Assembly (NCBI RefSeq): GCF_006265175.1
Contig: NZ_VDCQ01000009.1
Span: 62,001-126,000, forward strand
Length of the DNA stretch: 64,000 bases
Origin: Paenibacillus hemerocallicola
GTDB taxonomy: Bacteria > Bacillota > Bacilli > Paenibacillales > NBRC-103111
Direction: 5' to 3'
In this document: positions 1-64,000 of the stretch, piece by piece
Layout: each line of letters starts with the position of its first letter
Position numbering within the stretch: position 1 is the stretch's first letter
Position numbers and translations under genes: made by a program
Notes under the pieces: generated by a model
What the model saw: the letters and a program-made list of their open reading frames with translations, nothing else
Told to the model about the DNA's origin: nothing
Database searches by the model: none

Positions 1-750
1 AAAGTAAGTGTCGATCAACCGGCCCCAGACGTCATTGCGGAAGGTCGGCTTTTCCGTCGCCGGGTCCAAATACGGCTCGGACAACTGGTTGCCGCGCAAA
101 ATGTGCGCCGGCGAGGCGGCGAAGCCCAAATATTGCTTCTCGCCCTCCTTACGGTTCAGCCTGCGGGCGATTTCCGCCGTTTCGTCCCAGGTCATCCCGT
201 CCTTCGGATACGAAACGCCGAACTGGTCGAAAATCCGTTTGTTGTAAAACACCACCTGCACCATGTTCGTGACCGGAAGGGCATAGAGCTTGCCGTCGCC
301 CGCCAGCTTGATGCCGTCGATCAGCGTCGGCTCGAATTGGTTCAGGTTCAGCTTGCTCGTCCGGATCAGCTCGCTCATGTCGTATTGCAGATCGGCGTCC
401 ATCGCCAGTCCGAAAATGTACGGCGTGGAAGCGAACAAAATATCGATGCGCTGCTTCTCGGCCAACAATTCCGGCAATGTTTGCCCTTTCTTCGATTGAA
501 AATATTTGATCGTATAGTTCGGAAATTTGCTCCGCAGCGCATCGCCGAACAGGCTGTCGAACGCTTCGGGGGAATCCCCGTTGTTCGAATGAAACACCAG
601 CTCCACCGGCTCCACGCTTTTGCCTTCTGCGGCGCTTTCTTGTTCCGTGCCGGGAGTCTTTGCCGACGGGGAGCCGCCGCAAGCGGTCGCGACGGCGAAC
701 GTTGCGGCCAGCGTTCCGATCTGCCAGGCAAAGCGTCCGTTCCGATTCAT
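1..750 (-). CDS. Extracellular solute-binding lipoprotein, sugar ABC type (C-terminus outside window)
   Basis: The gene runs off the left edge; 250 codons are present. The N-terminus has basic residues, a hydrophobic stretch and the lipobox-like ATACGG around residues 20-25, so it is probably a lipid-anchored binding protein. Typical family-1 binding-protein text follows, including FDQFGVSYPKDGMTWDETAE near residue 190. A GAGGTGG ribosome site precedes the ATG at 750. It resembles the binding protein at 22114-23439, which shares the YPKDGMTWDET block, so the two are probably paralogues. A likely carbohydrate ligand is inferred from family and context only. No permease gene is visible on this side. 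Confidence 0.85.
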   Translation of the reverse strand, partial: MNRNGRFAWQIGTLAATFAVATACGGSPSAKTPGTEQESAAEGKSVEPVELVFHSNNGDSPEAFDSLFGDALRSKFPNYTIKYFQSKKGQTLPELLAEKQRIDILFASTPYIFGLAMDADLQYDMSELIRTSKLNLNQFEPTLIDGIKLAGDGKLYALPVTNMVQVVFYNKRIFDQFGVSYPKDGMTWDETAEIARRLNRKEGEKQYLGFAASPAHILRGNQLSEPYLDPATEKPTFRNDVWGRLIDTYF

Positions 751-804
751 GCCAACCCACCTCGATTCATCCTTGAAATCGGTCAAGCCGAATGGTATTG
801 CGAC

Positions 805-818
805 GAGTTGCGCAACTC
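805..818. promoter_or_regulatory. Perfect 14-bp palindrome upstream of the binding-protein gene
   Basis: GAGTTGCGCAACTC is self-complementary and lies 55 nt ahead of the ATG at 750. It could be an operator. The regulator is unknown, and the sequence is unlike the AAATCTGTA palindrome of the neighbouring GntR/LacI regulator. Confidence 0.3.
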
Positions 819-832
819 TTGATTCATCATAA

Positions 833-847
833 ATGAAAGCGGTTTAT
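833..847. promoter_or_regulatory. Possible catabolite-responsive element (cre)
   Basis: ATGAAAGCGGTTTAT matches the Bacillus cre consensus WTGNAANCGNWNNCW with one mismatch near the 3' end. It lies about 83 nt upstream of the solute-binding protein start, a sensible place for CcpA control of a sugar gene. A single site with a mismatch is weak evidence. Confidence 0.3.
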
Positions 848-910
848 TTCGTCTTTGCGCAAAAAGCCGGTTAATGTTCGATATCCGCCGCGCCGAATGA
901 AGTTGGAAGA

Positions 911-1128
911 CGGAGATAACGCTGATACCGGCACTATTGTCGGCTCGATATAGAATAAGGGTGCGGATAGGGCTGATTCCAACCTTATTTGAGGCTTCGG
1001 ACGGTGAAAAATGGGCGAAATCCGGCTCGCATACGGAGATAACGCTGATACCGGCACTATTGTCGGCTCGATATAGAATAAGGGTGCGGATAGGGCGGAT
1101 TCCAACCTTTTTTGAGGCTTCGGACGGT
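911..1128. repeat. Two 95-bp direct repeats with a 28-bp spacer
   Basis: Copies at 911-1005 and 1034-1128 are almost identical (offset 123 bp; differences near positions 976/1099 and 988-990/1111-1113). Each begins CGGAGATAACGCTGATACC and ends GCTTCGGACGGT. Reading frames through them are not conserved, so the unit looks non-coding. No transposase or terminal inverted repeat is seen. Confidence 0.85.
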
Positions 1129-1164
1129 AAGGGTGGAGGCGTAATTCGCGATTCGGGCACAACG

Positions 1165-1193
1165 ACAAAAAGAGCCGTCGTACATCGGCTCTC
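1165..1193 (-). terminator. Rho-independent terminator, minus strand
   Basis: Arms AGAGCCG (1171-1177) and CGGCTCT (1186-1192) with an 8-nt loop; on the minus strand the stem is followed by TTTTTG. It lies 290 nt downstream of the GntR/LacI regulator stop and probably ends that transcript. Confidence 0.6.
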
Positions 1194-1481
1194 TGATCGG
1201 TTCTCCGGTTACTTCGATGGTCATAGACTAAAGCTGCGCCTAGCGTCTTGGGCCCCTAGTTTGTTTGGGTGCCTGGCGAACCTTGGCTCGAGGCCGCCAT
1301 CGTTTTTGCATTTTTCGCTAAGCGCTCTGCATGAGGGTGGGCGAGTCAGCAGTCCCCCTTCCGACTTGGCTTCGCCTTCCGCCGACGCGACCCTGCGCAT
1401 CGAACGCGGTGCTTCCACCCCGCCCTTGCTGCCTCCTTGCTGCCTCCTTGCCTGCCTCCGGGCTTGCCGCCGCGCTTTCGC

Positions 1482-2564
1482 CTAGACCTCTCCCGAGCTT
1501 TGACGTATGACCAGCTCGGGCTGCAGCACGATAATTTTATCCTTGCGAATCGGTTCCCCGTTCATCATCCCGATCAACAAACGGGCCGCGTTCGCGCCGA
1601 TATCGTATGTCTGGAATTTCACCGACGTCAGCTTGACCGGCAAGCTTTCGCAAATACTCGTGTTGTCGTAGCCGATCAGCAGCACGTCCTCCCCGACGAC
1701 GAGCCCCCGCTCGCTCAATGCCCGATAGGCCCCGCTTGCGATGCCGTCGTTGAAGCAAAAAATGGCGTCCGGCCGCGGCTCGCTTTGCATCAGCTCCATG
1801 ACGCTGTCGTAGCCTTGGCGCTCGGTCCCGAATGTCGGCTCGAAGACGACCAAATCGTCGTCGAGCGCCATCCCCGCCTCCGCCAAAGCGCTCGCATAGC
1901 CTTGATAGCGCTCATAGGAGGTGGAATACATCGGCCGCGATATGTAGGCGATGCGGCGGCGTCCTCTCCCGATCAGATGCTTCACCGCGGTATAAGCGCC
2001 GTAGAAATTGTTCGAGACGACCTTCGGCGCCTCCACGCCTTCGATGCCCCGATTGCAAAGCACGACGGGAATGCGCGCCTCCCGCAATTGCCCGAACAAA
2101 CCCAGATCGGCGGGTCCGATAATGGCCGGGACGATAATGACCCCGTCGATGCCCGATTCGATCAGCTTGTGAACATAGCTATTCTGCTTCTCGGCCTGGT
2201 TGTCCGTATTGCAGACGACAAGACTGATGTCGTGCCGGCTAGTCTGGTCTTCGACCCCTCTCAGCGTTCCGGGGTAGGTGTCGTGACGGATATCCGGGAT
2301 GATCAGTCCGACGGATAAATTGGCGCTGCGGGCGCGTGGCTCCGCCGATGCCCGTTCCGCCACGTAGGTTCCGCTGCCGTCTTTGGCATACAAATACCCT
2401 TCCCCGATCAATTCGGAAATGGCCCGCTCGATCGTCGTGCGGGCGGCAGCGTATTTGTCCGCCAGCGCCGTTCTCGACGGAAGCCGTGTATGCGCCGCCA
2501 GCGAATCGATTTCCCCGATCAGCTTTTCCTTCACTTCGATATAGCGAAATGCATGCTCTTTCAA
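1482..2564 (-). CDS. GntR/LacI hybrid transcriptional regulator (AraR-like architecture)
   Basis: This 360-residue regulator joins an N-terminal GntR winged-helix domain (about 10-75; LPSRTALADKYAAARTTIERA helix-turn-helix region) to a LacI-type periplasmic-binding-fold sensor domain (about 85-355), which normally binds a sugar effector. I chose the TTG at 2564 because GGAGCGAG sits 8-9 nt upstream. The earlier in-frame ATG at 2600 lies inside the predicted promoter/operator, so it should not be translated. A good promoter (2605-2633) and a 19-bp palindrome precede it. The same palindrome occurs three times at the nanA promoter, suggesting autoregulation and control of the sialic-acid-type operon. 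The effector is unknown. Confidence 0.88.
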   Translation of the reverse strand: MKEHAFRYIEVKEKLIGEIDSLAAHTRLPSRTALADKYAAARTTIERAISELIGEGYLYAKDGSGTYVAERASAEPRARSANLSVGLIIPDIRHDTYPGTLRGVEDQTSRHDISLVVCNTDNQAEKQNSYVHKLIESGIDGVIIVPAIIGPADLGLFGQLREARIPVVLCNRGIEGVEAPKVVSNNFYGAYTAVKHLIGRGRRRIAYISRPMYSTSYERYQGYASALAEAGMALDDDLVVFEPTFGTERQGYDSVMELMQSEPRPDAIFCFNDGIASGAYRALSERGLVVGEDVLLIGYDNTSICESLPVKLTSVKFQTYDIGANAARLLIGMMNGEPIRKDKIIVLQPELVIRQSSGEV

Positions 2565-2589
2565 TCGTTCTCGCTCCAATCTGCATCGC

Positions 2590-2608
2590 AAATCTGTCAT
2601 ACTGATTT
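2590..2608. promoter_or_regulatory. Palindromic operator at the regulator's own promoter
   Basis: AAATCTGTCATACTGATTT is a near-perfect palindrome covering the -10 box (2605-2610) and the probable transcription start. It matches the three copies near nanA at 7839, 7902 and 7923. Autorepression by the adjacent GntR/LacI protein is the simplest reading. Confidence 0.6.
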
Positions 2609-2633
2609 TAATAGATTGCAGACCGGTTATCAA
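2605..2633 (-). promoter_or_regulatory. SigA-type promoter of the GntR/LacI regulator
   Basis: On the minus strand: -35 TTGATA (2633-2628), 17-nt spacer, -10 TAAAAT (2610-2605). It lies just downstream of the terminator-like hairpin at 2650-2676, so the regulator is an independent transcription unit. Confidence 0.65.
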
Positions 2634-2649
2634 GTCATCGACAAACAGA

Positions 2650-2676
2650 ACGGTCGGGGCCGATTGCCCCGACCGT
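2650..2676 (-). terminator. GC-rich terminator-like hairpin after binding-protein gene
   Basis: Perfect 11-bp arms (2650-2660 and 2666-2676, starting ACGGTCGGGGC) around a 5-nt loop. The U-tract on the minus strand is weak (TTCTGTTTG). It sits 54 nt after the stop of the solute-binding gene. Confidence 0.6.
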
Positions 2677-2729
2677 CCTAATGAAATTGCCGCCCGCAGG
2701 CCGGGCCTTATGCGACAGCTCGGCCCGGC

Positions 2730-4028
2730 TCACTGGCCGGCCTGCTTTTTGTCCGCAATGTTTTTCTCGATCGCCTCGTCCAGCTCGCGCAGTATCGTGT
2801 TGTTGTCCTTCGCTCCGGTAATGATCTCGTTGAACTTTTGCCGTACCAGCGTATCGACCGTGTTGTCGAAATAGACGCTGACGTACGGATCGGACTGCTT
2901 GTGCTTGAACAGCGCCTCGACATTTTTCCCTTTCAGCTCCGGGATATCGGCGGCAAATTGTTTCTGGATGGCGGGATCGCTCAGTACGGTCGGGGTGGCG
3001 AGCCGGTTGAACCCGATTTGCACCTCGTCGGAATTCAGGTGGGCGATGACGCGGAACGCTTCGTCTTTTAATTTGCTCGTCGCGGCGATCCCCAAAAATG
3101 TATAGTTCATATACGGATCGGTATTCGGAAGCTCCTGGTACGTCGGTACGGTGGCCAAATCCCACGACAGCTGCGGGTACTCCTTGGAAGCGGTGATCAT
3201 GGGGCCGGGATTGACCACGACCATCGCAAGCGTTTCTTTGTAGAACGGATCCATCACCCTTGCGATCGTGCCCGGGATCGCCACATTGTTGCCGGGGATG
3301 CTGTACAGCCGCTTGAACAGCTCGGCCGGACGCGTCCAGGCGGACATGTTCGCTTTGCCGGAGCGGTCGATAACCTCCAGATTGAGCTGAGAGGCGATCA
3401 TATTGTAGAATTGCATATCCATGCCGCGATACTGCACGCCACCATCGACGCGCGTCATTCTTGCGGCAAGCTGGATCGCTTCATCCCAGGTCATGTTATC
3501 TTTCGGAGGCGTTACGCCGAACCGGTCGAACAGCTGCTTGTTGTACAGCAGCGAGTGCACCACTTTGATATGTGGCAGCGCATACATTTCGCCTTTGTCG
3601 GAAAAGCCCTGCATGCTTTTGATCATATCCGCGTCGTACCGTCCCAAATCATATCCGTACTTTTTGATCAGCGGCGTCATATCGTAATTCATTTTTTGCG
3701 GGATGACTTGAAAGATCATGAAGTTTTTGGTCGCCTTCATAATATCCGGCGTATTGCCCGAAGCGATCAGCTTTTCCAGCGTGTTGCCGCCGAGCGGGAT
3801 TTGCTCCAGCGTCACGTTCGGATATTTGCGGCGAATCGGCTCGACCATCTGTTCTTGGAACACCTGCTCGTTGTCGCCACCCCATACTTTCAACGTCACC
3901 GGCTCGCCGGCTGTCACACGATCCATGACCGTCGCTTCCGGTGCCGGCTGCTTCTCCTCTTTCCCACACGCCCCCAACAGTGTCGCCATTACGCCCAGCC
4001 CAATCATCCACTTTATGCTTTGCCCCAT
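2730..4028 (-). CDS. Extracellular solute-binding lipoprotein, sugar ABC type
   Basis: A 432-residue binding protein with a clear lipoprotein signal (MGQSIKWMIGLGVMATLLGAC; Cys about residue 21), so it should be anchored outside the cytoplasmic membrane. The body is typical of family-1 carbohydrate-binding proteins (PKDNMTWDEAIQLAARM near residue 155). GGAGGAC is correctly spaced before the ATG at 4028. It is the last gene of the nanA-sialidase-oxidoreductase row, 224 nt after the oxidoreductase, and may capture a sialidase product. That ligand is inferred from context. No permease or ATPase gene is adjacent, so a permease encoded elsewhere and a shared MsmX-type ATPase would be needed. Confidence 0.9.
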   Translation of the reverse strand: MGQSIKWMIGLGVMATLLGACGKEEKQPAPEATVMDRVTAGEPVTLKVWGGDNEQVFQEQMVEPIRRKYPNVTLEQIPLGGNTLEKLIASGNTPDIMKATKNFMIFQVIPQKMNYDMTPLIKKYGYDLGRYDADMIKSMQGFSDKGEMYALPHIKVVHSLLYNKQLFDRFGVTPPKDNMTWDEAIQLAARMTRVDGGVQYRGMDMQFYNMIASQLNLEVIDRSGKANMSAWTRPAELFKRLYSIPGNNVAIPGTIARVMDPFYKETLAMVVVNPGPMITASKEYPQLSWDLATVPTYQELPNTDPYMNYTFLGIAATSKLKDEAFRVIAHLNSDEVQIGFNRLATPTVLSDPAIQKQFAADIPELKGKNVEALFKHKQSDPYVSVYFDNTVDTLVRQKFNEIITGAKDNNTILRELDEAIEKNIADKKQAGQ

Positions 4029-4252
4029 TATACGTCCTCCCCCATGGGACGGTTCCCCGGATTGCTGTCGCGCGATCCGGCCGTCCGTCTCTGTATGTCC
4101 CTCCACGTCCCGCCCGCCGCGGCACAGGCGTCCGTCCCCGATTCCGGGAACGGCTGCCGTATGCATCTATTTTCCGGATACTTGCCCCCCACCCGGCTAT
4201 TACTCCGCCTCGCCCGCGGCCTTGCCGTCCGTAACGGCTCGCTCAATGACCG

Positions 4253-5635
4253 TCACGCTTGCGTATGCCAATCGACTATCGCTCCCTGCTTCCGCAAATC
4301 CGCTCTGAGCCTCTCCGTATCGACCGCCGCGAACGGTTTGTTTTCCCGCACCGCCTGCACCGCCGCCAGTCCGGCCGCATGGCCCATCGCATAGCACGGT
4401 CCCTGCTCCCGCAGCGGGCCGAGCACGTCCCGCTCGACGCTGATCGCCCTTCCCGGGCAAATGATATTCGTCACCCGACGCGGTACCATGCAGCGGTACG
4501 GAATCGGCGTATACCGCCGTTTCAGCTTTTTGCCGCTTTCCGCCAGCGGCTGGTAGCTCGGCTTTTTTGGATCGGGCAAATCCCAGCCGTAGCCGCTGAA
4601 GCCGATCGTATCGGGAAAATCCCGCTGATCGAGCACGTCCTGCACGGTATACACGTAATCCCCGACGATCCGGCGCGTTTCCCGGATGCCCAGCACCGGG
4701 GCCACCAGCTTGATCCGGGCATTGCCAAATCCCGGGAAATGCTCCCGCATAATCGCCATCAGCCGATGCGTCTCGCTCCGTCCCCGCATCATCCCCCGGC
4801 TGATCGAGCGCCCGTCCGTGCCGTCCACGTCGCAAATGCGCGACGTGTTGATCATCATCGTGCCTTTCTCGTGTACCTGCACGCTGATGAAAATGTCGTA
4901 CGGAAAATCCCAGATCCCCCGTTCGCGCAGCGAGCGGATCATTTCCCGGAAACGCGGCGACTCGTGCTCGTAAATATACGCGGCGGTCTGCTCCTGGTCC
5001 ACGCCCTCGACATGGAAAATCAACGTGGCCGGCGTCATCAGCCCGTCTTCCTCCCGCCCCTTGACGACCGGACAGCCGCAACGCGCCGCCATATCCGCAT
5101 CCCCGGTCGCATCGACGACCGCCGAGGTCGGCACGGCGAACAGCCCGCTTTTGTTGAAGGCGACAATATGCGTAATCCGATCGCCGTCGGTCAGGGCGTC
5201 GACACATCCGGTAAAATAAAGCACGTCGACGCCGGCTTCCAGCATTTTCTCGTCCAGCAGCGCGGTCATGGCGATCGGATTGAACGGAACGCCGCTGACA
5301 AGCCCTTTCAGCCAGCCGAACGGCGAATATTTCTCGTCCGGAATCGCGCGCGGATCGATCGCCTCGCCCCGGGCGTACAGCCCCTCGGTTATTTCCCGGA
5401 AAATGCCGGCCACGCAATCGTGCTTGTTGTCCAACGTCCTGCCGCCGAGCAGATGCGTCACCCCGGCCGAGGTGCCTACACCTCCCAACTGTCCGGTCGA
5501 TTCGATCAGCAGCGTCTTAAGTCCCGCCCTGGCCCCCGCCAGCGCCGCCGGAATGCCGGACGGGCCGCCTCCGCATACGACCACGTCGTACGGCTCCCAT
5601 AACGCCAGTTTCTGGTTGTAATCCACGTTACTCAC
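4253..5635 (-). CDS. FAD-dependent oxidoreductase (FAD_oxidored family)
   Basis: 460 residues from the GTG at 5635, which has AGGGG upstream; an alternative GTG lies three codons later. The N-terminus has a dinucleotide-binding motif, VVVCGGGPSGIPAALAGARAG (broken here: GGGPSG at about 18-23), followed by STGQLGGVGT and VVDATGDADMAARCG, both typical of PF12831-type flavoproteins. A C-terminal PGRAIS-VERDVLGPLREQGPCYAMGHAAGLAA block also fits. No signal peptide is seen, so it is probably cytoplasmic. It follows the sialidase gene by 137 nt on the same strand. Oxidation of a sugar hydroxyl in sialoglycan catabolism is plausible but only an inference. Confidence 0.85.
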   Translation of the reverse strand: MSNVDYNQKLALWEPYDVVVCGGGPSGIPAALAGARAGLKTLLIESTGQLGGVGTSAGVTHLLGGRTLDNKHDCVAGIFREITEGLYARGEAIDPRAIPDEKYSPFGWLKGLVSGVPFNPIAMTALLDEKMLEAGVDVLYFTGCVDALTDGDRITHIVAFNKSGLFAVPTSAVVDATGDADMAARCGCPVVKGREEDGLMTPATLIFHVEGVDQEQTAAYIYEHESPRFREMIRSLRERGIWDFPYDIFISVQVHEKGTMMINTSRICDVDGTDGRSISRGMMRGRSETHRLMAIMREHFPGFGNARIKLVAPVLGIRETRRIVGDYVYTVQDVLDQRDFPDTIGFSGYGWDLPDPKKPSYQPLAESGKKLKRRYTPIPYRCMVPRRVTNIICPGRAISVERDVLGPLREQGPCYAMGHAAGLAAVQAVRENKPFAAVDTERLRADLRKQGAIVDWHTQA

Positions 5636-5772
5636 GCCCCTATTTTTGTCGTCTGCGCCAAAACCAAAACCGCAACGATCCCTCCGGTTTTGATGAAGTA
5701 AAGCGTTTTCCTTCCGATGCGGGAGCGGCCCGGTCCGCCGACGCCTCCAGGCGCCGACGTATACCGCCTTTA

Positions 5773-6855
5773 TCAGCGCGGGTCGAGCCGAGCCAGCACG
5801 ATCCGCTCGTACGGCCGTTCGTCGCCGCATTCGTACAAACACAAAACCGTCCCGTCCTCCGTTTGCGCCAAATCGGAATATGCGGCCGGGCCCGAACGCA
5901 ACAGCAGCCCTTCGTCCCAAGTACGGCCGCCGTCGGCGCTCAACCGCGCCGTAAGCTTATTGCGCTTGGTACTGGCCAAGTTGGACAGCAGCATCGGGCC
6001 GTCGGCCAGCCTCAGCACGCTGCCTTGGCATACCGGATCGACCAGAGCTTCGTCCAATTCCGGGGCCGTCCACGTCTCCCCGCCGTCGCGGCTCCACGAC
6101 CCGGCTCTCCGATTGCGCCCGTGATAGCTTCTCATGTTCAGGTAAACCGACCCGTCCTCCAATTCGGCGACCGTGCATTCGTTCGTATGAGGTCCCGCGT
6201 CGTTGCCGAGCTGCCACGTCACGCCGCCATCGTCGCTGTAGATCGCATGGGATATATACGGGCCCGACCGGCCCGCCGCCTCATCCAGCACCGCGTGGTT
6301 GCAAGGAATGAGCAGTCTGCCGCTTTGCAGTTGGATGCCGTGGCAAGGTCCTGTCGCGTACCAGGTCCAGTCGGATCGTTTGACCGATTCCGAAATGTCC
6401 CTTAAAGGCGACCACGTCAATCCGTCATCGCCGCTGTGGATCGCCAATACGTCCCGAGGCGCCCGCCCCGCCAAAATTTCCTTCTCGTCGCCATGCTCCG
6501 TATTGCGGCATAACAGCAAACGGATCACGCCCGTATCGCGATCCTGGACGGGACACGGATTGCCGATCGTATTGCTTCCGTCCTCCGCGATGCATACCGC
6601 CGCTCCCCACGTACGTCCTCCGTCCGTGCTGCGGCGCAGCAAAACGTCGATTTTGCCCGCGTCCCCCTGACCGTCCATCCGACCTTCGCAAAAGGCGAGC
6701 ACCGTTCCTTCCCGGGTCACGAGCAGCGTCGGAATACGGTACGTGTGGTAGCCGCCCTCGCCGGCGACGAACAGCTTTTCCGCTTCTCCGAGCTGGCGAA
6801 GCCCCGCCCGATCTCCAGCCATACCCGCTGTTCCCCGCGTGATCGCATCGTTCAT
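5773..6855 (-). CDS. BNR-repeat sialidase-family protein (exo-alpha-sialidase-like)
   Basis: 360 residues with the hallmarks of a six-bladed sialidase: YRIP (39-42, with the Arg of the catalytic triad) and several Asp boxes of the S-x-D-x-G-x-T-W type (STDGGRTW, SGDDGLTW, SDDGGVTW, SRDGGETW, SADGGRTW). There is no signal peptide, so it may act in the cytoplasm on imported oligosaccharides, or release may be atypical. Its ATG overlaps the stop codon of the upstream NanA-like gene as ATGA, showing translational coupling. The pairing with a NanA-type lyase supports a sialic-acid role, but some BNR proteins in this family act on other sugars. Confidence 0.85.
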   Translation of the reverse strand: MNDAITRGTAGMAGDRAGLRQLGEAEKLFVAGEGGYHTYRIPTLLVTREGTVLAFCEGRMDGQGDAGKIDVLLRRSTDGGRTWGAAVCIAEDGSNTIGNPCPVQDRDTGVIRLLLCRNTEHGDEKEILAGRAPRDVLAIHSGDDGLTWSPLRDISESVKRSDWTWYATGPCHGIQLQSGRLLIPCNHAVLDEAAGRSGPYISHAIYSDDGGVTWQLGNDAGPHTNECTVAELEDGSVYLNMRSYHGRNRRAGSWSRDGGETWTAPELDEALVDPVCQGSVLRLADGPMLLSNLASTKRNKLTARLSADGGRTWDEGLLLRSGPAAYSDLAQTEDGTVLCLYECGDERPYERIVLARLDPR

Positions 6856-7778
6856 GCTCCGGTTCCCCCGATCTGTCCGGCGGCCGGCTGCGACGCATGC
6901 CGCACGAGCAGCGGATTGCCGCTGTAAAACGATTCGATACGCGCCTCCTCCTCGCCGGTAAAGCGCTTGAGCGGAGAACGGACGGTTGGCGTCCGCAGTA
7001 CGCCTTGCAAATAAAGCACATATTTCTCGTAGGGGATCACATCGAATTGAAGCATATGTCCGATCACTTCGTTCGCCTGCGTCTGCAGCTCGGGCAACGC
7101 GTCCCACCTTCCCGACTCCGCCCGGGCGAACATGTCCGTGAACAACGACGGCATCATGTTGAAGGTGCTGCCGATCGCACCGTCCGCGCCCATCAGCGCT
7201 CCGGCGGCGTACACCTCGTCGTGGCCGTTCATGATCAGGAAGCCGGGTCCGCAGCGGGCGCGAATTTGCTGCATCTCGAACAGGTTCATGGACGTGAACT
7301 TCACTCCCATGCATTGCGGGTCGGCGGCCATCGACTCGTAGAAATCCATCGTCAAACTGACTCCCGTCGCTCCCGGATAATGGTAAACGATCATGGGAAC
7401 GCTTACGGCGGACATGATCGAACGGTAATGGTCGCGTATTTCCTGTATGCCTGGTTTGTAGTAGAACGGCACGACCGCCGACACCGCATCCGCTCCCGCC
7501 TTTTCCGCGTGCCGGGCCAGCTCGACGCTTTCCCGGGTGCCAATGCCGCCCGTGTGGGCGATCACTTTCGCCTTGCCCGCCGTATAGCCGATCACCGCCT
7601 CGAGCAGCTCCATCCGTTCCTTCGCCGTAAGCAGAAACGCTTCTCCGGTGCTGCCTCCCGCATAAAACCCTTGCACACCGTGGGCAAGCTGATGGCGGAT
7701 CAACGCCCCGAGCGACTCGAAGTCGATCTCACCCCGTTCGTCCATCGGTGTCAATAGTGCCGTGTAAATCCCTTTCAT
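6852..7778 (-). CDS. nanA: N-acetylneuraminate lyase / dihydrodipicolinate synthase family
   Basis: 308 residues from the ATG at 7778; a GTG four codons upstream (7790) is an alternative and has the better-placed GGAGAGG. The class I aldolase features are present: GGSTGE (41-46), catalytic Tyr134 in YHYPG and Schiff-base Lys160 in GVKFTS. The YHYPGATG stretch and the sialidase neighbour favour a NanA-type lyase cleaving sialic acid to pyruvate and an N-acylmannosamine, although DapA-family members with other 2-oxo acid substrates cannot be excluded. First gene of the operon; preceded by a good promoter flanked by palindromes shared with the GntR/LacI regulator. Confidence 0.82.
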   Translation of the reverse strand: MKGIYTALLTPMDERGEIDFESLGALIRHQLAHGVQGFYAGGSTGEAFLLTAKERMELLEAVIGYTAGKAKVIAHTGGIGTRESVELARHAEKAGADAVSAVVPFYYKPGIQEIRDHYRSIMSAVSVPMIVYHYPGATGVSLTMDFYESMAADPQCMGVKFTSMNLFEMQQIRARCGPGFLIMNGHDEVYAAGALMGADGAIGSTFNMMPSLFTDMFARAESGRWDALPELQTQANEVIGHMLQFDVIPYEKYVLYLQGVLRTPTVRSPLKRFTGEEEARIESFYSGNPLLVRHASQPAAGQIGGTGA

Positions 7779-7838
7779 TGTGGATGCCACCGGCTTCTGT
7801 TCCCCTCTCCTGCATGCGATGATGTACGTATGATTGCA

Positions 7839-7857
7839 AAATCTGTACTACATATTT
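7839..7857. promoter_or_regulatory. Operator 1 at nanA promoter
   Basis: AAATCTGTACTACATATTT: half-sites match in 8 of 9 positions around a central C. It covers the predicted start of transcription, 60 nt ahead of the nanA ATG, and matches the palindrome over the regulator's promoter at 2590. Confidence 0.6.
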
Positions 7858-7860
7858 TGA

Positions 7861-7889
7861 ATATTAGCAAACAAAAACGCATTTTTCAA
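7861..7889 (-). promoter_or_regulatory. SigA-type promoter of the nanA operon
   Basis: Minus strand: -35 TTGAAA (7889-7884), 17-nt spacer, -10 TAATAT (7866-7861). It is bracketed by operators at 7839-7857 and 7902-7920. Confidence 0.65.
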
Positions 7890-7901
7890 TGAGTATTTTC
7901 G

Positions 7902-7941
7902 AAATCTGTATTATTATTTTCAAAATCATACATACTGATTT
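7902..7941. promoter_or_regulatory. Operators 2 and 3 upstream of the nanA promoter
   Basis: AAATCTGTATTATTATTTT (7902-7920) and AAATCATACATACTGATTT (7923-7941) are degenerate copies of the same palindrome, 13 and 34 nt upstream of the -35 box. With operator 1 this gives three sites, suitable for cooperative binding or looping by the GntR/LacI regulator. Confidence 0.5.
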
Positions 7942-8098
7942 AAAGACATATCCGCCTCTCCACTCCTGCAACGGTCGGGGAACGGGAAATAAGGGTGATT
8001 TACAGCTGCTACCGGCGGCGTAATAGGGAGGATTGGCAAAACAAGAGCGGTTTGCATTCGCTAATTCCTTCGGTTTGGGCCAAACCGGAGTACCCGCC

Positions 8099-8184
8099 AA
8101 TAAGAGATGAGAACGTTACTTATTTGTGAGAACGGGCTCCACATACGCCAAATAAGAGGGGCGAGAACGTCTCTTATTCGCAAG
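8099..8184. repeat. Two copies of an imperfect palindromic intergenic repeat
   Basis: Units at 8099-8134 and 8151-8184 both start AATAAGAG, contain GAGAACGT and end with CTTATT(T/C)G followed by TGAG or CAAG. Each can fold on itself (AATAAG with CTTATT). Non-coding. Confidence 0.6.
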
Positions 8185-8345
8185 CATGATCGCGAATATG
8201 CCGAACACGCACTCTCTCACCTGCCATGAACTCGGTCGTACATTGGCCGTACTTGGCCGTAATCGCCGCACCGATTGCCCCCAGTGCGCGGAAAAGCCTC
8301 ATATGACGGTTATCCTCCATTTGGCGGTTGCCGGCGGGCATCCAC

Positions 8346-8385
8346 ACAAAAAAACCGGAGGCCTTAAGCCAACCGGTTTTCCAAT
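8346..8385 (-). terminator. Terminator resembling the 3' end of the isomerase gene at 29.7 kb
   Basis: Minus strand: AAACCGG and CCGGTTT arms then a T run. The roughly 30-nt core matches 29705-29742, where it contains the last codons (ENRLA-stop) and terminator of the sugar-phosphate isomerase. Here it lies 147 nt downstream of the AraC stop. It may simply end araC, or be what is left of a duplicated isomerase gene. Confidence 0.65.
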
Positions 8386-8531
8386 CATCTCCCAGCACGT
8401 TCCCACCTGTTGCAAACTGGCGATCTCGACTCTTGCGCCGGATGCGCTTGCTCGGGCCACCGCGTCAATGCGGCCGTTTCAGACGGCGTCTTCTTGCAGT
8501 TCCCTCTCCCGTGACCGTTTGCAAACACGCC

Positions 8532-9392
8532 TTAGTCCGGCACAAGCGGCTGTGAACGGAATTGGCCGGGAGTCATCCCCGCATACTTCCTGAACGTATG
8601 GCAAAAATACGAGCAGTTGGAAAACCCCGAGCGCTCGCTCACCTCCTGCACGGATAAAGCCGTCGTCTGCAGCAGCTGCGAGGCATGCTTCAGTCTGCGG
8701 ATCGTCAAAAAATCGGTGATGGTTTTCCCGGTCGTCTTCCGGAACAAATTGGACAAATATTTGGGCGACAAATGAACGGCCTTGGCAAGCGTCTCCAGCT
8801 GAAACGGCTCCCCATGGTGCTCGTCGATCCATTCCAGGACGCGTACGACGAAGGGGTCCGACGTCGGCTGGCGCATGGCCGTACTGCCGCCGAATTGCCA
8901 CAGCGGTTGAATCCGTTGAAAAAGCGAAAGCAAAAACAGCGCATTCTGCTCCAGATCGCCGTTCGCGTAATGGGCGCCAAACCACAGTCGGGCGTCGCGA
9001 ATAAATCCGTCCAGCTGCGCGAATACAGGGCCCTGCTGCACGTGCAGCACCTCCGCGGAACGGCTCAGCTCGTCATGGAACCGGTACAGCGCAGGGAACG
9101 GTTTCAAATATTCGGCGAAATAACCGGGATTGTATCGGAACAAAGATCGGATATACGGCTGTTCCGGCTTGATCTGCATTTGCTGGTAGTGCGGCTGAAA
9201 AGGCCGGAAAAAGAGCAGCGTTCCCGGCCCGGCCTCGTAGACGCGCTGGTCGACGATCACTTGTCCGCTTCCCTCATGGACATAAAACAGTTCGACAAAC
9301 GGATGGAAATGAAACACTTCCTTATAGGGCGCGCCACGGTCCGCGACAAACAAAAGCTCGATCGGACGCCGCAGCGTATCGACAAACAGCAT
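8532..9392 (-). CDS. AraC-family transcriptional regulator 1 (cupin sensor + HTH)
   Basis: 286 residues. N-terminal cupin-like arm (about 1-110; VFHFHPFVELFYVHEGSGQV) binds the effector in this family; the C-terminal double helix-turn-helix (about 185-283) ends with the signature GFSNCSYFCHTFRKYAGMTP. AAGGAGG sits 7 nt before the ATG at 9392. It is divergent from the Gfo/Idh/MocA gene; the 180-nt gap contains a copy of the motif shared by five promoters. A close paralogue lies at 24676-25536, matching through most of the length. The two probably recognise similar DNA. Effector unknown. Confidence 0.9.
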   Translation of the reverse strand: MLFVDTLRRPIELLFVADRGAPYKEVFHFHPFVELFYVHEGSGQVIVDQRVYEAGPGTLLFFRPFQPHYQQMQIKPEQPYIRSLFRYNPGYFAEYLKPFPALYRFHDELSRSAEVLHVQQGPVFAQLDGFIRDARLWFGAHYANGDLEQNALFLLSLFQRIQPLWQFGGSTAMRQPTSDPFVVRVLEWIDEHHGEPFQLETLAKAVHLSPKYLSNLFRKTTGKTITDFLTIRRLKHASQLLQTTALSVQEVSERSGFSNCSYFCHTFRKYAGMTPGQFRSQPLVPD

Positions 9393-9446
9393 CGCGGTTC
9401 GCCTCCTTCGCTCGGCTGCATCGATTACCATTATAGCAGAAGTCAA

Positions 9447-9465
9447 AATCGTAACAGAACAATAT
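9447..9465 (+). promoter_or_regulatory. AraC-regulon motif ahead of the Gfo/Idh/MocA gene
   Basis: AATCGTAACAGAACAATAT matches ATTCGTAATTGAACAACAT at 15 of 19 positions, on the strand of the downstream gene. It overlaps a -10-like TATACT (9463-9468) whose -35 region is poor (AAGTCA), as expected for an activator-dependent promoter. Confidence 0.45.
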
Positions 9466-9571
9466 ACTAGCGGACTTAAACGAAATCTTGCCGTCCCTTT
9501 CCATGGTAAACTAGCATCGATTTGACGCATACGAACCGATTTGAATACAGCGCGCAAGGAGAGGGAACGAG

Positions 9572-10636
9572 ATGGAGACAACACGCATCATTCGGGTCGC
9601 GATCATCGGACAAGGGCGCAGCGGCAAAGGCATTCACGCCAAGCTGCTGTCCAACATGCAGGACCGGTATCGAATCGCGGCCGTGGTCGACGGCATTGAG
9701 GAACGACGCGAGCAGGCTGTACGGGAGTTTGGCTGCGACGCCTACGCCGATCAAGAGGAATTGTACGGCCGAAGCGATATCGATTTGATCGTAAACGCCA
9801 CGCCCAGCCATATGCATGTGCCGGTAACGGCGGAGTTTTTGCGGCGAGGCTTTCATGTGCTGTGCGAAAAACCGCTGGCTCCCGCGGCCGCGGACGTGGA
9901 CGGGTTGATCGAAACGGCGGAGCAAGCCGGCAAATTGCTGGCCGTGTTTCAGCAGTCCCGGTTTTCGCCCGCTTTTGTCCGGATGAAGCAAGTAATCGAT
10001 TCCGGCGTACTGGGGCGAATCGTGCGAATCCGCTTTGCCAACAACAGCTTCGCCCGCCGCTGGGATTGGCAGACGCTCAAGCGGTTCAACGGCGGCAGCC
10101 TCATGAACATCGGCCCGCATCCGCTCGATCAGGCGCTGCAGCTGTTCGATCCGGAGCGGATGCCGGAAGTCGCCTGTTTCATGGATTCGGCCAACAGCTT
10201 CGGGGATGCGGAAGATTATGTGCACGTCATGCTGCGCGGCCCCGGCAGTCCCGCGGTCGATGTGGAAATTTCCTCATGCCATGCCTATCCGTCCAATCAT
10301 TACGAGGTCCAAGGGACGCGCGGCGGGCTGAAAGGGACGTTCGGACATCTGAACTGGAAATATTTCAAACCGGAGGAAGCGCCGGAGCAGCGGCTGATCG
10401 TCGAGCCGATGTTCAATCCCGACGGTACTCCCGCCGCGTGCAGCGAGACACTGACCTGGCATGAAGACAGCTGGGAACAAAAAAACACAGTCGATTCCAT
10501 GGGAACGGCTTTCTACGAAATGCTGTACGACGCCCTTGTCCGCGGCAAGCCGCTGGAGGTCACGCCGCAGCAGGTGCGGCGGCAAATCGCCGTCATGGAA
10601 CAGTGTTATCGTCAAAACCCGCGTTTCGCCCGTTGA
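9572..10636 (+). CDS. Gfo/Idh/MocA-family NAD(P)-dependent sugar dehydrogenase
   Basis: 354 residues. Rossmann N-terminus with GQGRSGKG (about 12-19), the family motif CEKPLAP (about 98-104), and an alpha/beta C-terminal domain with GGSLMNIGPHPLDQ, where the His is the usual catalytic or substrate-binding residue. AAGGAGAGG precedes the ATG. The family oxidises or epimerises sugars, inositols and their derivatives in the cytoplasm; the substrate here is unknown. The gene is divergent from araC1 and its promoter carries the shared motif, so it is likely part of the same regulon. Confidence 0.9.
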   Translation: METTRIIRVAIIGQGRSGKGIHAKLLSNMQDRYRIAAVVDGIEERREQAVREFGCDAYADQEELYGRSDIDLIVNATPSHMHVPVTAEFLRRGFHVLCEKPLAPAAADVDGLIETAEQAGKLLAVFQQSRFSPAFVRMKQVIDSGVLGRIVRIRFANNSFARRWDWQTLKRFNGGSLMNIGPHPLDQALQLFDPERMPEVACFMDSANSFGDAEDYVHVMLRGPGSPAVDVEISSCHAYPSNHYEVQGTRGGLKGTFGHLNWKYFKPEEAPEQRLIVEPMFNPDGTPAACSETLTWHEDSWEQKNTVDSMGTAFYEMLYDALVRGKPLEVTPQQVRRQIAVMEQCYRQNPRFAR

Positions 10637-10699
10637 GCTTCGGTAACCCGTGAATCGGATTGCGGTATGCGGTCGACCGATCGCCGTCATGCAGCGAAA

Positions 10700-10835
10700 C
10701 ACCTGAAACGGCCATGACACTGGAACAGATCGCCGCGCAATGCGGCTATGAAAGCGGATTATACCTCAGCCGCGTGTTCTCCAAAAAGATGCGCATGAGC
10801 CCTTCCCAGTATCGCAAAGCACATCGTCTATATCC
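10700..10835 (+). pseudogene. Remnant of an AraC-family regulator (C-terminal HTH only)
   Basis: From about 10713 the frame reads MTLEQIAAQCGYESGLYLSR and then VFSKKMRMSPSQYRKAH, which is the second helix-turn-helix and signature of AraC regulators. No N-terminal half, no ribosome site and no proper stop: the frame runs into the terminator at 10836. It differs from the C-termini of the two intact AraC proteins in the window, so it came from another regulator. Confidence 0.65.
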
Positions 10836-10875
10836 AAAAGCGCCTGCCGGCCGAACAACCGCCGCAGGCGCTTTT
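10836..10875. terminator. Bidirectional terminator
   Basis: Arms AAAAGCGCCTGC and GCAGGCGCTTTT flank a loop of about 16 nt. A/T runs on both sides suit termination of the ASRT gene on the minus strand and of the dehydrogenase/remnant transcript on the plus strand. Confidence 0.75.
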
Positions 10876-10917
10876 CTTGACTTCTTCCCGATTTCGGTTT
10901 GTTGCCTTATCGTCCCG

Positions 10918-11295
10918 TTACTCCGAATAACCCATCATGCCGATGTAAGCCAGATTCGGTTGGGCGATGTCCATTCTCCCGTACTGGATAATGACCTCCA
11001 CGCTGCTTCTGAAGCGCAACGAATACTGCATCTGTCTATCCAGCGCGACGCCCCCGATATCGTTCGGATTATCCATGCGCAAGCATTTGACTCTTCGCGC
11101 CGGAACGACAATCCGGATGTTTTCGTCCGGCTCTCTGTCCTCGTAGTAAATGTCCATCGCGATCTCCGCATCGGCATCGTGACAGTTCAGAATCATCACC
11201 GCTTCGTGCCCCTCGAAGCCGGCCTCGTCCACTTTGTCTTTGTAGGGCATATAGCCGTCGACGATATACCAGTTTCTTGCTCCTTGTTTGCCCAT
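10918..11295 (-). CDS. ASRT-family protein (Anabaena sensory rhodopsin transducer-like)
   Basis: 125 residues, the usual length of this small beta-rich family (PF07100). Recognised from the text WYIVDGYMPY, EAVMILNCHDADAEI, IYYEDREP and VPARRVKCLRMD. In Anabaena the homologue partners a rhodopsin, but most family members occur without one, and a carbohydrate-related role has been suggested. GGAGGTT lies just before the ATG. It follows the exported beta-helix gene on the same strand after 120 nt, so the two may be cotranscribed. No rhodopsin gene is in the window. Function here unknown. Confidence 0.75.
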   Translation of the reverse strand: MGKQGARNWYIVDGYMPYKDKVDEAGFEGHEAVMILNCHDADAEIAMDIYYEDREPDENIRIVVPARRVKCLRMDNPNDIGGVALDRQMQYSLRFRSSVEVIIQYGRMDIAQPNLAYIGMMGYSE

Positions 11296-11415
11296 CGCAA
11301 CCTCCTGCTGCTGTTAAATCGGCCCATACGGGAAGGACGGCGAACACTCCCCGCTCCGGGACTGGGATATGCCTCCGATCGCCGTTGTTGCCGCCAACGA
11401 AAGCATACGCATTCG

Positions 11416-13491
11416 TCACGGACCGACCGGCGTACGCAGCTCGAGCCAATCCGTCCCCAGAACATTTGCGCTGCCTGTCGTCATCTTTCGCCACTCCGCT
11501 ACGATGTACGGCCCTCCCGTCCCGCTAACCGTCACCGGGTCGGTGTTGATCACCGCCTTGCCTTTGACCCACTCCCCGGCGCTCGGCGCGGCAATCCCGA
11601 TATTCAGCTCGCCCGCGGGCTCGTCATAGCCGGACCAGACCGCCGGCGAATATTTGTCGAGGGCGTACAAGGAGAACGAGCGAATCCGCAAGTCGGCGCT
11701 TCCTCGCCAGAACAACACTCTCACCTTCTTCACCGCATCGGTCACGGCGAAGTACAAATCTTCTACGCTGTCGCTGCCGGTCGAGTAGCTGCCTCCGAAA
11801 TACCCTCGCCAAAAGACCGTTCGGTTCACATACGTTTTGACGTACGGCTGGGGGTTTGTGCCTCCCGGGTGCGTCAAAATTTGCCCGGCGGCATCGTAGC
11901 AGACGATATGGATGCGGCCTCCGTAGCCCGGCTCGCTGTCCTGCTTGACGACGAACCTTTTGCACTTCGACGTGTCTACAAACACGCCGGGAGCCCCGTA
12001 CGCCGAGCCCTCGACAGCCACATAATTCGCTTGCAAACCGAGTCGGTAGGCAGGGTAGACGTCCGCCGTCTGAAACGAGCCGAAGCCGATTCCCGGAATA
12101 TGAACCGCCGTATTCCCGTCGTAATAGCACGCCTTCCGATGGAGCGGCCCGGAGTTGAAGATCATGGCGTTGAATTCGACCAACCGGCTGAGCCGGGACC
12201 GGACCGCGGTTGACGGATATTGGGACAAATCGTCCACTCTCGCGCTGCCGTATCCGGCTTGCAGCTCGTTGGCGTTCGACTTGTTCTGCGTGCGGATCGT
12301 GACCGGACTATTGCCTTCATTGCGAATGTCCGTAAAGAAATTGACTGAGCCATGCTCGATCAAAACCGGCAGCGCCTCCTGCGGATTCGCCCTGTCCGCG
12401 TTCAGCTCGAAGCTCGGCTTGTAGAACACATTGTTATTATTGTTCGTATAAGTCCCGTCCTGCGACGTAATGCGTACGCCGATACGGCCCTTGCCGGGGT
12501 TCGCCGAAGTCGCGCACCAAATCCTCCCGTTCAGAAACACGTTCTCGTTGCACCAGCCGACGCCCCCTCCCGCATTGCGGTTCGTCAGATCGACGGCGAT
12601 TTTGTTGTTGGTCAGCGCGCCCAGGTGCACTTCGTTATAGACGAAGCCGGCCGAAGCGCCGAGGCATTGGACGCCGATCGTAAAGGCACGCGCTTCGACG
12701 ATATGAATGTTGGAGGAGTAGCAATTGATCAGCCGGATGCCGACACTGTCCTCGCTGAACCAATCCGCCTGGACGGCGCGCTGCACATTCAGCTTCAAAG
12801 TCAGCAGCGAGTTGATCGCGGCGGTTCCGCCGATCTCCAGGCACGCGACATTGGCAGCTCCCGCGTAGACGAGCGGGGCTTCCATCGACACATGAATGTT
12901 TGCGGGAACTGTCACCGTCGATTCCACCGCATACCCCGCCGCAGCCGGAAAATAAAGCGTCGGCTTGCGTGTCGAAGAGGCGACCGACAACGCGTAAGCG
13001 ATTGCAAGCGTTATCGAAGCGGCATCGTTCGTCGTACCGTCGCCCTTCGCGCCGAACCATTTCACGTTGACCGTCCCGTCCGACATGATCCGCTTGAACC
13101 GCTGACCCAGACTCGAGACGACGACGGCCCCCGTATCGTCGGATGAGGTCGTGTCGCCCGGATCGTAGTAAAAATGTCCGTCCTGCCCCGCATCGGTCAC
13201 ATAATACACGTATCCTTCGGTCGTATCCGGAGTCCCTCTCAATTCCGCCAGCGTAATGTCCCGAACGCAATCGTCGCAGTGCGGATCCCCGTTTCCGTAG
13301 ACGGATTGTCCGACGCTGCCGCTTTGGCCGACCGCCTCCCGCATCCCCCCGGGCAGCAGCCCCGCCGCCGCGAACGCCGCCCCCGTTATGCCGAACGATG
13401 CCAGCAGCTTTCTTCGGGTCAGAATCGCATTCATCCGCTCCTCCGCCGTGCGCTCTCCCGACTCCGTCCTTGTCCCTGTCACATCAGTCAT
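11416..13491 (-). CDS. Tat-exported right-handed beta-helix protein (pectate-lyase-like fold)
   Basis: 691 residues from the ATG at 13491 with AAGGAGG upstream. The N-terminus carries a twin-arginine signal ([16 protein letters not shown], about 24-39) and an Ala-rich hydrophobic stretch. Near residue 140 the motif [20 protein letters not shown] marks the start of a Pectate_lyase_3 / GH28-related beta-helix. Asn- and Gly-rich repeats continue to about 450; the remainder may be a beta-sandwich binding domain. Such proteins bind or cleave acidic polysaccharides outside the cell; catalytic residues cannot be assigned by eye. A regulon motif lies 95 nt upstream. Confidence 0.8.
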
Positions 13492-13584
13492 CAACGATTC
13501 CTCCTTGTTCTATGAAACAGATGATAGGCTACACGCCAACATAGCTTATTTTCTTAGGAGATAGTTTCGATAGATTACGGACGT

Positions 13585-13725
13585 TATGTTGTTGAAATAC
13601 GCAAACTGTCGTTTTCGATCCGGAAGCGATGCCGCCCGGTCCACTTCCGGAACGGATAAAGCTTCATCTCCGAGCTGTCGGCCTCGTCGATGCGGAATCC
13701 CGGGTCCGTTTGATCACGTTGCTGA
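13585..13725 (-). pseudogene. Remnant of a heparinase II/III-like gene (last ~40 codons)
   Basis: The frame reads TDPGFRIDEADSSEMKLYPF and RKWTGRHRFRIENDSLR, closely matching the C-terminus of the 1224-residue heparinase-like protein at 25539-29213 (GTDPGFTIREDGGSEMMFYP, KKWNGPHRFRIDN). No upstream part of the gene remains, and the M24-family gene ends at 13747. It is the tail of a deleted paralogue. Confidence 0.7.
13586..13604 (-). promoter_or_regulatory. AraC-regulon motif ahead of the Tat beta-helix gene
   Basis: Minus strand TTGCGTATTTCAACAACAT, 15 of 19 matches to the form at 23609-23627, with the perfect 3' half CAACAACAT. It points towards the beta-helix gene. It also overlaps the heparinase remnant, so it could be chance. 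Confidence 0.35.
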
Positions 13726-13746
13726 TCTTGAGACCGGATGTCTTGT

Positions 13747-14955
13747 CTACCCGTCGACTCCTCCCGACGAGACACTCTTGATCCGTCGCCACTCGGCGCT
13801 TAATTCCCGTACCAGCTTCGACATCGATTCATAACCGTCTTGCGTGACGATCAAGCTTTCCTCGATCCGGTTCGAGCCGTGCGGGTGGCCGAACAGGCTG
13901 ACGTCCGTATTTACGGTCATACCCGCTTCGAAGACGGCGGCGGCATGCTCATCCGGGTACGGCGATTCCGCTTCGGACAGTCCGCAGCCGTGCAGCGGCG
14001 GATACAGGTCGTATTCGGTAACGCCTTTGTCGGCAAAATAAGCTTTGACCGCGCGCACCAGCTCGCTTTGCTTGGCGCCCGCCTTCAGCTTGGACAAGGC
14101 CGTCTCCTCGGCTTCCACCAACGTATCGATAAAGGCCCGCTGCTCCCCGCTCATCTCGCCGGCGACGAACGGAAAGCCGATCGTGGCCACGTACCCTTGA
14201 ACTTGTACGGCAATGGCGGTCATAATCATATCCCCGTCCGCGATCACCTTGTCCGTCGGCCTGCCGATGATCGTCTTCACACGCTCGCCGCTCGTCAGTA
14301 CGCAGAACGGCAAACATTCCGCTCCCAGTCGGGTGCATTCGCCGTAGGCGAGCGAAGCGAGCTCCAGCTCCGTCATACCCGGCTTCACCCGCTCGATCAT
14401 CAGCCGGTAGCCGGCGTCGGCAATCGCCGCCGCTTGCCGGAGACAGTCGATTTCATGCTCGCTCTTCGTCATGCGCAGCCGGAAAAGCAGTTGGCCGGCA
14501 TCGACGGTTTCGGCGTCGTCCAGACTGCTTTCGATCGCTTGAAGCAAGGCGGCCGGCATCGCATCGATGCCGACAATGCCGACGCGCCGCAACCGGTTCC
14601 TTTCACCCAGCTCCCGAAAAATGGCCCGCAAGCTCGTATATTGCGCCAACGGATAATCGATCTGCTCCGGTACGGTTACGCACGTAAACTCGGGAAGCAG
14701 CCGGATATCCGTCCATGCGCTCATTTCGCGGCAAAGCATATCGCCCTCGGGCGCCGCGATTACGATCGGCTCGCCGTCCTGCGGAACGATCGCCGCCCCC
14801 CGTTCGAACAACGGCCAATAATTGCTTATATAGCGCAAGTTTTCTTTGCGGTACTCGTCGCCGTAGATCAAGCACGCCTGGATATCGCTCTCCCGCATCA
14901 ACTGCTTCAGCTTTTCCGCTCTTGCCGCGAATTCTTCGGCCGGAATGGCACTCAT
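13747..14955 (-). CDS. M24-fold peptidase-like protein (Xaa-Pro dipeptidase/creatinase superfamily)
   Basis: 402 residues: an N-terminal creatinase_N domain (about 10-150) and a pita-bread M24 domain (about 165-385). Of the five usual metal ligands, the His (PLHGCGL) and last Glu (RIEESLIVT) can be found, but the two Asp positions read MIMTAIAV and GYVATIGF, and the middle Glu region reads NTDVSLFG. This suggests a creatinase-like, metal-independent enzyme or a non-catalytic protein rather than a true aminopeptidase. GAAGGAG precedes the ATG. It lies between the isomerase operon and the beta-helix gene, on the same strand. Confidence 0.8.
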   Translation of the reverse strand: MSAIPAEEFAARAEKLKQLMRESDIQACLIYGDEYRKENLRYISNYWPLFERGAAIVPQDGEPIVIAAPEGDMLCREMSAWTDIRLLPEFTCVTVPEQIDYPLAQYTSLRAIFRELGERNRLRRVGIVGIDAMPAALLQAIESSLDDAETVDAGQLLFRLRMTKSEHEIDCLRQAAAIADAGYRLMIERVKPGMTELELASLAYGECTRLGAECLPFCVLTSGERVKTIIGRPTDKVIADGDMIMTAIAVQVQGYVATIGFPFVAGEMSGEQRAFIDTLVEAEETALSKLKAGAKQSELVRAVKAYFADKGVTEYDLYPPLHGCGLSEAESPYPDEHAAAVFEAGMTVNTDVSLFGHPHGSNRIEESLIVTQDGYESMSKLVRELSAEWRRIKSVSSGGVDG

Positions 14956-15378
14956 TGTTTTCGCTCCTTCTGTCGTCCGTTTTTAAAGGCAGGTGAATAA
15001 TTCGCCGCAAAGAAATAGGCGGGAAGGCTAACGAATGACAACGTAAGCTCAGCCCTCCGAAAAAAACAACTGTAAATCAAGAAGTTAAATTCAGGTAAAA
15101 ATATAAATTTATTAAAATAAATGGAAATAATGCAGTTAAATCGCCACCATACCGCAATTCAAGCGAAAAGCGAGGAAATAACTGTACTTTTTCCAGTTAC
15201 CGTCGGCAACAAACCTCCCTCATCCCAAATAGCTGTACTTTTTCCAGCTGCCCATCGGAGTACCGGTGCCGACCGCTTCCGTGCCGCGCACCAACGGTAA
15301 CGGGGCAGCTATCCATGCAAATAACGGTATGTTATGAGGCTGATGAAAAAGTCTGCAAAGAGAGGAAGCGCCGGAACT
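14956..15378. other. AT-rich intergenic region with a palindromic repeat pair
   Basis: From 15060 to 15160 the DNA is much richer in A/T than its surroundings. Two units of a short repeat follow (15177-15203, 15227-15254). No gene is apparent, and no clear terminator for the isomerase operon. Confidence 0.55.
15177..15254. repeat. Two copies of an intergenic repeat with core CTGTACTTTTTCCAG
   Basis: Units AATAACTG/AGTTACC and AATAGCTG/AGCTGCC share the 15-nt core. The flanks covary (AACTG with AGTT, AGCTG with AGCT), so each copy can form a small stem. The spacing is 50 bp. Confidence 0.65.
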
Positions 15379-17082
15379 TCAATACACGCATGCCCGGATT
15401 TTCATAAATCGGGCAATTTGGCTCAGCTCCTCGCTCAGATCGCCATAGGCGATAATGCAATGATGCGCGAACCCTTCCTTGATCAAGGCCGCGAGAAACG
15501 ATTTGACCGGACTCTCCAGCTGGATCAGCGCCGTAATTTCTTCGCAAGGGATATTGTCCGGGACGTGCAGCGCCTTGCCGCGGACGATCAGCATTTTGTA
15601 GCCTTCCGCATCGTTGATCAGGTGCCCGAGGGTGACGACGCCCGGCTTCAGCGTATATTCGAAGCCGAATCCTTTCCCCGCCAGGCCCCACTGCTCCGGC
15701 GAACGATTCACTTTGATCGTGCCGCGATCCGTCGCGTAGTCCGTATTGGCATAGCCGTGGTGGATCATCAGGATCGCGTTCAACGTCTCGTCGTATTCTC
15801 CCCATTCGGCGAACGCCGGCGTTTGGCCGGTCAACCGGTTCATGATGCACATCATGATCAGGCCGTGCACATCGCCTTCGGTATTGACCACATATCGGCC
15901 TTCCTCGTGCAACATCGTGTTCGCCAAATACGGCGTCGTGCCCGTTTTCTCCTCGGTGTAGTGCTGGCCGAGCAGCGTGACGGCGTCCAGCCGGAATCGT
16001 TCGATCGTGCTGCGCAGCGCGTAGTAAAACTTCGCCGAGCGCTCGATATCGTCGTCGCCGAGACCGACGATGTTGAAGCGGCTTTTCGTCGCCGAAACGA
16101 TATCGCGAATATCGTCATCGGCGGCCTCCCGGAATTGCCTCAGCAGATGGTCCACCTGGATCGAAATGACATTCGGTCCCAATGTTCCCTTGATCATCGT
16201 CTTGTCGTACTCGAAATCGTACATACCCCGGAATACATGTCCGATCACCCCGATATTCAAACTTTGCAGGCCGACATACGTCTCGTATGCGCGCACATAA
16301 GCGCCGATCTCGGCATAAGCGGCTTCTTCCTCATGCGCCCCCACGACCACCTTCAAATCCGGGTACCAGCCCATTTTGCGGAAGGTGGCCGCCAATTGCG
16401 TATTGGCGATCAGTCCGCTGTTTCGCATCATATGGGCGTAGCTGCCGGACAAGTTGACCCGATTCGCCCCCTGGGTATTGAACAGCAGGACCGGAACTTC
16501 CCGAATATGGGACAGTACCTGAATCGCCATGTAGTCCGGACAGTACGTACCGGCCACATATATGACCAGATCGACCTGCTCTTCCTTCAGCCGCCGCCCC
16601 GCCTCGTCCGCCGTATCGAGCGTATGCACCAGTCCCGGCCAGACGACATGCTTCACGTGCCTCTTCAGGTTTTCGTACACTAGCGTCATATCGTTGCGGA
16701 CATCTTCCTGAAAAGAGGCCTGGAACATGCGCCAATATTCGAAAAAACCGACCGTCACCAAACCGACCTTCAACGCACGCGGCTCGGACCGTTTGCTCAG
16801 CAAGTCGCCGAACACGTTTCCTCTGGCAACCTCAAACGATTCGATCACCTCCGGCTCCCCCGGTTTCGACCACAACTCGCCCAGTTCGGGCTCTTCCGGC
16901 TTGGACCCTGGCTCTTCCAGCCCCGGCTCCCCCCGCTTCGATTCCTTCGGCCTCGACTCCCCCGGCTCCTCCTGCTTCGATTCTTTCAGCCTTGACTCTT
17001 CCAGTTCGCCCGGCCCCGACTCTTTCAGCCTTGTTTCCTCCGGATTCGATTGTTCCGGTCTTGCTTGTATCGCTTCACTCAT
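15379..17082 (-). CDS. L-fucose/L-arabinose isomerase-family protein with low-complexity N-terminus
   Basis: 567 residues from the ATG at 17082 (GGAGAGGAG upstream). Residues 100-565 resemble the fucose/arabinose isomerase superfamily (VDLVIYVAGTYCPDY, VPVLLFNTQGANRVN, EGDVHGLIMMCIMNRLTG, VNTEGD), which interconverts aldoses and ketoses with a divalent metal. The first ~80 residues are an odd repetitive stretch rich in Glu, Ser, Pro, Lys and Gly (units like ESRLKESKQEEPG), absent from normal family members and probably disordered. It follows two amidohydrolase genes by 40 nt, so it is likely the last gene of that operon. Substrate unknown. Confidence 0.8.
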   Translation of the reverse strand: MSEAIQARPEQSNPEETRLKESGPGELEESRLKESKQEEPGESRPKESKRGEPGLEEPGSKPEEPELGELWSKPGEPEVIESFEVARGNVFGDLLSKRSEPRALKVGLVTVGFFEYWRMFQASFQEDVRNDMTLVYENLKRHVKHVVWPGLVHTLDTADEAGRRLKEEQVDLVIYVAGTYCPDYMAIQVLSHIREVPVLLFNTQGANRVNLSGSYAHMMRNSGLIANTQLAATFRKMGWYPDLKVVVGAHEEEAAYAEIGAYVRAYETYVGLQSLNIGVIGHVFRGMYDFEYDKTMIKGTLGPNVISIQVDHLLRQFREAADDDIRDIVSATKSRFNIVGLGDDDIERSAKFYYALRSTIERFRLDAVTLLGQHYTEEKTGTTPYLANTMLHEEGRYVVNTEGDVHGLIMMCIMNRLTGQTPAFAEWGEYDETLNAILMIHHGYANTDYATDRGTIKVNRSPEQWGLAGKGFGFEYTLKPGVVTLGHLINDAEGYKMLIVRGKALHVPDNIPCEEITALIQLESPVKSFLAALIKEGFAHHCIIAYGDLSEELSQIARFMKIRACVY

Positions 17083-17122
17083 ACGGCTGCTCTCCTCTCC
17101 AAATGCCGCTTGGCTGTCTCTG

Positions 17123-17950
17123 TTATTTGCCGATTTCCTCCAGTAGGCGGACGGCATTGTGATGCATGATATTGGCGATCTCCCGATCGTCGATGCCCGA
17201 GAACAGGACGCAGCCCAAGCCGTAGTGCGGATCATACCACGGCATATCGGTGCCGAACAGCACCTTCTCGGAGGTGGCGGCGCGCACCATCTTCCGCACG
17301 ATCCCGTTCAGCCGATGCGTATCGCACAGCTCCAGGTACACGTTCGGCAGCTCGGCCGCAAGCTCGATAGCCCGATCGCATTCGCCGGGAGCCGAATGTC
17401 CCATCAGAAACTTGATCCTCGGATAACGGCGCGCCAGCTCGTCAATCATCCGCGGCGGGTTATACGGACTGTGGCCCCACGTGTGCGAAAGCAGCAGCAG
17501 TCCGTTGTCGTTGGCGAACTCATACAGCGGCGTCAATTTATCCCCGGTTAACGGGTACTTGTGGTAATCCGGCAAAAGCTTGAAGCCGACGTACCCCGGA
17601 TGCCGCCCGAAGTCGGCGAGATCGCGCTCCAGCCCGTCGGCGTAATTCGGGTTAAACGTATAGTAGCCGTATATGCGCTTCGGATGTTGGACCATTGCCC
17701 GCACGATCTCGCTATTGCCGGCAATCGGATCGAACAGGGCGCTGTGCGGAGCGGAAATGATCCACTCGATGTTTTCCGCGTCCATCATGCGGATCATCCG
17801 ATCCAATCCGGCTTCCGGCAAATAAGTGCCGTAAAACGGACCCATATGCGTGTGCATATCGATGATCGACAGGCTGCCCAGCTTGCCGGTCTCCACAAAC
17901 TCTTCGGCCAGCTTCGACGGATTCGTCATTTTGATGCCTATATTGTTCAT
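17123..17950 (-). CDS. Amidohydrolase 2 family protein (TIM-barrel metal hydrolase)
   Basis: 275 residues. The N-terminal metal site DMHTHMG (about 31-37) is intact; KLLPDYH, LSHTWGH, FLMGHSAPGE and FGTDMPWYD follow in the usual order of barrel strands, the last carrying the catalytic Asp. The family includes sugar lactonases and decarboxylases such as 2-pyrone-4,6-dicarboxylate lactonase; with an isomerase and a phosphotriesterase-family protein in the operon, a lactone or similar ring-opening step is plausible. The ATG overlaps the stop of the previous gene (ATGA). GAGGTGCGG lies upstream. Confidence 0.85.
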   Translation of the reverse strand: MNNIGIKMTNPSKLAEEFVETGKLGSLSIIDMHTHMGPFYGTYLPEAGLDRMIRMMDAENIEWIISAPHSALFDPIAGNSEIVRAMVQHPKRIYGYYTFNPNYADGLERDLADFGRHPGYVGFKLLPDYHKYPLTGDKLTPLYEFANDNGLLLLSHTWGHSPYNPPRMIDELARRYPRIKFLMGHSAPGECDRAIELAAELPNVYLELCDTHRLNGIVRKMVRAATSEKVLFGTDMPWYDPHYGLGCVLFSGIDDREIANIMHHNAVRLLEEIGK

Positions 17951-18732
17951 AGCCGCACCTCGCTTAACAAACGCTCGATATTGCCGCACGCGATATTCTT
18001 GATGTCCGCTTGACCGATCCCCGATCCGATTACGGTCGCCAGCGGGCCGCCTATATTGTTGCTCGGAAAATCGGAACCGAACAAAATCCGCTCCGAGCCG
18101 AATTTGCCGCATATTTGCTTCAATTCGCCGGCCGTCTGCATATCGCCGCACTCGATGTACACATTGCGGTACGTGCGAAGCAGCGGGTACAGAAAACGGG
18201 CGTGGCTCCATAAGCCGTAATTGTGGACGATCACCGTCAGCTCGGGAAACTGTTCCAGTACGCTGTAAATGTGCTCCCAGCCCGTACTCGGGGACAAATA
18301 CAACGGGATACGCGCCGCCGAGATCGCATCCAGCTGCTCCCCCATCGTAACCGCGTTCAGCAAATAGCGATTGCGCTCCGGATAAGCCCGCAGCAGGCGA
18401 ACGCCGCTTTGCTTCATCCGGTTGAACAGCGGCTCCGGAGCAAACTCCTCGTCCGTGACGGCGGGCAAAATCGTCCAGGTGGGGATGAGCCTCTCCGGCG
18501 CTTTGGCCGTTTCCTCCATCAGCTTCGCGTTGCCGTAGCCGGGATCGACATCGATCATCGTCGCATGGTATACGGCCGCGCCCGCGATGCCGCAGAAGTC
18601 CAGCGTCTCCAGCAGCTCCTCCGCGTGGCGGGCTTGCTCGACTTGTTCCCGGATCAGGAAAAACTCGTGATTGACGATGTCGGAATTGACGGTTCTATAG
18701 CCGATTCCGCAGCTGCAATCGATCCATTTCAT
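17947..18732 (-). CDS. Amidohydrolase 2 family paralogue lacking the HxH metal motif
   Basis: 261 residues, GGAGGTG before the ATG. The family fold is recognisable (VHNYGLW, YIECGDMQ, ILFGSDFPSNN with the late Asp), but the N-terminal DxHxH motif reads IDCSCGIG: both metal-binding His are replaced, by Ser and Gly. It is coupled by ATGA overlap to an intact family member downstream. It may use another metal site through its Cys residues or be a non-catalytic partner. It lies 13 nt after the phosphotriesterase-family gene in the same operon. Confidence 0.8.
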   Translation of the reverse strand: MKWIDCSCGIGYRTVNSDIVNHEFFLIREQVEQARHAEELLETLDFCGIAGAAVYHATMIDVDPGYGNAKLMEETAKAPERLIPTWTILPAVTDEEFAPEPLFNRMKQSGVRLLRAYPERNRYLLNAVTMGEQLDAISAARIPLYLSPSTGWEHIYSVLEQFPELTVIVHNYGLWSHARFLYPLLRTYRNVYIECGDMQTAGELKQICGKFGSERILFGSDFPSNNIGGPLATVIGSGIGQADIKNIACGNIERLLSEVRL

Positions 18733-18745
18733 GGGACACCTCCGT

Positions 18746-19789
18746 TTATTTCCCGTCATCCAGAAATGCCGCCGGGTTGTCGCAAAACAACATCCGGATC
18801 TGCTCCGGCGTTATGCCCTCGTCCTCCATCATCGGGACGATATTGGTGATGACGTGATCGTATCCCCAGCCGCCATAGCGGTGCAGGCACGTTTTCAGAC
18901 ACACGTCGTTCGATACGAGCAGGCGGGAGCCGTAACCGCAATCGATCAAAGCTTTAATCGCGCGTACCCGGTCGATATCCCGGGCGAACAGGCCTCTTAA
19001 TACGCTGCGGTGTCTGCGGTCGGCATAAAATTCTTTGCCGAAGTTGTCAAACTCGATATAGACGCCTTGGTCGAGCAGTTCCTTCAAGTAGTCGAGCCGG
19101 ATATCGACATCGATATGGTTGATGCATATTTTGCCGGGATCGGCCCCGTGCCCCGCGAGTATACGCACCGCCTCGGAGCCGTTCCTCGCCCACAAGTCCG
19201 TATGCACGTGCAGGCCGAGTCCGGTTTCCTTCTGCACGGCGGCAGCGGCGATCAGCGTCTTGCGCTCGTTCGGGTAGATGATTTCGCTTGTGCCGATTTC
19301 GCCGATGACGCCGGCCTTGATCGAGGTGCCGTCGATGCCGTGCCGAATGTCGGACAGCATCTCCTCCGCGATCGACTCGACCGTCCTCTCGTCCATATCG
19401 GGAGGATGCGTCGCCTCGATATAGTAGCCGCAGCCGGCGACGATGCGGATATCGAGCGTCCGCGACAGACGGGCAAGCAAAACCGGGTCGCGTCCGATCT
19501 CCCGCAAGGTCAGATCGACCAGCGTCGTTCCTCCGGCTTGTTTGAACTCCAGCAGCTCCTCCCGGATCACCGCTTCGTCGTCGAGCACGGCATTGTCCAG
19601 CACCGCATAAGGATTGCGACGCAGCGCACCCGAGTTGGCGAGGGATACGTTCTCCCTCGCCAGCACTTTGGCCGAGACGGTGTGCGGCGCGGGCACAAGC
19701 GCTCTTAGGTCGATAAAGGCATGTTCGTGCGGCAGCACCCAACCCAAGCTATCGGCATTCACCTTGCCGGTTACAGTCATGACGGACAT
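18746..19789 (-). CDS. Phosphotriesterase-family metal-dependent hydrolase
   Basis: 347 residues. Metal ligands in order: HEH in LPHEHAF (about 20-22); KAGVIGEIGTSE (about 158-169) holding the bridging residue; LHVHTDL; INHIDV; and the late Asp in LLVSNDVC. This is the pattern of the PTE/lactonase family, whose bacterial members often hydrolyse lactones or sugar derivatives. No signal peptide is seen. AGGAGG is close to the ATG. It sits between the 709-residue TIM-barrel-like gene (106 nt) and two amidohydrolases (13 nt), suggesting a shared pathway of ring-opening or ester hydrolysis. Confidence 0.85.
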   Translation of the reverse strand: MSVMTVTGKVNADSLGWVLPHEHAFIDLRALVPAPHTVSAKVLARENVSLANSGALRRNPYAVLDNAVLDDEAVIREELLEFKQAGGTTLVDLTLREIGRDPVLLARLSRTLDIRIVAGCGYYIEATHPPDMDERTVESIAEEMLSDIRHGIDGTSIKAGVIGEIGTSEIIYPNERKTLIAAAAVQKETGLGLHVHTDLWARNGSEAVRILAGHGADPGKICINHIDVDIRLDYLKELLDQGVYIEFDNFGKEFYADRRHRSVLRGLFARDIDRVRAIKALIDCGYGSRLLVSNDVCLKTCLHRYGGWGYDHVITNIVPMMEDEGITPEQIRMLFCDNPAAFLDDGK

Positions 19790-19895
19790 CTGGATAGCCT
19801 CCTGTTTTTTTTCCTTCCTTGAGCGCGCCGCCAGCTGCTTCTGCGCCGCTTTGGCCGCGTAGATCGCCGGTAGTTCGTTATCGGCGTCGCCAGCC

Positions 19896-22025
19896 CTATT
19901 CCTCGTCCGCCAGCGCCACTTCGAATATCGTCATCCCGCCGGGCGGGATTTTGGCGATAAAGCCTCCGCTCACAATCGATTCGTGCGAGCGGTCCGATCG
20001 CGGCAGAATCGTGCGGCCCTCCCGGTCGACCATCTTGACGGGCAGCGCCGGAAATTTGCTTTTGCTCGCGATCCGCTCGACGGCGCGCTTCGTCCGCACG
20101 ACGGGCAGCCGGTATTGCAGCCGATTGTCGTTGCCGATCAGGAGCCGGATCGTCCCATCGCTCATCCGCATCGGCAGCATAGGGTGCTCGATGTCGGCGG
20201 AAAGGTCGCCCGCGCTTGCATAAGCCGCCCGCAGCAGCTTGCCGCATGCTCGGACGAAGCCGGTCGACGCTTTGCGGTAGACGAGGTCCAGCCGCCATAT
20301 CCCCGGGTCCTCCGCATAACGCGGATCTCCCTCCACATCGGCACTGCCGTCGTCCTCGCCCAGACTAGCCGTAATATCGGCATAATCGAGGTAGCCCATC
20401 CGATAGCCGGAAATGCGCATCTTGAAGTCGGCGATCGGGTCCTGGAAGGAAATGTCGGGCTCCTGGGCTCCGGGCAAACGGAACCGGCGGTCGGACGGAC
20501 TCGTGCAAATGACCGGTCCGCGGTCGTAAGCCGAGATGCGTCCGATCTCCGCTTCGGACATCAAGTCGATGTTCGGGATGAAGATCGGACCGGACACGAT
20601 GTCCAAGTCCTCTATGCGGGCGACGGCCCCGATCTGGCCGCCGGCTTTGGCGAATTCGTAGATCGTCTTGTGCATCGACCAGCGCTTCGTCTCGATATAA
20701 TCGGGCAGCAGCTCGTGCATTGCATGATCCGACCAGATGAACGTTGGAGTCAATACGGTCCGGGGAAGCTCGGCAAAGCCGATTTCCCATCGTTCCCGCA
20801 GCCATGCCCACTCCTCCCGCGTCAGTCCGTCTCCCAGACAGACGAGAAAACCGTCCATCGAGCGCCTCAACCCGTCCCGCGTATGCACGAAATAGTGGGT
20901 CAGCGAATATATTTCCCGCTCCACATTGGAGGCGAAATGGCCCACCGTGCTCCATTCCTCGGTCGAATCCTTCACCCCGTTCAGGCAGATGAGCTTGCCC
21001 TCGGGAGCGTATGCCTTCATCAACGTCGGCATCGTCATATAGTTGTACATCCGATACGGTCCCAATTCCCTGGCCATATGCACGCTCGTCGCGACCGATT
21101 CGGCGGCAATGTAATCCACTCCGGCCTCGTACAGCTTCTTGTAGTCGATCCCGTATCGGTATATGGCCTCGAACGGCTCGCTGCACCAGGCGTTGTTGAC
21201 GATCACCTTCTTGCCGTCCTCGTGCAGCCCCCGGCACACTTTTTCCCAGAAAGCCGCCCAGCGCCACGTCAAAAACGACAGCCATTCCCGCTTGTACCGG
21301 TTCCAGATATACGTACCGCGTTTTTGGATTCCCTCTCGGTCCCGATCATCGACGGAGGCGCTTATTTCAGCCGGAAGCTCGATGCCGGTATGGGCTGTAA
21401 ACTGATCGATCATATCGTCGGAATAGTCGCCGTTTTTCGCGGAGCCGCCGGAGCCCGGCGGACAGAAGTTGTCGGCAACGTGCAAGCCGGAGAAGCCGTA
21501 ATCCTTCAACGCCCGGCGAACCTTCTCCAGGAAATAATCCTCGTAATACGTACCGTCTTTGAACCGCTTCAGAACATTCAGACTCGCGGCGCCGATGGTC
21601 CATACCCCCATCAGTTCCTTATGGTCTGCGAGCCATTCGCGATGCCCTGTATTGTAATGGCTCGGATGCCGGGGGTCTTTGTCGACATACACGCCCATAA
21701 GGCCCATGTACGTCTCGGCCCCGCGGCTTTCCAGCCCCGCCACCAGCTCCCTCAGCTCGAAATTGGTCCACTCCTGAATATCCCGTATTTCGTTGCGGAC
21801 ATTTCCGTAGTAGTTGCAGTTGTCCGGGGGCAGCACCCGTTCCCGCTCCATGCCGTCCTCATGGTGATGGACGATGTCGGGGCTGAACAGAAACAGGGAG
21901 ATGCCGTCCGGCTTGAAGCCGATCGTGGAATAATAGTCGGCCACCCCCTTGTCCTCCCGCTCCTTGTCGAAGCCGATCAACGGGGTCCATATGAACATTT
22001 CATGATCTTTCCGCGCTTGATTCAT
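19896..22025 (-). CDS. Large hypothetical protein, probable glycoside-hydrolase-like TIM barrel
   Basis: 709 residues from the ATG at 22025 (TGGAGGG upstream); no signal peptide, no membrane segment. I do not recognise the family with certainty. The first ~400 residues have the rhythm of a TIM barrel, with acidic and aromatic clusters such as SGLHVADNFCPPG (about 185) and VIVNNAWCSEPF (about 285), typical of substrate-binding loops in glycosidase-like proteins. Residues ~430-600 look like a glutamine-amidotransferase-like or trimerisation segment and the C-terminus like a beta-sandwich (PPGGMTIFEVAL). It lies 88 nt after the binding-protein gene and leads the hydrolase operon. Confidence 0.6.
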   Translation of the reverse strand: MNQARKDHEMFIWTPLIGFDKEREDKGVADYYSTIGFKPDGISLFLFSPDIVHHHEDGMERERVLPPDNCNYYGNVRNEIRDIQEWTNFELRELVAGLESRGAETYMGLMGVYVDKDPRHPSHYNTGHREWLADHKELMGVWTIGAASLNVLKRFKDGTYYEDYFLEKVRRALKDYGFSGLHVADNFCPPGSGGSAKNGDYSDDMIDQFTAHTGIELPAEISASVDDRDREGIQKRGTYIWNRYKREWLSFLTWRWAAFWEKVCRGLHEDGKKVIVNNAWCSEPFEAIYRYGIDYKKLYEAGVDYIAAESVATSVHMARELGPYRMYNYMTMPTLMKAYAPEGKLICLNGVKDSTEEWSTVGHFASNVEREIYSLTHYFVHTRDGLRRSMDGFLVCLGDGLTREEWAWLRERWEIGFAELPRTVLTPTFIWSDHAMHELLPDYIETKRWSMHKTIYEFAKAGGQIGAVARIEDLDIVSGPIFIPNIDLMSEAEIGRISAYDRGPVICTSPSDRRFRLPGAQEPDISFQDPIADFKMRISGYRMGYLDYADITASLGEDDGSADVEGDPRYAEDPGIWRLDLVYRKASTGFVRACGKLLRAAYASAGDLSADIEHPMLPMRMSDGTIRLLIGNDNRLQYRLPVVRTKRAVERIASKSKFPALPVKMVDREGRTILPRSDRSHESIVSGGFIAKIPPGGMTIFEVALADEE

Positions 22026-22113
22026 CAGTCGGTTCCCTCCACAAGTCACTATCTCATCGCGATGCTTCTGTCGAAAGCTTTTCTTGTCGCCGCAAAGGCG
22101 TCTGCCGGAAGCT

Positions 22114-23439
22114 TTACTTTTTCTTCGCCTTCTCGGCTTCTATCGCTTTATTCGACTCTTCCGCCGCTACCCGCAGCGCCGTGTTCACATCGATCTGCCC
22201 TTGGATCAACTTGTCCATCTGCGCCGTCCATTTCGATTTGGCTATCGCGTCGTAAGGCGTCACCGGCATCGGAGCGGCAAGCTGCTTCGGAAAGCGGGCC
22301 ATCAAGTTTTTGCCTTTCAAATAGTCTGTCTCCTGCCCGTATACTTCCTTGATCGCCTTGTCGGTCAGCACGGGCATGAGCCCCCTCTTCGACAACGTGG
22401 TCTGGAAAGGCTCCGACGCCAGGAAGGCGGCGGCATCGAAGGCGGCCTCCTTATGCTTGCTCGACGACGTCACGAACGTATAGGTCGGGTACGGCTGCGG
22501 ACCGTAGCCGGGCCGTTCCTTGTACTCCGGCATCGTCACCATATCCCAGTTGGCCTGGAATTCCGCGCCCGGCGTGCCGATATGGGCCATCATCGCCACC
22601 GTCTTCGTTTCCGTGAACGCCTTGTACTGCTCGGCCAACGTAACCGTCTTCGCGTCCACCTCGTTGCCGGGAATTTGGTAGAACCGGGCAAGATCGGTTG
22701 TAAAGCGCTGCCATCTGTCGTCGAGATCGAACAGCGCTTTGTCCGTCTTCGGATCGACGAAAGGGACCGAGAGCTGATTGATTTGCGACAAGTGCGAGAC
22801 GGAGGAGATAAAGCCCCTGTACTGCACGCCGTTCTCGACGCGGGTCATCCGCTTGGCCAGCTCGTACGTTTCATCCCACGTCATGCCGTCCTTCGGATAC
22901 GGTACGCCGAACTTGTCGAACAAATCTTTGTTGTACGTCAGCAGGCCGACCGTATTGTTCAGAGGCAGCCCGTATATCCCCCCGCCCGAAAACAGCTTGA
23001 TCAGCTCGATCGTCGTCGGCTCGAACCGGTTCAGGTCCAGCTTGCGCGTCTGGATCAAGCCCGTCAGGTCGTATTGCAGGTTATTGTCCAATATTTGCGC
23101 CTGGGTGAGTCCGATCGACGAAATCACCACATCGATCGCCGTGCCGCCGGCCAGCAGTTCCGGAATCAACGTTCCTTTGCCGGACGGTATAAATTTCAGC
23201 TTCATATGGGGATACTTCGCGACGACGGCGTTTCCGTACTCCTCCATAAACCGCTCTTCGGACCACCCGCTCGACGTGATGTAGAAGACGAGCTCGACCG
23301 GCTCCTTCTTCTCGGCCGTCTGCTCCCCGGGCGATTTCCCTTCGCTTGCGCCGCCTCCCGTTTGCCCGCCCGAGCAAGCCGTCAGGACGGTTCCCAGCAC
23401 GATGGCAGCCAAGCTCCAATGCAACGTTTTTTTGACCAT
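22114..23439 (-). CDS. Extracellular solute-binding lipoprotein, sugar ABC type
   Basis: 441 residues with a lipoprotein signal (LAAIVLGTVLTACSGG; Cys about 22) and a Gly/Ser/Glu linker. The body is a family-1 sugar-binding protein (FDKFGVPYPKDGMTWDETYE), closest in this window to the truncated protein at 1-750. A GGGGGAT ribosome site precedes the ATG. First gene of a row running to 15379. A regulon motif lies 170 nt upstream on the same strand. No permease genes follow; it must use a permease from another locus or serve as a sensor component. Confidence 0.9.
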   Translation of the reverse strand: MVKKTLHWSLAAIVLGTVLTACSGGQTGGGASEGKSPGEQTAEKKEPVELVFYITSSGWSEERFMEEYGNAVVAKYPHMKLKFIPSGKGTLIPELLAGGTAIDVVISSIGLTQAQILDNNLQYDLTGLIQTRKLDLNRFEPTTIELIKLFSGGGIYGLPLNNTVGLLTYNKDLFDKFGVPYPKDGMTWDETYELAKRMTRVENGVQYRGFISSVSHLSQINQLSVPFVDPKTDKALFDLDDRWQRFTTDLARFYQIPGNEVDAKTVTLAEQYKAFTETKTVAMMAHIGTPGAEFQANWDMVTMPEYKERPGYGPQPYPTYTFVTSSSKHKEAAFDAAAFLASEPFQTTLSKRGLMPVLTDKAIKEVYGQETDYLKGKNLMARFPKQLAAPMPVTPYDAIAKSKWTAQMDKLIQGQIDVNTALRVAAEESNKAIEAEKAKKK

Positions 23440-23844
23440 ATCCGATCCCCCTATGGTTCCTATTCGAATAACCTCGCGATGCCGACAATCGGCGGCAGCC
23501 CGCAGCCGACTCCCCCTCGGGCAATGCGCCGGCCTGAAGCGATCGCACATTCGACGCTTCAAGCGTATCACGTTTGGCGGCGGCCCGGTTTGGCTCAGGC
23601 ACGAATCTATGTTGTTCAATTACGAATCCGTCACTCCCCATACCGCGACGTATCTGATACGTCTCCCCGTGTTTACATCCGTCTCTTCGCTTCATAGCTA
23701 TGGTCCGCCCGTATCGTCTCCCGATCGGAACGCCCCGTCTTCCGGTCGCCATGCCGGCTTCATCGTGCATATTGAACGACAAACAAGAGAAGACCACCGT
23801 CGGCAGACGGCAGCCTTCCCTGCCTAAACGTTTGTTTCCGCCGC
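23440..23844. other. Intergenic region carrying a regulon motif, no gene
   Basis: The only structure recognised is the 19-bp motif at 23609-23627. The unusually long gap between the GDSL esterase stop and the binding-protein start has no ribosome site or coherent frame. Confidence 0.5.
23609..23627 (-). promoter_or_regulatory. AraC-regulon motif ahead of the solute-binding protein operon
   Basis: Minus strand ATTCGTAATTGAACAACAT, used here as the reference form. It differs at one position from the copy at 24635. A -10-like CATAGA starts at its 3' end. Confidence 0.5.
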
Positions 23845-24549
23845 TCACGATTTCGCGACAACTCCGCCGCGAAGCCGATCGGCGAGCGACAGCCCCCTGT
23901 CCCTGATTTCTTTGGCGATCAGTCCGGCGATTTGCGAGGCGCCGAATTCATTGAAATGCAAATTGTCCCTTTTGCCGCCCGGATAATTGGAGTTCTCCCC
24001 CGGGACGAGCCAGAGGAAAAGCCTTTGCGTCAACTCGCTCCCCAATCGTTCGAACAGCTCCGCGCTCGAGGCATACAGATCGATGACATCGACAGAACGT
24101 TCGTCGCCCAACTGACGCACAGCTTGCGCATATTCGCCCAGGCGGGTCTCCAGCAGCCTGCCCTCCGGGCCGAACTCCCGTTTGCGGACGGGCGTCAGCA
24201 GCACGGGGACGGCGTTATGCCTGCGGGCCGTTTCGACGTACTCGTTCAAATACGTTCTATAGGTCGTAAAAGGCTCCGTGTGGCAGTCGGCCTTCCGCAT
24301 ATCGTTGTGTCCGAAGTGAACGAACAAGTAGTCCCCCTCTCCGATGACTTGGTCAATCGCTGCGAGACGACCTTCCTCGATAAAGCTTTTGGAGCTTCTA
24401 TCCGTAATCGCGTGGTTGAGTACCGTTACGCTTTCATCGAAATATGGGCCGAACGCCTGGCCCCAGCCGGCAAGCGGAGCTTTGTCCGGCGTAAAGCTTT
24501 GGGTGGACGAGCCTCCGGTTACGTATACGTTTATAGGCGTTTTCGTCAT
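23845..24549 (-). CDS. SGNH/GDSL hydrolase, rhamnogalacturonan acetylesterase-like
   Basis: 234 residues. SGNH blocks: GGSST (12-16) with the catalytic Ser, FGHNDM (about 87-92) with the block III Asn, and DNLHFNEFGA near the C-terminus with the Asp-x-x-His pair. This pattern matches RhgT/YesT acetylesterases, which remove acetyl groups from pectic polysaccharides. There is no signal peptide, so it would act inside on imported oligosaccharides. GGGGAGGG precedes the ATG. The gene is divergent from araC2, and the 126-nt gap holds a regulon motif pointing at this gene. Confidence 0.85.
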   Translation of the reverse strand: MTKTPINVYVTGGSSTQSFTPDKAPLAGWGQAFGPYFDESVTVLNHAITDRSSKSFIEEGRLAAIDQVIGEGDYLFVHFGHNDMRKADCHTEPFTTYRTYLNEYVETARRHNAVPVLLTPVRKREFGPEGRLLETRLGEYAQAVRQLGDERSVDVIDLYASSAELFERLGSELTQRLFLWLVPGENSNYPGGKRDNLHFNEFGASQIAGLIAKEIRDRGLSLADRLRGGVVAKS

Positions 24550-24634
24550 CGCAATCCCTCCCCGCTTTGTTCCAAGGACGGTTCCATCCCCGTTGCGGCA
24601 TTTTGGAGTGCCGGCCTTCCGTATATCTGCTATA

Positions 24635-24653
24635 ATGTTGCTCAATTACGAAT
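24635..24653 (-). promoter_or_regulatory. AraC-regulon motif in the esterase/araC2 divergent gap
   Basis: Minus strand ATTCGTAATTGAGCAACAT, 86 nt upstream of the esterase ATG and in its direction. It also overlaps the TATAAT at 24631-24636 on the plus strand, a candidate -10 for araC2, so binding could activate one gene and repress the other. Confidence 0.5.
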
Positions 24654-24675
24654 TGTTCGAAGGCAGGCGAAAATC

Positions 24676-25536
24676 ATGCTGTTTGCGGATACGCTGAAAC
24701 GTCCGATCGAGCTCCAGCTTGTCGTGGACCGGGCCGCGCCCTACAAGGAAGTGTTCCATTTCCATCCCGGCGCCGAAATTTTTTATATTCACGAGGGCGC
24801 GGGGCAAGTGATCGTCGAGCAGCACATGTATGAGGTGAAGTCCGGCTCCCTGCTCTTTTTCCGGCCGTTTCAGCCGCACTACCAGCAGATGGAGGTCGGC
24901 CCGGAGCAGCCTTATGTACGTTCGCTGTTCAAATACAGTCCGGGCTACTTCTCGGAATTTTTGAAACCGTTTCCGGCCCTATACAAATTTCACGATTACT
25001 TGTGCCACTCCGATTCCGTTCTTCAAATCCAGCAGCTGCCTGCTCCCGAGAAGCTGGATTACTGGGTCCGGGACTTCGACCGTCGCTTCAGGTTGCGTCC
25101 CGTCATCGACGATCTGGAGCGGAACGCGCTGTTCCTGCTGTCGTTTTTCCAGTATATCCAGCCCATCTGGCAGTCCTACAGCGAAGCCGACGTGCAGCAG
25201 CCGACGATCGATCCGTTCGTCGTGCGCATCCTGAAATGGATCGACGAACATTACCAAGAGGAGTTCCAGCTGGAGGCGCTCGCGCGCGTCGCCCATATGT
25301 CGCCCAACCATGTTTCTTACTTGTTTCAGAAAACGACCGGCAAGACGATTACCGATTTTTTGACGATCCGCAGAATAAAGCAAGCCTCGCTGCTGCTGCA
25401 GACGACTGCCTTATCCGTTCAAGAGGTCGGGGAGCGGTCAGGCTATCCGAACTTCTCGTATTTTTGCCAAGCGTTCAAGAAGCATATGGGCATGACTCCC
25501 GGCCAATTCCGCTCGCAGCCGCCGTTTCGAACGTGA
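24676..25536 (+). CDS. AraC-family transcriptional regulator 2 (paralogue of the one at 8.5 kb)
   Basis: 286 residues, the same length as the AraC protein at 8532-9392 and alike throughout (PYKEVFHFHP, LLFFRPFQPHYQQM, TTGKTITDFLTIRR, QLLQTTALSVQEV-type segment, MTPGQFRSQP). Cupin sensor at 1-110, double helix-turn-helix at about 185-283. A weak GAAGGCAGG ribosome site precedes the ATG. It is divergent from the esterase and converges on the heparinase-like gene with only 2 nt between stop codons and no terminator. Probably controls the local polysaccharide genes. Confidence 0.9.
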   Translation: MLFADTLKRPIELQLVVDRAAPYKEVFHFHPGAEIFYIHEGAGQVIVEQHMYEVKSGSLLFFRPFQPHYQQMEVGPEQPYVRSLFKYSPGYFSEFLKPFPALYKFHDYLCHSDSVLQIQQLPAPEKLDYWVRDFDRRFRLRPVIDDLERNALFLLSFFQYIQPIWQSYSEADVQQPTIDPFVVRILKWIDEHYQEEFQLEALARVAHMSPNHVSYLFQKTTGKTITDFLTIRRIKQASLLLQTTALSVQEVGERSGYPNFSYFCQAFKKHMGMTPGQFRSQPPFRT

Positions 25537-25538
25537 CA

Positions 25539-28500
25539 TCAGCGGAGCCGAACGACATTATCGATCCGGAAGCGGTGCGGTCCGTTCCATTTCTTGAACG
25601 GATAAAACATCATTTCCGAGCCCCCGTCCTCGCGGATCGTAAAGCCGGGGTCCGTGCCGTCGATCAGCAGCAGCGTCCGCCCCTCTTCGCGCACGATGTC
25701 CAGAATCGGATACCCGTTCGTGCTTCCGTCGGGATGGGTCACGACGACACAGCGCCCCGCCGTATCGTCGGGAACGGCCGTGCCGGTGACCAGAGCGTCG
25801 ACGGGATCGCCGTCCGCCTTGCGCAGCACGCTTTCGACCACCCCTTCCGTCGGTCCTTCGCCATGGATCGCGCTGTCGCCCTTGCGCAGCATCGTACCGC
25901 CGATCAGCACCATCTGCGCGACCGCGCCATTCTCGAGCCGGATCAAGCCGACGCCGCCCGACAAGCTTATATCGCCCGCGACGAGAGGCTGCGACCGACC
26001 GGCGGAGCCCGAGCTGAGTATGATGTCCGTCGTGCTGCCGTAAGTGACGGCCAGCGCGACATCGCCTTCCCCGGACTGCTCCGGCTGCAGCAGCTCCGCG
26101 CGCCGAATGCGCGGAGCGCGGCCGTCGGAATACGGCTCCATCACATGGACGAACCGGCTGCGCAGGTCGGCGCCTTCCTTGCGGACTACCAGCTTGGGCA
26201 TCGAATAGCGGACCGCCTCGACGTTATTATCCATCGACTTGTCGTGCAGCCGGGTAGCCCGCAGCGACGGAGCTTTACCGAGAAACAGCTCGCTTCTTTC
26301 GCCCGAGCCGCCCGAGCCGTCCAGTCCGATCACCTTCAGCCTGCCCTCTCCCGACGTCTTCAGCGTCGCTTCATAGCCGCTGTTCCCGATTTCCGCTCTT
26401 TGTACATCCTGCACGTACATATATCCGTAATATTGACCTTCGGCATCCCCTTGCTCCAGCTCGCCGGTCGGCGGCGTTATTTTCGTTCCCGGGGGAAGCA
26501 GATAAGGCCCGTACGGGCTTAACGGCACATTCGTCTCCATGACGCTATCCCGGTTGGCGTCTCCGTTCAGCGTATATTCGTGCCGGTTGCCCCCCTGCAC
26601 CCGGAATAGATCGACCACATAACCCGCGCCGTCCGTTCCGCCGGTGCCGCAAGCGTCGCCGCCGAAGCCGATCAGCCACGCCTCTCTGCCGTATTCCCGC
26701 AGACCCGGATACGCGTTCTCCTGACTCGCCCGCATCACTTGCACGTCGGCGCCGATCGACGCGAACAAGAGCAACCTGCCGCCGTCGGCGCCGCTGTTCC
26801 GATCCATATCCTTGCCGTCCACTACAACCGTATTGTGGCACATCGTCGATCTCGTCCATTGACGGTACAGCGTATGCGTGTAGCCGATATCCGGCAGCAG
26901 TTCCTGCCCGCAAGCGAACAGCGCCAGATTGAGCGGATCGAGATGATCATGGCCATATTTCGGCACGTAGCTCATATACAGCTGCATTTGTCGCTCATGC
27001 GCGCCCAACGTCAATTTGGCGATGCCTGCGGCGGGCAGGAACAACGATGCTCCCGCCGGGTCCGGCGATCTCGATTTGCTGAACGCCCACGTATCCTGAA
27101 TCGGGAAATAGTGTCCGTCGGGGTAAACGATGTTCGCGATGATGCGGTCGAACGCCTGCAATACCGGATAATCGCGCTCCAGGTCCAGATCGTTTACGCT
27201 TCGGCCGGTACGCGGCGAGACGTAGCCTTGCGGATCGGACCACCCTTTCGCGGCGGCGATTGCGGTCCGAAGTCCGCCCGTCGACTGCGTATGATACGAC
27301 ACGCACACTTCGCCGAAGAAGCCGTCGAACAAAAATCTCCCGGACACGAACGACCGTATGCGCTCCAACGCCTGATGAACATAGCGAGGGTGCCCGACAG
27401 CTCTGCTTAACGCGATCAGGCCGATCCAGTTGTGGTAGTCGTTGTTATGGTTTCCGTTCGGAAAGCTGTCGAAAAATTCGAACGAGGGCCGGAATATTCC
27501 TTCCACAATTTTGCGGTCGACATCGACGCCCGTCTCCTTGCTCAACAGTTCCAACGCGTTCGTCTTCCTCACCTCGGCGTACGCTTCCGCCAAATGACGC
27601 AGCTCCCCGAGATCGGAGGTCGACCAACGGGACCAGACGCCGCCCCAGTAATGATACGGCGGACCCGCGTTCCCTTCCGTCGGATAACAGCCCCACGGAT
27701 AATCGTTGGTCGGGACCCAGCCTTCGTATGCATCGGCCCATCCGTTCAACAGCCGCGCGGCCCCCAGCGGGTCTTTCTTCGCCAGCATGCTAGTTTGCCT
27801 CAATGCATATATTTTCTGCTCGTACCAGAGCAGCCCCGTCATCGAGTAACGCCTGCCGTTTGCGTCTTCGTAGTACGGAACCCGCACCTTTTCGCCCTTG
27901 CGGTTATGGACGACAAAGGCTTTGTCCTCCGGAAACCGATCGTTCGGATACGTTGTTCCCGTACGGGCCGAGACGAGCGCAAACGGATCGCCGGGGTCCC
28001 ACCGGAACAGCTTGTCTCCGGCGTACAGCTCCGGACGCTCCGGATCTCCCCCGAAAATGAAGCCGGGCTGCGGCGGGATCAGCTCCAGCAACCGGCCGAC
28101 CTCCTCCGAAGGCGTCTCCGCTTCCACGATCCGCGCGTCCGCTGCCGGGGGCGGGACGTACAAGCTCTCCCCTGCCTCGATGAGCGCCCGGCTGTCGAAG
28201 GACAGCACCAGCATGCGCTGTCGGTTCGTCCGGTCCGTCACGTTCATTTGCAGCTCGTACGAGCCGACCTCCAGCGGCTTCGGGTGACGGAACGTGATGG
28301 TACCGGCGGCGGCATCCAGCTCGAATTCCGGGATGGCGATCCTCTCGTCGGAAGGCGTTCTCCACGTTAACTCGGCGGAAGCAATACCGCAGCCGCCAAG
28401 CTCCTCCGCATCCAGACACAGCCTTTTTTCGGTAAAGCCGCCGTAGAGCAGCGCCGCCCGAGCCGGCAGCCACGGCTCCGGCCGGGACGCCTCATCCCTC

Positions 28501-29213
28501 CCGGGGAGCCGCTGCCAGTACAGACGGCCCATCCGGCCTTCCGGCAGCACATCGATTCTCACGCTGTAGCCGGAAGCGGGCTGTCCCAGATCGATAATGG
28601 AGCAATGACGTATCGGGATAAGCGAGCTGAGCGGCCGCGAGGCCGCTATGCCGCAGCAGCGGATGACGTTTATCCGCCACTCGTCGCCCGGCAGCGGCTC
28701 CCGCTCCATGACGGAAGCAACGGGAACCGCGACCTCCAGGGTCCAGCCTTCGCTTCCGCTCCGCAAGGCGGATCGGACGTGCTCCGGCCGCTCCAAAAAC
28801 TTGACTCCATGTCCGTACGCCGTGGTCATCTCGCGCGGCCCCGTCGTTATATCGAGCGGAATATGGAAAAATCGGTCGGGCCGCTGCGGAGCGGATAAGA
28901 GGATATCGATTCTCTCCGATGCCTCGCGCTCTCCGGCGGCTCTCCTCCCGGCAATACCGATAAACAAGCAGCTATCGTCGCAGGCGAGCCGTATTTCCGT
29001 ATCCGAGTCTGTGCATACCGGATCGTTCGCATAGGCCGTCCGAAAGCCGCTCATTCGGGATGCCCGGCTCCACACCGCCTCATCCAGACTCCCGTCGATT
29101 ATGGGAGCCTCGCCGATCCGGGGAATGATCGACCATCGGTCAGTCTGGCTGAACACAACCGGTATAGGTATTCCCTTGCCGCTTGCCTTCGTCCCCTTAG
29201 GCGATTTAGCCAT
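25539..29213 (-). CDS. Large heparinase II/III-like polysaccharide lyase with CBM9-like N-terminus
   Basis: 1224 residues from the ATG at 29213 (weak AAGGGAAT upstream; start uncertain). Residues ~30-230 resemble a CBM9/DOMON-like sugar-binding domain (PRIGEAPIIDGSLDEAVWS). The middle (~430-720) looks like the alpha-toroid of lyases (HNNDYHNWIGLIALSRA). From ~750 the Hepar_II_III beta-sandwich begins: KYGHDHLDPLNLALF and CHNTVVVDGKDM. No signal peptide is evident, so location is uncertain. Expected role: eliminative cleavage of a uronic-acid-containing polysaccharide. A regulon motif lies 115 nt upstream. Its C-terminal 40 codons have a decayed copy at 13.6 kb. Confidence 0.82.
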   Translation of the reverse strand: MAKSPKGTKASGKGIPIPVVFSQTDRWSIIPRIGEAPIIDGSLDEAVWSRASRMSGFRTAYANDPVCTDSDTEIRLACDDSCLFIGIAGRRAAGEREASERIDILLSAPQRPDRFFHIPLDITTGPREMTTAYGHGVKFLERPEHVRSALRSGSEGWTLEVAVPVASVMEREPLPGDEWRINVIRCCGIAASRPLSSLIPIRHCSIIDLGQPASGYSVRIDVLPEGRMGRLYWQRLPGRDEASRPEPWLPARAALLYGGFTEKRLCLDAEELGGCGIASAELTWRTPSDERIAIPEFELDAAAGTITFRHPKPLEVGSYELQMNVTDRTNRQRMLVLSFDSRALIEAGESLYVPPPAADARIVEAETPSEEVGRLLELIPPQPGFIFGGDPERPELYAGDKLFRWDPGDPFALVSARTGTTYPNDRFPEDKAFVVHNRKGEKVRVPYYEDANGRRYSMTGLLWYEQKIYALRQTSMLAKKDPLGAARLLNGWADAYEGWVPTNDYPWGCYPTEGNAGPPYHYWGGVWSRWSTSDLGELRHLAEAYAEVRKTNALELLSKETGVDVDRKIVEGIFRPSFEFFDSFPNGNHNNDYHNWIGLIALSRAVGHPRYVHQALERIRSFVSGRFLFDGFFGEVCVSYHTQSTGGLRTAIAAAKGWSDPQGYVSPRTGRSVNDLDLERDYPVLQAFDRIIANIVYPDGHYFPIQDTWAFSKSRSPDPAGASLFLPAAGIAKLTLGAHERQMQLYMSYVPKYGHDHLDPLNLALFACGQELLPDIGYTHTLYRQWTRSTMCHNTVVVDGKDMDRNSGADGGRLLLFASIGADVQVMRASQENAYPGLREYGREAWLIGFGGDACGTGGTDGAGYVVDLFRVQGGNRHEYTLNGDANRDSVMETNVPLSPYGPYLLPPGTKITPPTGELEQGDAEGQYYGYMYVQDVQRAEIGNSGYEATLKTSGEGRLKVIGLDGSGGSGERSELFLGKAPSLRATRLHDKSMDNNVEAVRYSMPKLVVRKEGADLRSRFVHVMEPYSDGRAPRIRRAELLQPEQSGEGDVALAVTYGSTTDIILSSGSAGRSQPLVAGDISLSGGVGLIRLENGAVAQMVLIGGTMLRKGDSAIHGEGPTEGVVESVLRKADGDPVDALVTGTAVPDDTAGRCVVVTHPDGSTNGYPILDIVREEGRTLLLIDGTDPGFTIREDGGSEMMFYPFKKWNGPHRFRIDNVVRLR

Positions 29214-29327
29214 GTTCTGCAAGAATATTCCCTTCTCCCTATGTTTTTGGTTGAAAGCCCTTTCCACAACGGACACCTCAACCTTATCACAATCGGCCCC
29301 GTGACAGTTTAGATCGGTTACTCCGCA

Positions 29328-29346
29328 GTATCGTTCCATTACGAAT
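29328..29346 (-). promoter_or_regulatory. AraC-regulon motif ahead of the heparinase-like gene
   Basis: Minus strand ATTCGTAATGGAACGATAC, 15 of 19 matches, 115 nt upstream of the ATG. A -10-like GATACT ends the motif. Confidence 0.4.
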
Positions 29347-29391
29347 TGCGAATAGTCGCCACTCCTTCGCTCCTTACCGGAATTTCTGATA

Positions 29392-29577
29392 ATAGCGGAA
29401 CTGGCGTTCGTTATTTATCCGAATCCGGATGTCGGGAGCAAATGAACGGAACAGCGTTCCGCTATTTCTCAGTTTCCAATACTTTTTTCCCCGAAATGTC
29501 GAAATAACGGCACGACGTTCCGCTATTTTCGAAAGTGTAACGGAAATCGGGAACATAGCGGAACAGCGTTCCGTTAT
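29392..29577. repeat. Array of about five CGGAAC/GTTCCG palindromic repeats
   Basis: Units of the type AT-A-R-CGGAAC-loop-GTTCCG-Y-TAT occur near 29392-29415, 29443-29466, 29505-29527, 29539-29553 (partial) and 29555-29577. The last has arms ATAGCGGAAC and GTTCCGTTAT with a 3-nt loop. The same family recurs near 36.3, 41.3 and 59.2 kb. Non-coding. Confidence 0.75.
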
Positions 29578-29702
29578 ATGGCGGAGACGTTTCGTCCAGT
29601 CGCGAGAAAGCGCTTCCGGTTATGTCCGCACCGCGCGGGCTCCAACGCGCGGCGTGGCGTCGCATGGCGCTTGTCGTGCTCGGCGCTTATGCCGCCACAC
29701 AC

Positions 29703-29742
29703 GAAAAAAAACCGGAGGCATTAAGCCAACCGGTTTTCCTTG
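29703..29742 (-). terminator. Terminator overlapping the end of the sugar-phosphate isomerase gene
   Basis: Minus strand: arms AAAACCGG and CCGGTTTT with the last codons and TAA stop inside the hairpin, followed by a T run. Nearly the same sequence stands at 8346-8385. Confidence 0.75.
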
Positions 29743-30488
29743 ATCCATTTCATACTGTTTGCAAGCGCCACGAACGGCGGATTTTGCGTCTGGTCCTGCT
29801 CGTAGATCAGCCACTCCGTACCGGCTTCGTCCGCCGCTTTGGCGATGGCTAGCAGGTCGACTTCACCCGTGCCGAGCTCGACCGTTTGCCACTTGCCATC
29901 TTCACCGCGTCGCAAATCTTTGAAATGCACGAGCGGCAGCCGTCCGGCATACCGGCCGATATAGCCGACCGAATTCAGTCCGGCGGCATGCACCCAAGCA
30001 GAGTCCAGCTCCACCTTCAGCGTGTCTGCCGATGTCGAACCGAACAGGGCGTCCAGCGCCCACTCGCCGCCGACTTTCTCTTCCAGCTCGAAAGCATGAT
30101 TATGGTAGCCGAAGCCGATACCCTGCTCGGCGCATTTGCGTCCGATCTCTTCCAGCAGCTTGAAGGTCGCCTTCCAAGCTTCCTCGCTATCCCGGTATTC
30201 CTTGCCCAGTCCCGGGCAGACGATGTACGAGCTGCCGATCGTTTTGTTGAACGCGATCTCCTCGTCCAACGCATCCTTCAGACGTCCGATTCCGACATGG
30301 CTGCCGATTGCCTGCAATCCGAGCTCATCCAGAAGCTCTTTCAACTTGCCCGCTTCCAAACCGCCGTACCCGGCAAACTCCACTCCGGCGAACCCTTCCT
30401 CAGCTACCTTGCGTAAAGCACCGACGAAATCTTTCGACGTCTCGTCGCGCAGCGTATACAATTGGACCCCGACTTTCCAGGAGCTCAT
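29721..30488 (-). CDS. Sugar phosphate isomerase/epimerase (xylose-isomerase-like TIM barrel)
   Basis: 255 residues from the ATG at 30488 with GAGGTGAT upstream. AP endonuclease 2/xylose-isomerase-like barrel: VGVQLYTLRDE at the N-terminus, FAGVEFAGYGG, GFGYHNHAFELE (about 130-141; metal-binding His and Glu), LKVELDSAWVHAAG and LVHFKDLR. IolE/IolH- and YcjR-like proteins of this group isomerise, epimerise or dehydrate sugars and inositol derivatives. No signal peptide. It stands alone between a repeat array and a 320-nt gap, near the DUF4091 protein gene upstream. Confidence 0.87.
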   Translation of the reverse strand: MSSWKVGVQLYTLRDETSKDFVGALRKVAEEGFAGVEFAGYGGLEAGKLKELLDELGLQAIGSHVGIGRLKDALDEEIAFNKTIGSSYIVCPGLGKEYRDSEEAWKATFKLLEEIGRKCAEQGIGFGYHNHAFELEEKVGGEWALDALFGSTSADTLKVELDSAWVHAAGLNSVGYIGRYAGRLPLVHFKDLRRGEDGKWQTVELGTGEVDLLAIAKAADEAGTEWLIYEQDQTQNPPFVALANSMKWIKENRLA

Positions 30489-30810
30489 TGACCGAATCAC
30501 CTCGTCTAGTATTCTCGTCTTCCATCTAAACATAACGGGCATGCGGTGTACATGCAGGAAACGGGGAAAAGTTGGCGAATCTGGCTATAAGAAAAACTTC
30601 TGATCGAATCTGCTTCGATGAAGTACATCCGAGCTTTAAAGGTCGCTTTTCTTGGTTCAGAATGCCGCAGTTTCACCTTATCGAAGTATCGCTTTGCCGC
30701 AATACCCCCTTAGCGAACTTAAACATGCTGAATCGATCGATAGCGACGCCGGACGTCCGCAAAGAAAAAGGGCCCGAGCCGAGCGGGGGCGGCCGGAGCC
30801 CCGGAGAGCA
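30489..30810. other. Intergenic region, no gene; possible terminator near its end
   Basis: No gene is seen. Around 30764-30805, just after the DUF4091 stop, a GC-rich stretch followed by TTTTTCTTT on the minus strand may act as a terminator, but the stem is irregular. Confidence 0.4.
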
Positions 30811-32472
30811 TCAGGCGGTGTGCGAGCGGATCGCTTCGTTGATCCGTTCGCGGCACGCCAGCAGCCATGCGGCATCCTGCGGATAGACGTCGAATGTGAT
30901 CGGCGCTTCGGCGCCCTGCTCCATCAGCGCGAGCGTACGATCCCTTCCGATCAGCGACTCGAGCAGCGTGAGCGCGCGCAAATCCTGCAACGCCTCGCGG
31001 AACACCTCGAACCGGAGCGATTCGACCGGCTTGCCGTCTTCTCCGGGGTAGACGACGAACGGATCCCCCGCCGGGAATGCATGGTTGGCGTCCGTATTGC
31101 GATACGGATCGATCGGGAAGCGCGAATATTGAGCATACCAGAAGTTATAGCCCCAGTGCAGGAAGCCGGCGATTTGAAATTTGTAAAGCTGCAGCCCGAG
31201 CACCCGGTTGCGGGCGGACGGCATGCAGATGAACCGGTTGGCGACCTTCTTGTACTGCGAGCAGCAATAATAGGTCCATAATCCCGGGACACCGTTTTCA
31301 AGAAAGGGCACGATATGGTTGCTGGCCGGAATCGGCGTAGGCACGAGCCCTCTTTCGTAGAATGCGTAGTCGGACAGCGCATCGATCGTCGGAAATTCGC
31401 CGACGAACTTTTTCAGCCAGCCGCTGGCGCTCTCGTACCACGGAATATGGTCCGTATGCGGTTCGTCGGACACGTGGAAGAACACTTTCTCCGCAAGGCC
31501 GTTTCCCTTGATAAAGCCGACCAGCTCTGGCAAAAATTGCGCCAAAAACCCTTTATACTCATCGCCCGTAGCGTCCGTATCCCAACCGAAAATCCGCTTC
31601 GTCTCGCCGTTCTCCATCGCGACGATCTTCGGCGCGTGCTTGGCTCCCCACTGCGTAAACAGATGGGAAAGCTCGTAATAGCGGACGCCGCTGCGATCGC
31701 ACATGTCGACCCAACGCTTTAATTGATCGAAGCCGAATCGATAGGCCGAGCCGGATTTCTCCACGTCCACGAGCTGAACGGTCGGCCGCTCGCCCCCCAC
31801 CTGCGTATCCAGAGGCGGCGTGAACAGCGGGGTCAGCAGCATATTGATGCCGTGATCGACAGCCGTCTTCACATAATGCTCGACGATTTCCCAGTAACGC
31901 TCGCTGAACACCTCGACGCCGTAATAGGTAGCGAGGCAGTCGGTGTGGAACCACTCGGTATGGATCAGCTTCTGCTCCGGCAAGGCGGCGGCCAGCACGT
32001 CCAGCTCGAACGTTTCCCTCGACAGCTCTTGGTCGTCGTTCGTCAGGAAAACGATCGCGATTCCGTAAGTGCCGGGCTTGACGTCGCCTTTCAAATCGAC
32101 TGTGACCCAAACCGAACGCCACTGTTTCGGAAATCCGGTCAAGCCTTCGGACTCGGAAACAGGCAGCAGCGGATCGGGATAAAGCCCGGGCACCGAGCGC
32201 AGCAGATTGTCGTCATGATCGTGATAGATCGGCATTTCGGCCGGTACGAGCCCTACCGTCCGGGCGCCGACGCGGGCGCCGAGCTCCGACTCGATGCGCA
32301 CCTTCAATTTTTTGACGAGCTTGGCGGAACGGTATGCAACTTGAAATGAAAGCGTTTCCTTATGAAGCGCGGATGCACGGCGGAATTCGGCGGCTTGCAG
32401 TTCCTCATCGGCAAACACTTTCTCGAGCGAGCTGATGATACGGGTAGCGAAGGTAAGTTCGACGGCTGACAA
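30811..32472 (-). CDS. DUF4091 protein, probable glycoside-hydrolase-like
   Basis: 553 residues if it begins at the TTG at 32472, which has AAAGGAGG at ideal spacing; the ATG at 32499 nine codons upstream lacks a ribosome site. Residues ~60-190 form a beta-rich domain (VWVTVDLKGDVKPGTYGI). From ~200 a TIM barrel follows (HTEWFHTDCLATYYGV, GINMLLTPLFTPPLDTQ, YYELSHLFTQWG, VFFHVSDEPH), where the acidic pair in SDEP is the likely catalytic site. DUF4091 ends near HWGYNFWY. Cytoplasmic by sequence. Probably trims glycans or is linked to their catabolism; substrate unknown. Confidence 0.82.
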   Translation of the reverse strand: MSAVELTFATRIISSLEKVFADEELQAAEFRRASALHKETLSFQVAYRSAKLVKKLKVRIESELGARVGARTVGLVPAEMPIYHDHDDNLLRSVPGLYPDPLLPVSESEGLTGFPKQWRSVWVTVDLKGDVKPGTYGIAIVFLTNDDQELSRETFELDVLAAALPEQKLIHTEWFHTDCLATYYGVEVFSERYWEIVEHYVKTAVDHGINMLLTPLFTPPLDTQVGGERPTVQLVDVEKSGSAYRFGFDQLKRWVDMCDRSGVRYYELSHLFTQWGAKHAPKIVAMENGETKRIFGWDTDATGDEYKGFLAQFLPELVGFIKGNGLAEKVFFHVSDEPHTDHIPWYESASGWLKKFVGEFPTIDALSDYAFYERGLVPTPIPASNHIVPFLENGVPGLWTYYCCSQYKKVANRFICMPSARNRVLGLQLYKFQIAGFLHWGYNFWYAQYSRFPIDPYRNTDANHAFPAGDPFVVYPGEDGKPVESLRFEVFREALQDLRALTLLESLIGRDRTLALMEQGAEAPITFDVYPQDAAWLLACRERINEAIRSHTA

Positions 32473-32780
32473 AGGGGCTCCTCCTTTATATTCATCCATT
32501 TTAGCGACCAAATGAAACAAAATGAAATGAAAAGATCACATTTACTCATCGCCATCATATCACAGCCCGCCACTCGAATCCATATGATCTTGCTGCCCCG
32601 TAATACGACGCTAAGAGGATACGGCCAGATAAACCCGCCCGCGGTGTTCGAGCATCGACTCTGGCTGCAAATAGAAGAACTGGAGGAGATGCTTTGCCGG
32701 GGATAGTCCCCGACCCTGTCTGCAATCCGGATAACCGAGAATAGAGGCATAAGCGGGGAGCATTTATGAATAGGGGAAAA
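32473..32780. other. Intergenic region, nothing certain
   Basis: Presumably holds the DUF4091 promoter (a TATGAT near 32560 on the minus strand with a poor -35). No gene or repeat is evident. Confidence 0.35.
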
Positions 32781-33020
32781 TTACAGTCTCGCGCAATATT
32801 GTTTCAAGTCGTCAAGCAGCTCCGGAGTAACGTTACTCGCGATTCCCTCTGTTTCCGTACTTGTTTCCTTACTGCTATCGTCGTTCTCGTCGGACGTTTG
32901 GTTGAATTGTTCGATAACGGAAGCGGCTACGAATTGCGCGTTTACGCCGTAATGCTTGAATAGCGATACCAGATTGTCCAGATCGCTATGATTTTGAATA
33001 ATTTCCGATAACCGGTTCAT
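32781..33020 (-). CDS. Small acidic hypothetical protein (79 aa)
   Basis: Starts at the ATG at 33020 after GAGAGGTGG. The sequence is soluble, with an Asp/Glu/Ser/Thr-rich linker (about 42-63) between an N-terminal helix region (MNRLSEIIQNHSDLDNLVSL) and a C-terminal helix (VTPELLDDLKQYCARL). I do not recognise the family. It lies 80 nt downstream of a Gln-rich small protein and near a DUF3231 gene, so a sporulation or spore-coat role is possible from context only. Confidence 0.6.
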   Translation of the reverse strand: MNRLSEIIQNHSDLDNLVSLFKHYGVNAQFVAASVIEQFNQTSDENDDSSKETSTETEGIASNVTPELLDDLKQYCARL

Positions 33021-33100
33021 TAGTAAATCCACCTCTCTGATGAAATAGGATGATGCCCAAAACCCTCTTGCCGAGGGTCTTGGACTGCGGTCATGCAAAT

Positions 33101-33466
33101 TTATTGAAAGTTTCTGTACGACGAATTCTCCGAGTAATTAGCGGAGCCATACGGTTGTTGCTGCAGCTGTTGTTGTTGGTTATAGGCATTCATGCCCATC
33201 GCTTGCGCAGTTTGCTCGAGTTGTCTGCAAATTTGCGAGACTTGCTGCATTTGCTGCATAGCCGTTTGATGTCCTTGCAAAGTGTTTTGGATCATTTGCG
33301 ACGCCTTATGCTCTCTTTGGGCCAATTCCTCCAGTTTTGCCGCGTTTTGCTGCTCTTGCTGAAGCAATTGCTGGTACATTTGCGTCGCTTGCTGCGTCTG
33401 ATTCATCAGCTGGTGAATAATTTGTTCGCATTGATTGATTTGGTTCGTAATATTTTGATTGTACAT
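33101..33466 (-). CDS. Gln-rich small protein, possibly spore-coat related
   Basis: 121 residues, GGAGGAT before the ATG. About one residue in four is Gln; the pattern of Gln, Leu and Met over residues 5-95 suggests a long helical, coiled-coil-like hairpin, followed by a Gln/Asn/Tyr/Ser-rich tail. No signal peptide or catalytic motif. Such Gln- and Tyr-rich small proteins occur in Bacillales spore coats, and the neighbours (DUF3231, small acidic protein) fit, but the function is unproven. Confidence 0.65.
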   Translation of the reverse strand: MYNQNITNQINQCEQIIHQLMNQTQQATQMYQQLLQQEQQNAAKLEELAQREHKASQMIQNTLQGHQTAMQQMQQVSQICRQLEQTAQAMGMNAYNQQQQLQQQPYGSANYSENSSYRNFQ

Positions 33467-33579
33467 GGAGATCCTCCTCGTGTATCCGGTTCTATTTGTA
33501 GTACCGGTTTATTGTCTTCAACTGGCTTCGTTTTATGCAAATGATAACTTTGAAAATGTTCGGGCTTTGCCCGGGCCTT

Positions 33580-34098
33580 CTAGGCTTCCACCAGCTCCGG
33601 TCTTTTTACTTGCAACGGGGGCGGCACGAGCCATCCTTTTTCTTTATTCATCTCGAGCATTTTCAACCCCAGAACGGCTTTCGTCGCATGGTATTTGCCG
33701 AATAACGCTCCAATATCCTCGCGAATCGACTTGCCCATAACCAGGCTGCATGCAGCCAGGCTGGCGGCATTGTCGGCGGCAATCAGATACGCGATTTCCT
33801 GATCCGTAAGTCGTGCCCCCACCGGAATATCTTCAAGCTTCGCTTCCGGCCTTGCAGGAAGAGCCGGAGACGGCGCAATTCCGTTATGAACGAGGATTTG
33901 ATCGCACTCTTCGCTTTCCAATTCGGCTTGGTTGATCAAATCGCCCAATATTTTTTTCAGCTCTTTATCGCCGGCATGATACTGATACGCCCGATACACG
34001 GAAACGCAGCCTTTCGCTTTCATAGAGACCGACCATATATCGAACACCTCTCCATAGTGAAGGGGTTCGTCTTTTGGATTGCCGCTCAAAATGCCCAC
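33580..34098 (-). CDS. DUF3231 family protein
   Basis: 172 residues starting at a GTG (34098) with AAAGGAGCGG upstream. The N-terminus MGILSGNPKDEPLHYGEVFDI is typical of DUF3231 (shown here broken: MGILSGNPKD, EPLHYGEVFD). All-helical, related to CotF/ferritin-like four-helix proteins of Bacillales, often single or double bundles; this one is the short, single-bundle form. Divergent from the T-box/aspartyl-tRNA synthetase unit. A role in spores or stress is guessed from family distribution. Confidence 0.8.
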   Translation of the reverse strand: MGILSGNPKDEPLHYGEVFDIWSVSMKAKGCVSVYRAYQYHAGDKELKKILGDLINQAELESEECDQILVHNGIAPSPALPARPEAKLEDIPVGARLTDQEIAYLIAADNAASLAACSLVMGKSIREDIGALFGKYHATKAVLGLKMLEMNKEKGWLVPPPLQVKRPELVEA

Positions 34099-34223
34099 TT
34101 GTCTCCGCTCCTTTATTGATGTTGTGCAAGCCGGTTGTTAAGATACCCACGTGCCCGTGAAGTTATTCGGTCCTGCGGAAGCTCCATTATCAACCCAAGT
34201 ATTTACCGGTATCATAAAAACGT

Positions 34224-34252
34224 TTGACAATCGGACACAAAATGCATATTAT
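34224..34252 (+). promoter_or_regulatory. Strong SigA-type promoter of the T-box/aspartyl-tRNA synthetase unit
   Basis: -35 TTGACA (34224-34229), 17-nt spacer, -10 TATTAT (34247-34252). It fires into the T-box leader. Confidence 0.8.
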
Positions 34253-34264
34253 GATTCAAACAAC

Positions 34265-34516
34265 CAAATCGATGAACCGGAGAAGTACCCCGGACCATTC
34301 AGCGCACAGAGAGCCGTCCCTTGGCTGGGAGGATGGCGGCTGCCACCGGAAGAAAGACACCGGCGAGTTCCGCCTGAACGATCGTTTCACGATCCGGTAG
34401 GAGCGGACGCGCCCCCCGCGTTACGGGGTTCGAGCGATCGCGCTTTGCCGCGCGATAATCAGGGTGGTACCGCGAGTTATTGGACCTCGTCCCTTTTGGG
34501 ACGGGGTTTTTGTGTT
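34265..34516 (+). ncRNA. T-box riboswitch leader (tRNA-sensing antiterminator)
   Basis: The hallmark T-box AGGGTGGTACCGCG lies at 34461-34474, directly before a terminator with a T run (34485-34516). Stem I features are visible: AGTA at about 34281-34284, a CAGAGAGCC segment at about 34305, and a specifier-loop 3' strand reading AAGAAAGACA (34350-34359) between CCGG helix segments. The most likely specifier is GAC (34356-34358, Asp), followed by the usual A; AGA is the alternative. Uncharged tRNA would stabilise the antiterminator and allow transcription of the AspRS gene. Confidence 0.92.
34485..34516 (+). terminator. T-box regulatory terminator
   Basis: Stem from CCTCGTCCC (34485-34493) and GGGACGGGG (34498-34506), loop TTTT, then a T-rich tail. 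Alternative to the T-box antiterminator. Confidence 0.85.
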
Positions 34517-34530
34517 TTCCGTTAAGCGAA

Positions 34531-34611
34531 TCACTTTTGGGGGACCGGTCGGGGGCTCCCCCGACAGTAATCGGAATAAGCTTCGAAGGAGTACTTCACT
34601 TTTTGGGGACC
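34531..34611. repeat. Small repeat element with direct repeats and hairpin in the AspRS leader
   Basis: Direct repeats TCACTTTTGGGGGACC (34531-34546) and TCACTTTTTGGGGACC (34596-34611) flank a perfect hairpin (34549-34564, GGGGG/CCCCC) and the 18-mer CGGAATAAGCTTCGAAGG (34572-34589). The same 18-mer lies at 45049-45066 upstream of the histidine kinase. It probably belongs to a dispersed element family. Confidence 0.6.
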
Positions 34612-34630
34612 TTTTTAGGAGGTGATGCAT

Positions 34631-34789
34631 ATGGACGATGGCGACGACGATGATGATGACGATGACAACAACTTCGCTTTGCGCAACATCAAATTGAAAA
34701 CAAAGGAGTGCGTTTCATGCAAACTCATTCATCTCACCCGATCCGTGTGCTCTGCTCCAGAATCTCCGAACAATTGGAGCAATCCGTAA
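34631..34789 (+). CDS. Asp/Asn-rich leader peptide ahead of aspartyl-tRNA synthetase
   Basis: A 52-codon frame starts at the ATG at 34631 behind a near-perfect AGGAGGTGAT ribosome site. It begins MDDGDDDDDDDDNN: ten Asp and two Asn codons in the first fourteen. It ends at TAA 34787-34789, overlapping the AspRS start in another frame. Amino-acid-specific codon runs just upstream of a cognate synthetase gene are the mark of attenuation leader peptides, in which a ribosome stalls when the charged tRNA is scarce. No second terminator follows, so control would be at translation or by polarity. The remainder of the peptide has no recognised domain. Confidence 0.55.
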   Translation: MDDGDDDDDDDDNNFALRNIKLKTKECVSCKLIHLTRSVCSAPESPNNWSNP

Positions 34790-36027
34790 CCGTACAAGGC
34801 TGGGTGCACGCCATCCGGAATTTGGGCCGGCTTGCGTTCGTTCACGTGCGCGACCGAAGCGGAATCGTGCAGTGCGTCTTAGAAGGGGAATTAGCCGAAA
34901 TGACGCTTAGCCTGGAGTCGGTCGTATCCGTCACCGGGTTGGCCGTCGAAGCGTCGAAAGCGCCCGGCGGCTTAGAAATCCGGGCTTCCGCCATCCAATG
35001 CATTAGCGCCGCGGCTGCACCCCTGCCTTTCGAAATCAACAAAAAAACGATCGGCGCGAGGCTCGACACGATGCTCGACAACCGGGTGCTGTCGCTTCGA
35101 CATCCGAAGGTGCACGCGACGTTTCACATTCAAGCCGCTCTAGCCGGAGCTTTCCGGGACTATTTGACCGAACGGGACTTTACCCAAATTTTTACGCCAA
35201 AAATCGTGGCGTCCGGCACCGAGGGCGGCTCCAACCTGTTCCCCGTCGACTATTTCGGCCGTCCGGCCTACTTGGCCCAGTCCCCCCAATTTTATAAGCA
35301 GATGATGGTAGGAGCCGGCTACGAACGGGTATTCGAGATCGCTCCCGTCTATCGGGCGGAGGAGCACAATACGTCCCGTCACCTGAACGAATATGTGTCC
35401 CTCGACGTCGAAATGGGCTTTATCCGTTCGGAAGAAGAGCTGATGGACTTGGAGCAGGACATGCTCGGATACATGCTCCGGAAGGCGGGTGCGGAATGCG
35501 AGGCCGAGTTTGCTCTCCTTGGGGTGGAGCTTCCGGTGCCGCACGACATCCCGCGAATTCCGGTCGCCGAGGCGCAAAGCATTTTGCAGCGCAAATACGG
35601 CAAAACGTCCCCGAAGGGGGACCTCGACCCGGAAGGCGAACGGCTTATTTGCCGATATGCCGCCGAGCAGAACAAGCCGGCGTTCGTTTTCATTACGCGA
35701 TACCCGCGCGAGATTCGCCCGATGTACGCGATGCCCGCGCCGGAAGACGCTGCGCTGACGGCTTCGTTCGACCTGATTTTCAACGGCCTGGAAATTACGA
35801 CCGGCGGCCAACGCATCCACGACTACGACGAGTTGACCGCTTCCATCCGCGGCCGGGGACTCCTGCCCGAGCATTTCGAGAGCTATCTCGATCTGTTCCG
35901 TTACGGAATGCCCCCGCATGGCGGATTCGCGATCGGCTTGGAACGCCTCACCTCGCGTCTGCTCGGACAGCCCAACGTACGCGAGGCGTCCGCTTTCCCG
36001 AGAGACCGAATGCGGCTGACGCCGTAA
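34717..36027 (+). CDS. aspS2: Archaeal-type aspartyl-tRNA synthetase, probably non-discriminating (Asp/Asn)
   Basis: 436 residues from the ATG at 34717 (AAAGGAG upstream; a GTG at 34708 is possible). OB-fold anticodon domain at 1-110 (VQGWVHAIRNLGRLAFVHVR), then the class II core with FEIAPVYRAEEHNTSRHL (motif 2 region) and GGFAIGLERLTSRLLG (motif 3). About 440 residues without the bacterial insertion domain marks the archaeal type. The His after GWV and the KAPGG loop match non-discriminating enzymes, which charge both tRNA-Asp and tRNA-Asn and need GatCAB to make Asn-tRNA. Controlled by a T-box and perhaps a leader peptide. Confidence 0.88.
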   Translation: MQTHSSHPIRVLCSRISEQLEQSVTVQGWVHAIRNLGRLAFVHVRDRSGIVQCVLEGELAEMTLSLESVVSVTGLAVEASKAPGGLEIRASAIQCISAAAAPLPFEINKKTIGARLDTMLDNRVLSLRHPKVHATFHIQAALAGAFRDYLTERDFTQIFTPKIVASGTEGGSNLFPVDYFGRPAYLAQSPQFYKQMMVGAGYERVFEIAPVYRAEEHNTSRHLNEYVSLDVEMGFIRSEEELMDLEQDMLGYMLRKAGAECEAEFALLGVELPVPHDIPRIPVAEAQSILQRKYGKTSPKGDLDPEGERLICRYAAEQNKPAFVFITRYPREIRPMYAMPAPEDAALTASFDLIFNGLEITTGGQRIHDYDELTASIRGRGLLPEHFESYLDLFRYGMPPHGGFAIGLERLTSRLLGQPNVREASAFPRDRMRLTP

Positions 36028-36128
36028 ACGGAAATCTGCCTTGAACGCGAAATAATCGATTCGATGCGCTGTGCAAACTACAACAATTAGTTGCGTTGCG
36101 AGTCGGCATCGAGATAACGGCCATCTAC

Positions 36129-36171
36129 AAGCAAGGAGGGATCCGGAGGATTCCTTCCTTGCTTTTTTTTC
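36129..36171 (+). terminator. Terminator after the aspartyl-tRNA synthetase gene
   Basis: Arms AAGCAAGGAGGGATCC and GGATTCCTTCCTTGCTT with a short loop, then eight T. Strong intrinsic terminator, 100 nt after the stop. Confidence 0.9.
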
Positions 36172-36261
36172 TACGACAGCATCATTCACGTAAAGGAGTG
36201 CATGTCCGCAAGTTCGGGGGAGGCTGGCTGCCTTTGACGGTGCCTTGAGGGACCGTGAATC

Positions 36262-36462
36262 CAACAAATAGCGGAACTTGAGTATGCTATTGTCCTGCGT
36301 TCTCCTGTTGATGGCAAAATAACGGAAAATCGTTCCGCTATTCCGCTGTTCACGATCATTTATACCCTTAAAGTTTGAGAATAACGGAAGCCTGTTCCGT
36401 TATCTTCTAGCGTATAATGGAATTCGGGACCATAACGGAATATAGTTCCTCTATTTAAAGGC
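36262..36462. repeat. Array of CGGAAC/GTTCCG palindromic repeats
   Basis: Members include 36381-36403 (arms ATAACGGAA and TTCCGTTAT), one near 36322-36344 and degenerate ones near 36263 and 36432-36460. Same family as at 29.4, 41.3 and 59.2 kb. Confidence 0.7.
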
Positions 36463-36632
36463 AACACGTTGCATCCGCTTCATCAAGGGGCTTCCAGGTT
36501 GTTTGCGAATTATGCTGTCGTAGTTTTTTTGACGCGAGAGATTGTAAAATCCATCGATTTCAATTTTTTACTAGTAATAGCAATAGATTTTTATGTATAA
36601 TTATCCCATATTAGAGATAAGGAGTGGTGTGA

Positions 36633-37286
36633 ATGAAGAAGTATTTGATTGGAGCACTGTTCGGATTTCTATTGTCGCTTTCCATCTCGGTTTATGGCGA
36701 GGAAGTCAAAAGCGTTATAGGAGCGGTCATCGATGGCGAGCTTCCCGTAAGCGTCAATGGAGAGAAGCTGGGTAATAGGGCTATCACGATTGCAGGCACC
36801 TCTTATTTGCCTGTACGGGAATTTGCCGAGAAAGTCGGTTATGACGTAGCTTTTGCCGCTGCGAGCGGGATTTCCCTCGAACGGAAACCATTCGATTTGC
36901 TCGATCCCATAAACGTGGGAAAAGAATTCTTAACTAAAAAGTCAGTGGAGCTAGGGGCGTTCCAAATTGATGGCAAGACAGCGAATGCCCAGGAAATCAA
37001 GAAGTTGAATCAGTCCAAAATGCATATCAGAATTCAGCGGGAAGTGTTCAAAAACAACGATTTTTTAGCGAGTAACGCCATTTTCTATAACGATATCCAA
37101 AAAAGCGAGAAAATCGAGTACTTGCAATATATACTTAACGCCATGGAGAAAAACTTGGAGCAAATCAAAACCTCCGCTTCCAAGTCGGAATTGGAAACGT
37201 ATGAAAAGTACGTATCTTCTTTACAAAACGAACTAACCAAGACGCTCCAAACGGCACCATCCGCCAATGAGCCGGCCGTCGGCTAA
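36633..37286 (+). CDS. Secreted copper-amine-oxidase-N-type stalk domain protein
   Basis: 217 residues with a signal peptide (MKKYLIGALFGFLLSLSISVYG). Residues ~30-85 match the stalk or copper amine oxidase N-terminal domain (VSVNGEKLGNRAITIAGTSYLPVREFAEKVG), common in secreted Paenibacillus proteins. The rest (~110-210) is helical and charged, possibly a coiled coil. No catalytic motif, so a structural or wall-linked role is likely. AAGGAG precedes the ATG. It is GC-poorer than its neighbours. A terminator follows 17 nt after the stop. Confidence 0.8.
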   Translation: MKKYLIGALFGFLLSLSISVYGEEVKSVIGAVIDGELPVSVNGEKLGNRAITIAGTSYLPVREFAEKVGYDVAFAAASGISLERKPFDLLDPINVGKEFLTKKSVELGAFQIDGKTANAQEIKKLNQSKMHIRIQREVFKNNDFLASNAIFYNDIQKSEKIEYLQYILNAMEKNLEQIKTSASKSELETYEKYVSSLQNELTKTLQTAPSANEPAVG

Positions 37287-37303
37287 CGATATCGGACGAA
37301 CAA

Positions 37304-37340
37304 GCAGAGAGGGACCCCGAGTGGAGTCCCTCTTGCTTTA
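37304..37340. terminator. Bidirectional-looking terminator
   Basis: Arms AAGCAGAGAGGGAC and GTCCCTCTTGCTTT around a 9-nt loop. Ends the stalk-protein gene and possibly the convergent monooxygenase gene. Confidence 0.75.
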
Positions 37341-37370
37341 TCCGTCCCCTTTCTTGTTTCATAATCGGGG

Positions 37371-37673
37371 CTATAAGCGTATGCGGGTGTAATGCTCGAC
37401 GGTCGGGAACGGATCGTAGTAGCGATGCAATAGGCTCTTCCATTCGTCGTATTGCTGCGAGCCCCTGAAGCCTATCGTATGATCCTCCAGCGTCTCCCAG
37501 CTCACCAGCAGTACATATTGATTGTCTTTCTCGATGCATTTCTGCAGCTCGTGGCCGATATAGCCGTTCATCCCCGATATGATCCGGGAGGCTTGTCTGA
37601 AGCTTTGCTCGAACTGCTCGTTCATTCCGGCCTTCACCTGCAGGATCGCCACTTCCAAAATCGGCCCGCTCAT
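37371..37673 (-). CDS. Antibiotic biosynthesis monooxygenase (ABM) domain protein
   Basis: 100 residues forming one ferredoxin-like ABM domain: ILEVAILQVKAGMNEQFEQ, then GYIGHELQKCIEKDNQYVLLVSWETLEDHT, the usual strand-helix order. AAAGGAGGAG precedes the ATG. Family members act as small dimeric monooxygenases or haem/quinol-related enzymes; this stand-alone type is usually uncharacterised. It follows uvrX by 47 nt on the same strand and could be part of the SOS transcript. Confidence 0.82.
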   Translation of the reverse strand: MSGPILEVAILQVKAGMNEQFEQSFRQASRIISGMNGYIGHELQKCIEKDNQYVLLVSWETLEDHTIGFRGSQQYDEWKSLLHRYYDPFPTVEHYTRIRL

Positions 37674-37720
37674 CGGACTCCTCCTTTGTTACGACTTCCC
37701 GGAGCACCTATTTATCCAAA

Positions 37721-38995
37721 TCATTTATAGTGTCCCCCGATCATCTTGGACCTGCGCTGCGCCTGCCCGGCCGGCGTGACCGACGAAGCGCGCATGATCG
37801 ACGCGTTCCCGAACCGGTTCTTGATCTCGTCCGTAGCCCGTTCCAGCGCCATCTTCTTCTCGCGGTCCGGAAATACGGTCATCTGGTACGTCTCGTCGGA
37901 AGTCAGGTCGCTGAGCGTCACCCCGACCTTTCGGACCGGCTTGCCGTTCCACTGCTTCTCGAAAATTCGACACGCGACCTCGTAAACCTCCTCGGTCAAG
38001 TTCGTGTTGTGCGGCATCTTCATCTGCCGGAAAAAGCCGGTAGGCCGATCGAAGTCGGCCCCCTGGCAGCCCGCCGATACGACTTGCCCCATCAGCCCCT
38101 TGGACCGGCAGCGCTGGCAGACGAGCTCGGACAGCTCCAGCAGAACGATCTTCAAGTCCTCCATCGTCCGATAATCGATCGGCAATGTCATCATGTGGCC
38201 GATGCCCTTCTGCTGCTCGACAAACGTATACGGCGATACCGGCGACTCATCGTGACCGTTCGCGATCCGCCACAGCACCTCCGCGTTAATGTCGCTGTTT
38301 CTCCCGAATTTCCGTCCCAGACGCTCCTGCAGCTTCTCGAGCGGAATGCGCGCCAGCTCGCCGATCGTCGTTATCCCCATCAAGTGGAAATGTTGCGTCA
38401 TGCGGGAGCCGACCATGAACATTTTGTTGATCGGAAGCGTCCAGAGCGAATCCTCCAAGGCGTCTTTGCGCAAAAAGTAAATGCCCGACTCGACCTTTTT
38501 GGCGTAATTGTCGCAGGCGGTTTTGGCCAAAATTTTGTTTTCGCCGATGCCGACCCGGGTCCGTATCTTCGTTTCGTTCCACACTTGGTCTTGAATCGCC
38601 TTGGCAATTTGTTGCGGTTCGCCGTACAGGCCGAGGGAGCCCGTAACGTCAATAAACTGCTCGTCGATCGAGTAAGGCTCGACCAGATCGGAAAAACGTT
38701 CGTATATGCGGGTAATTTGAAGGGAAACGTCGATGTACAGCTGCATGCGGGGTTTGATGATCGTAAGGTGCGGACATTTGGCCAGCGACTCCCGGATCGA
38801 CTCCGCGGTCGTGACTCCGTAAGACTTCGCAATCGGGCACGCCGCGAGAATGATGCCGCTGCGCCGTTCCGGATCGCCGGCCACCACGACCGGCTTATCT
38901 CGAAGCTCCGGCCGTTCGGCCTTTTCGACGCTCGCGTAGAAGCTCTGGCAGTCCGCGAGGAATACGACTCTCGATTTGCCGGCCCCGCCGCTCAT
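37721..38995 (-). CDS. uvrX: Y-family DNA polymerase (UvrX/YqjW type)
   Basis: 424 residues. Palm motifs: FLADCQSFYASVEKA (catalytic Asp near 14) and PYSIDEQFIDVTG (SIDE acidic pair near 105). Helix-hairpin-helix fingers near GITTIGELARIPLEKLQERLG, and a little-finger domain from ~240. This is a translesion polymerase of the UmuC/DinB family acting on damaged DNA. Its ATG overlaps the stop of the upstream small gene (ATGA), as UvrX follows YolD-like genes in Bacillus. A LexA box at the promoter of the upstream gene indicates SOS induction. Confidence 0.9.
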   Translation of the reverse strand: MSGGAGKSRVVFLADCQSFYASVEKAERPELRDKPVVVAGDPERRSGIILAACPIAKSYGVTTAESIRESLAKCPHLTIIKPRMQLYIDVSLQITRIYERFSDLVEPYSIDEQFIDVTGSLGLYGEPQQIAKAIQDQVWNETKIRTRVGIGENKILAKTACDNYAKKVESGIYFLRKDALEDSLWTLPINKMFMVGSRMTQHFHLMGITTIGELARIPLEKLQERLGRKFGRNSDINAEVLWRIANGHDESPVSPYTFVEQQKGIGHMMTLPIDYRTMEDLKIVLLELSELVCQRCRSKGLMGQVVSAGCQGADFDRPTGFFRQMKMPHNTNLTEEVYEVACRIFEKQWNGKPVRKVGVTLSDLTSDETYQMTVFPDREKKMALERATDEIKNRFGNASIMRASSVTPAGQAQRRSKMIGGHYK

Positions 38996-39405
38996 CGGTC
39001 ATCATCGCGAGCGCGAACGATGCAGCTTTCCAGATTGCCGAGGTAATAGTCGGTAAGCAGCTCCAGCTCGCCTTCGAACGTCCCCCAGCGAAGGGCGAAT
39101 TCGCGTCGTTGGCCCCGGTAATCCGCTACGCGGGTTATACAAGCGGCATCCCGCTTCTCTTCGCTCAGCAGCAGCCCGGCCGTACGAAGAACGGAGCCGA
39201 TTTTGGCCACATCTTCGTCAATGCGGTCTATGGCACGCTGGGCGACTGCCGTATACGGACTCCGGTGCTCGTAGAGCTTGTTTTTCTCGAAAACCATTTT
39301 GTCGCATTCGAAATTGGACCTGACAACGGGCAGGATCATCATATTCCGGATCAATTGCTTCACGTCCGGTGATGGAATGGCATACGTAGTAGTCTGCACG
39401 GACAT
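38992..39405 (-). CDS. SOS-operon small protein upstream of uvrX (YolD-like position)
   Basis: 137 residues from the ATG at 39405 (GGAGGTG upstream). Soluble, mostly helical and charged; no catalytic motif that I recognise. By position and translational coupling it corresponds to the YolD-like partner found before uvrX-type polymerases in Bacillus and its relatives, but sequence similarity to YolD is not obvious by eye. The promoter has a LexA box. Confidence 0.65.
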   Translation of the reverse strand: MSVQTTTYAIPSPDVKQLIRNMMILPVVRSNFECDKMVFEKNKLYEHRSPYTAVAQRAIDRIDEDVAKIGSVLRTAGLLLSEEKRDAACITRVADYRGQRREFALRWGTFEGELELLTDYYLGNLESCIVRARDDDR

Positions 39406-39427
39406 AGGGAACACCTCCGAAAGTATA

Positions 39428-39441
39428 CGAACATATGTTCT
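39428..39441. promoter_or_regulatory. LexA (DinR) SOS box
   Basis: CGAACATATGTTCT matches the Bacillus consensus CGAACRNRYGTTYG at all but the last base. It lies just downstream of the -10 of the promoter below, 23 nt ahead of the ATG at 39405. Confidence 0.85.
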
Positions 39442-39444
39442 TAT

Positions 39445-39474
39445 TATAATCCGAACGCTCCTGATTATACAAGA
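39445..39474 (-). promoter_or_regulatory. SigA-type promoter of the uvrX operon
   Basis: Minus strand: -35 TTGTAT, 18-nt spacer, -10 TATAAT, followed at once by the SOS box. Confidence 0.7.
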
Positions 39475-39547
39475 AGGAGGCCGTGGAAAATGTCCCCGGC
39501 CCGTCCGTTTCCTTCTTGAAGCAATGTACGCCGATTCCGTCGCCGCC

Positions 39548-39718
39548 CTACAGCCGATTCTGCCGTTTCTCCTCGATATAGAGATCAAGCGCTCGAATGC
39601 CCCGATGCGCAAGCCGGATAAACAAAATGAGACAATAAATCGACAATCCGATCAAGCCCAAGTAAATCAGTATGCCTACCCCGCTGAACAACCCTATCGT
39701 TGCCGATGCAGAACCCAT
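39548..39718 (-). CDS. Small single-pass membrane protein (56 aa)
   Basis: Starts at the ATG at 39718 with AGGAGG about 10 nt upstream. Residues ~8-32 are strongly hydrophobic (GLFSGVGILIYLGLIGLSIY), followed by a basic, charged tail (RLAHRGIRALDLYIEEKRQNRL broken: RLAHRGIRAL, DLYIEEKRQN). Topology: probably cytoplasmic C-terminus. I do not recognise a named family; similar short membrane proteins are common in spore formers. Confidence 0.65.
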   Translation of the reverse strand: MGSASATIGLFSGVGILIYLGLIGLSIYCLILFIRLAHRGIRALDLYIEEKRQNRL

Positions 39719-39821
39719 CCATCGATCGCCTCCTGCCGCGAATGTACAATTCATCGCTCAAGTTCTAGATATTGTAAATACGCGAGCCGACCCTAAAAGT
39801 TCCCGTGTACGTGAAAAACCC

Positions 39822-39850
39822 GCAGGCCTGTAACCGGCGGGTAATTAATG
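39822..39850 (-). terminator. Terminator after cotJC
   Basis: Minus strand arms ACCCGC and GCGGGT with T run following; 11 nt after the cotJC stop. Confidence 0.6.
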
Positions 39851-39860
39851 TCGTTTCGCC

Positions 39861-40430
39861 TCAATATACCTTCTGCGCATCCCGGTCCGCTATCAAGATC
39901 TCCACCGCTTCGCGGAAACGGAGCGAATGGATGATTTCCCGCTCGCGCAAAAATTTAAGACCGTCCTGCAGCTCGACGTCGTCGGTCATGTCGATCAGCC
40001 ACTGGTACGTCGCCCGCGCCTTCTCCTCGGCGGCGATATCCTCGTACAGGTCGGCGATCGGATCGCCCTTGGCCTGGATATAGGCCGCGGTCCAAGGCAC
40101 GCCGGCGGCGTTCTGGTAAAACAGCGCATGGTCGTGGCTGGCAAAATTGGCTCCCAGACCGGCCGCCTCCATTTCCGCCGGCGAGGCGTCCTTCGTCAGC
40201 TTGTAAACCATCGTGGCGATCATCTCGAGGTGCGCGAATTCCTCCGTCCCTATATCGGTCAGCAATCCGATCACCTTATCCGGAATCGAATACCGCTGGT
40301 TCAAATAGCGCAGCGCGGCGGCCAGCTCCCCATCCGCTCCGCCGTATTGCTCGAGCAAAAATTTCGCCATCCGCGGGTCGCACTTCCCGACCCTGACCGG
40401 GTACTGCAGCTTTTTCTCGTAAATCCACAT
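39861..40430 (-). CDS. cotJC: Spore coat protein CotJC (manganese-catalase-like)
   Basis: 189 residues, the standard length. Ferritin-like four-helix bundle with the dimanganese ligands: Glu and His of TEEFAHLEM (about 62-70) and of AAEEKARATYQ and EIIHSLRF. MWIYEKKLQYPVRVGKCDP is a typical CotJC N-terminus (broken: MWIYEKKLQY, PVRVGKCDP). Part of the spore inner coat made in the mother cell. GGGAGGAAC precedes the ATG. Last gene of cotJABC, 113 nt after cotJB. Confidence 0.95.
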   Translation of the reverse strand: MWIYEKKLQYPVRVGKCDPRMAKFLLEQYGGADGELAAALRYLNQRYSIPDKVIGLLTDIGTEEFAHLEMIATMVYKLTKDASPAEMEAAGLGANFASHDHALFYQNAAGVPWTAAYIQAKGDPIADLYEDIAAEEKARATYQWLIDMTDDVELQDGLKFLREREIIHSLRFREAVEILIADRDAQKVY

Positions 40431-40543
40431 GTGTACCGTTCCTCCCGCCCGCTTTCGCTCGCGGCAAAGCCGCGCCGCTTATGCTCGTGTACCGCTTATG
40501 TGTATGCCGGGCGCGCCGGGCGTCCGGCGAAGGCGGACCGCCT

Positions 40544-40807
40544 TCATACCTGCCAAGGCCAAGGATCGTTGATCCAATCCCACGGATATCGGCTGAAGCT
40601 ATGTCCGAATTGCAGCAGCGGACCGAATTGCTGCTCGAAGTCGTAGGCGATCTGCTGCCGGAGCATCGCCATATGGTTGAACTGCTGGATCGCCTTCATA
40701 TCGTCGGGATGCGTGTCGAGATAAAGAGTCAGCTCGATCAGCACGAAATCCGTCTCCTGCAGCCTGCACATCAGCTCGTAATATTTCGGGTCGATCGTTT
40801 TCTCCAT
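40544..40807 (-). CDS. cotJB: Spore coat protein CotJB
   Basis: 87 residues. Recognised by YYELMCRLQETDFVLIELTLY and LDTHPDD (as in known CotJB) and by its place between cotJA and cotJC. Small helical spore-coat component required for assembly of CotJC. Begins 3 nt after the cotJA stop; GGAGATG lies upstream, inside cotJA. Confidence 0.92.
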   Translation of the reverse strand: MEKTIDPKYYELMCRLQETDFVLIELTLYLDTHPDDMKAIQQFNHMAMLRQQIAYDFEQQFGPLLQFGHSFSRYPWDWINDPWPWQV

Positions 40808-40810
40808 CGC

Positions 40811-41020
40811 TTAACATCTCCTGCTCTCGTATGGGCTGAAATAAGCCGGCCACAGCGTCCCGTACTTAAGCGCCTCGCACGGGGTAAATTGCGGCAAATC
40901 CGGGGGCTGCCACGGCATCGTCAAATTGGGCGGGATGATATACGTTTTGACCCGTACGGGGGGACAAGGATCGAACGGACCGATAAACGGACGGTACGCT
41001 CGCAATTGCGGGTTGACCAA
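40811..41020 (-). CDS. cotJA: Spore coat protein CotJA
   Basis: 69 residues starting at a TTG (41020), chosen because TTAAAGGAGG is at the right distance and no ATG or GTG fits. Pro-rich, with RAYRPFIGPFDPCPP and PCEALKYGTLWPAYFSPY, characteristic of CotJA. First gene of the operon; a SigE-like promoter is about 60 nt upstream. Confidence 0.9.
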   Translation of the reverse strand: MVNPQLRAYRPFIGPFDPCPPVRVKTYIIPPNLTMPWQPPDLPQFTPCEALKYGTLWPAYFSPYESRRC

Positions 41021-41072
41021 GATGATTTCCTCCTTTAACCGTAAATGGCCGTGCAAAAGGGCCTCTTTCCTT

Positions 41073-41101
41073 AGCCTATGACAATAGCCTATTCATGTTT
41101 C
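41073..41101 (-). promoter_or_regulatory. Possible SigE promoter of cotJABC
   Basis: Minus strand GAAACAT, 14-nt spacer, CATAGGCT. The -10 resembles the SigE consensus CATACAnT; the -35 is a modest match to KMATATT. SigE control of cotJ is known from Bacillus subtilis. Confidence 0.4.
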
Positions 41102-41218
41102 CGGTTTCTGTCGCCCGGGAGTGCAAAAACGGAAGATTCCTTAGTTCGCACAGGTAACGAAGGGATGCCGTCCCCCCTTGGCCTCGGATGGCCGAGAGGT
41201 CGGAGACATACGGTCAAA

Positions 41219-41440
41219 CGGAACGATTTGTTCCGCTAATGGTCCCGAACACGGCGAAAAACGGACATAACGGAACATTTAGTTCCGTTATCTGCTCTAC
41301 GTTGGCCGTATAATGGCTCATTTTCGCGAATAGCGGAACTTATTGTTCCGTTTGCCTACCAAGGACACGCCCCTATGATAAATAGGGGAACAAATGGTTC
41401 CCCTTGCGATCCGATAGCGGAAAAGATCGTTCCCTATGAG
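41219..41440. repeat. Array of CGGAAC/GTTCCG palindromic repeats
   Basis: Best unit 41267-41291 has perfect 10-nt arms ATAACGGAAC and GTTCCGTTAT with a 5-nt loop. Others: 41219-41235, about 41333-41352, a GGGGAAC variant near 41386-41404 and a degenerate one near 41416-41435. Confidence 0.75.
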
Positions 41441-41543
41441 CAAGGAACCCGACATGGTCGGACAGACGCTCGCAAAGATACGGACGTGACGGGCAAGGAC
41501 GCGTCTATCCTGCGATGAGTCCGGAAGATCCTTACCGATCGGG

Positions 41544-41575
41544 AAAAAACCCGGAGAGCGCGTCTCCGGGTTTCA
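41544..41575 (-). terminator. Terminator of the ABC importer operon
   Basis: Arms ACCCGGAGA and TCTCCGGGT with a 5-nt loop, followed on the minus strand by TTTTTT. Confidence 0.85.
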
Positions 41576-41652
41576 CACTTCGCTGCAGCTTTGCTTTGCC
41601 GCTTCCCGCTTGCTGCATGTTACGGTCCGGCAGCTCGCTCCAAACGCTCCGC

Positions 41653-42951
41653 TTACTTCTTCAAGCTGTCCCAAGTTTTCTGGAATTCGTCGAACATTTG
41701 CTCCTTCGTCGTCTTCTTGGCGACGTAAGCCTGCATCGCGTCCGCGAACTTCTTGCTCGAAGCCTCGCCTCCCGAAAACTTGAACCAGTTCCAGCTCAGC
41801 GTCTTGTTATCCTTGACATATTTCATAATATCCGCGGCCAAAGGTCCGAGCGTCGCTTCGTCGGCCGTAATCGTTTTGAACGCCGGGATGAATTTGAACT
41901 CCTGGGTAATATATTTCTTGCCGACATCGGACGTAACCATCCAGTTGAGGAATTTCTTCGCCTCGTCCTTCACGGCCGAATTTTTGTTGATGACCCAGTT
42001 GTTCGGCACGCCTACCGGCAGCTTGTCGCCGGCCGCCGCATCGTCGCTGATCGGCATCGGCAGGAAGCCTATCTTCAGGTTCGGATTCGTCTTGGTCAGC
42101 TGCACTTGCGTCCAGTTGCCCTGCTGCGTCATGGCCGCCTTGCCCGTGGCGAACGTCGTCACTTGCGTATTGTAGTCGGTTTGCAGCGGATTGGCGTTGC
42201 CGTATTTCAATTGCAGGTCGAACAGCTTCACCCAGTTGTTGAACGTTTCGTTGCCGGCGATTTTCGCCGTGCCTTTATTCAGGCCGTCGATGAACGTATT
42301 CGGATTGGATTGGTAAGCGAACGGCAGGTTGACGAAATGGTTGCCGAGCACCCACCACTCGCCGTAGCCGTTCACGAATGGCGTAATGTTTTTGGCCTGC
42401 AGCTTCTTGGCCGCTTCCTCGAGCTGGGTGAGCGTCTTCGGCAGCTCGGTGATGCCGGCCTGCGCGAACAGCTCCTTGTTGTAGATGAAGCCGTAGCCTT
42501 CCAGGTTAAGCGGTTGACCGTACAGCTTGCCGTTTTTCGTCATCGGCTCCTTGGAAGCCTCGACGAGGTCCTTCACCCAAGGCTGGTCGGACAAATCCTC
42601 CAGATGCTCCAGCCACAGATCGAGATCGGTAAAGCCGCCGTTGTTGAAAATGTCCGGCTTGTCGCCCGAGCTGAACTTCGCCTTCAGCGCCGCGCCGTAA
42701 TCGGCTCCGCCGCCGACCGTATCGATCTGGATTTTCACGCCCGGATTTTCTTTCTCGTATTCTTTGGCCAGCTTCGCCAGCTGCTCGGCGATTTCCACCT
42801 TGAACTGGAACATTTTGATCGTTACGTTTTGGCCTGAAGCGTTGCCGCCTCCCGCTCCGGACGTTCCTTCTTTTTTGCCGCATCCGGCGGCTATGACGGA
42901 AAGGAGCAGAACACCGGTTAAGCCGACAAGAGCGAAACGTTTTTTATTCAT
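41653..42951 (-). CDS. Sugar ABC transporter substrate-binding lipoprotein
   Basis: 432 residues with a lipoprotein signal (LLLSVIAAGCGKK; Cys about 24) and a Gly/Ala linker. Family-1 binding protein (NPGVKIQIDTVGGGADYGAAL, YGQPLNLEGYGFIYNKELF, GNWTQVQL, WVINKNSA). GGGAGG before the ATG. Last gene after two permeases (127 nt), so it belongs to a complete importer except for the ATPase, which in this group is usually a shared MsmX-type protein. The divergent YesM/YesN pair probably controls it. Ligand unknown. Confidence 0.92.
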   Translation of the reverse strand: MNKKRFALVGLTGVLLLSVIAAGCGKKEGTSGAGGGNASGQNVTIKMFQFKVEIAEQLAKLAKEYEKENPGVKIQIDTVGGGADYGAALKAKFSSGDKPDIFNNGGFTDLDLWLEHLEDLSDQPWVKDLVEASKEPMTKNGKLYGQPLNLEGYGFIYNKELFAQAGITELPKTLTQLEEAAKKLQAKNITPFVNGYGEWWVLGNHFVNLPFAYQSNPNTFIDGLNKGTAKIAGNETFNNWVKLFDLQLKYGNANPLQTDYNTQVTTFATGKAAMTQQGNWTQVQLTKTNPNLKIGFLPMPISDDAAAGDKLPVGVPNNWVINKNSAVKDEAKKFLNWMVTSDVGKKYITQEFKFIPAFKTITADEATLGPLAADIMKYVKDNKTLSWNWFKFSGGEASSKKFADAMQAYVAKKTTKEQMFDEFQKTWDSLKK

Positions 42952-43078
42952 TTGTAGTTTCCTCCCTAAGGTACCCCGAATTTTATGATGCGTTTGTGTA
43001 TCTATCCGCATTGTAACCTTCGCTGCCCGAGACTGACACGTACGCGGATGAACGAAAAGGTGGAATTTTGTGAACCGC

Positions 43079-43915
43079 TTACCCTTTCACCGAACCGGCC
43101 GTTATCCCTTCGATAATATGCCGCTGCATCGCGAGGAAAAACAGGACGATCGGCGTTACGCTGAGCACGAGACCGGCGAGCGCCAAGTCCCATTGCTTCG
43201 TATACTGCCCGAAGAAGGAGTACGTCGCAAGCGGAATCGTACGCAGATCGGGACTGGACAAGATGAGCAGCGGGAGCAGGAAGTCGTTCCAGATCCACAG
43301 GCTGTTCAGCAGCACGACCGTAACCGTCATCGGCTTCAGCAGCGGGAATACGATTCTCCAGAAGACGCCGAACGGCGAGCAGCCGTCCACGACCGCCGAT
43401 TCCTCGATTTCGCGCGGTACCGACTTGACGAACCCGTGGTACAAAAACAGATTAAGCGATACCCCAAACCCGAAATAACAAATGACGAGTCCGGGAATGC
43501 TGTCCATCAGGTTCAGCCAATCGGCGACGCGGACGAGCGGAATCATGACCGATTGGAACGGGATGACCATCGCCGAGACGAAGCCGAGAAACAGCAGCTT
43601 GTTGAACTTGCTCGGGACGCGGACCATCCGGTAAGCGGCCATCGCGCTGATGACGACCAGACCGACGTTGCTCGCCACCGTAATGATCAGCGAGTTTGTA
43701 AATACTTTGGGAAACTTCGTAATTTCCCATACGCGGGAATAATTTTCGAAGTGCAGCGATTTCGGCAGGCTGGCCGAATTGACCAGCAAGTCCCCGAAGC
43801 TTTTCACCGAGTTGACGACGACGAAATAGAACGGGGCGAGAAACAGCAGAGCGAGCGCCAAGGCGAGCACCTCGAGAAAAAGCGTCCGGGGCGAATAGTT
43901 CGACCGTGTCTCCAT
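43079..43915 (-). CDS. Carbohydrate ABC transporter permease, MalG type
   Basis: 278 residues, six membrane segments (first about 15-35). The EAA loop that docks the ATPase reads EESAVVDGCSPFGVFWRIVFPLL (broken: EESAVVDGCS, PFGVFWRIVF), near 190. GGGAGGTGG precedes the ATG, which shares one base with the stop of the upstream permease gene (TGATG). Inner-membrane half of a sugar importer. Confidence 0.93.
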   Translation of the reverse strand: METRSNYSPRTLFLEVLALALALLFLAPFYFVVVNSVKSFGDLLVNSASLPKSLHFENYSRVWEITKFPKVFTNSLIITVASNVGLVVISAMAAYRMVRVPSKFNKLLFLGFVSAMVIPFQSVMIPLVRVADWLNLMDSIPGLVICYFGFGVSLNLFLYHGFVKSVPREIEESAVVDGCSPFGVFWRIVFPLLKPMTVTVVLLNSLWIWNDFLLPLLILSSPDLRTIPLATYSFFGQYTKQWDLALAGLVLSVTPIVLFFLAMQRHIIEGITAGSVKG

Positions 43916-44799
43916 CACACCTCCACCTCCCTTTTCTTCGTGAAGCTTACTTGCGCAAGCGTCACGAGAGCGACTGCGGCGAAGAAGACGACCGATTTGG
44001 CCGAGCCGAGGCCGAGCATATTGTTGCGGAACGCGTCCTGGTAAATGTTCAGCGCGATCGATTCCGTCGAGCCGAACGGACCGCCCTTCGTCAGCGACAT
44101 GTTCAGGTCGAACATTTTGAACGCCCAGGAGATGGCGAGAAACAAGCACACCGTCACGGCCGGCATAATGAGCGGAACCGTAATTTGCCGCAGCATCTGC
44201 AGCCGGGTCGCTCCGTCGATGCGCGCCGCTTCAATGACGTCCTTCGGCACATTGCTCAAGGCGGCGATGTAGATGATCATCAAGTAGCCGGCCCCTTGCC
44301 AGACGCTGACGATGACGAGTCCCCAGAAGGCGGTCGTCTCGTCTCCGAGCCACGGGAGGTTGAAAAATCCGATACCGGTCATCTCGCCGATCGTGGCGAA
44401 GCCTTTGACGAAAATAAACTGCCAGATGAAGCCGAGCAGCAATCCGCCGATCACGTTCGGCATGAAGAAGATCGTCCGCAAAAAATTGCGCGTCTTCAGC
44501 GCCTGCGTCAGCAGCATCGCCAGCAGGAAGCCGAGCAGGTTCGTCAGCACGACGCTGGCGAGCGTGAATCGCGCGGTAAACCAGAACGATTGGAGAAATG
44601 CTTTGTCATCGGTTAAGATGGTTTTATAGTTGGCGATGCCGATCCATTTGACGTCGGAGCTGACACCGTTCCATTCCGTAAACGAGTAGTAAATGCTCAT
44701 GACGAACGGAACGAGCACGATCAGCGCGAACGCCAGCGCCGCCGGCCCGACGAATACGGCCTGGAGCGACAGGTCTGCAAGTCTTTTGTTCCGGTTCAT
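43915..44799 (-). CDS. Carbohydrate ABC transporter permease, MalF type
   Basis: 294 residues, six predicted membrane segments. N-terminal VGPAALAFALIVLVPFVMSIYYSF and the EAA-loop region DVIEAARIDGATRLQMLRQI are standard. GAGGAGGTCG precedes the ATG. First gene of the permease-permease-binding protein operon, divergent from the YesM-like kinase across a 312-nt gap. Confidence 0.93.
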   Translation of the reverse strand: MNRNKRLADLSLQAVFVGPAALAFALIVLVPFVMSIYYSFTEWNGVSSDVKWIGIANYKTILTDDKAFLQSFWFTARFTLASVVLTNLLGFLLAMLLTQALKTRNFLRTIFFMPNVIGGLLLGFIWQFIFVKGFATIGEMTGIGFFNLPWLGDETTAFWGLVIVSVWQGAGYLMIIYIAALSNVPKDVIEAARIDGATRLQMLRQITVPLIMPAVTVCLFLAISWAFKMFDLNMSLTKGGPFGSTESIALNIYQDAFRNNMLGLGSAKSVVFFAAVALVTLAQVSFTKKREVEV

Positions 44800-45111
44800 G
44801 GGATCGACCTCCTCTTCTTTCTAGTATGTCTTTACTTTATTGTAAACACGGAACGGATCGGGTTAAACGGAAGTTCGTGACGTAATAGGTGGAACCTGAT
44901 GACGTAAGTTGGCGGGACGGGCAGTTCGTATCGATGCATTTGGCTTATGCGGAGGAATTAAGGGTGGTTTGCGCCTCTTATTTCCGGCTCGATCGTCCAA
45001 TCGGGCGAAATTTGGGCATTTTTTTCCGGGTGCTTCCCCAAAAGGATGCGGAATAAGCTTCGAAGGCCCCCATTCGGGGAACTTTTAGCGAAAGCGAGTT
45101 GATCTTCTCCC
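44800..45111. other. Divergent control region between ABC importer and two-component genes
   Basis: Holds the promoters for both units, though none has good -35 and -10 boxes, as expected for response-regulator-dependent expression. Also carries a copy of the 18-mer CGGAATAAGCTTCGAAGG (45049-45066), shared with the AspRS leader, flanked by CCCCAAAAG and GGGGAACTTTTAG. Confidence 0.5.
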
Positions 45112-46920
45112 TTGTTCCGGACAAGCATACGCAACAAGCTGATCGCCTTCCTGCTGGCCGCTGTCATCGTGCCGCTCTCGACGTCGATCGTCATCAACTA
45201 CTGGTATACGAAACGGACGATTACGCGGGAGACGATCGGCGTCACGTCCGCGCTGCTCGTTCAAGGCAAAGAAAACATCCGGCATTATATGGACACGATA
45301 CATCAAACGACCCTCTCCGTGTACAACGACGCTAAACTGAACGCCGTCATCGAGACCGGCGCGGTCGACTATTTGAGCGACAAGGAAACGTATCGCGCGA
45401 TGATGCACATGGCGAACGTCATGCCGGACATTTATCAGATCTATTTGTACGTACAGCTTGCCAAGCAGCCGTACTTGATGATTAACGCCCTGCTCAAAAG
45501 GGTTCCGGAATCCGCGCAGCCGTTCCGTCCCGAGCTCGGCGGCGCCGAGGTTGCCGTCCAGCCTCCGCACCGCAGCCATGACTACGGCTTCGCCCCGACC
45601 GCCTATATCGAGCCGGCGACGGTCATGACGATGCACCGCAGCATCCGGAGGGTCCCTTTGACCGAGGAGCTGGGCATCCTGTCCGTCGACATCGACATGC
45701 AGGGGCTTCGCGCCATGTCCGAAAGCTTGTACGATACGAAGCGCGAGCAGCTGTATATCCTCGATTCATCCGGTTTCGTCATTTACGGACCGGACGAGCG
45801 GCTGTGGGGGCAGCGGCCGTCGGAAGGCTGGATAGCCGAAATTCTGTCGCGTCCGGAGCAGGCCGACAGCGTATTTTGGGACGGCGACGGCTTCAAGGGC
45901 GTGCAAATTTACGACAAGCTCAAGACGACCTACCTGGACTGGACGATCGTGAAACGGATTCCGGACGAGGTGCTGTACAAGCAGGCGCTCGATTTGACCC
46001 GCATCAACACGATCGTGCTGGCGGCGTTCTCGCTGCTCTCGATCGTCGTGACCGTGGGCGTCGCCTTCCTGTTCACCGCTCCGATCAAGCGGCTCATCGG
46101 CTATATCGGCGCAATCGAGAAGGGCAATATGAACGTCGACATCGACATGAAGCGAAAGGATGAATTCGGACTGCTCGCCGCCCGTTTCCGCTCGATGATG
46201 CAGCATATCAACAATCTGATCGTCAAGGAGTACCGGCTCGAGCTCGCCAATCGGACGAACCAGCTGAAGGCGCTGCAGGCGCAAATCAACCCGCACTTTT
46301 TGTACAACGCTCTGCAATCGATCGGGACGCTGGCACTGCAGATGAATGCGCCGAACATATACAAGCTCATCTCGTCGCTAGGCAAAATGATGCGGTACAG
46401 CATGAATACGACCGAAACGTCGGTCCCGCTCGCCAAGGAAATCGACCATATCCGTTCGTACGCAGAGCTGCAGCGGAACCGGTTCGACGAACGGCTGACC
46501 CTCGCGCTCGAGCTGGACGACGATACGCTTTATGCGGAAGTGCCGAAAATGACGCTCCAGCCGATCGTCGAAAACTATTTCAAGCACGGCTTCGATCCCG
46601 CCTCCGGCGTAGAGGGCGCCGTCGAAATACGCAGCAGCTTCGCGGAGGATGGCCTCATTACGATATCGGTAGAAGACAACGGCAAAGGTCCGGGAGCCGA
46701 ACGGCTGGCTGAAATCCGCCAGCTGCTGCGCCGGGCGGGCAAGGGGATGGATGCGGAATCGGAAGAAGCGGACGGCGGCGGAATCGGGCTGCTGAACGTG
46801 TATTCCAGACTGAAGCTGTTCTATGGCGACAGGGCCGACATGCATATCGAGGAAACGAAGCCGCACGGCTTCAAGGTGACGTTGACGATTCCGGCGGAAC
46901 GCAAGGAGGCTCGAGGGTGA
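45112..46920 (+). CDS. Sensor histidine kinase, YesM/LytS family
   Basis: 602 residues. Membrane segment at ~10-30, extracellular sensor region ~32-298, second segment ~300-322, HAMP ~323-375, then the His_kinase domain with the phosphoacceptor His395 in INPHFLYNAL and a HATPase domain with the N box (IVENYFKHGF) and G box (DNGKGPG, GGGIGLLN). The only start compatible with the in-frame stop at 45100 is TTG at 45112, with no good ribosome site, so expression may be low. Cotranscribed with the response regulator. Presumably senses a sugar or the loaded binding protein of the neighbouring importer. Confidence 0.93.
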   Translation: MFRTSIRNKLIAFLLAAVIVPLSTSIVINYWYTKRTITRETIGVTSALLVQGKENIRHYMDTIHQTTLSVYNDAKLNAVIETGAVDYLSDKETYRAMMHMANVMPDIYQIYLYVQLAKQPYLMINALLKRVPESAQPFRPELGGAEVAVQPPHRSHDYGFAPTAYIEPATVMTMHRSIRRVPLTEELGILSVDIDMQGLRAMSESLYDTKREQLYILDSSGFVIYGPDERLWGQRPSEGWIAEILSRPEQADSVFWDGDGFKGVQIYDKLKTTYLDWTIVKRIPDEVLYKQALDLTRINTIVLAAFSLLSIVVTVGVAFLFTAPIKRLIGYIGAIEKGNMNVDIDMKRKDEFGLLAARFRSMMQHINNLIVKEYRLELANRTNQLKALQAQINPHFLYNALQSIGTLALQMNAPNIYKLISSLGKMMRYSMNTTETSVPLAKEIDHIRSYAELQRNRFDERLTLALELDDDTLYAEVPKMTLQPIVENYFKHGFDPASGVEGAVEIRSSFAEDGLITISVEDNGKGPGAERLAEIRQLLRRAGKGMDAESEEADGGGIGLLNVYSRLKLFYGDRADMHIEETKPHGFKVTLTIPAERKEARG

Positions 46921-48551
46921 AAGTATTAATCGTGGATGACGAGAAGCATGTAAGGGATGCGATCAAGCTGCTGATGGACTGGAGCGGCCTGGGGGTCGAC
47001 ACCGTTCTGGAAGCGGCGGACGGCGCCTCGGCCATAGCCTTGATCGAGACGGAACGTCCGCAAATCGTCTATACGGATATGATGATGCCGAACATGGACG
47101 GCATTTCCCTGCTGCGCTGGATCAAGGAGAACGCGCCCGCGTGCAAAACGATCGTCATCAGCGGCCACGACGATTTCGATTACGTCCGGGGGGCGGTCAA
47201 ATACGGAGGAATGGACTATTTGCTCAAGCCGATCGATGCCGAGCAGCTGCGGGACATTACCGAGAAGGCGCTCCGCAACTGGAACGACGAGGAACGGGAA
47301 CGGCTCGAAGCGCAAATGCGGTCGATGCGTTTCAATTCGCTGCGGCCGGTGTATTACGACAAGCTGCTGTCCAATCTGATCGGGGAGCCGGGCTCCTATT
47401 ATGCCGAGAAAGCGTCGTTCGCCCAAGAGTTTCCCGAGCTGGCCGTCGGCGTCCCGTGCCGGGTGAGCCTCATTGCGATCGATACGCTGCACGGCAATTT
47501 GCGCGACAAATTCGCGACCCATACCGATTTGATGCTGTTCAGCCTGACGAACATTTGCAACGAGCTGCTGGAGCCGAACGGGCGCGTGCCAAGACAAGGC
47601 ATCGCGTTCCGATTCTGGAACAACCGCCATCCGATCGTGCTGCTCCATTGGGGCGCGCCGGAGCGGTCCGGGCAGATGCTCGAGGCTATCAACGGCGGCT
47701 TGAGCAGAACGTTTCACACGCGAGTCGAATTCGGACTCGGCGGCGTTCATCCGTTTCCGGCGGGGGTCAAAGATTCCTATGCGGAGGCGGACGCCGCGCT
47801 CCGGCAGCGCAACTTGCTGAAGCGTTCGTCGTGGGTTCACGCGTTCGATCCGAAAGCCGTCCCGCATCCGGCAGAGATGCATATGAGCGATTTCGAGGAG
47901 AAGGTCAGACTGGCGATCCGCAGCGCGAGCAAGGAGAAAATCGAGGAAGCGGTTCAATCGTGGATCGGTGAGGTGAGGGGCAAAGACATCGTCACGATGG
48001 AGCATTTGGAGCTGTGGAGACACGAGTTCCAAGTGTTGAAATCGCGCTGGGTCAAAGATTTTTTCCCCGGCGACGACGCGGACATGCGCCTTCCGCTCGA
48101 AACCGCGGTGCTGCCGATTCCGTTGAACGAACGGGGCGAGCTCTCGCTCGACCTGTGGCGGGAGGAGATGACCGCGAGCCTCGTGCGGCTGGCCGAGCTC
48201 GTTCGCAAAGTGACGCAGCAGGAAAACCATCTGATCTACGAAATCGCCCGCTATTTGCAAAGCCGGGTAGACCAGGACATCAGCGTACAGGAGGTCGCCG
48301 CGCACTTTTATTTAAGCCGGGAGTACGTGTCGCGCCGGTTCAAGCAGGAGTTCGGGGAGACGATCAGCGACTTTCTGCTGCGCCACCGGATGGAGCGGGC
48401 AAAGACGCTGCTGCTCAATCCGGCGCTCAAAATCATGCAGATCGCCCATATGACCGGCTACGAGGACGAGAAATATTTCAGCAAAGTGTTCAAGAAGGCA
48501 TTCGGCCAATCGCCGGCGGAGTATCGAAAAAAACAAACAGGGGACGCCTGA
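46917..48551 (+). CDS. Response regulator, YesN family (REC + AraC HTH)
   Basis: 544 residues from a GTG overlapping the kinase stop (GTGA). REC domain 1-120 with acidic pair DDE (8-10), phosphoacceptor Asp54 in YTDMMMP and Lys in LLKPID (about 103). The middle (~130-420) is a long linker typical of YesN. C-terminal AraC double helix-turn-helix at ~440-540 (SREYVSRRFKQEFGETISDF, then TGYEDEKYFSKVFKKAFGQS). Expected to activate the divergent importer operon. Confidence 0.94.
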   Translation: MKVLIVDDEKHVRDAIKLLMDWSGLGVDTVLEAADGASAIALIETERPQIVYTDMMMPNMDGISLLRWIKENAPACKTIVISGHDDFDYVRGAVKYGGMDYLLKPIDAEQLRDITEKALRNWNDEERERLEAQMRSMRFNSLRPVYYDKLLSNLIGEPGSYYAEKASFAQEFPELAVGVPCRVSLIAIDTLHGNLRDKFATHTDLMLFSLTNICNELLEPNGRVPRQGIAFRFWNNRHPIVLLHWGAPERSGQMLEAINGGLSRTFHTRVEFGLGGVHPFPAGVKDSYAEADAALRQRNLLKRSSWVHAFDPKAVPHPAEMHMSDFEEKVRLAIRSASKEKIEEAVQSWIGEVRGKDIVTMEHLELWRHEFQVLKSRWVKDFFPGDDADMRLPLETAVLPIPLNERGELSLDLWREEMTASLVRLAELVRKVTQQENHLIYEIARYLQSRVDQDISVQEVAAHFYLSREYVSRRFKQEFGETISDFLLRHRMERAKTLLLNPALKIMQIAHMTGYEDEKYFSKVFKKAFGQSPAEYRKKQTGDA

Positions 48552-48576
48552 GTCGGGCGTCCCCTGTTCCTTTTCA
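48537..48576. terminator. Terminator after the YesN-type regulator
   Basis: Arms ACAGGGGACGCC and GGCGTCCCCTGT with a 7-nt loop and a T-rich tail. The arms overlap the last codons and stop. Confidence 0.9.
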
Positions 48577-48602
48577 TACATGAATACCTTGCCGGCAATT
48601 CG

Positions 48603-49442
48603 TCAAATATACAAAAATACGGCAATAAGGGCGGCCAGCACGAACCGGTAAATGGCGAAAGGCGTCAGCTTGATTTTCTGGATCAGCTTCAGGAAAAACC
48701 GGATGGACAGCAAGGCGAACACGAATGCGCTAATAAAGCCGGCGATAAAGAACGGCAGCGCCTCCGGCGTGAAGTCGGCCCAATGCTTGTACAAGGAAAT
48801 GAGCGTCGCGCCCGCCATAATCGGCACGGCCATAATGAATGTAAAATCGGCGGCGGCGCGGTGGCTCATGCCGAGCAGGACGCCCCCGGAAATCGTCGAG
48901 CCGGAGCGCGAGAAGCCGGGCCACATGCCGAGACACTGAAACAGGCCGATACCGAACGCCTGCTTGTACGAAATTTTATCCACCGTATCGGCGGACGGCG
49001 AGCGAGGGCCGAACTTGTCGGCCACGATCATGAGAATGCCGCCCAGCACAAGACCGATCAGCACCGTTTCCACGGAAAACAAATACTCGTCGATAAAGTC
49101 TTCGAACAAGACGCCGGCAATACCCGCCGGAATCAGACCGACGATTACCTGGGCAAGCTTCAGTCGGCCTCCCTTTGACGTCGAAGCCGCCGCTCCCGAG
49201 CGTCTCCGCAAGCCCAGCAAATCGATGAACCGGTCCTTGAACACGACCAGTACGGCCAAGATGGAGCCCAACTGGATGACCACCTTGAACGAATTGGCCA
49301 CGGACGCCGGAAACAGCTCCTTGGAGTGCAGCAGCATATCGTCTACCAAAATCATATGCCCGGTGGACGAGACCGGCGCGAATTCCGTCAAGCCTTCCAC
49401 GATACCCAATACAATCGCTACGAACAAATCCCACACGTTCAC
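48603..49442 (-). CDS. uppP: Undecaprenyl-diphosphate phosphatase, copy 1
   Basis: 279 residues, polytopic membrane protein. Both family motifs are present: EGLTEFAPVSSTGHMIL (about 16-32) and PGFSRSGSTISGG (about 173-185). It dephosphorylates undecaprenyl diphosphate to recycle the lipid carrier for cell wall synthesis, and can give bacitracin resistance. GTG start with GAGGAG upstream. A second copy lies at 54560-55369; here the usual Leu of EFLPVSSTGH is Ala. Confidence 0.95.
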   Translation of the reverse strand: MNVWDLFVAIVLGIVEGLTEFAPVSSTGHMILVDDMLLHSKELFPASVANSFKVVIQLGSILAVLVVFKDRFIDLLGLRRRSGAAASTSKGGRLKLAQVIVGLIPAGIAGVLFEDFIDEYLFSVETVLIGLVLGGILMIVADKFGPRSPSADTVDKISYKQAFGIGLFQCLGMWPGFSRSGSTISGGVLLGMSHRAAADFTFIMAVPIMAGATLISLYKHWADFTPEALPFFIAGFISAFVFALLSIRFFLKLIQKIKLTPFAIYRFVLAALIAVFLYI

Positions 49443-49485
49443 GCACCAATACTCCTCTCGAACTTAAAACGCCCCATGCAGCGCC

Positions 49486-50532
49486 TTACTCCAGCTTGAT
49501 TTTGAATTGCAGCAGTCCGACCTTGCGCATTTCCTTGTAAATCATGATGACGATCGGCCCGAGGAACAGGCCGACTACCCCCATCAGCTTGAAGCCTACG
49601 TACAGCCCGACGAGCGTCGGCAATGCGCCGATCCCGATCGAATCCCCCAATATTTTCGGCTCGACGATGCGGCGGAATATCGTAATGACGACGAACAGAA
49701 TAAGCAGTCCGATCGCCAGGCCCATTTCGCCTTTAATAAGCACGAACGCCGCCCACGGGACGATGACGGAACCGGTGCCGAGAATCGGCAGCACGTCGAC
49801 GATCACGATCAGCAGAGCGACCGCCAGCGGATATTCGACCCTTAGAATAAGCAGTCCCGTCAACGAAACGATATACGTGAGCGCGCTCAGTATGATCTGG
49901 GCGCGCAGGAAGCCGATGACGGAGCTGCGCAGGTTGCCGAGCACATCCTCCACCTTGCCGCGCGACTTCTCCTCGAACAGCCCGGTGAACTGGTTCTTCA
50001 GCACCGGCAAGCTGTAGCTCATCAAATAGAGCGCGACCATGAACACGACGAACGCGACGAACAAATTCGGCACCGCTTTGGCCGCATTCAGGAAGTAGGA
50101 GGATATGCCGCCGATAATGCCGCTTATCGAGTTCGTAAGCGTAGAGACTCCGTGCTCCAGCCCGGTCTGCAGCTGCTTCGCCGCATCGGCCGGCAGCGAA
50201 TTGTAGAACAGCTGGGTCCGTTCGGTCGCATCCCGGAAATACCGGTCGAACTCTTCCAGAAACGTCGGCGTCTTCTTCCATATCTCGACAAGCTGCGAGA
50301 CGACTCCCGCGCCGATCAAGTAAACGGCGCCGAACAGCAGTAGCGTGAACAGCGTGCACACGATGGTGGCCGAGACGATCCGGTTCAAGCGGAATACCCT
50401 CATCATCGCGACAATCGGCGTCTCGAGAAACATGGCGATGGCGATCGCCATCAGAAAGGGCATCCCGATCGTAAACAAGCCGTACAAAAAACCGATGCCA
50501 AGCACGATCAAAACGATCGTTTTCATGGACAT
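49486..50532 (-). CDS. ytvI: AI-2E-family membrane protein, YtvI sporulation type
   Basis: 348 residues with seven or eight membrane segments and a large soluble loop (~80-150). The C-terminal LPTLVGLYVGFKLMGVVGLFLGPIVIMIYKEM stretch (broken: LPTLVGLYVG, GVVGLFLGPI) is typical of the AI-2E/UPF0118 family, and length and pattern best fit the YtvI sporulation subgroup. GGGGAGCGG before the ATG. Transported substrate unknown. It lies 17 nt after the CBS-domain gene and 43 nt before uppP, forming a loose operon. Confidence 0.82.
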   Translation of the reverse strand: MSMKTIVLIVLGIGFLYGLFTIGMPFLMAIAIAMFLETPIVAMMRVFRLNRIVSATIVCTLFTLLLFGAVYLIGAGVVSQLVEIWKKTPTFLEEFDRYFRDATERTQLFYNSLPADAAKQLQTGLEHGVSTLTNSISGIIGGISSYFLNAAKAVPNLFVAFVVFMVALYLMSYSLPVLKNQFTGLFEEKSRGKVEDVLGNLRSSVIGFLRAQIILSALTYIVSLTGLLILRVEYPLAVALLIVIVDVLPILGTGSVIVPWAAFVLIKGEMGLAIGLLILFVVITIFRRIVEPKILGDSIGIGALPTLVGLYVGFKLMGVVGLFLGPIVIMIYKEMRKVGLLQFKIKLE

Positions 50533-50549
50533 ATTTATTCCGCTCCCCT

Positions 50550-51884
50550 TTACTCCACGGTTGGACCGGCGTCCAGCCGAGCGGCTTCGCTAATCATAAT
50601 GTTCACCCTGACGACGCGCAGCCGTTCCACTTCCGCCACCTCGAACACGTAGCCGCCGTGCTCCACCCGTTTTGCCGTAAGCGGAATGCCTTCCAACTGC
50701 TTGAACAGCCAGCCGCCGATCGAATCGACCTCGTCGTCCTCGATCGTAATGCCGAGCATATCGTTAATATCCTCGAGCAGCGTCCGGCCGTCTACCGACG
50801 TCACGCCGCCGTTCACCTCGATGCTTGCGCGTCCTTCGTCGAACTCGTCCATCATCTCGCCCACGATCTCCTCCAAAATATCCCCGATCGTCACGAGCCC
50901 GGCGGTTCCGCCGTATTCGTCGATGACGACGGCGATTTGCGACCGTTTCTTCTTCATCAGCCGGAGGACGTGGCTCACTTCCATCGATTCCGGCACGGTC
51001 AGAATCGGGCGGATGAACTTCTTCAGCTCCTGCACTTCGTCCGGATCGCACGTGAGCAGGTCGGTAATGTGGACAAAACCGACAATCCGGTCCTTGTCTC
51101 CCTTTGCGACCGGATACCGCGTATGCTTTGAGGCATATACGGTTTTCAGGTTTTCCGCGAACGTCGCGTTCGTAAATAAACAGTCCATATCCGTGCGCGG
51201 CACCATGACCTCGCGGGCCAGCCGCTCGGAAAATTCGAAAATGTTGTCGAACAGCGCCATCTCATCCTTGTCGATATGGCCGCTTTTGGCGCTTTGGTTC
51301 ATCAGAATCCGGATTTCCTCTTCCGTGTGCACCTCATGCTCGGAGGCGGGCTGGACGCCGACCAGACGCAGCAGCCGATTCGCCGCCCCGTTCAGCAGCC
51401 AGATGGCCGGCATGAACAGCTTGTAGAACAGCATGAGCGGAGCGGACAGCCACATGGAGGTGCCCTCCGACTTCTGGATGGCGAGCGACTTCGGAGCGAG
51501 CTCCCCCAGCACGATATGCAGAAACGTAATGATGCAGAAGGCGACGATAAACGATACGGTATGGCTCCAGACCGCATCCGCATACCCGAGCTTGGCAAGG
51601 ATCGGCTCTACGATAAGCCGGGAAATGGCCGGTTCGCCGACCCAACCGAGTCCGAGCGAGGCGAGCGTAATGCCCAGCTGAGTCGCCGATAAATAGGCGT
51701 CCAGCCGGCCCGTTACTTTCAAGGCATATTTCGCTTTGCCGTTCCCTTCGTTCGCCAGCTGCGTCAGTCTGGACTGCCGCACCTTGACGAGCGCGAATTC
51801 GGCCGCCACGAAAAATCCGTTCAAGCATACGAGCACGAGCACGAGCAGCATGTACAGCAACAGTTCGTTCCAGTTATAGTCCAA
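50550..51884 (-). CDS. Hemolysin-C/CNNM-type membrane protein (DUF21, CBS pair, CorC_HlyC)
   Basis: 444 residues starting at a TTG (51884) with CGGAGAG upstream. N-terminal DUF21 membrane domain (~1-195; FFVAAEFALVKVRQSRL), two CBS domains (~215-345; MVPRTDMDCLF, VIDEYGGTAGLVTIGDILEE) and a C-terminal CorC_HlyC domain (~360-440). Homologues take part in Mg2+ or Co2+ efflux and membrane homeostasis, not haemolysis. Neighbours are housekeeping genes. Confidence 0.93.
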   Translation of the reverse strand: MDYNWNELLLYMLLVLVLVCLNGFFVAAEFALVKVRQSRLTQLANEGNGKAKYALKVTGRLDAYLSATQLGITLASLGLGWVGEPAISRLIVEPILAKLGYADAVWSHTVSFIVAFCIITFLHIVLGELAPKSLAIQKSEGTSMWLSAPLMLFYKLFMPAIWLLNGAANRLLRLVGVQPASEHEVHTEEEIRILMNQSAKSGHIDKDEMALFDNIFEFSERLAREVMVPRTDMDCLFTNATFAENLKTVYASKHTRYPVAKGDKDRIVGFVHITDLLTCDPDEVQELKKFIRPILTVPESMEVSHVLRLMKKKRSQIAVVIDEYGGTAGLVTIGDILEEIVGEMMDEFDEGRASIEVNGGVTSVDGRTLLEDINDMLGITIEDDEVDSIGGWLFKQLEGIPLTAKRVEHGGYVFEVAEVERLRVVRVNIMISEAARLDAGPTVE

Positions 51885-52027
51885 TGGCCGCTCTCCGGGC
51901 TCCGGGCTGCCGGAGAATTCCTCCTTTTGCGCATGCAGGATAGGTTCTCATCGCATAATTCAGCTTGTCCAATGCTAGCCGGAGGCCGCGCTTCCTAATG
52001 ATCGGACGTTCGCGAAGTCGCGCCGGT

Positions 52028-53155
52028 TCAAACGACGGCGCTTCGTCTCTTGAAATCGACGTCCCGGTAGTAGGCGTCCGCGACGAGCAAATTCGGACCG
52101 CAGCAAGCCGCAGCGTCGCAGTGGCAATTGACCATCAGGTTGAGCGGGTGCTCCAGCCATCTTTGGAAAATGGCGTCGAACGGGTCGTTCGCCATATTGC
52201 CTAGCGCGGATAAATCCGCGAAATCCGTCACGAAAATATCGCCGCTGAACAAATTGACGTTCAGCCGGTTGCGCCCGTCCGGATCGTTGCGGACGGTCAC
52301 GTTAAGCTCGCGCCTCAACCGCCGGACAAGCTCCAGATCGGCCTGGGCGGAGCTGCAGGCGAAAAAGGGCAGCGTTCCGAACAGCATCCACATATCGGGA
52401 TCTCTGCTGTCCAGCAGGCGATGGATGGAGACGCGTATTTGGTCCAGCGTCAGCTGCGGCAAGCCTGCGGCGAACGCGCTCGGATACATCGGGTGCACCT
52501 CGTGGCGCTTGCAGCCCATCTCGCCGATCAGCCGATGAATATCGGCGATTTTGTCATGCGTCCGGAAATTGAGCATCGATTCGGCGGATACGAACATGCC
52601 GCCCCTGCTAAGCTCCGAGGCGTTCCGGATCATCCGCTCGTACATGCCCGCGGCCGTCTCCCGTCCGACCGGATGGCCGGCGTGGACGAATCCGACCTGA
52701 TGAAAATCGTCGGCGCCGGTGTAATTGAACGAAATGTGCATGACGTCCAAATAGGGCGCCATCATCTCGTACCGGGACAAATCGAGCGTCACGTTCGAAT
52801 TGATCTGCGTCCGCACTCCCCGTTCCCTGGCATATTTGAGCAGAGGAACGATGTAGTCCTTGACCGTTTTAAGCTGATAGGAGGGCTCGCCCCCGGTAAT
52901 GCTTATCGTTTCCAGCGTCTCGACCTCGTCCAGCCGCTTCAGCACGTCGGCAAGCGGAACGCGAGCGCCCTCGGTCATCGTCAGCGCATCCCCGACCGCG
53001 CAATGCTCGCAGCGCATATTGCATAAATTCGTCACGGTAAATTCCACGCTCGTCAAAACGTGACGTCCATACTGCCGCAGCGATCGGATCGGATCCCATG
53101 GATCGTATTCCGGGGACAGCGGCTGCAGAGCCACGAACGGTTCATTAAGTCTCAT
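52028..53155 (-). CDS. yfkAB: Radical SAM/CxCxxxxC protein YfkAB
   Basis: 375 residues. The radical SAM cluster is CNMRCEHC (Cys45, Cys49, Cys52), followed by SITGGEPSYQL, the SAM-binding GGE. Near the C-terminus NCHCDAAACCG gives the CxCxxxxC motif that names the family. The start at 53155 is the likelier of two ATGs (the other at 53194); neither has a strong ribosome site. Function unknown; a second Fe-S cluster or substrate-binding role for the C-terminal Cys is inferred. Confidence 0.9.
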   Translation of the reverse strand: MRLNEPFVALQPLSPEYDPWDPIRSLRQYGRHVLTSVEFTVTNLCNMRCEHCAVGDALTMTEGARVPLADVLKRLDEVETLETISITGGEPSYQLKTVKDYIVPLLKYARERGVRTQINSNVTLDLSRYEMMAPYLDVMHISFNYTGADDFHQVGFVHAGHPVGRETAAGMYERMIRNASELSRGGMFVSAESMLNFRTHDKIADIHRLIGEMGCKRHEVHPMYPSAFAAGLPQLTLDQIRVSIHRLLDSRDPDMWMLFGTLPFFACSSAQADLELVRRLRRELNVTVRNDPDGRNRLNVNLFSGDIFVTDFADLSALGNMANDPFDAIFQRWLEHPLNLMVNCHCDAAACCGPNLLVADAYYRDVDFKRRSAVV

Positions 53156-53218
53156 TTGGTCTTTCCCCACCTGACTGTTCCTTATCTTTCCCATTTTACC
53201 CGAAAGACGTGCAAAAAG

Positions 53219-53263
53219 AAAACCCCGGCCGGCCGCGCAGTCATTCGCGGTCTCGGTCGGGGC
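53219..53263 (-). terminator. Terminator after the HD-GYP gene
   Basis: Minus strand arms CCCCGACCG and GGCCGGGG enclosing a structured loop, then TTTTC. Separates the HD-GYP gene from yfkAB. Confidence 0.65.
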
Positions 53264-53275
53264 GCGTCTTACGTC

Positions 53276-54382
53276 TCAAATCGGCTGCACCACGTTCACG
53301 TCGCCGACGCCGATCACGACCAATGTCAAATGCTTGGACATGTCGATCTCGTACGGATCGTGAAGCGGTTGTCCGTCCGCATCCTCCAAAATCCGTACGA
53401 CCGGCCGTTGCGGAGATTGGCTGTTTACATCGACGACCACACCCGTTTCACCGGAATTGAGCGTGATCGTCGCACCCAGCGGATAGATAGCCACCTTGTC
53501 GCGGAAATGCTCCACCTTGCTTTTCTCATACAACGAATCGACGCCGGTATACAGCACTTCCATCGCCTGATGAGGCAGCATCGCCGCACGGTAAGCCCGG
53601 TTCGAAGTCATCGCGTCGTATGAGTCCACGAGTCCGATCCATTTCGCGAAATCGTGAATCTCCTCGCCGCGAATGCCCCTCGGATATCCGCTGCCGTCCA
53701 TCCGCTCATGATGCTGCAGGGCGCAATGCGCCGACAGCAGGGGGATGTTGGGCTCGTCCTTGAGCAGCCTGTAGCCGAACTCCGCGTGCTGCTTCATCTC
53801 CTCGAATTCCGATTCGAGCAGCTTTCCCGGCTTCTGCAAAATGTCCAGCGGTATTTTCGTCTTGCCGATATCGTGCAGCAGTGCGCCCAGTCCGAGAACG
53901 GCCAAATCGTTCTGCGAATAGCCGTTGGAGAGGCCCAGCATCGTCGCATAGATGCATACGTTGAGCGAATGCTGGTACAAATAATGGTCCGTTACGCTCA
54001 TATCCGTCAGCATGATCATCGCGCTCGGGTTCCGGCTCAAGTCCTCGATAATCATCGTGAGCGCTTCCTTGAACGCCTTGCCCATAAACGGCTGGTTGAC
54101 CGTGCGGCGCGGCGTCGAATCCATCATGATCCGCTTGAAATGCGAGCGGATCGTCCCCATCGCCAGCCGCCTCGTCTCCTCGCGGATCGGATCCCGCACC
54201 ACTACGTCGTCCGTTCGCGGATCTTCGATATACAGATGGGGTATGCCGTATTTGCCCAGACGCTGGATCATTCCTTGAGACAGTTCCACATGATCGGCCA
54301 ACAGCACGAAGCCTTCTTCGTTGAACACCTTTTTCGCCAGCCGCATGCCCGGGCGGCACAGATCCATCGGTACTAATCTCAT
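53276..54382 (-). CDS. HD-GYP domain protein (possible c-di-GMP phosphodiesterase)
   Basis: 368 residues from the ATG at 54382; an earlier ATG at 54406 has no ribosome site. N-terminal segment (~1-110) without a known domain, then HD-GYP at ~120-300: LLHDIGKTKIP, the HHERMDGSGYP signature and DSYDAMTSNRAYR. The GYP motif is intact, which supports c-di-GMP hydrolysis to pGpG or GMP. The C-terminal ~60 residues look like a small beta domain (GATITLNSGETGVVVDVN). No membrane segment, so cytoplasmic. Confidence 0.9.
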   Translation of the reverse strand: MRLVPMDLCRPGMRLAKKVFNEEGFVLLADHVELSQGMIQRLGKYGIPHLYIEDPRTDDVVVRDPIREETRRLAMGTIRSHFKRIMMDSTPRRTVNQPFMGKAFKEALTMIIEDLSRNPSAMIMLTDMSVTDHYLYQHSLNVCIYATMLGLSNGYSQNDLAVLGLGALLHDIGKTKIPLDILQKPGKLLESEFEEMKQHAEFGYRLLKDEPNIPLLSAHCALQHHERMDGSGYPRGIRGEEIHDFAKWIGLVDSYDAMTSNRAYRAAMLPHQAMEVLYTGVDSLYEKSKVEHFRDKVAIYPLGATITLNSGETGVVVDVNSQSPQRPVVRILEDADGQPLHDPYEIDMSKHLTLVVIGVGDVNVVQPI

Positions 54383-54428
54383 TCTCGTCCCACGCTTCTC
54401 CATCATTTTCTAAATTCGTTACTAATAC

Positions 54429-54458
54429 TGTATAGGATATATAGAAAAAGAGCAACAA
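54429..54458 (-). promoter_or_regulatory. Likely SigA promoter of the HD-GYP gene
   Basis: Minus strand: -35 TTGTTG (54458-54453), 18-nt spacer, -10 TATACA (54434-54429), 47 nt ahead of the ATG. Confidence 0.5.
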
Positions 54459-54559
54459 AAAACATCACCGTTCGACAATGTTACACTACGAATAATTTAG
54501 TCCTTTAGACCTACCAAAGCCTACTCAGAGCGTATTGGAGACAGCGTGCCCGTGTCGGC

Positions 54560-55369
54560 TCAGAATCCTACCGTATACATATAAATCAGCACTACCGCGG
54601 CCAATGCAAAACGGTAATAGGAAAAGTAAGTCAGCTTCAGCTTGCCCACAAGCTTGATGAAGGTGACGACGGCTACGAGAGCGACGACAAAGGAGACGAT
54701 AAACCCGACGGCCAAAAAGCCGATATCGTCGGCCGTCATCGAGCCGAAGCTTTTCAGCAGCTCGTATCCGGTAGCGGCGCACATGACCGGAATGGCGATC
54801 AAAAACGTGAAGTCGGCGGCTGCGGCCCGGCTCGCACCGGCCAGCATCCCTGCCGCGATCGTGGAGCCGGAACGGGAGAAGCCGGGCCAGAGCGACAAGC
54901 ATTGGGCGACGCCGACGAACAGTGCCTGGCGGTACGTCAACTCATCCATATCGTTTGCGGTAATACGCGGCTGCTGCTTCTCCCCGATGATCATGAACAC
55001 GCCGCCCGCGACGAGGCCAATAACGACCGTCTCCGGCATGAACAGCAGCTTCACATAGTCGCGCAATACGAAGGCAAGCCCCAAGGCCGGAACGATAGCC
55101 AGCGCAATATGAAGCAGATTGATGCGCCGGGGCTTGGACCGCGCTTCCCGATCCTTCATGCCGAACAGCCTCAGCACGCGTCTCCAGTAAATGATCGCTA
55201 CGGCCAATATCGCGCCGAGCTGGATGACGACCTCGAACGTCTCGGCCTTTTCTCCCGTAAATCCGATCAAATGTCCGACCAAAATCATATGGCCCGTAGA
55301 CGAAACAGGCAAAAATTCCGTCAAGCCTTCCACAATACCGATAATAAAAGCAACCCATAAATCGAACAT
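54560..55369 (-). CDS. uppP: Undecaprenyl-diphosphate phosphatase, copy 2
   Basis: 269 residues with family motifs EGLTEFLPVSSTGHMIL (about 15-31) and PGFSRSGSTIAAG (about 163-175). GGGAGGAACG precedes the ATG. It diverges widely in the middle from copy 1 (48603-49442), so this is an old duplication or separate acquisition, not a recent one. Same reaction: recycling of undecaprenyl phosphate at the outer face of the membrane. Confidence 0.95.
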   Translation of the reverse strand: MFDLWVAFIIGIVEGLTEFLPVSSTGHMILVGHLIGFTGEKAETFEVVIQLGAILAVAIIYWRRVLRLFGMKDREARSKPRRINLLHIALAIVPALGLAFVLRDYVKLLFMPETVVIGLVAGGVFMIIGEKQQPRITANDMDELTYRQALFVGVAQCLSLWPGFSRSGSTIAAGMLAGASRAAAADFTFLIAIPVMCAATGYELLKSFGSMTADDIGFLAVGFIVSFVVALVAVVTFIKLVGKLKLTYFSYYRFALAAVVLIYMYTVGF

Positions 55370-55402
55370 GATCGTTCCTCCCGGCGATAAATGCCAAATA
55401 TG

Positions 55403-56833
55403 TCAAACCGTAAACCAGCGCGTGACCGAGCTGAGCCGGATCTCGTTCTCGTCGCAGAGCTGCTTCTCCAGCACGTCCCGGATAAACTCCGGCAAATAGT
55501 AGTCCACCGTCTCCCCGCGGCCGAGCGATAAGTAGCCGATGCCGAACGTGAACATGTCGATCGTCCCGACCTTGTATACGCGATGCGGCGCAAGCGGCTC
55601 CCCATTCACTTCGATAGAGCGGATTTTGCGGTAGGGCTCCGCATCGGCCGCGTACTCTACCCGAACACCCGATACACAGAGCGTCCCGAGCTCCTTGCCG
55701 CGGAATCCGAAGCCCTTGATCGTTTTGCCGATAAATTCGTCCAGCAGCGCCTCTTCCAGCGCCACCCGGATTTCCTCCCCGCGCAATCGTACGAGGCAAG
55801 GATTGATCGGTGACGGGCATATTTCCAGCAGCCTGTATTTGGTGACCGCTCCGGCCTCCAGGCCTTGCAATACTTGTCCGGCGTTCACGATGCCGATCTC
55901 CGCGTCGGTCCAGCGGCGAAGTCCGGATGCGAGCAAATTGCCGAGCCCGGATTCCGCACCCCAGTTAATTCCGATCGGTCCGGCGAGCGTCGCCACGGCC
56001 TGCTCGAGACGTTTACGGCTCGTCTCCTCCTCGTGCCGGATAAGCGACTCGAGTATGAGAGAAGGCGGGAATCCGTCCGTATCGCGGCATGCTCCGCTAT
56101 GCAGGCGCAGCACTCCCGCATCCATGTCGTACCCGAACTCCAATTCCCCGACGTATCGTCCGTAACAGCCCGCCGCCGCTATATAAGTCCCTTCGTGCAG
56201 AAGCGGCTGCTCCAGCAGATGGTGGGTGTGGCTGCCGATAATGATATCGATGCCGCGGATCCGCTCGGCCATCGCCTTGTCCTGATTAATGCCCAGATGA
56301 GAGACGACGACGAGAACGTGAACCTGGGGGCGAAGCAGCTCCGTCAAGCGTCCCGCCGTTTCGATCGGATCGACTATATTCCAGCCCAACAGCGAATAGA
56401 AATCGGGATAAAAGGCCGTCAGCCCGATCACTCCCACGCGAAGCCCATTCCGGTGAAAAATCCGGAACGGCTCCATCCACTCGGGCGGCTCCCCCGTGTC
56501 GGGATCGAGCAAGTTGCCGCAAACGACCGTGTAGCCTTGCCGCTCCCCGTAAGCGAGGCCGAGCTGAGCCGGCGTCAGCGTCAAGCCTTCGTTATTGCCC
56601 GGCACGACCATGTCATACCCGGTCTCGTTAAGCACGGCGATATTGGCGAGGCCGCCGCTTCCTTCCGTCTCGGGCCGCATCCGGTCCATATGGTCGCCGC
56701 AATCGATGACGATCGGATGGCTGGCCTCATGCTTGCTCCTAAGCTGCCGGAGCGCCTCCGCGATACGGGGCATCCGTTCGAAATGGCTATGTATGTCGTT
56801 CGTATGAAGTAGGACAAGTTTTCGTTCGTCCAT
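55403..56833 (-). CDS. yunD: Metallophosphoesterase/5'-nucleotidase-family protein (YunD-like)
   Basis: 476 residues. N-terminal calcineurin-like domain with metal ligands: HTNDIHSHF (about 10-18), DCGDHMDR, GNNEG (Asn-Asn, His usually GNHEF), VVSHLG and GSHTHHLL. C-terminal 5'-nucleotidase domain from ~300 (NAGQVLQGLEAG, GTIDMFTFG). No signal peptide, unlike exported UshA-type enzymes, so cytoplasmic like YunD. Note GNNEG in place of the common GNHEF, a change at the catalytic His-Asn pair region. GGAG-rich leader before the ATG. Confidence 0.88.
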   Translation of the reverse strand: MDERKLVLLHTNDIHSHFERMPRIAEALRQLRSKHEASHPIVIDCGDHMDRMRPETEGSGGLANIAVLNETGYDMVVPGNNEGLTLTPAQLGLAYGERQGYTVVCGNLLDPDTGEPPEWMEPFRIFHRNGLRVGVIGLTAFYPDFYSLLGWNIVDPIETAGRLTELLRPQVHVLVVVSHLGINQDKAMAERIRGIDIIIGSHTHHLLEQPLLHEGTYIAAAGCYGRYVGELEFGYDMDAGVLRLHSGACRDTDGFPPSLILESLIRHEEETSRKRLEQAVATLAGPIGINWGAESGLGNLLASGLRRWTDAEIGIVNAGQVLQGLEAGAVTKYRLLEICPSPINPCLVRLRGEEIRVALEEALLDEFIGKTIKGFGFRGKELGTLCVSGVRVEYAADAEPYRKIRSIEVNGEPLAPHRVYKVGTIDMFTFGIGYLSLGRGETVDYYLPEFIRDVLEKQLCDENEIRLSSVTRWFTV

Positions 56834-57007
56834 GCTCCGTCATCCGCTCCTTCCGCCATGTTGTTCTAATGAATCATTCGATTTTGCCCCCGGCAGTTCC
56901 TGCAAGGAGCGCGAGTCTCCCTCATTCTATGCTTTTTTTTGCCGGACATGCAAGGAAAGTGGTACACTACTACTGACGATGGAACCGCCCGGGAGGTGAC
57001 CTGCAGC

Positions 57008-57724
57008 ATGCAGCTGACTGTACGCTTATTTGCCGGATTATCGGACAAGCTCGGGGCTTCCGAAACAACCGTGCCGATGCCTTCCGGTAATGAAACCATA
57101 ACCGGCGCGGCACTGAAGGAATGGTTGACGAATTCGCATCCCGAAGCGGCCGCCCTGATCCGATCTTCCTTTATCGCCAAAAATCAGGCATATGCCGCCG
57201 ATGACGAGCCGCTTGCTCCGGCCGACGAAATCGCCCTTATCCCTCCGGTGTCCGGCGGACAAGGGGAAATGCCGGATGCCGCCGTCGCCAGGCACGTCAT
57301 CACGTCGGAACCGCTATCGGTCGAAGAGGTGTGCGCCAAAGTGACTGATGACGAACACGGGGCTGCGATCGCCTTCGTAGGCACGACGCGCCGGACCACA
57401 TACGGCCAGCGCACCGTCCTGCTGGAATACGAAGCCTATGTTCCGATGGCGCTCAGGACGATGGAGCAAATCGCCGATGAAATCGCGGCGCGATGGCCGG
57501 GCACCCGGTGTGCGATCTCCCACCGGATCGGGTCCGTACCCGTCGGGGAGACGAGCGTCGTCATCGCCGTATCGACTCCGCACCGTGCCGACTGCTACGA
57601 GGCAAGCCGCTATGCGATCGAAAGGCTGAAGCAAATCGTCCCGATATGGAAAAAGGAAGTATGGGAGGACGGCTCGGAATGGAAAGGGGCGCAAACCGGT
57701 CCCTGGAATCCGCTTGGCAGCTAG
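57008..57724 (+). CDS. MoaD-MoaE fusion, molybdopterin synthase
   Basis: 238 residues. MoaD part at 1-84 (beta-grasp; LFAGLSDKLGASE, ending IPPVSGG with Gly83-Gly84); MoaE part at ~95-235 (AIAFVGTTRRTT, ISHRIGSVPVGETSVVIAVSTPHR, PIWKKEVWEDG). Separate MoaD needs a free Gly-Gly carboxylate to carry sulfur, so this chain should be cut after Gly84, as reported for MoaX of Mycobacterium tuberculosis, or work in another way. GGGAGGTG precedes the ATG at 57008; a promoter with TACACT -10 lies near 56939-56968. Monocistronic, closed by a terminator. Confidence 0.9.
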   Translation: MQLTVRLFAGLSDKLGASETTVPMPSGNETITGAALKEWLTNSHPEAAALIRSSFIAKNQAYAADDEPLAPADEIALIPPVSGGQGEMPDAAVARHVITSEPLSVEEVCAKVTDDEHGAAIAFVGTTRRTTYGQRTVLLEYEAYVPMALRTMEQIADEIAARWPGTRCAISHRIGSVPVGETSVVIAVSTPHRADCYEASRYAIERLKQIVPIWKKEVWEDGSEWKGAQTGPWNPLGS

Positions 57725-57746
57725 CAAAGCTGTGCCTCCGTATCGC

Positions 57747-57793
57747 AAGGGGCTATCCCCCGGTTCGTTTTCGACCGGAGGATAGCCCCTTTT
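57747..57793. terminator. Bidirectional terminator between moaDE and the NlpC/P60 gene
   Basis: Long arms starting AAGGGGCTATCC (57748) and GGATAGCCCCTT with an extended inner stem (CCGGT/ACCGG). Serves both convergent genes. Confidence 0.9.
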
Positions 57794-57827
57794 CGCTTGC
57801 TCGACTTTCAATTGCCGCCGACAACGC

Positions 57828-58934
57828 TCACGTTCCCACCCGTTTGGCACTAAGGAACGTTTTCTTCCAATACGAATGGTTGATATCGGATATTTGCACG
57901 CCGTTATCCGGCGCCGGCGACGAATGGATCATTTTGTTGTTGCCCATATAAATGCCTACGTGACCGACCGTTTTATTCGTTTTAAACCGGCCCGGCACGT
58001 AGAAAAACATCAAATCCCCCTTGCGCAGCATTTTGCGGCTGACCAAGACGCCTTGACGGGCCTGCGTGCGGGCCAGGCGGGGCAGCGATATGCCTTGCTT
58101 GCCGTATACATATTGGGTAAAGGTCGAGCAGTCGAATCTGCCGGACTCCGCATATGGGGCGGCGCCGAACTTGTATTTGACTCCCTTATATCGTTGGGCG
58201 GTCGATATGAGCTTGTTCATATCGATGTTTTTCAACGCCGGGATCGCGTCTTCATAGCCGAGAGGCACTGCCCATACCGCTTTGTCCGCATACGGCAGCC
58301 CGCTGCCCGCAGCTTCCGCGGCCGTTTTGAACGGATCGTCCGGATCGTCCACGAAGCTTAGCTCGTCCACCTTCCCCTCCGGCTCGGGGGGCTGATGCAT
58401 GACGGCTTTATCCATTCCGTCCGGATTCGCGCGCAGCACGATCTCGCCGCCCCGCACCTCGTAAAAAATTTCATCCGCGAACAAGTCCGGCAGCAGGTCT
58501 ACCGGAATGTACAGCGCGCCGTCCGACACTCGGGGCGTTTCCGCAAGGGTTACCGCGTTTCCTTCCTTCATGGCCTCCCTGCTGCCGCCGGTCAGCTCAT
58601 ATTCCACATCGTTGTCGCCCATCAGCAGCTTGCCGGCGGAAGGATCCCAATCCGTTTGAAATTCGAGCAGCCCGGCGAGCTTCTGAGCGGAAATGTAGGA
58701 TTTTCCGTCCAAGTCGACGAACGGAATCCGGCCATCGTCCGCGTTCAGCATGCCGACGTTCGAGCCCGACAAGGTGCCCGGCGTTCCCGGAGCCGAAGGC
58801 GCCGTCGCCTCGGGTTGCGGGGCGGACTGCCGGGATTTCCCCGTCATGCCCCCATTGATACCGCTGCAAGCGGTCGTTGCGGCAATGACTACGGCCATGA
58901 GCGAAATGGCCCAATATCGCAATTTGATGTTCAT
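57828..58934 (-). CDS. NlpC/P60 family lipoprotein endopeptidase with stalk domain
   Basis: 368 residues from the ATG at 58934 (GGGAGAG upstream). Signal peptide with lipobox-like ATTACSG (Cys about 26), a Pro/Ala/Gly linker, then a copper-amine-oxidase-N-like stalk region (~65-160; RIPFVDLDGKSYISAQKLAGLL broken at RIPFVDLDGK). The NlpC/P60 domain occupies ~230-368: Cys in RFDCSTFTQYVYG, His in VGHVGIYMG, and a polar residue after MIHSS. It should cleave peptidoglycan stem peptides, anchored outside the membrane. Monocistronic. Confidence 0.9.
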   Translation of the reverse strand: MNIKLRYWAISLMAVVIAATTACSGINGGMTGKSRQSAPQPEATAPSAPGTPGTLSGSNVGMLNADDGRIPFVDLDGKSYISAQKLAGLLEFQTDWDPSAGKLLMGDNDVEYELTGGSREAMKEGNAVTLAETPRVSDGALYIPVDLLPDLFADEIFYEVRGGEIVLRANPDGMDKAVMHQPPEPEGKVDELSFVDDPDDPFKTAAEAAGSGLPYADKAVWAVPLGYEDAIPALKNIDMNKLISTAQRYKGVKYKFGAAPYAESGRFDCSTFTQYVYGKQGISLPRLARTQARQGVLVSRKMLRKGDLMFFYVPGRFKTNKTVGHVGIYMGNNKMIHSSPAPDNGVQISDINHSYWKKTFLSAKRVGT

Positions 58935-59140
58935 CTCGTCGCTATCTCTCCCTCGCGTAGGTGTGGATTTACTCCTGAGGATAGCTTGGGGAAGAGCGAA
59001 ACGATTTATGCGAATCGCGGCCGGTCTCGGACAAGCAATAAGTGGTATATGGTTCGCCTGCGACAGCAGAAACCACTGCCGCATCATTCGCATGCAAGCA
59101 GGAGACGGGTCGATAGGCGTGATAACACGTTGCTTGATAT

Positions 59141-59325
59141 ATAGCGGAGCTGGGTTCCGTTATCGTCTCGAATTTCGTTGCACTCCTGAATATAACGACA
59201 CAGGCTTCCGCTATTTCGATCTCTCGGGTGGAATGATGGGGGGATCTGTGGAATAGAGGAATGGTTTTCCGTTATTGTACGGACTGCGCTGCTTTTCGGG
59301 TCCATAACATACGCCGGTTCCGCTA
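59141..59325. repeat. Array of CGGAAC/GTTCCG-type palindromes (degenerate)
   Basis: Units at 59141-59163 (ATAGCGGAGC/GTTCCGTTAT), near 59192-59216, 59254-59278 and 59305-59325. More degenerate than the arrays at 29, 36 and 41 kb. Confidence 0.6.
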
Positions 59326-59423
59326 TTGGACGGATATGCGGTTCTCGCGGGTGCCGGCTAAGGCGGCAACTCTTCACCGAGCATGCGAGGCATGTCCTTC
59401 TTTATGTGAATAATGCTGTGTAG

Positions 59424-59457
59424 AAAAAAAACGTGCCCAAGCGACTCGGGCACGCAA
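59424..59457 (-). terminator. Terminator of the suf operon
   Basis: Minus strand arms CGTGCCC and GGGCACG, 9-nt loop, then eight T. 36 nt after the sufB stop. Confidence 0.9.
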
Positions 59458-59492
59458 GCGTGAAAGTCGCTGTGGACACGTTTGGTTGTTGA

Positions 59493-60890
59493 TTAACCGA
59501 TCGAGCCTTCCATCTCCATCTTGATCAGACGGTTCATCTCGACGGCGTACTCCATCGGCAGCTCTTTCGTGAACGGCTCGATGAAGCCCATGACGATCAT
59601 CTGCGTCGCTTCCGCTTCGCTCAAGCCCCGGCTCATCAAGTAGAAGAGCTGATCCTCGGACACCTTGGAGACGGTCGCTTCATGCTCGAGCGTAATGTTG
59701 TCGTTCATGATTTCGTTGTACGGAATCGTATCCGACGTCGATTCGTTGTCGAGAATGAGCGTATCGCATTTGATGTTGGCCTTGGAGCCTTCCGAGTTGC
59801 GTCCGAACGAGGCGAGACCGCGGTACGTCACTTTGCCGCCGTGCTTGCTGATCGACTTGGACACGATCGTGGACGTCGTATCGGGAGCGAGGTGAATCAT
59901 TTTGGCCCCCGCATCCTGATGCTGCCCTTTGCCTGCAACGGCAATGGAGAGCACCATGCCTTTCGCTCCGCGGCCTTTCAGGATGACGGCCGGGTATTTC
60001 ATCGTCAGCTTGGAGCCGATGTTGCCGTCGACCCATTCCATCGTCGCGTTTTCTTCGGCTACCGCGCGTTTCGTGACGAGGTTGTAAATGTTCGGCGCCC
60101 AGTTCTGGATCGTCGTGTAGCGGACGCGCGCATTTTTCTTGCAGATGATTTCCACGACCGCGCTGTGCAGCGAGTTCGTGCTGTAGATCGGAGCCGTACA
60201 ACCTTCCACGTAGTGGACAAAGCTGTCTTCGTCGGCGATGATAAGCGTCCGCTCGAATTGGCCCATGTTCTCCGAGTTGATCCGGAAGTACGCCTGCAGC
60301 GGAATTTCGCATTTCACGCCTTTCGGCACGTAAATGAAGCTTCCGCCCGACCAAACGGCGCTGTTGAGTGCCGCGAATTTGTTATCCGTAATCGGAACGA
60401 TCGTAGAGAAGTATTCCTTGAAAATTTCCGGATGCTCGCGCAGCGCCGTGTCGGTGTCGGTAAAAATGACGCCCTGCTTCTCCAGATCTTCCTGCATGCT
60501 GTGATAGACCACTTCGGACTCGTATTGCGCGGATACGCCAGCCAAAAACTTTTGCTCCGCTTCCGGAATACCGAGCTTGTCGAACGTGTTCTTGATTTCC
60601 TGCGGTACTTCCTCCCACGTCTTGCCTTGCTTCTCGGAAGGCTTGACGTAGTACGTAATATCGTTGAAATCGAGATCGTCGAGATCGCCTCCCCAGCGGG
60701 GAAGAGTCATCTTGTTGAACTGCTCCAGCGATTTCAGGCGGAAGTCGAGCATCCATTGCGGTTCGTTCTTCATCCGCGAAATTTCCGTGACGATATCGGG
60801 CGTCAGCCCTTTCGCCGAACGAAATATGTTCTGGTGCTCGTCGCGAAAGCCGTATTTATATTCTTCCATTTCCGGCATTTGCTTTGCCAT
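59493..60890 (-). CDS. sufB: Fe-S cluster assembly scaffold SufB
   Basis: 465 residues, full length, very conserved text ([40 protein letters not shown], with the cluster-related Cys in EGCTAPIY). Beta-helix scaffold that builds Fe-S clusters with SufC and SufD. GAGGAGGGA before the ATG. It follows sufS after only 47 nt; in Bacillus subtilis sufU lies between them, and here it is absent. Last gene of the operon. Confidence 0.97.
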
Positions 60891-60937
60891 TGTGATTCCC
60901 TCCTCGTTTCATTCGAATACGTGCTCGGGTTTATAAC

Positions 60938-63462
<2,525 letters not shown>

Positions 63463-63513
63463 TTTCATTCCTCCAGTAGTTTAGTCCCCAATAAGGGAGC
63501 CTCGTTTTGTCAA

Positions 63514-64000
63514 TCAGTTTTGTCCGACCGTTTCGTCTACGATGCCAAGCTCTTCCTTGATCCAATCGTAGCCTTCCGCTTCGAGCTTCTCCGCGAGCTC
63601 CGGTCCGCCCGATTTCACGATGCGTCCTTGCATCATGACGTGGACGTAATCCGGCTTGATATAGTCGAGCAAGCGTTGATAGTGCGTGATGATCAGGAAG
63701 CCCCGATCCTCGCTGCGCATCGCGTTAACGCCTGCGGCGACGATTTTGAGCGCGTCGATGTCGAGACCGGAATCGATTTCGTCCAAAATGACGATTTTCG
63801 GATCGAGCAGCATCATTTGCAAAATCTCGTTCCGTTTTTTCTCCCCGCCGGAAAATCCTTCGTTCAAATAACGGTGGGCGAACTCCGGATTCATGTCGAG
63901 CTCTTTCATCTTGCCTTCCATTTGGCGGATAAACTTGATAAGCGAGATTTCGTTGCCTTCGCCGCGGCGCGCATTGATGGCGCTGCGCAGGAAATCGGCG
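63514..64000 (-). CDS. sufC: Fe-S assembly ATPase SufC (N-terminus outside window)
   Basis: The C-terminal ~161 residues are present; the start lies beyond the right edge. ABC signature [14 protein letters not shown], Walker [17 protein letters not shown] and the switch His in [10 protein letters not shown]. SufC powers cluster assembly on SufB/SufD. First visible gene of sufC-D-S-B; it is not the 135-codon frame starting at 63921, because the homologous text continues upstream to the edge. Confidence 0.97.

Follow-up and report, generated by a model that had tools for sequence, protein, structure and literature searches.

A conserved Asp/Asn-rich leader frame between an Asp-specific T-box and an aspartyl-tRNA synthetase gene in Paenibacillales

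An Asp/Asn-rich leader reading frame lies between an Asp-specific T-box and aspS2, a gene for an aspartyl-tRNA synthetase (AspRS2), in a 64,000-nucleotide stretch of the Paenibacillus hemerocallicola genome (the window), and it is conserved in related bacteria. By analogy with RtpLP, the leader peptide of Bacillus subtilis rtpA, the frame very probably encodes a regulatory leader peptide that serves as a translational gate behind the T-box. The same analogy suggests that the gate most likely reads Asp-tRNA, and it probably reads Asn-tRNA too.

All elements of the locus are on the plus strand. A promoter-like site, TTGACA-17-TATTAT (34224-34252), which is a consensus match only (11 of 12 positions), precedes a T-box leader placed by the Rfam alignment at 34263-34497. 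The T-box scores 104.4 bits with the RF00230 covariance model in the window, above the gathering score of 93, and its specifier (GAC, Asp, 34356-34358), antiterminator and terminator can all be recognized (AGGGTGGTACCGCG). The terminator (34482-34509) is composed of a stem of 12 pairs and a T-rich tail, and it is the sole plus-strand terminator-like site in 34150-34850; the scan of the window found none between 34510 and 34850. A direct repeat, TCACTTTTGGGGGACC at 34531-34546 and TCACTTTTTGGGGACC at 34596-34611, is located between the T-box and the leader; L009, L010, L013 and L014 have comparable stretches ahead of the leader, L012 and L015 do not.

The leader ORF (MDDGDDDDDDDDNN..., 34631-34789) is thus found downstream of the T-box terminator with a ribosome site of its own, an arrangement of the RtpLP type. 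This Shine-Dalgarno site, AGGAGGTGAT (34617-34626), was recognized from the sequence and from its duplex with the 16S tail, which reaches -18.3 kcal/mol, compared with -8.7 kcal/mol for the aspS2 site in the window. The frame runs from an ATG at 34631-34633 to a stop codon at 34787-34789 and its 52 codons (MDDGDDDDDDDDNNFALRNIKLKTKECVSCKLIHLTRSVCSAPESPNNWSNP) comprise a conserved head, codons 1-14, and a variable tail. The head contains ten Asp and two Asn codons, the ten Asp all within the first 12; the sensor codons after MDDG, eight Asp followed by two Asn, occupy 34643-34672. The tail reads through the aspS2 Shine-Dalgarno site AAAGGAG (34702-34708), and the last base of the leader stop is base 73 of aspS2 (34717-36027), which is read in a different frame. 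The original prediction for this DNA had described a T-box before an AspRS gene and, behind a near-perfect ribosome site, a 52-codon frame with ten Asp and two Asn codons in its first fourteen that ends inside that gene, a description borne out in its coordinates and counts. Such density of Asp/Asn codons is rare: seven or more per 14 codons occur at 3 of the 3,996 stop-free ATG/GTG/TTG starts on both strands of the window, and these three are the leader start itself and, 6 and 9 bases before it, two further start codons in the same frame.

The aspS2 product, of 436 residues, scores 594 bits with NF003483 (cut-off 353) and 439 bits with TIGR00458 (cut-off 368). With both curated cut-offs exceeded, it groups with the non-discriminating (archaeal-type) AspRS; the original prediction took the enzyme as one that probably charges both tRNAs. 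The genome (9.65 Mb in 167 contigs) additionally encodes a bacterial-type AspRS and an AsnRS, as well as gatB, whose product is required to complete Asn-tRNA, and three asparagine synthetases that exceed the cut-off, which makes AspRS2 an additional enzyme. The module is present a second time in the same genome (G000:C35:24593-24917, L108/L131), with a T-box whose 90.6 bits fall short of the gathering score of 93, a leader beginning MDDGDDNNNFAFR... and a broken aspS2. The leader frame of this copy is open although its synthetase gene is broken.

Searches for AspRS2 at E <= 1e-90 covered 197 relatives (8 with a match), 392 genomes of the order (10 with a match) and 394 genomes of the family of G185 (10 with a match), giving 17 genomes with overlaps counted once; a profile search at E <= 1e-120 in 398 genomes of the class found one, that of P. 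hemerocallicola itself. One of the 17, G366, was left out, being cut at a contig end, and G826 (L104), with a 46%-identical AspRS2 homologue, has neither a T-box nor a leader. In all 15 Paenibacillales loci with upstream DNA and an AspRS2 at least 65% identical, which span seven genera and two families, the leader start, the ribosome site and the Asp/Asn run are kept, downstream of a T-box that exceeds the gathering score in cmscan. A sixteenth leader, in Lederbergia citri (L022), is also located downstream of a T-box found by cmscan, and the specifier, read by eye, is GAC in all 16 T-boxes. Since the loci are related by descent, these counts are not independent events. The Paenibacillales leaders follow the consensus M-[D/N]-D-G-[D/N]-D..., and across the 16 loci the opening run, MDDG included, consists of cognate codons, with 6-10 Asp and 1-4 Asn, its length differing between species by whole codons. 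The leader of L015 starts with GTG and has a single Asn codon, at position 2; the Lederbergia citri variant (MDDDDDNDDANKYKN...) also starts with GTG and is devoid of the Gly. At all 16 loci the leader site outscores the aspS2 site in 16S-tail pairing, with -14.5 to -24.6 and -8.2 to -11.4 kcal/mol, respectively. A guanidine-I riboswitch (RF00442, 75.8 bits) was also detected at L011:1-103, near the aspS2 locus of G091.

Conservation at the amino-acid level is a property of the leader head and not of its tail. In the 15 Paenibacillales loci the mean pairwise difference at codon positions 1, 2 and 3 is 0.07, 0.02 and 0.28 for codons 2-7, and 0.18, 0.07 and 0.40 for the last four codons of the run, compared with 0.55, 0.53 and 0.60 for nine tail codons. 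The alignment originally proposed as a check thus shows the start, the ribosome site and the Asp/Asn run kept in relatives while the tail varies freely, and the outcome named as fatal to the prediction, a frame or Asp codons not conserved in close relatives, was not found. From the end of the run to the aspS2 ATG, stops interrupt the leader frame in 1 of the 16 loci, and the other two frames in 11 and 8. The leader frame crosses the aspS2 ribosome site in 15 of 16 loci, the exception being L015, in which the stop TAG overlaps TAGGAGG. The whole frame measures 20 to 94 codons among the loci. The distance from the last Asp/Asn codon to the aspS2 ATG is 44-47 nt in 14 of the 15 Paenibacillales loci despite the varying run length, the exceptions being L010 (55 nt) and the Lederbergia locus L022 (31 nt).

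A leader-start pattern built from these loci matched 8 of the 197 relatives, the same 8 that contain AspRS2, plus the degraded copy in the P. hemerocallicola genome; the matches at the source loci arise by construction, and the result lies in the absence elsewhere. The reversed pattern had no match among the 197 relatives. Among 80 AspRS2 loci listed from named genomes, largely Clostridia, a T-box core was found within 700 nt upstream in at least 59. This count is a lower bound, since cmscan on 19 of the 80 detected an upstream T-box in 16, two of which (L018 and L025) do not show the core pattern. Among the 80 loci listed, only L022 and L083 (Lederbergia citri and Paenibacillus ginsengarvi) have a D/N-rich leader that possesses a ribosome site, and N-rich frames with no clear ribosome site were found at L057, which has a T-box, and L065, which has none. 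Most listed AspRS2 homologues therefore have a T-box with no leader, so that the leader is not needed for T-box control, and the idea that it is a general companion of T-boxed AspRS2 was rejected, given its absence from most of the named loci listed.

The arrangement has a proven counterpart. In B. subtilis, control of rtpA combines a Trp T-box with the leader RtpLP, which contains three Trp codons and whose full translation prevents RtpA translation (PMC2311275, PMC11255114). The original premise, that a T-box is usually considered sufficient, leaves this case out of account. The accompanying proposal of a second, ribosome-based check downstream of the T-box gains support from conservation, as regards the leader; for the control itself the argument runs by analogy.

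The mechanism proposed for aspS2 begins with uncharged tRNA-Asp, in the presence of which the Asp-specific T-box would permit transcription, a step that combines the anatomy described above with general knowledge of T-boxes. As the T-box passes transcription in that state, the leader and aspS2 would mainly be made when tRNA-Asp is uncharged. Ribosomes would then load at the very strong leader site. With both Asp-tRNA and Asn-tRNA plentiful, they would traverse the run and cross the aspS2 ribosome site and start codon in another frame, and this completed leader translation would block initiating ribosomes at aspS2. If Asp-tRNA or Asn-tRNA were scarce, we infer by analogy that a ribosome would stall in the Asp/Asn run, at least 44 nt ahead of the aspS2 start codon in Paenibacillales. 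The aspS2 site would then stay accessible, with possible disruption of a hairpin that would otherwise cover it, and the synthetase would be made. Assuming a ribosome reach of 13 nt, a ribosome with the last sensor codon in its A site leaves 31-34 nt before the aspS2 ATG in 14 of the 15 Paenibacillales loci, 42 nt in L010 and 18 nt in L022. The charging state would in this way be checked twice, at transcription and then at translation, and through its Asn codons the leader would also take in the second product of the non-discriminating AspRS, to which the specifier of the T-box is blind. The reading of Asn-tRNA is suggested by the position of these Asn codons, which close the run in 14 of the 15 Paenibacillales loci and are found within it in L022. 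As the window shows no terminator-like site between the leader and the gene, control is most likely exerted at translation; classical transcription attenuation of the his and trp type was rejected for the window on the same ground, no such site following the leader.

Structure-based translational attenuation, similar to that of ermC or of the actinobacterial LEU elements, would refine the RtpLP-like gate rather than exclude it: the end of the run would pair with the aspS2 ribosome site, a longer helix would join the leader start to aspS2 codons, and the stalled ribosome would open the hairpin over the aspS2 site. We regard it as a serious contender that falls somewhat short of an even chance. 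Predicted folds show pairing between the leader start and roughly codons 8-14 of aspS2, the approximate 5' arm (34618-34639) covering the leader ribosome site, the start codon and codons 2-3, and the approximate 3' arm extending over 34738-34758. The duplex was compared at 16 loci with 1,000 synonymous recodings of the aspS2 start and was stronger than the recodings at p <= 0.03 in 12 of them. CGTGT, inside the 3' arm, is invariant in 15 of 15 aligned loci, and L022 forms an equivalent helix from different letters (p 0.002). Against this stand the non-significant values at the window itself (L001, p 0.145), L009 (0.255), L014 (0.208) and L098 (0.166), and the overall fold of the window region, with a z of -1.0. 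The modelling makes a long-range helix likely in the aspS2 leader group. With 500 recodings, a leader-to-gene helix was found in none of five loci of trpS2, a second TrpRS gene described below, and in none of ten rtpA loci (taken from the 20 whose leader follows a T-box core); as a general feature of such leaders the helix was rejected.

The statistics for the inner hairpin of the attenuation model are weak. In 11 of 16 loci the aspS2 ribosome site pairs mainly with the end of the run or the bases that directly follow, a pairing with a precedent in the LEU element, in which a run of leucine codons pairs with the downstream Shine-Dalgarno box (PMC1262725). The p values for the hairpin in those 11 loci range from 0.013 to 0.14, uncorrected and against simple shuffles, and it is not the main pairing in L011, L012, L014, L022 and L099. 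The spacing of 44-47 nt in 14 of 15 loci and the Phe codon immediately behind the run in 9 of 16 loci, or one codon further in 5, also fit attenuation, but a ribosome stalled early in a long run would stay short of the hairpin.

A device based on acidic charge is improbable. The Asp residues would then pause or release the ribosome by intrinsic ribosome destabilisation, and the leader would report magnesium, energy or an ABC-F factor instead of charged tRNA. The ten Asp within the first 12 codons suit this idea, and the E. coli leader MgtL provides a precedent, its early acidic residues pausing or releasing ribosomes and thereby controlling mgtA (PMC11282234). However, a charge effect would allow Glu and would not favour Asn, whereas Glu is absent from all 16 runs and Asn is present; both the synthetase gene and the specifier of the T-box relate to Asp, and Trp codons are found in the corresponding leaders of trpS2 and rtpA. 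Very unlikely, too, is a small acidic protein or a translational coupler, in which the product and not the act of translation would matter. The strong ribosome site and the overlap with the gene are in its favour, but the variation in frame length and the divergence of all three tail codon positions alike argue against a protein (a conserved small protein was rejected on the tail divergence), as does the occurrence of the pattern only before AspRS2 among the 197 relatives; a coupler would be expected to stop near the aspS2 start, as seen only in L015 of the 16 loci. A functionless GAY repeat produced by chance or slippage would explain the whole-codon variation in run length but is hardly credible, given the synonymous third-base changes in a kept run, the retention of the start, Gly4 and the ribosome site across seven genera, and the recurrence of the head in the degraded second copy.

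Similar leaders with Trp codons stand behind other T-boxes. The P. hemerocallicola genome yields 34 T-box matches, 17 over the gathering score, and 30 loci were read (L117, L129 and L143 are cut by contig ends). At these 30 loci, stacked leaders, recognized by a ribosome site and one-residue runs, were found only before aspS2, the degraded aspS2 copy and trpS2; because not every other gene was identified, a leader containing few sensor codons may have escaped this reading. The second TrpRS gene, trpS2 (G000:C133:38616-38934, L125/L144), is preceded by a T-box of 99.9 bits and then by a leader beginning MSDGWWQTQ.... TrpRS2 is present in 5 of 117 relatives, the own genome included (L125/L144; L145-L148), with a T-box core visible upstream in all five loci. 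The leaders start with MSDGWW in four and MNDGWRW in one, their middle is variable, and the last base of the leader stop is base 8 of trpS2 in all five.

Anti-TRAP (PF15777) was searched in 269 genomes of the class and in 32 genomes of genus g62, the genus of G609 and presumably Bacillus. The 21 loci of g62 over the cut-off were counted (a weak 22nd, L187, was left out), and 20 of them contain a T-box core. Fifteen of these 20 leaders show M-x-[D/E]-G-W, as in MDDGWWCITDQ and MYDGWWWHSR; the remaining five, one with MEEDW and four with MESDW, lack the Gly. Overall, the starts in this genus (L149, L151, L169-L186) vary between MDDGWW, MEEGWW, MEEGWP, MYDGWWW, MEEDW and MESDW. The leader stops are located just before or just inside the gene, several leaders overlapping the gene start. 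Of the 13 class-wide loci read, 11 (L150, L152-L161) are anti-TRAP-like genes of Bacilli that have no upstream T-box core.

Comparison of the aspS2, trpS2 and rtpA loci indicates three classes of T-box leader that share a start and differ in their sensor codons, with exceptions. Since the anti-TRAP leaders share M-x-[D/E]-G, the first two Asp codons and the Gly of the aspS2 leader may belong to a shared frame and not to the sensor. We tentatively suggest, while leaning slightly the other way, that M-x-[D/E]-G plus a swappable sensor run is a general cassette of Bacilli behind T-boxes, with Trp codons at rtpA and trpS2 and Asp plus Asn at aspS2; the fixed start would then serve a separate purpose, for example by determining ribosome stability or where the ribosome stalls. 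The shared ribosome site and M-x-[D/E]-G start are too short to separate descent from convergence.

A ribosome-based sensor stacked behind a T-box has been proven for one gene, rtpA, and the same layout and peptide start before two spare synthetase genes, for different amino acids, suggest a recurring design; such leaders are short, so that annotation can miss them. The aspS2 locus offers a testable AND gate, in which uncharged tRNA would be sensed by the T-box and missing charged tRNA by the leader, as well as a single leader in which the combination of two amino acids can be tested. The stack of T-box and leader before synthetase genes and the Asp/Asn pair in one leader look new; in the literature searched, partly by title only, no report was found of a leader peptide stacked on a T-box ahead of a gene for AspRS or TrpRS.

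Among known systems, T-boxes of Clostridium acetobutylicum reportedly sense both Asp and Asn (Saad 2012, 2013). They share with aspS2 the T-box control of tRNA-dependent Asn synthesis, but there the T-box itself reportedly senses both, whereas at aspS2 the Asn signal would come from the leader codons. Leaders with no T-box have already been described before spare synthetase genes, in PMC2965389 and PMC1262725. His leader peptides precede hisS paralogues in bacilli and are described in the former as replacing T-boxes; they resemble the aspS2 leader in having a run of cognate codons before spare synthetase genes of Bacilli, but they were found through a terminator search and that portion of the text does not describe them as stacked behind a T-box. 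The LEU element and the classical his, trp, leuS and trpS2 attenuators likewise contain a cognate run read by the ribosome, but the accessible text of PMC1262725 and PMC9413887 describes them with no T-box in front, and the classical attenuators end in a terminator, unlike the aspS2 leader, after which none was found in the window. MgtL shares the acidic residues at the start of the leader and differs in its Mg2+ sensing, Rho-dependent terminator and EPDP motif (PMC11282234). The trpS2 leader, found within the same genus, differs from that of aspS2 in its Trp codons, its stop fixed at trpS2 base 8 and its lack of the long helix (0/5), and it shares the T-box, the variable middle and a frame that crosses the ribosome site of the gene. 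At rtpA the sensor codons are Trp instead of Asp/Asn, the run is shorter, the gene encodes a regulatory protein and not a synthetase, the stop precedes the gene in several loci (such as L171, MYDGWWWHSR) and no leader-to-gene helix was found (0/10). The long, gene-overlapping tail of the aspS2 leader is unlike the short RtpLP type, although several anti-TRAP leaders overlap their gene too. Both systems nevertheless combine a T-box, a strong Shine-Dalgarno site and a short leader of cognate codons, with the Shine-Dalgarno site of the gene itself inside or beside the leader frame.
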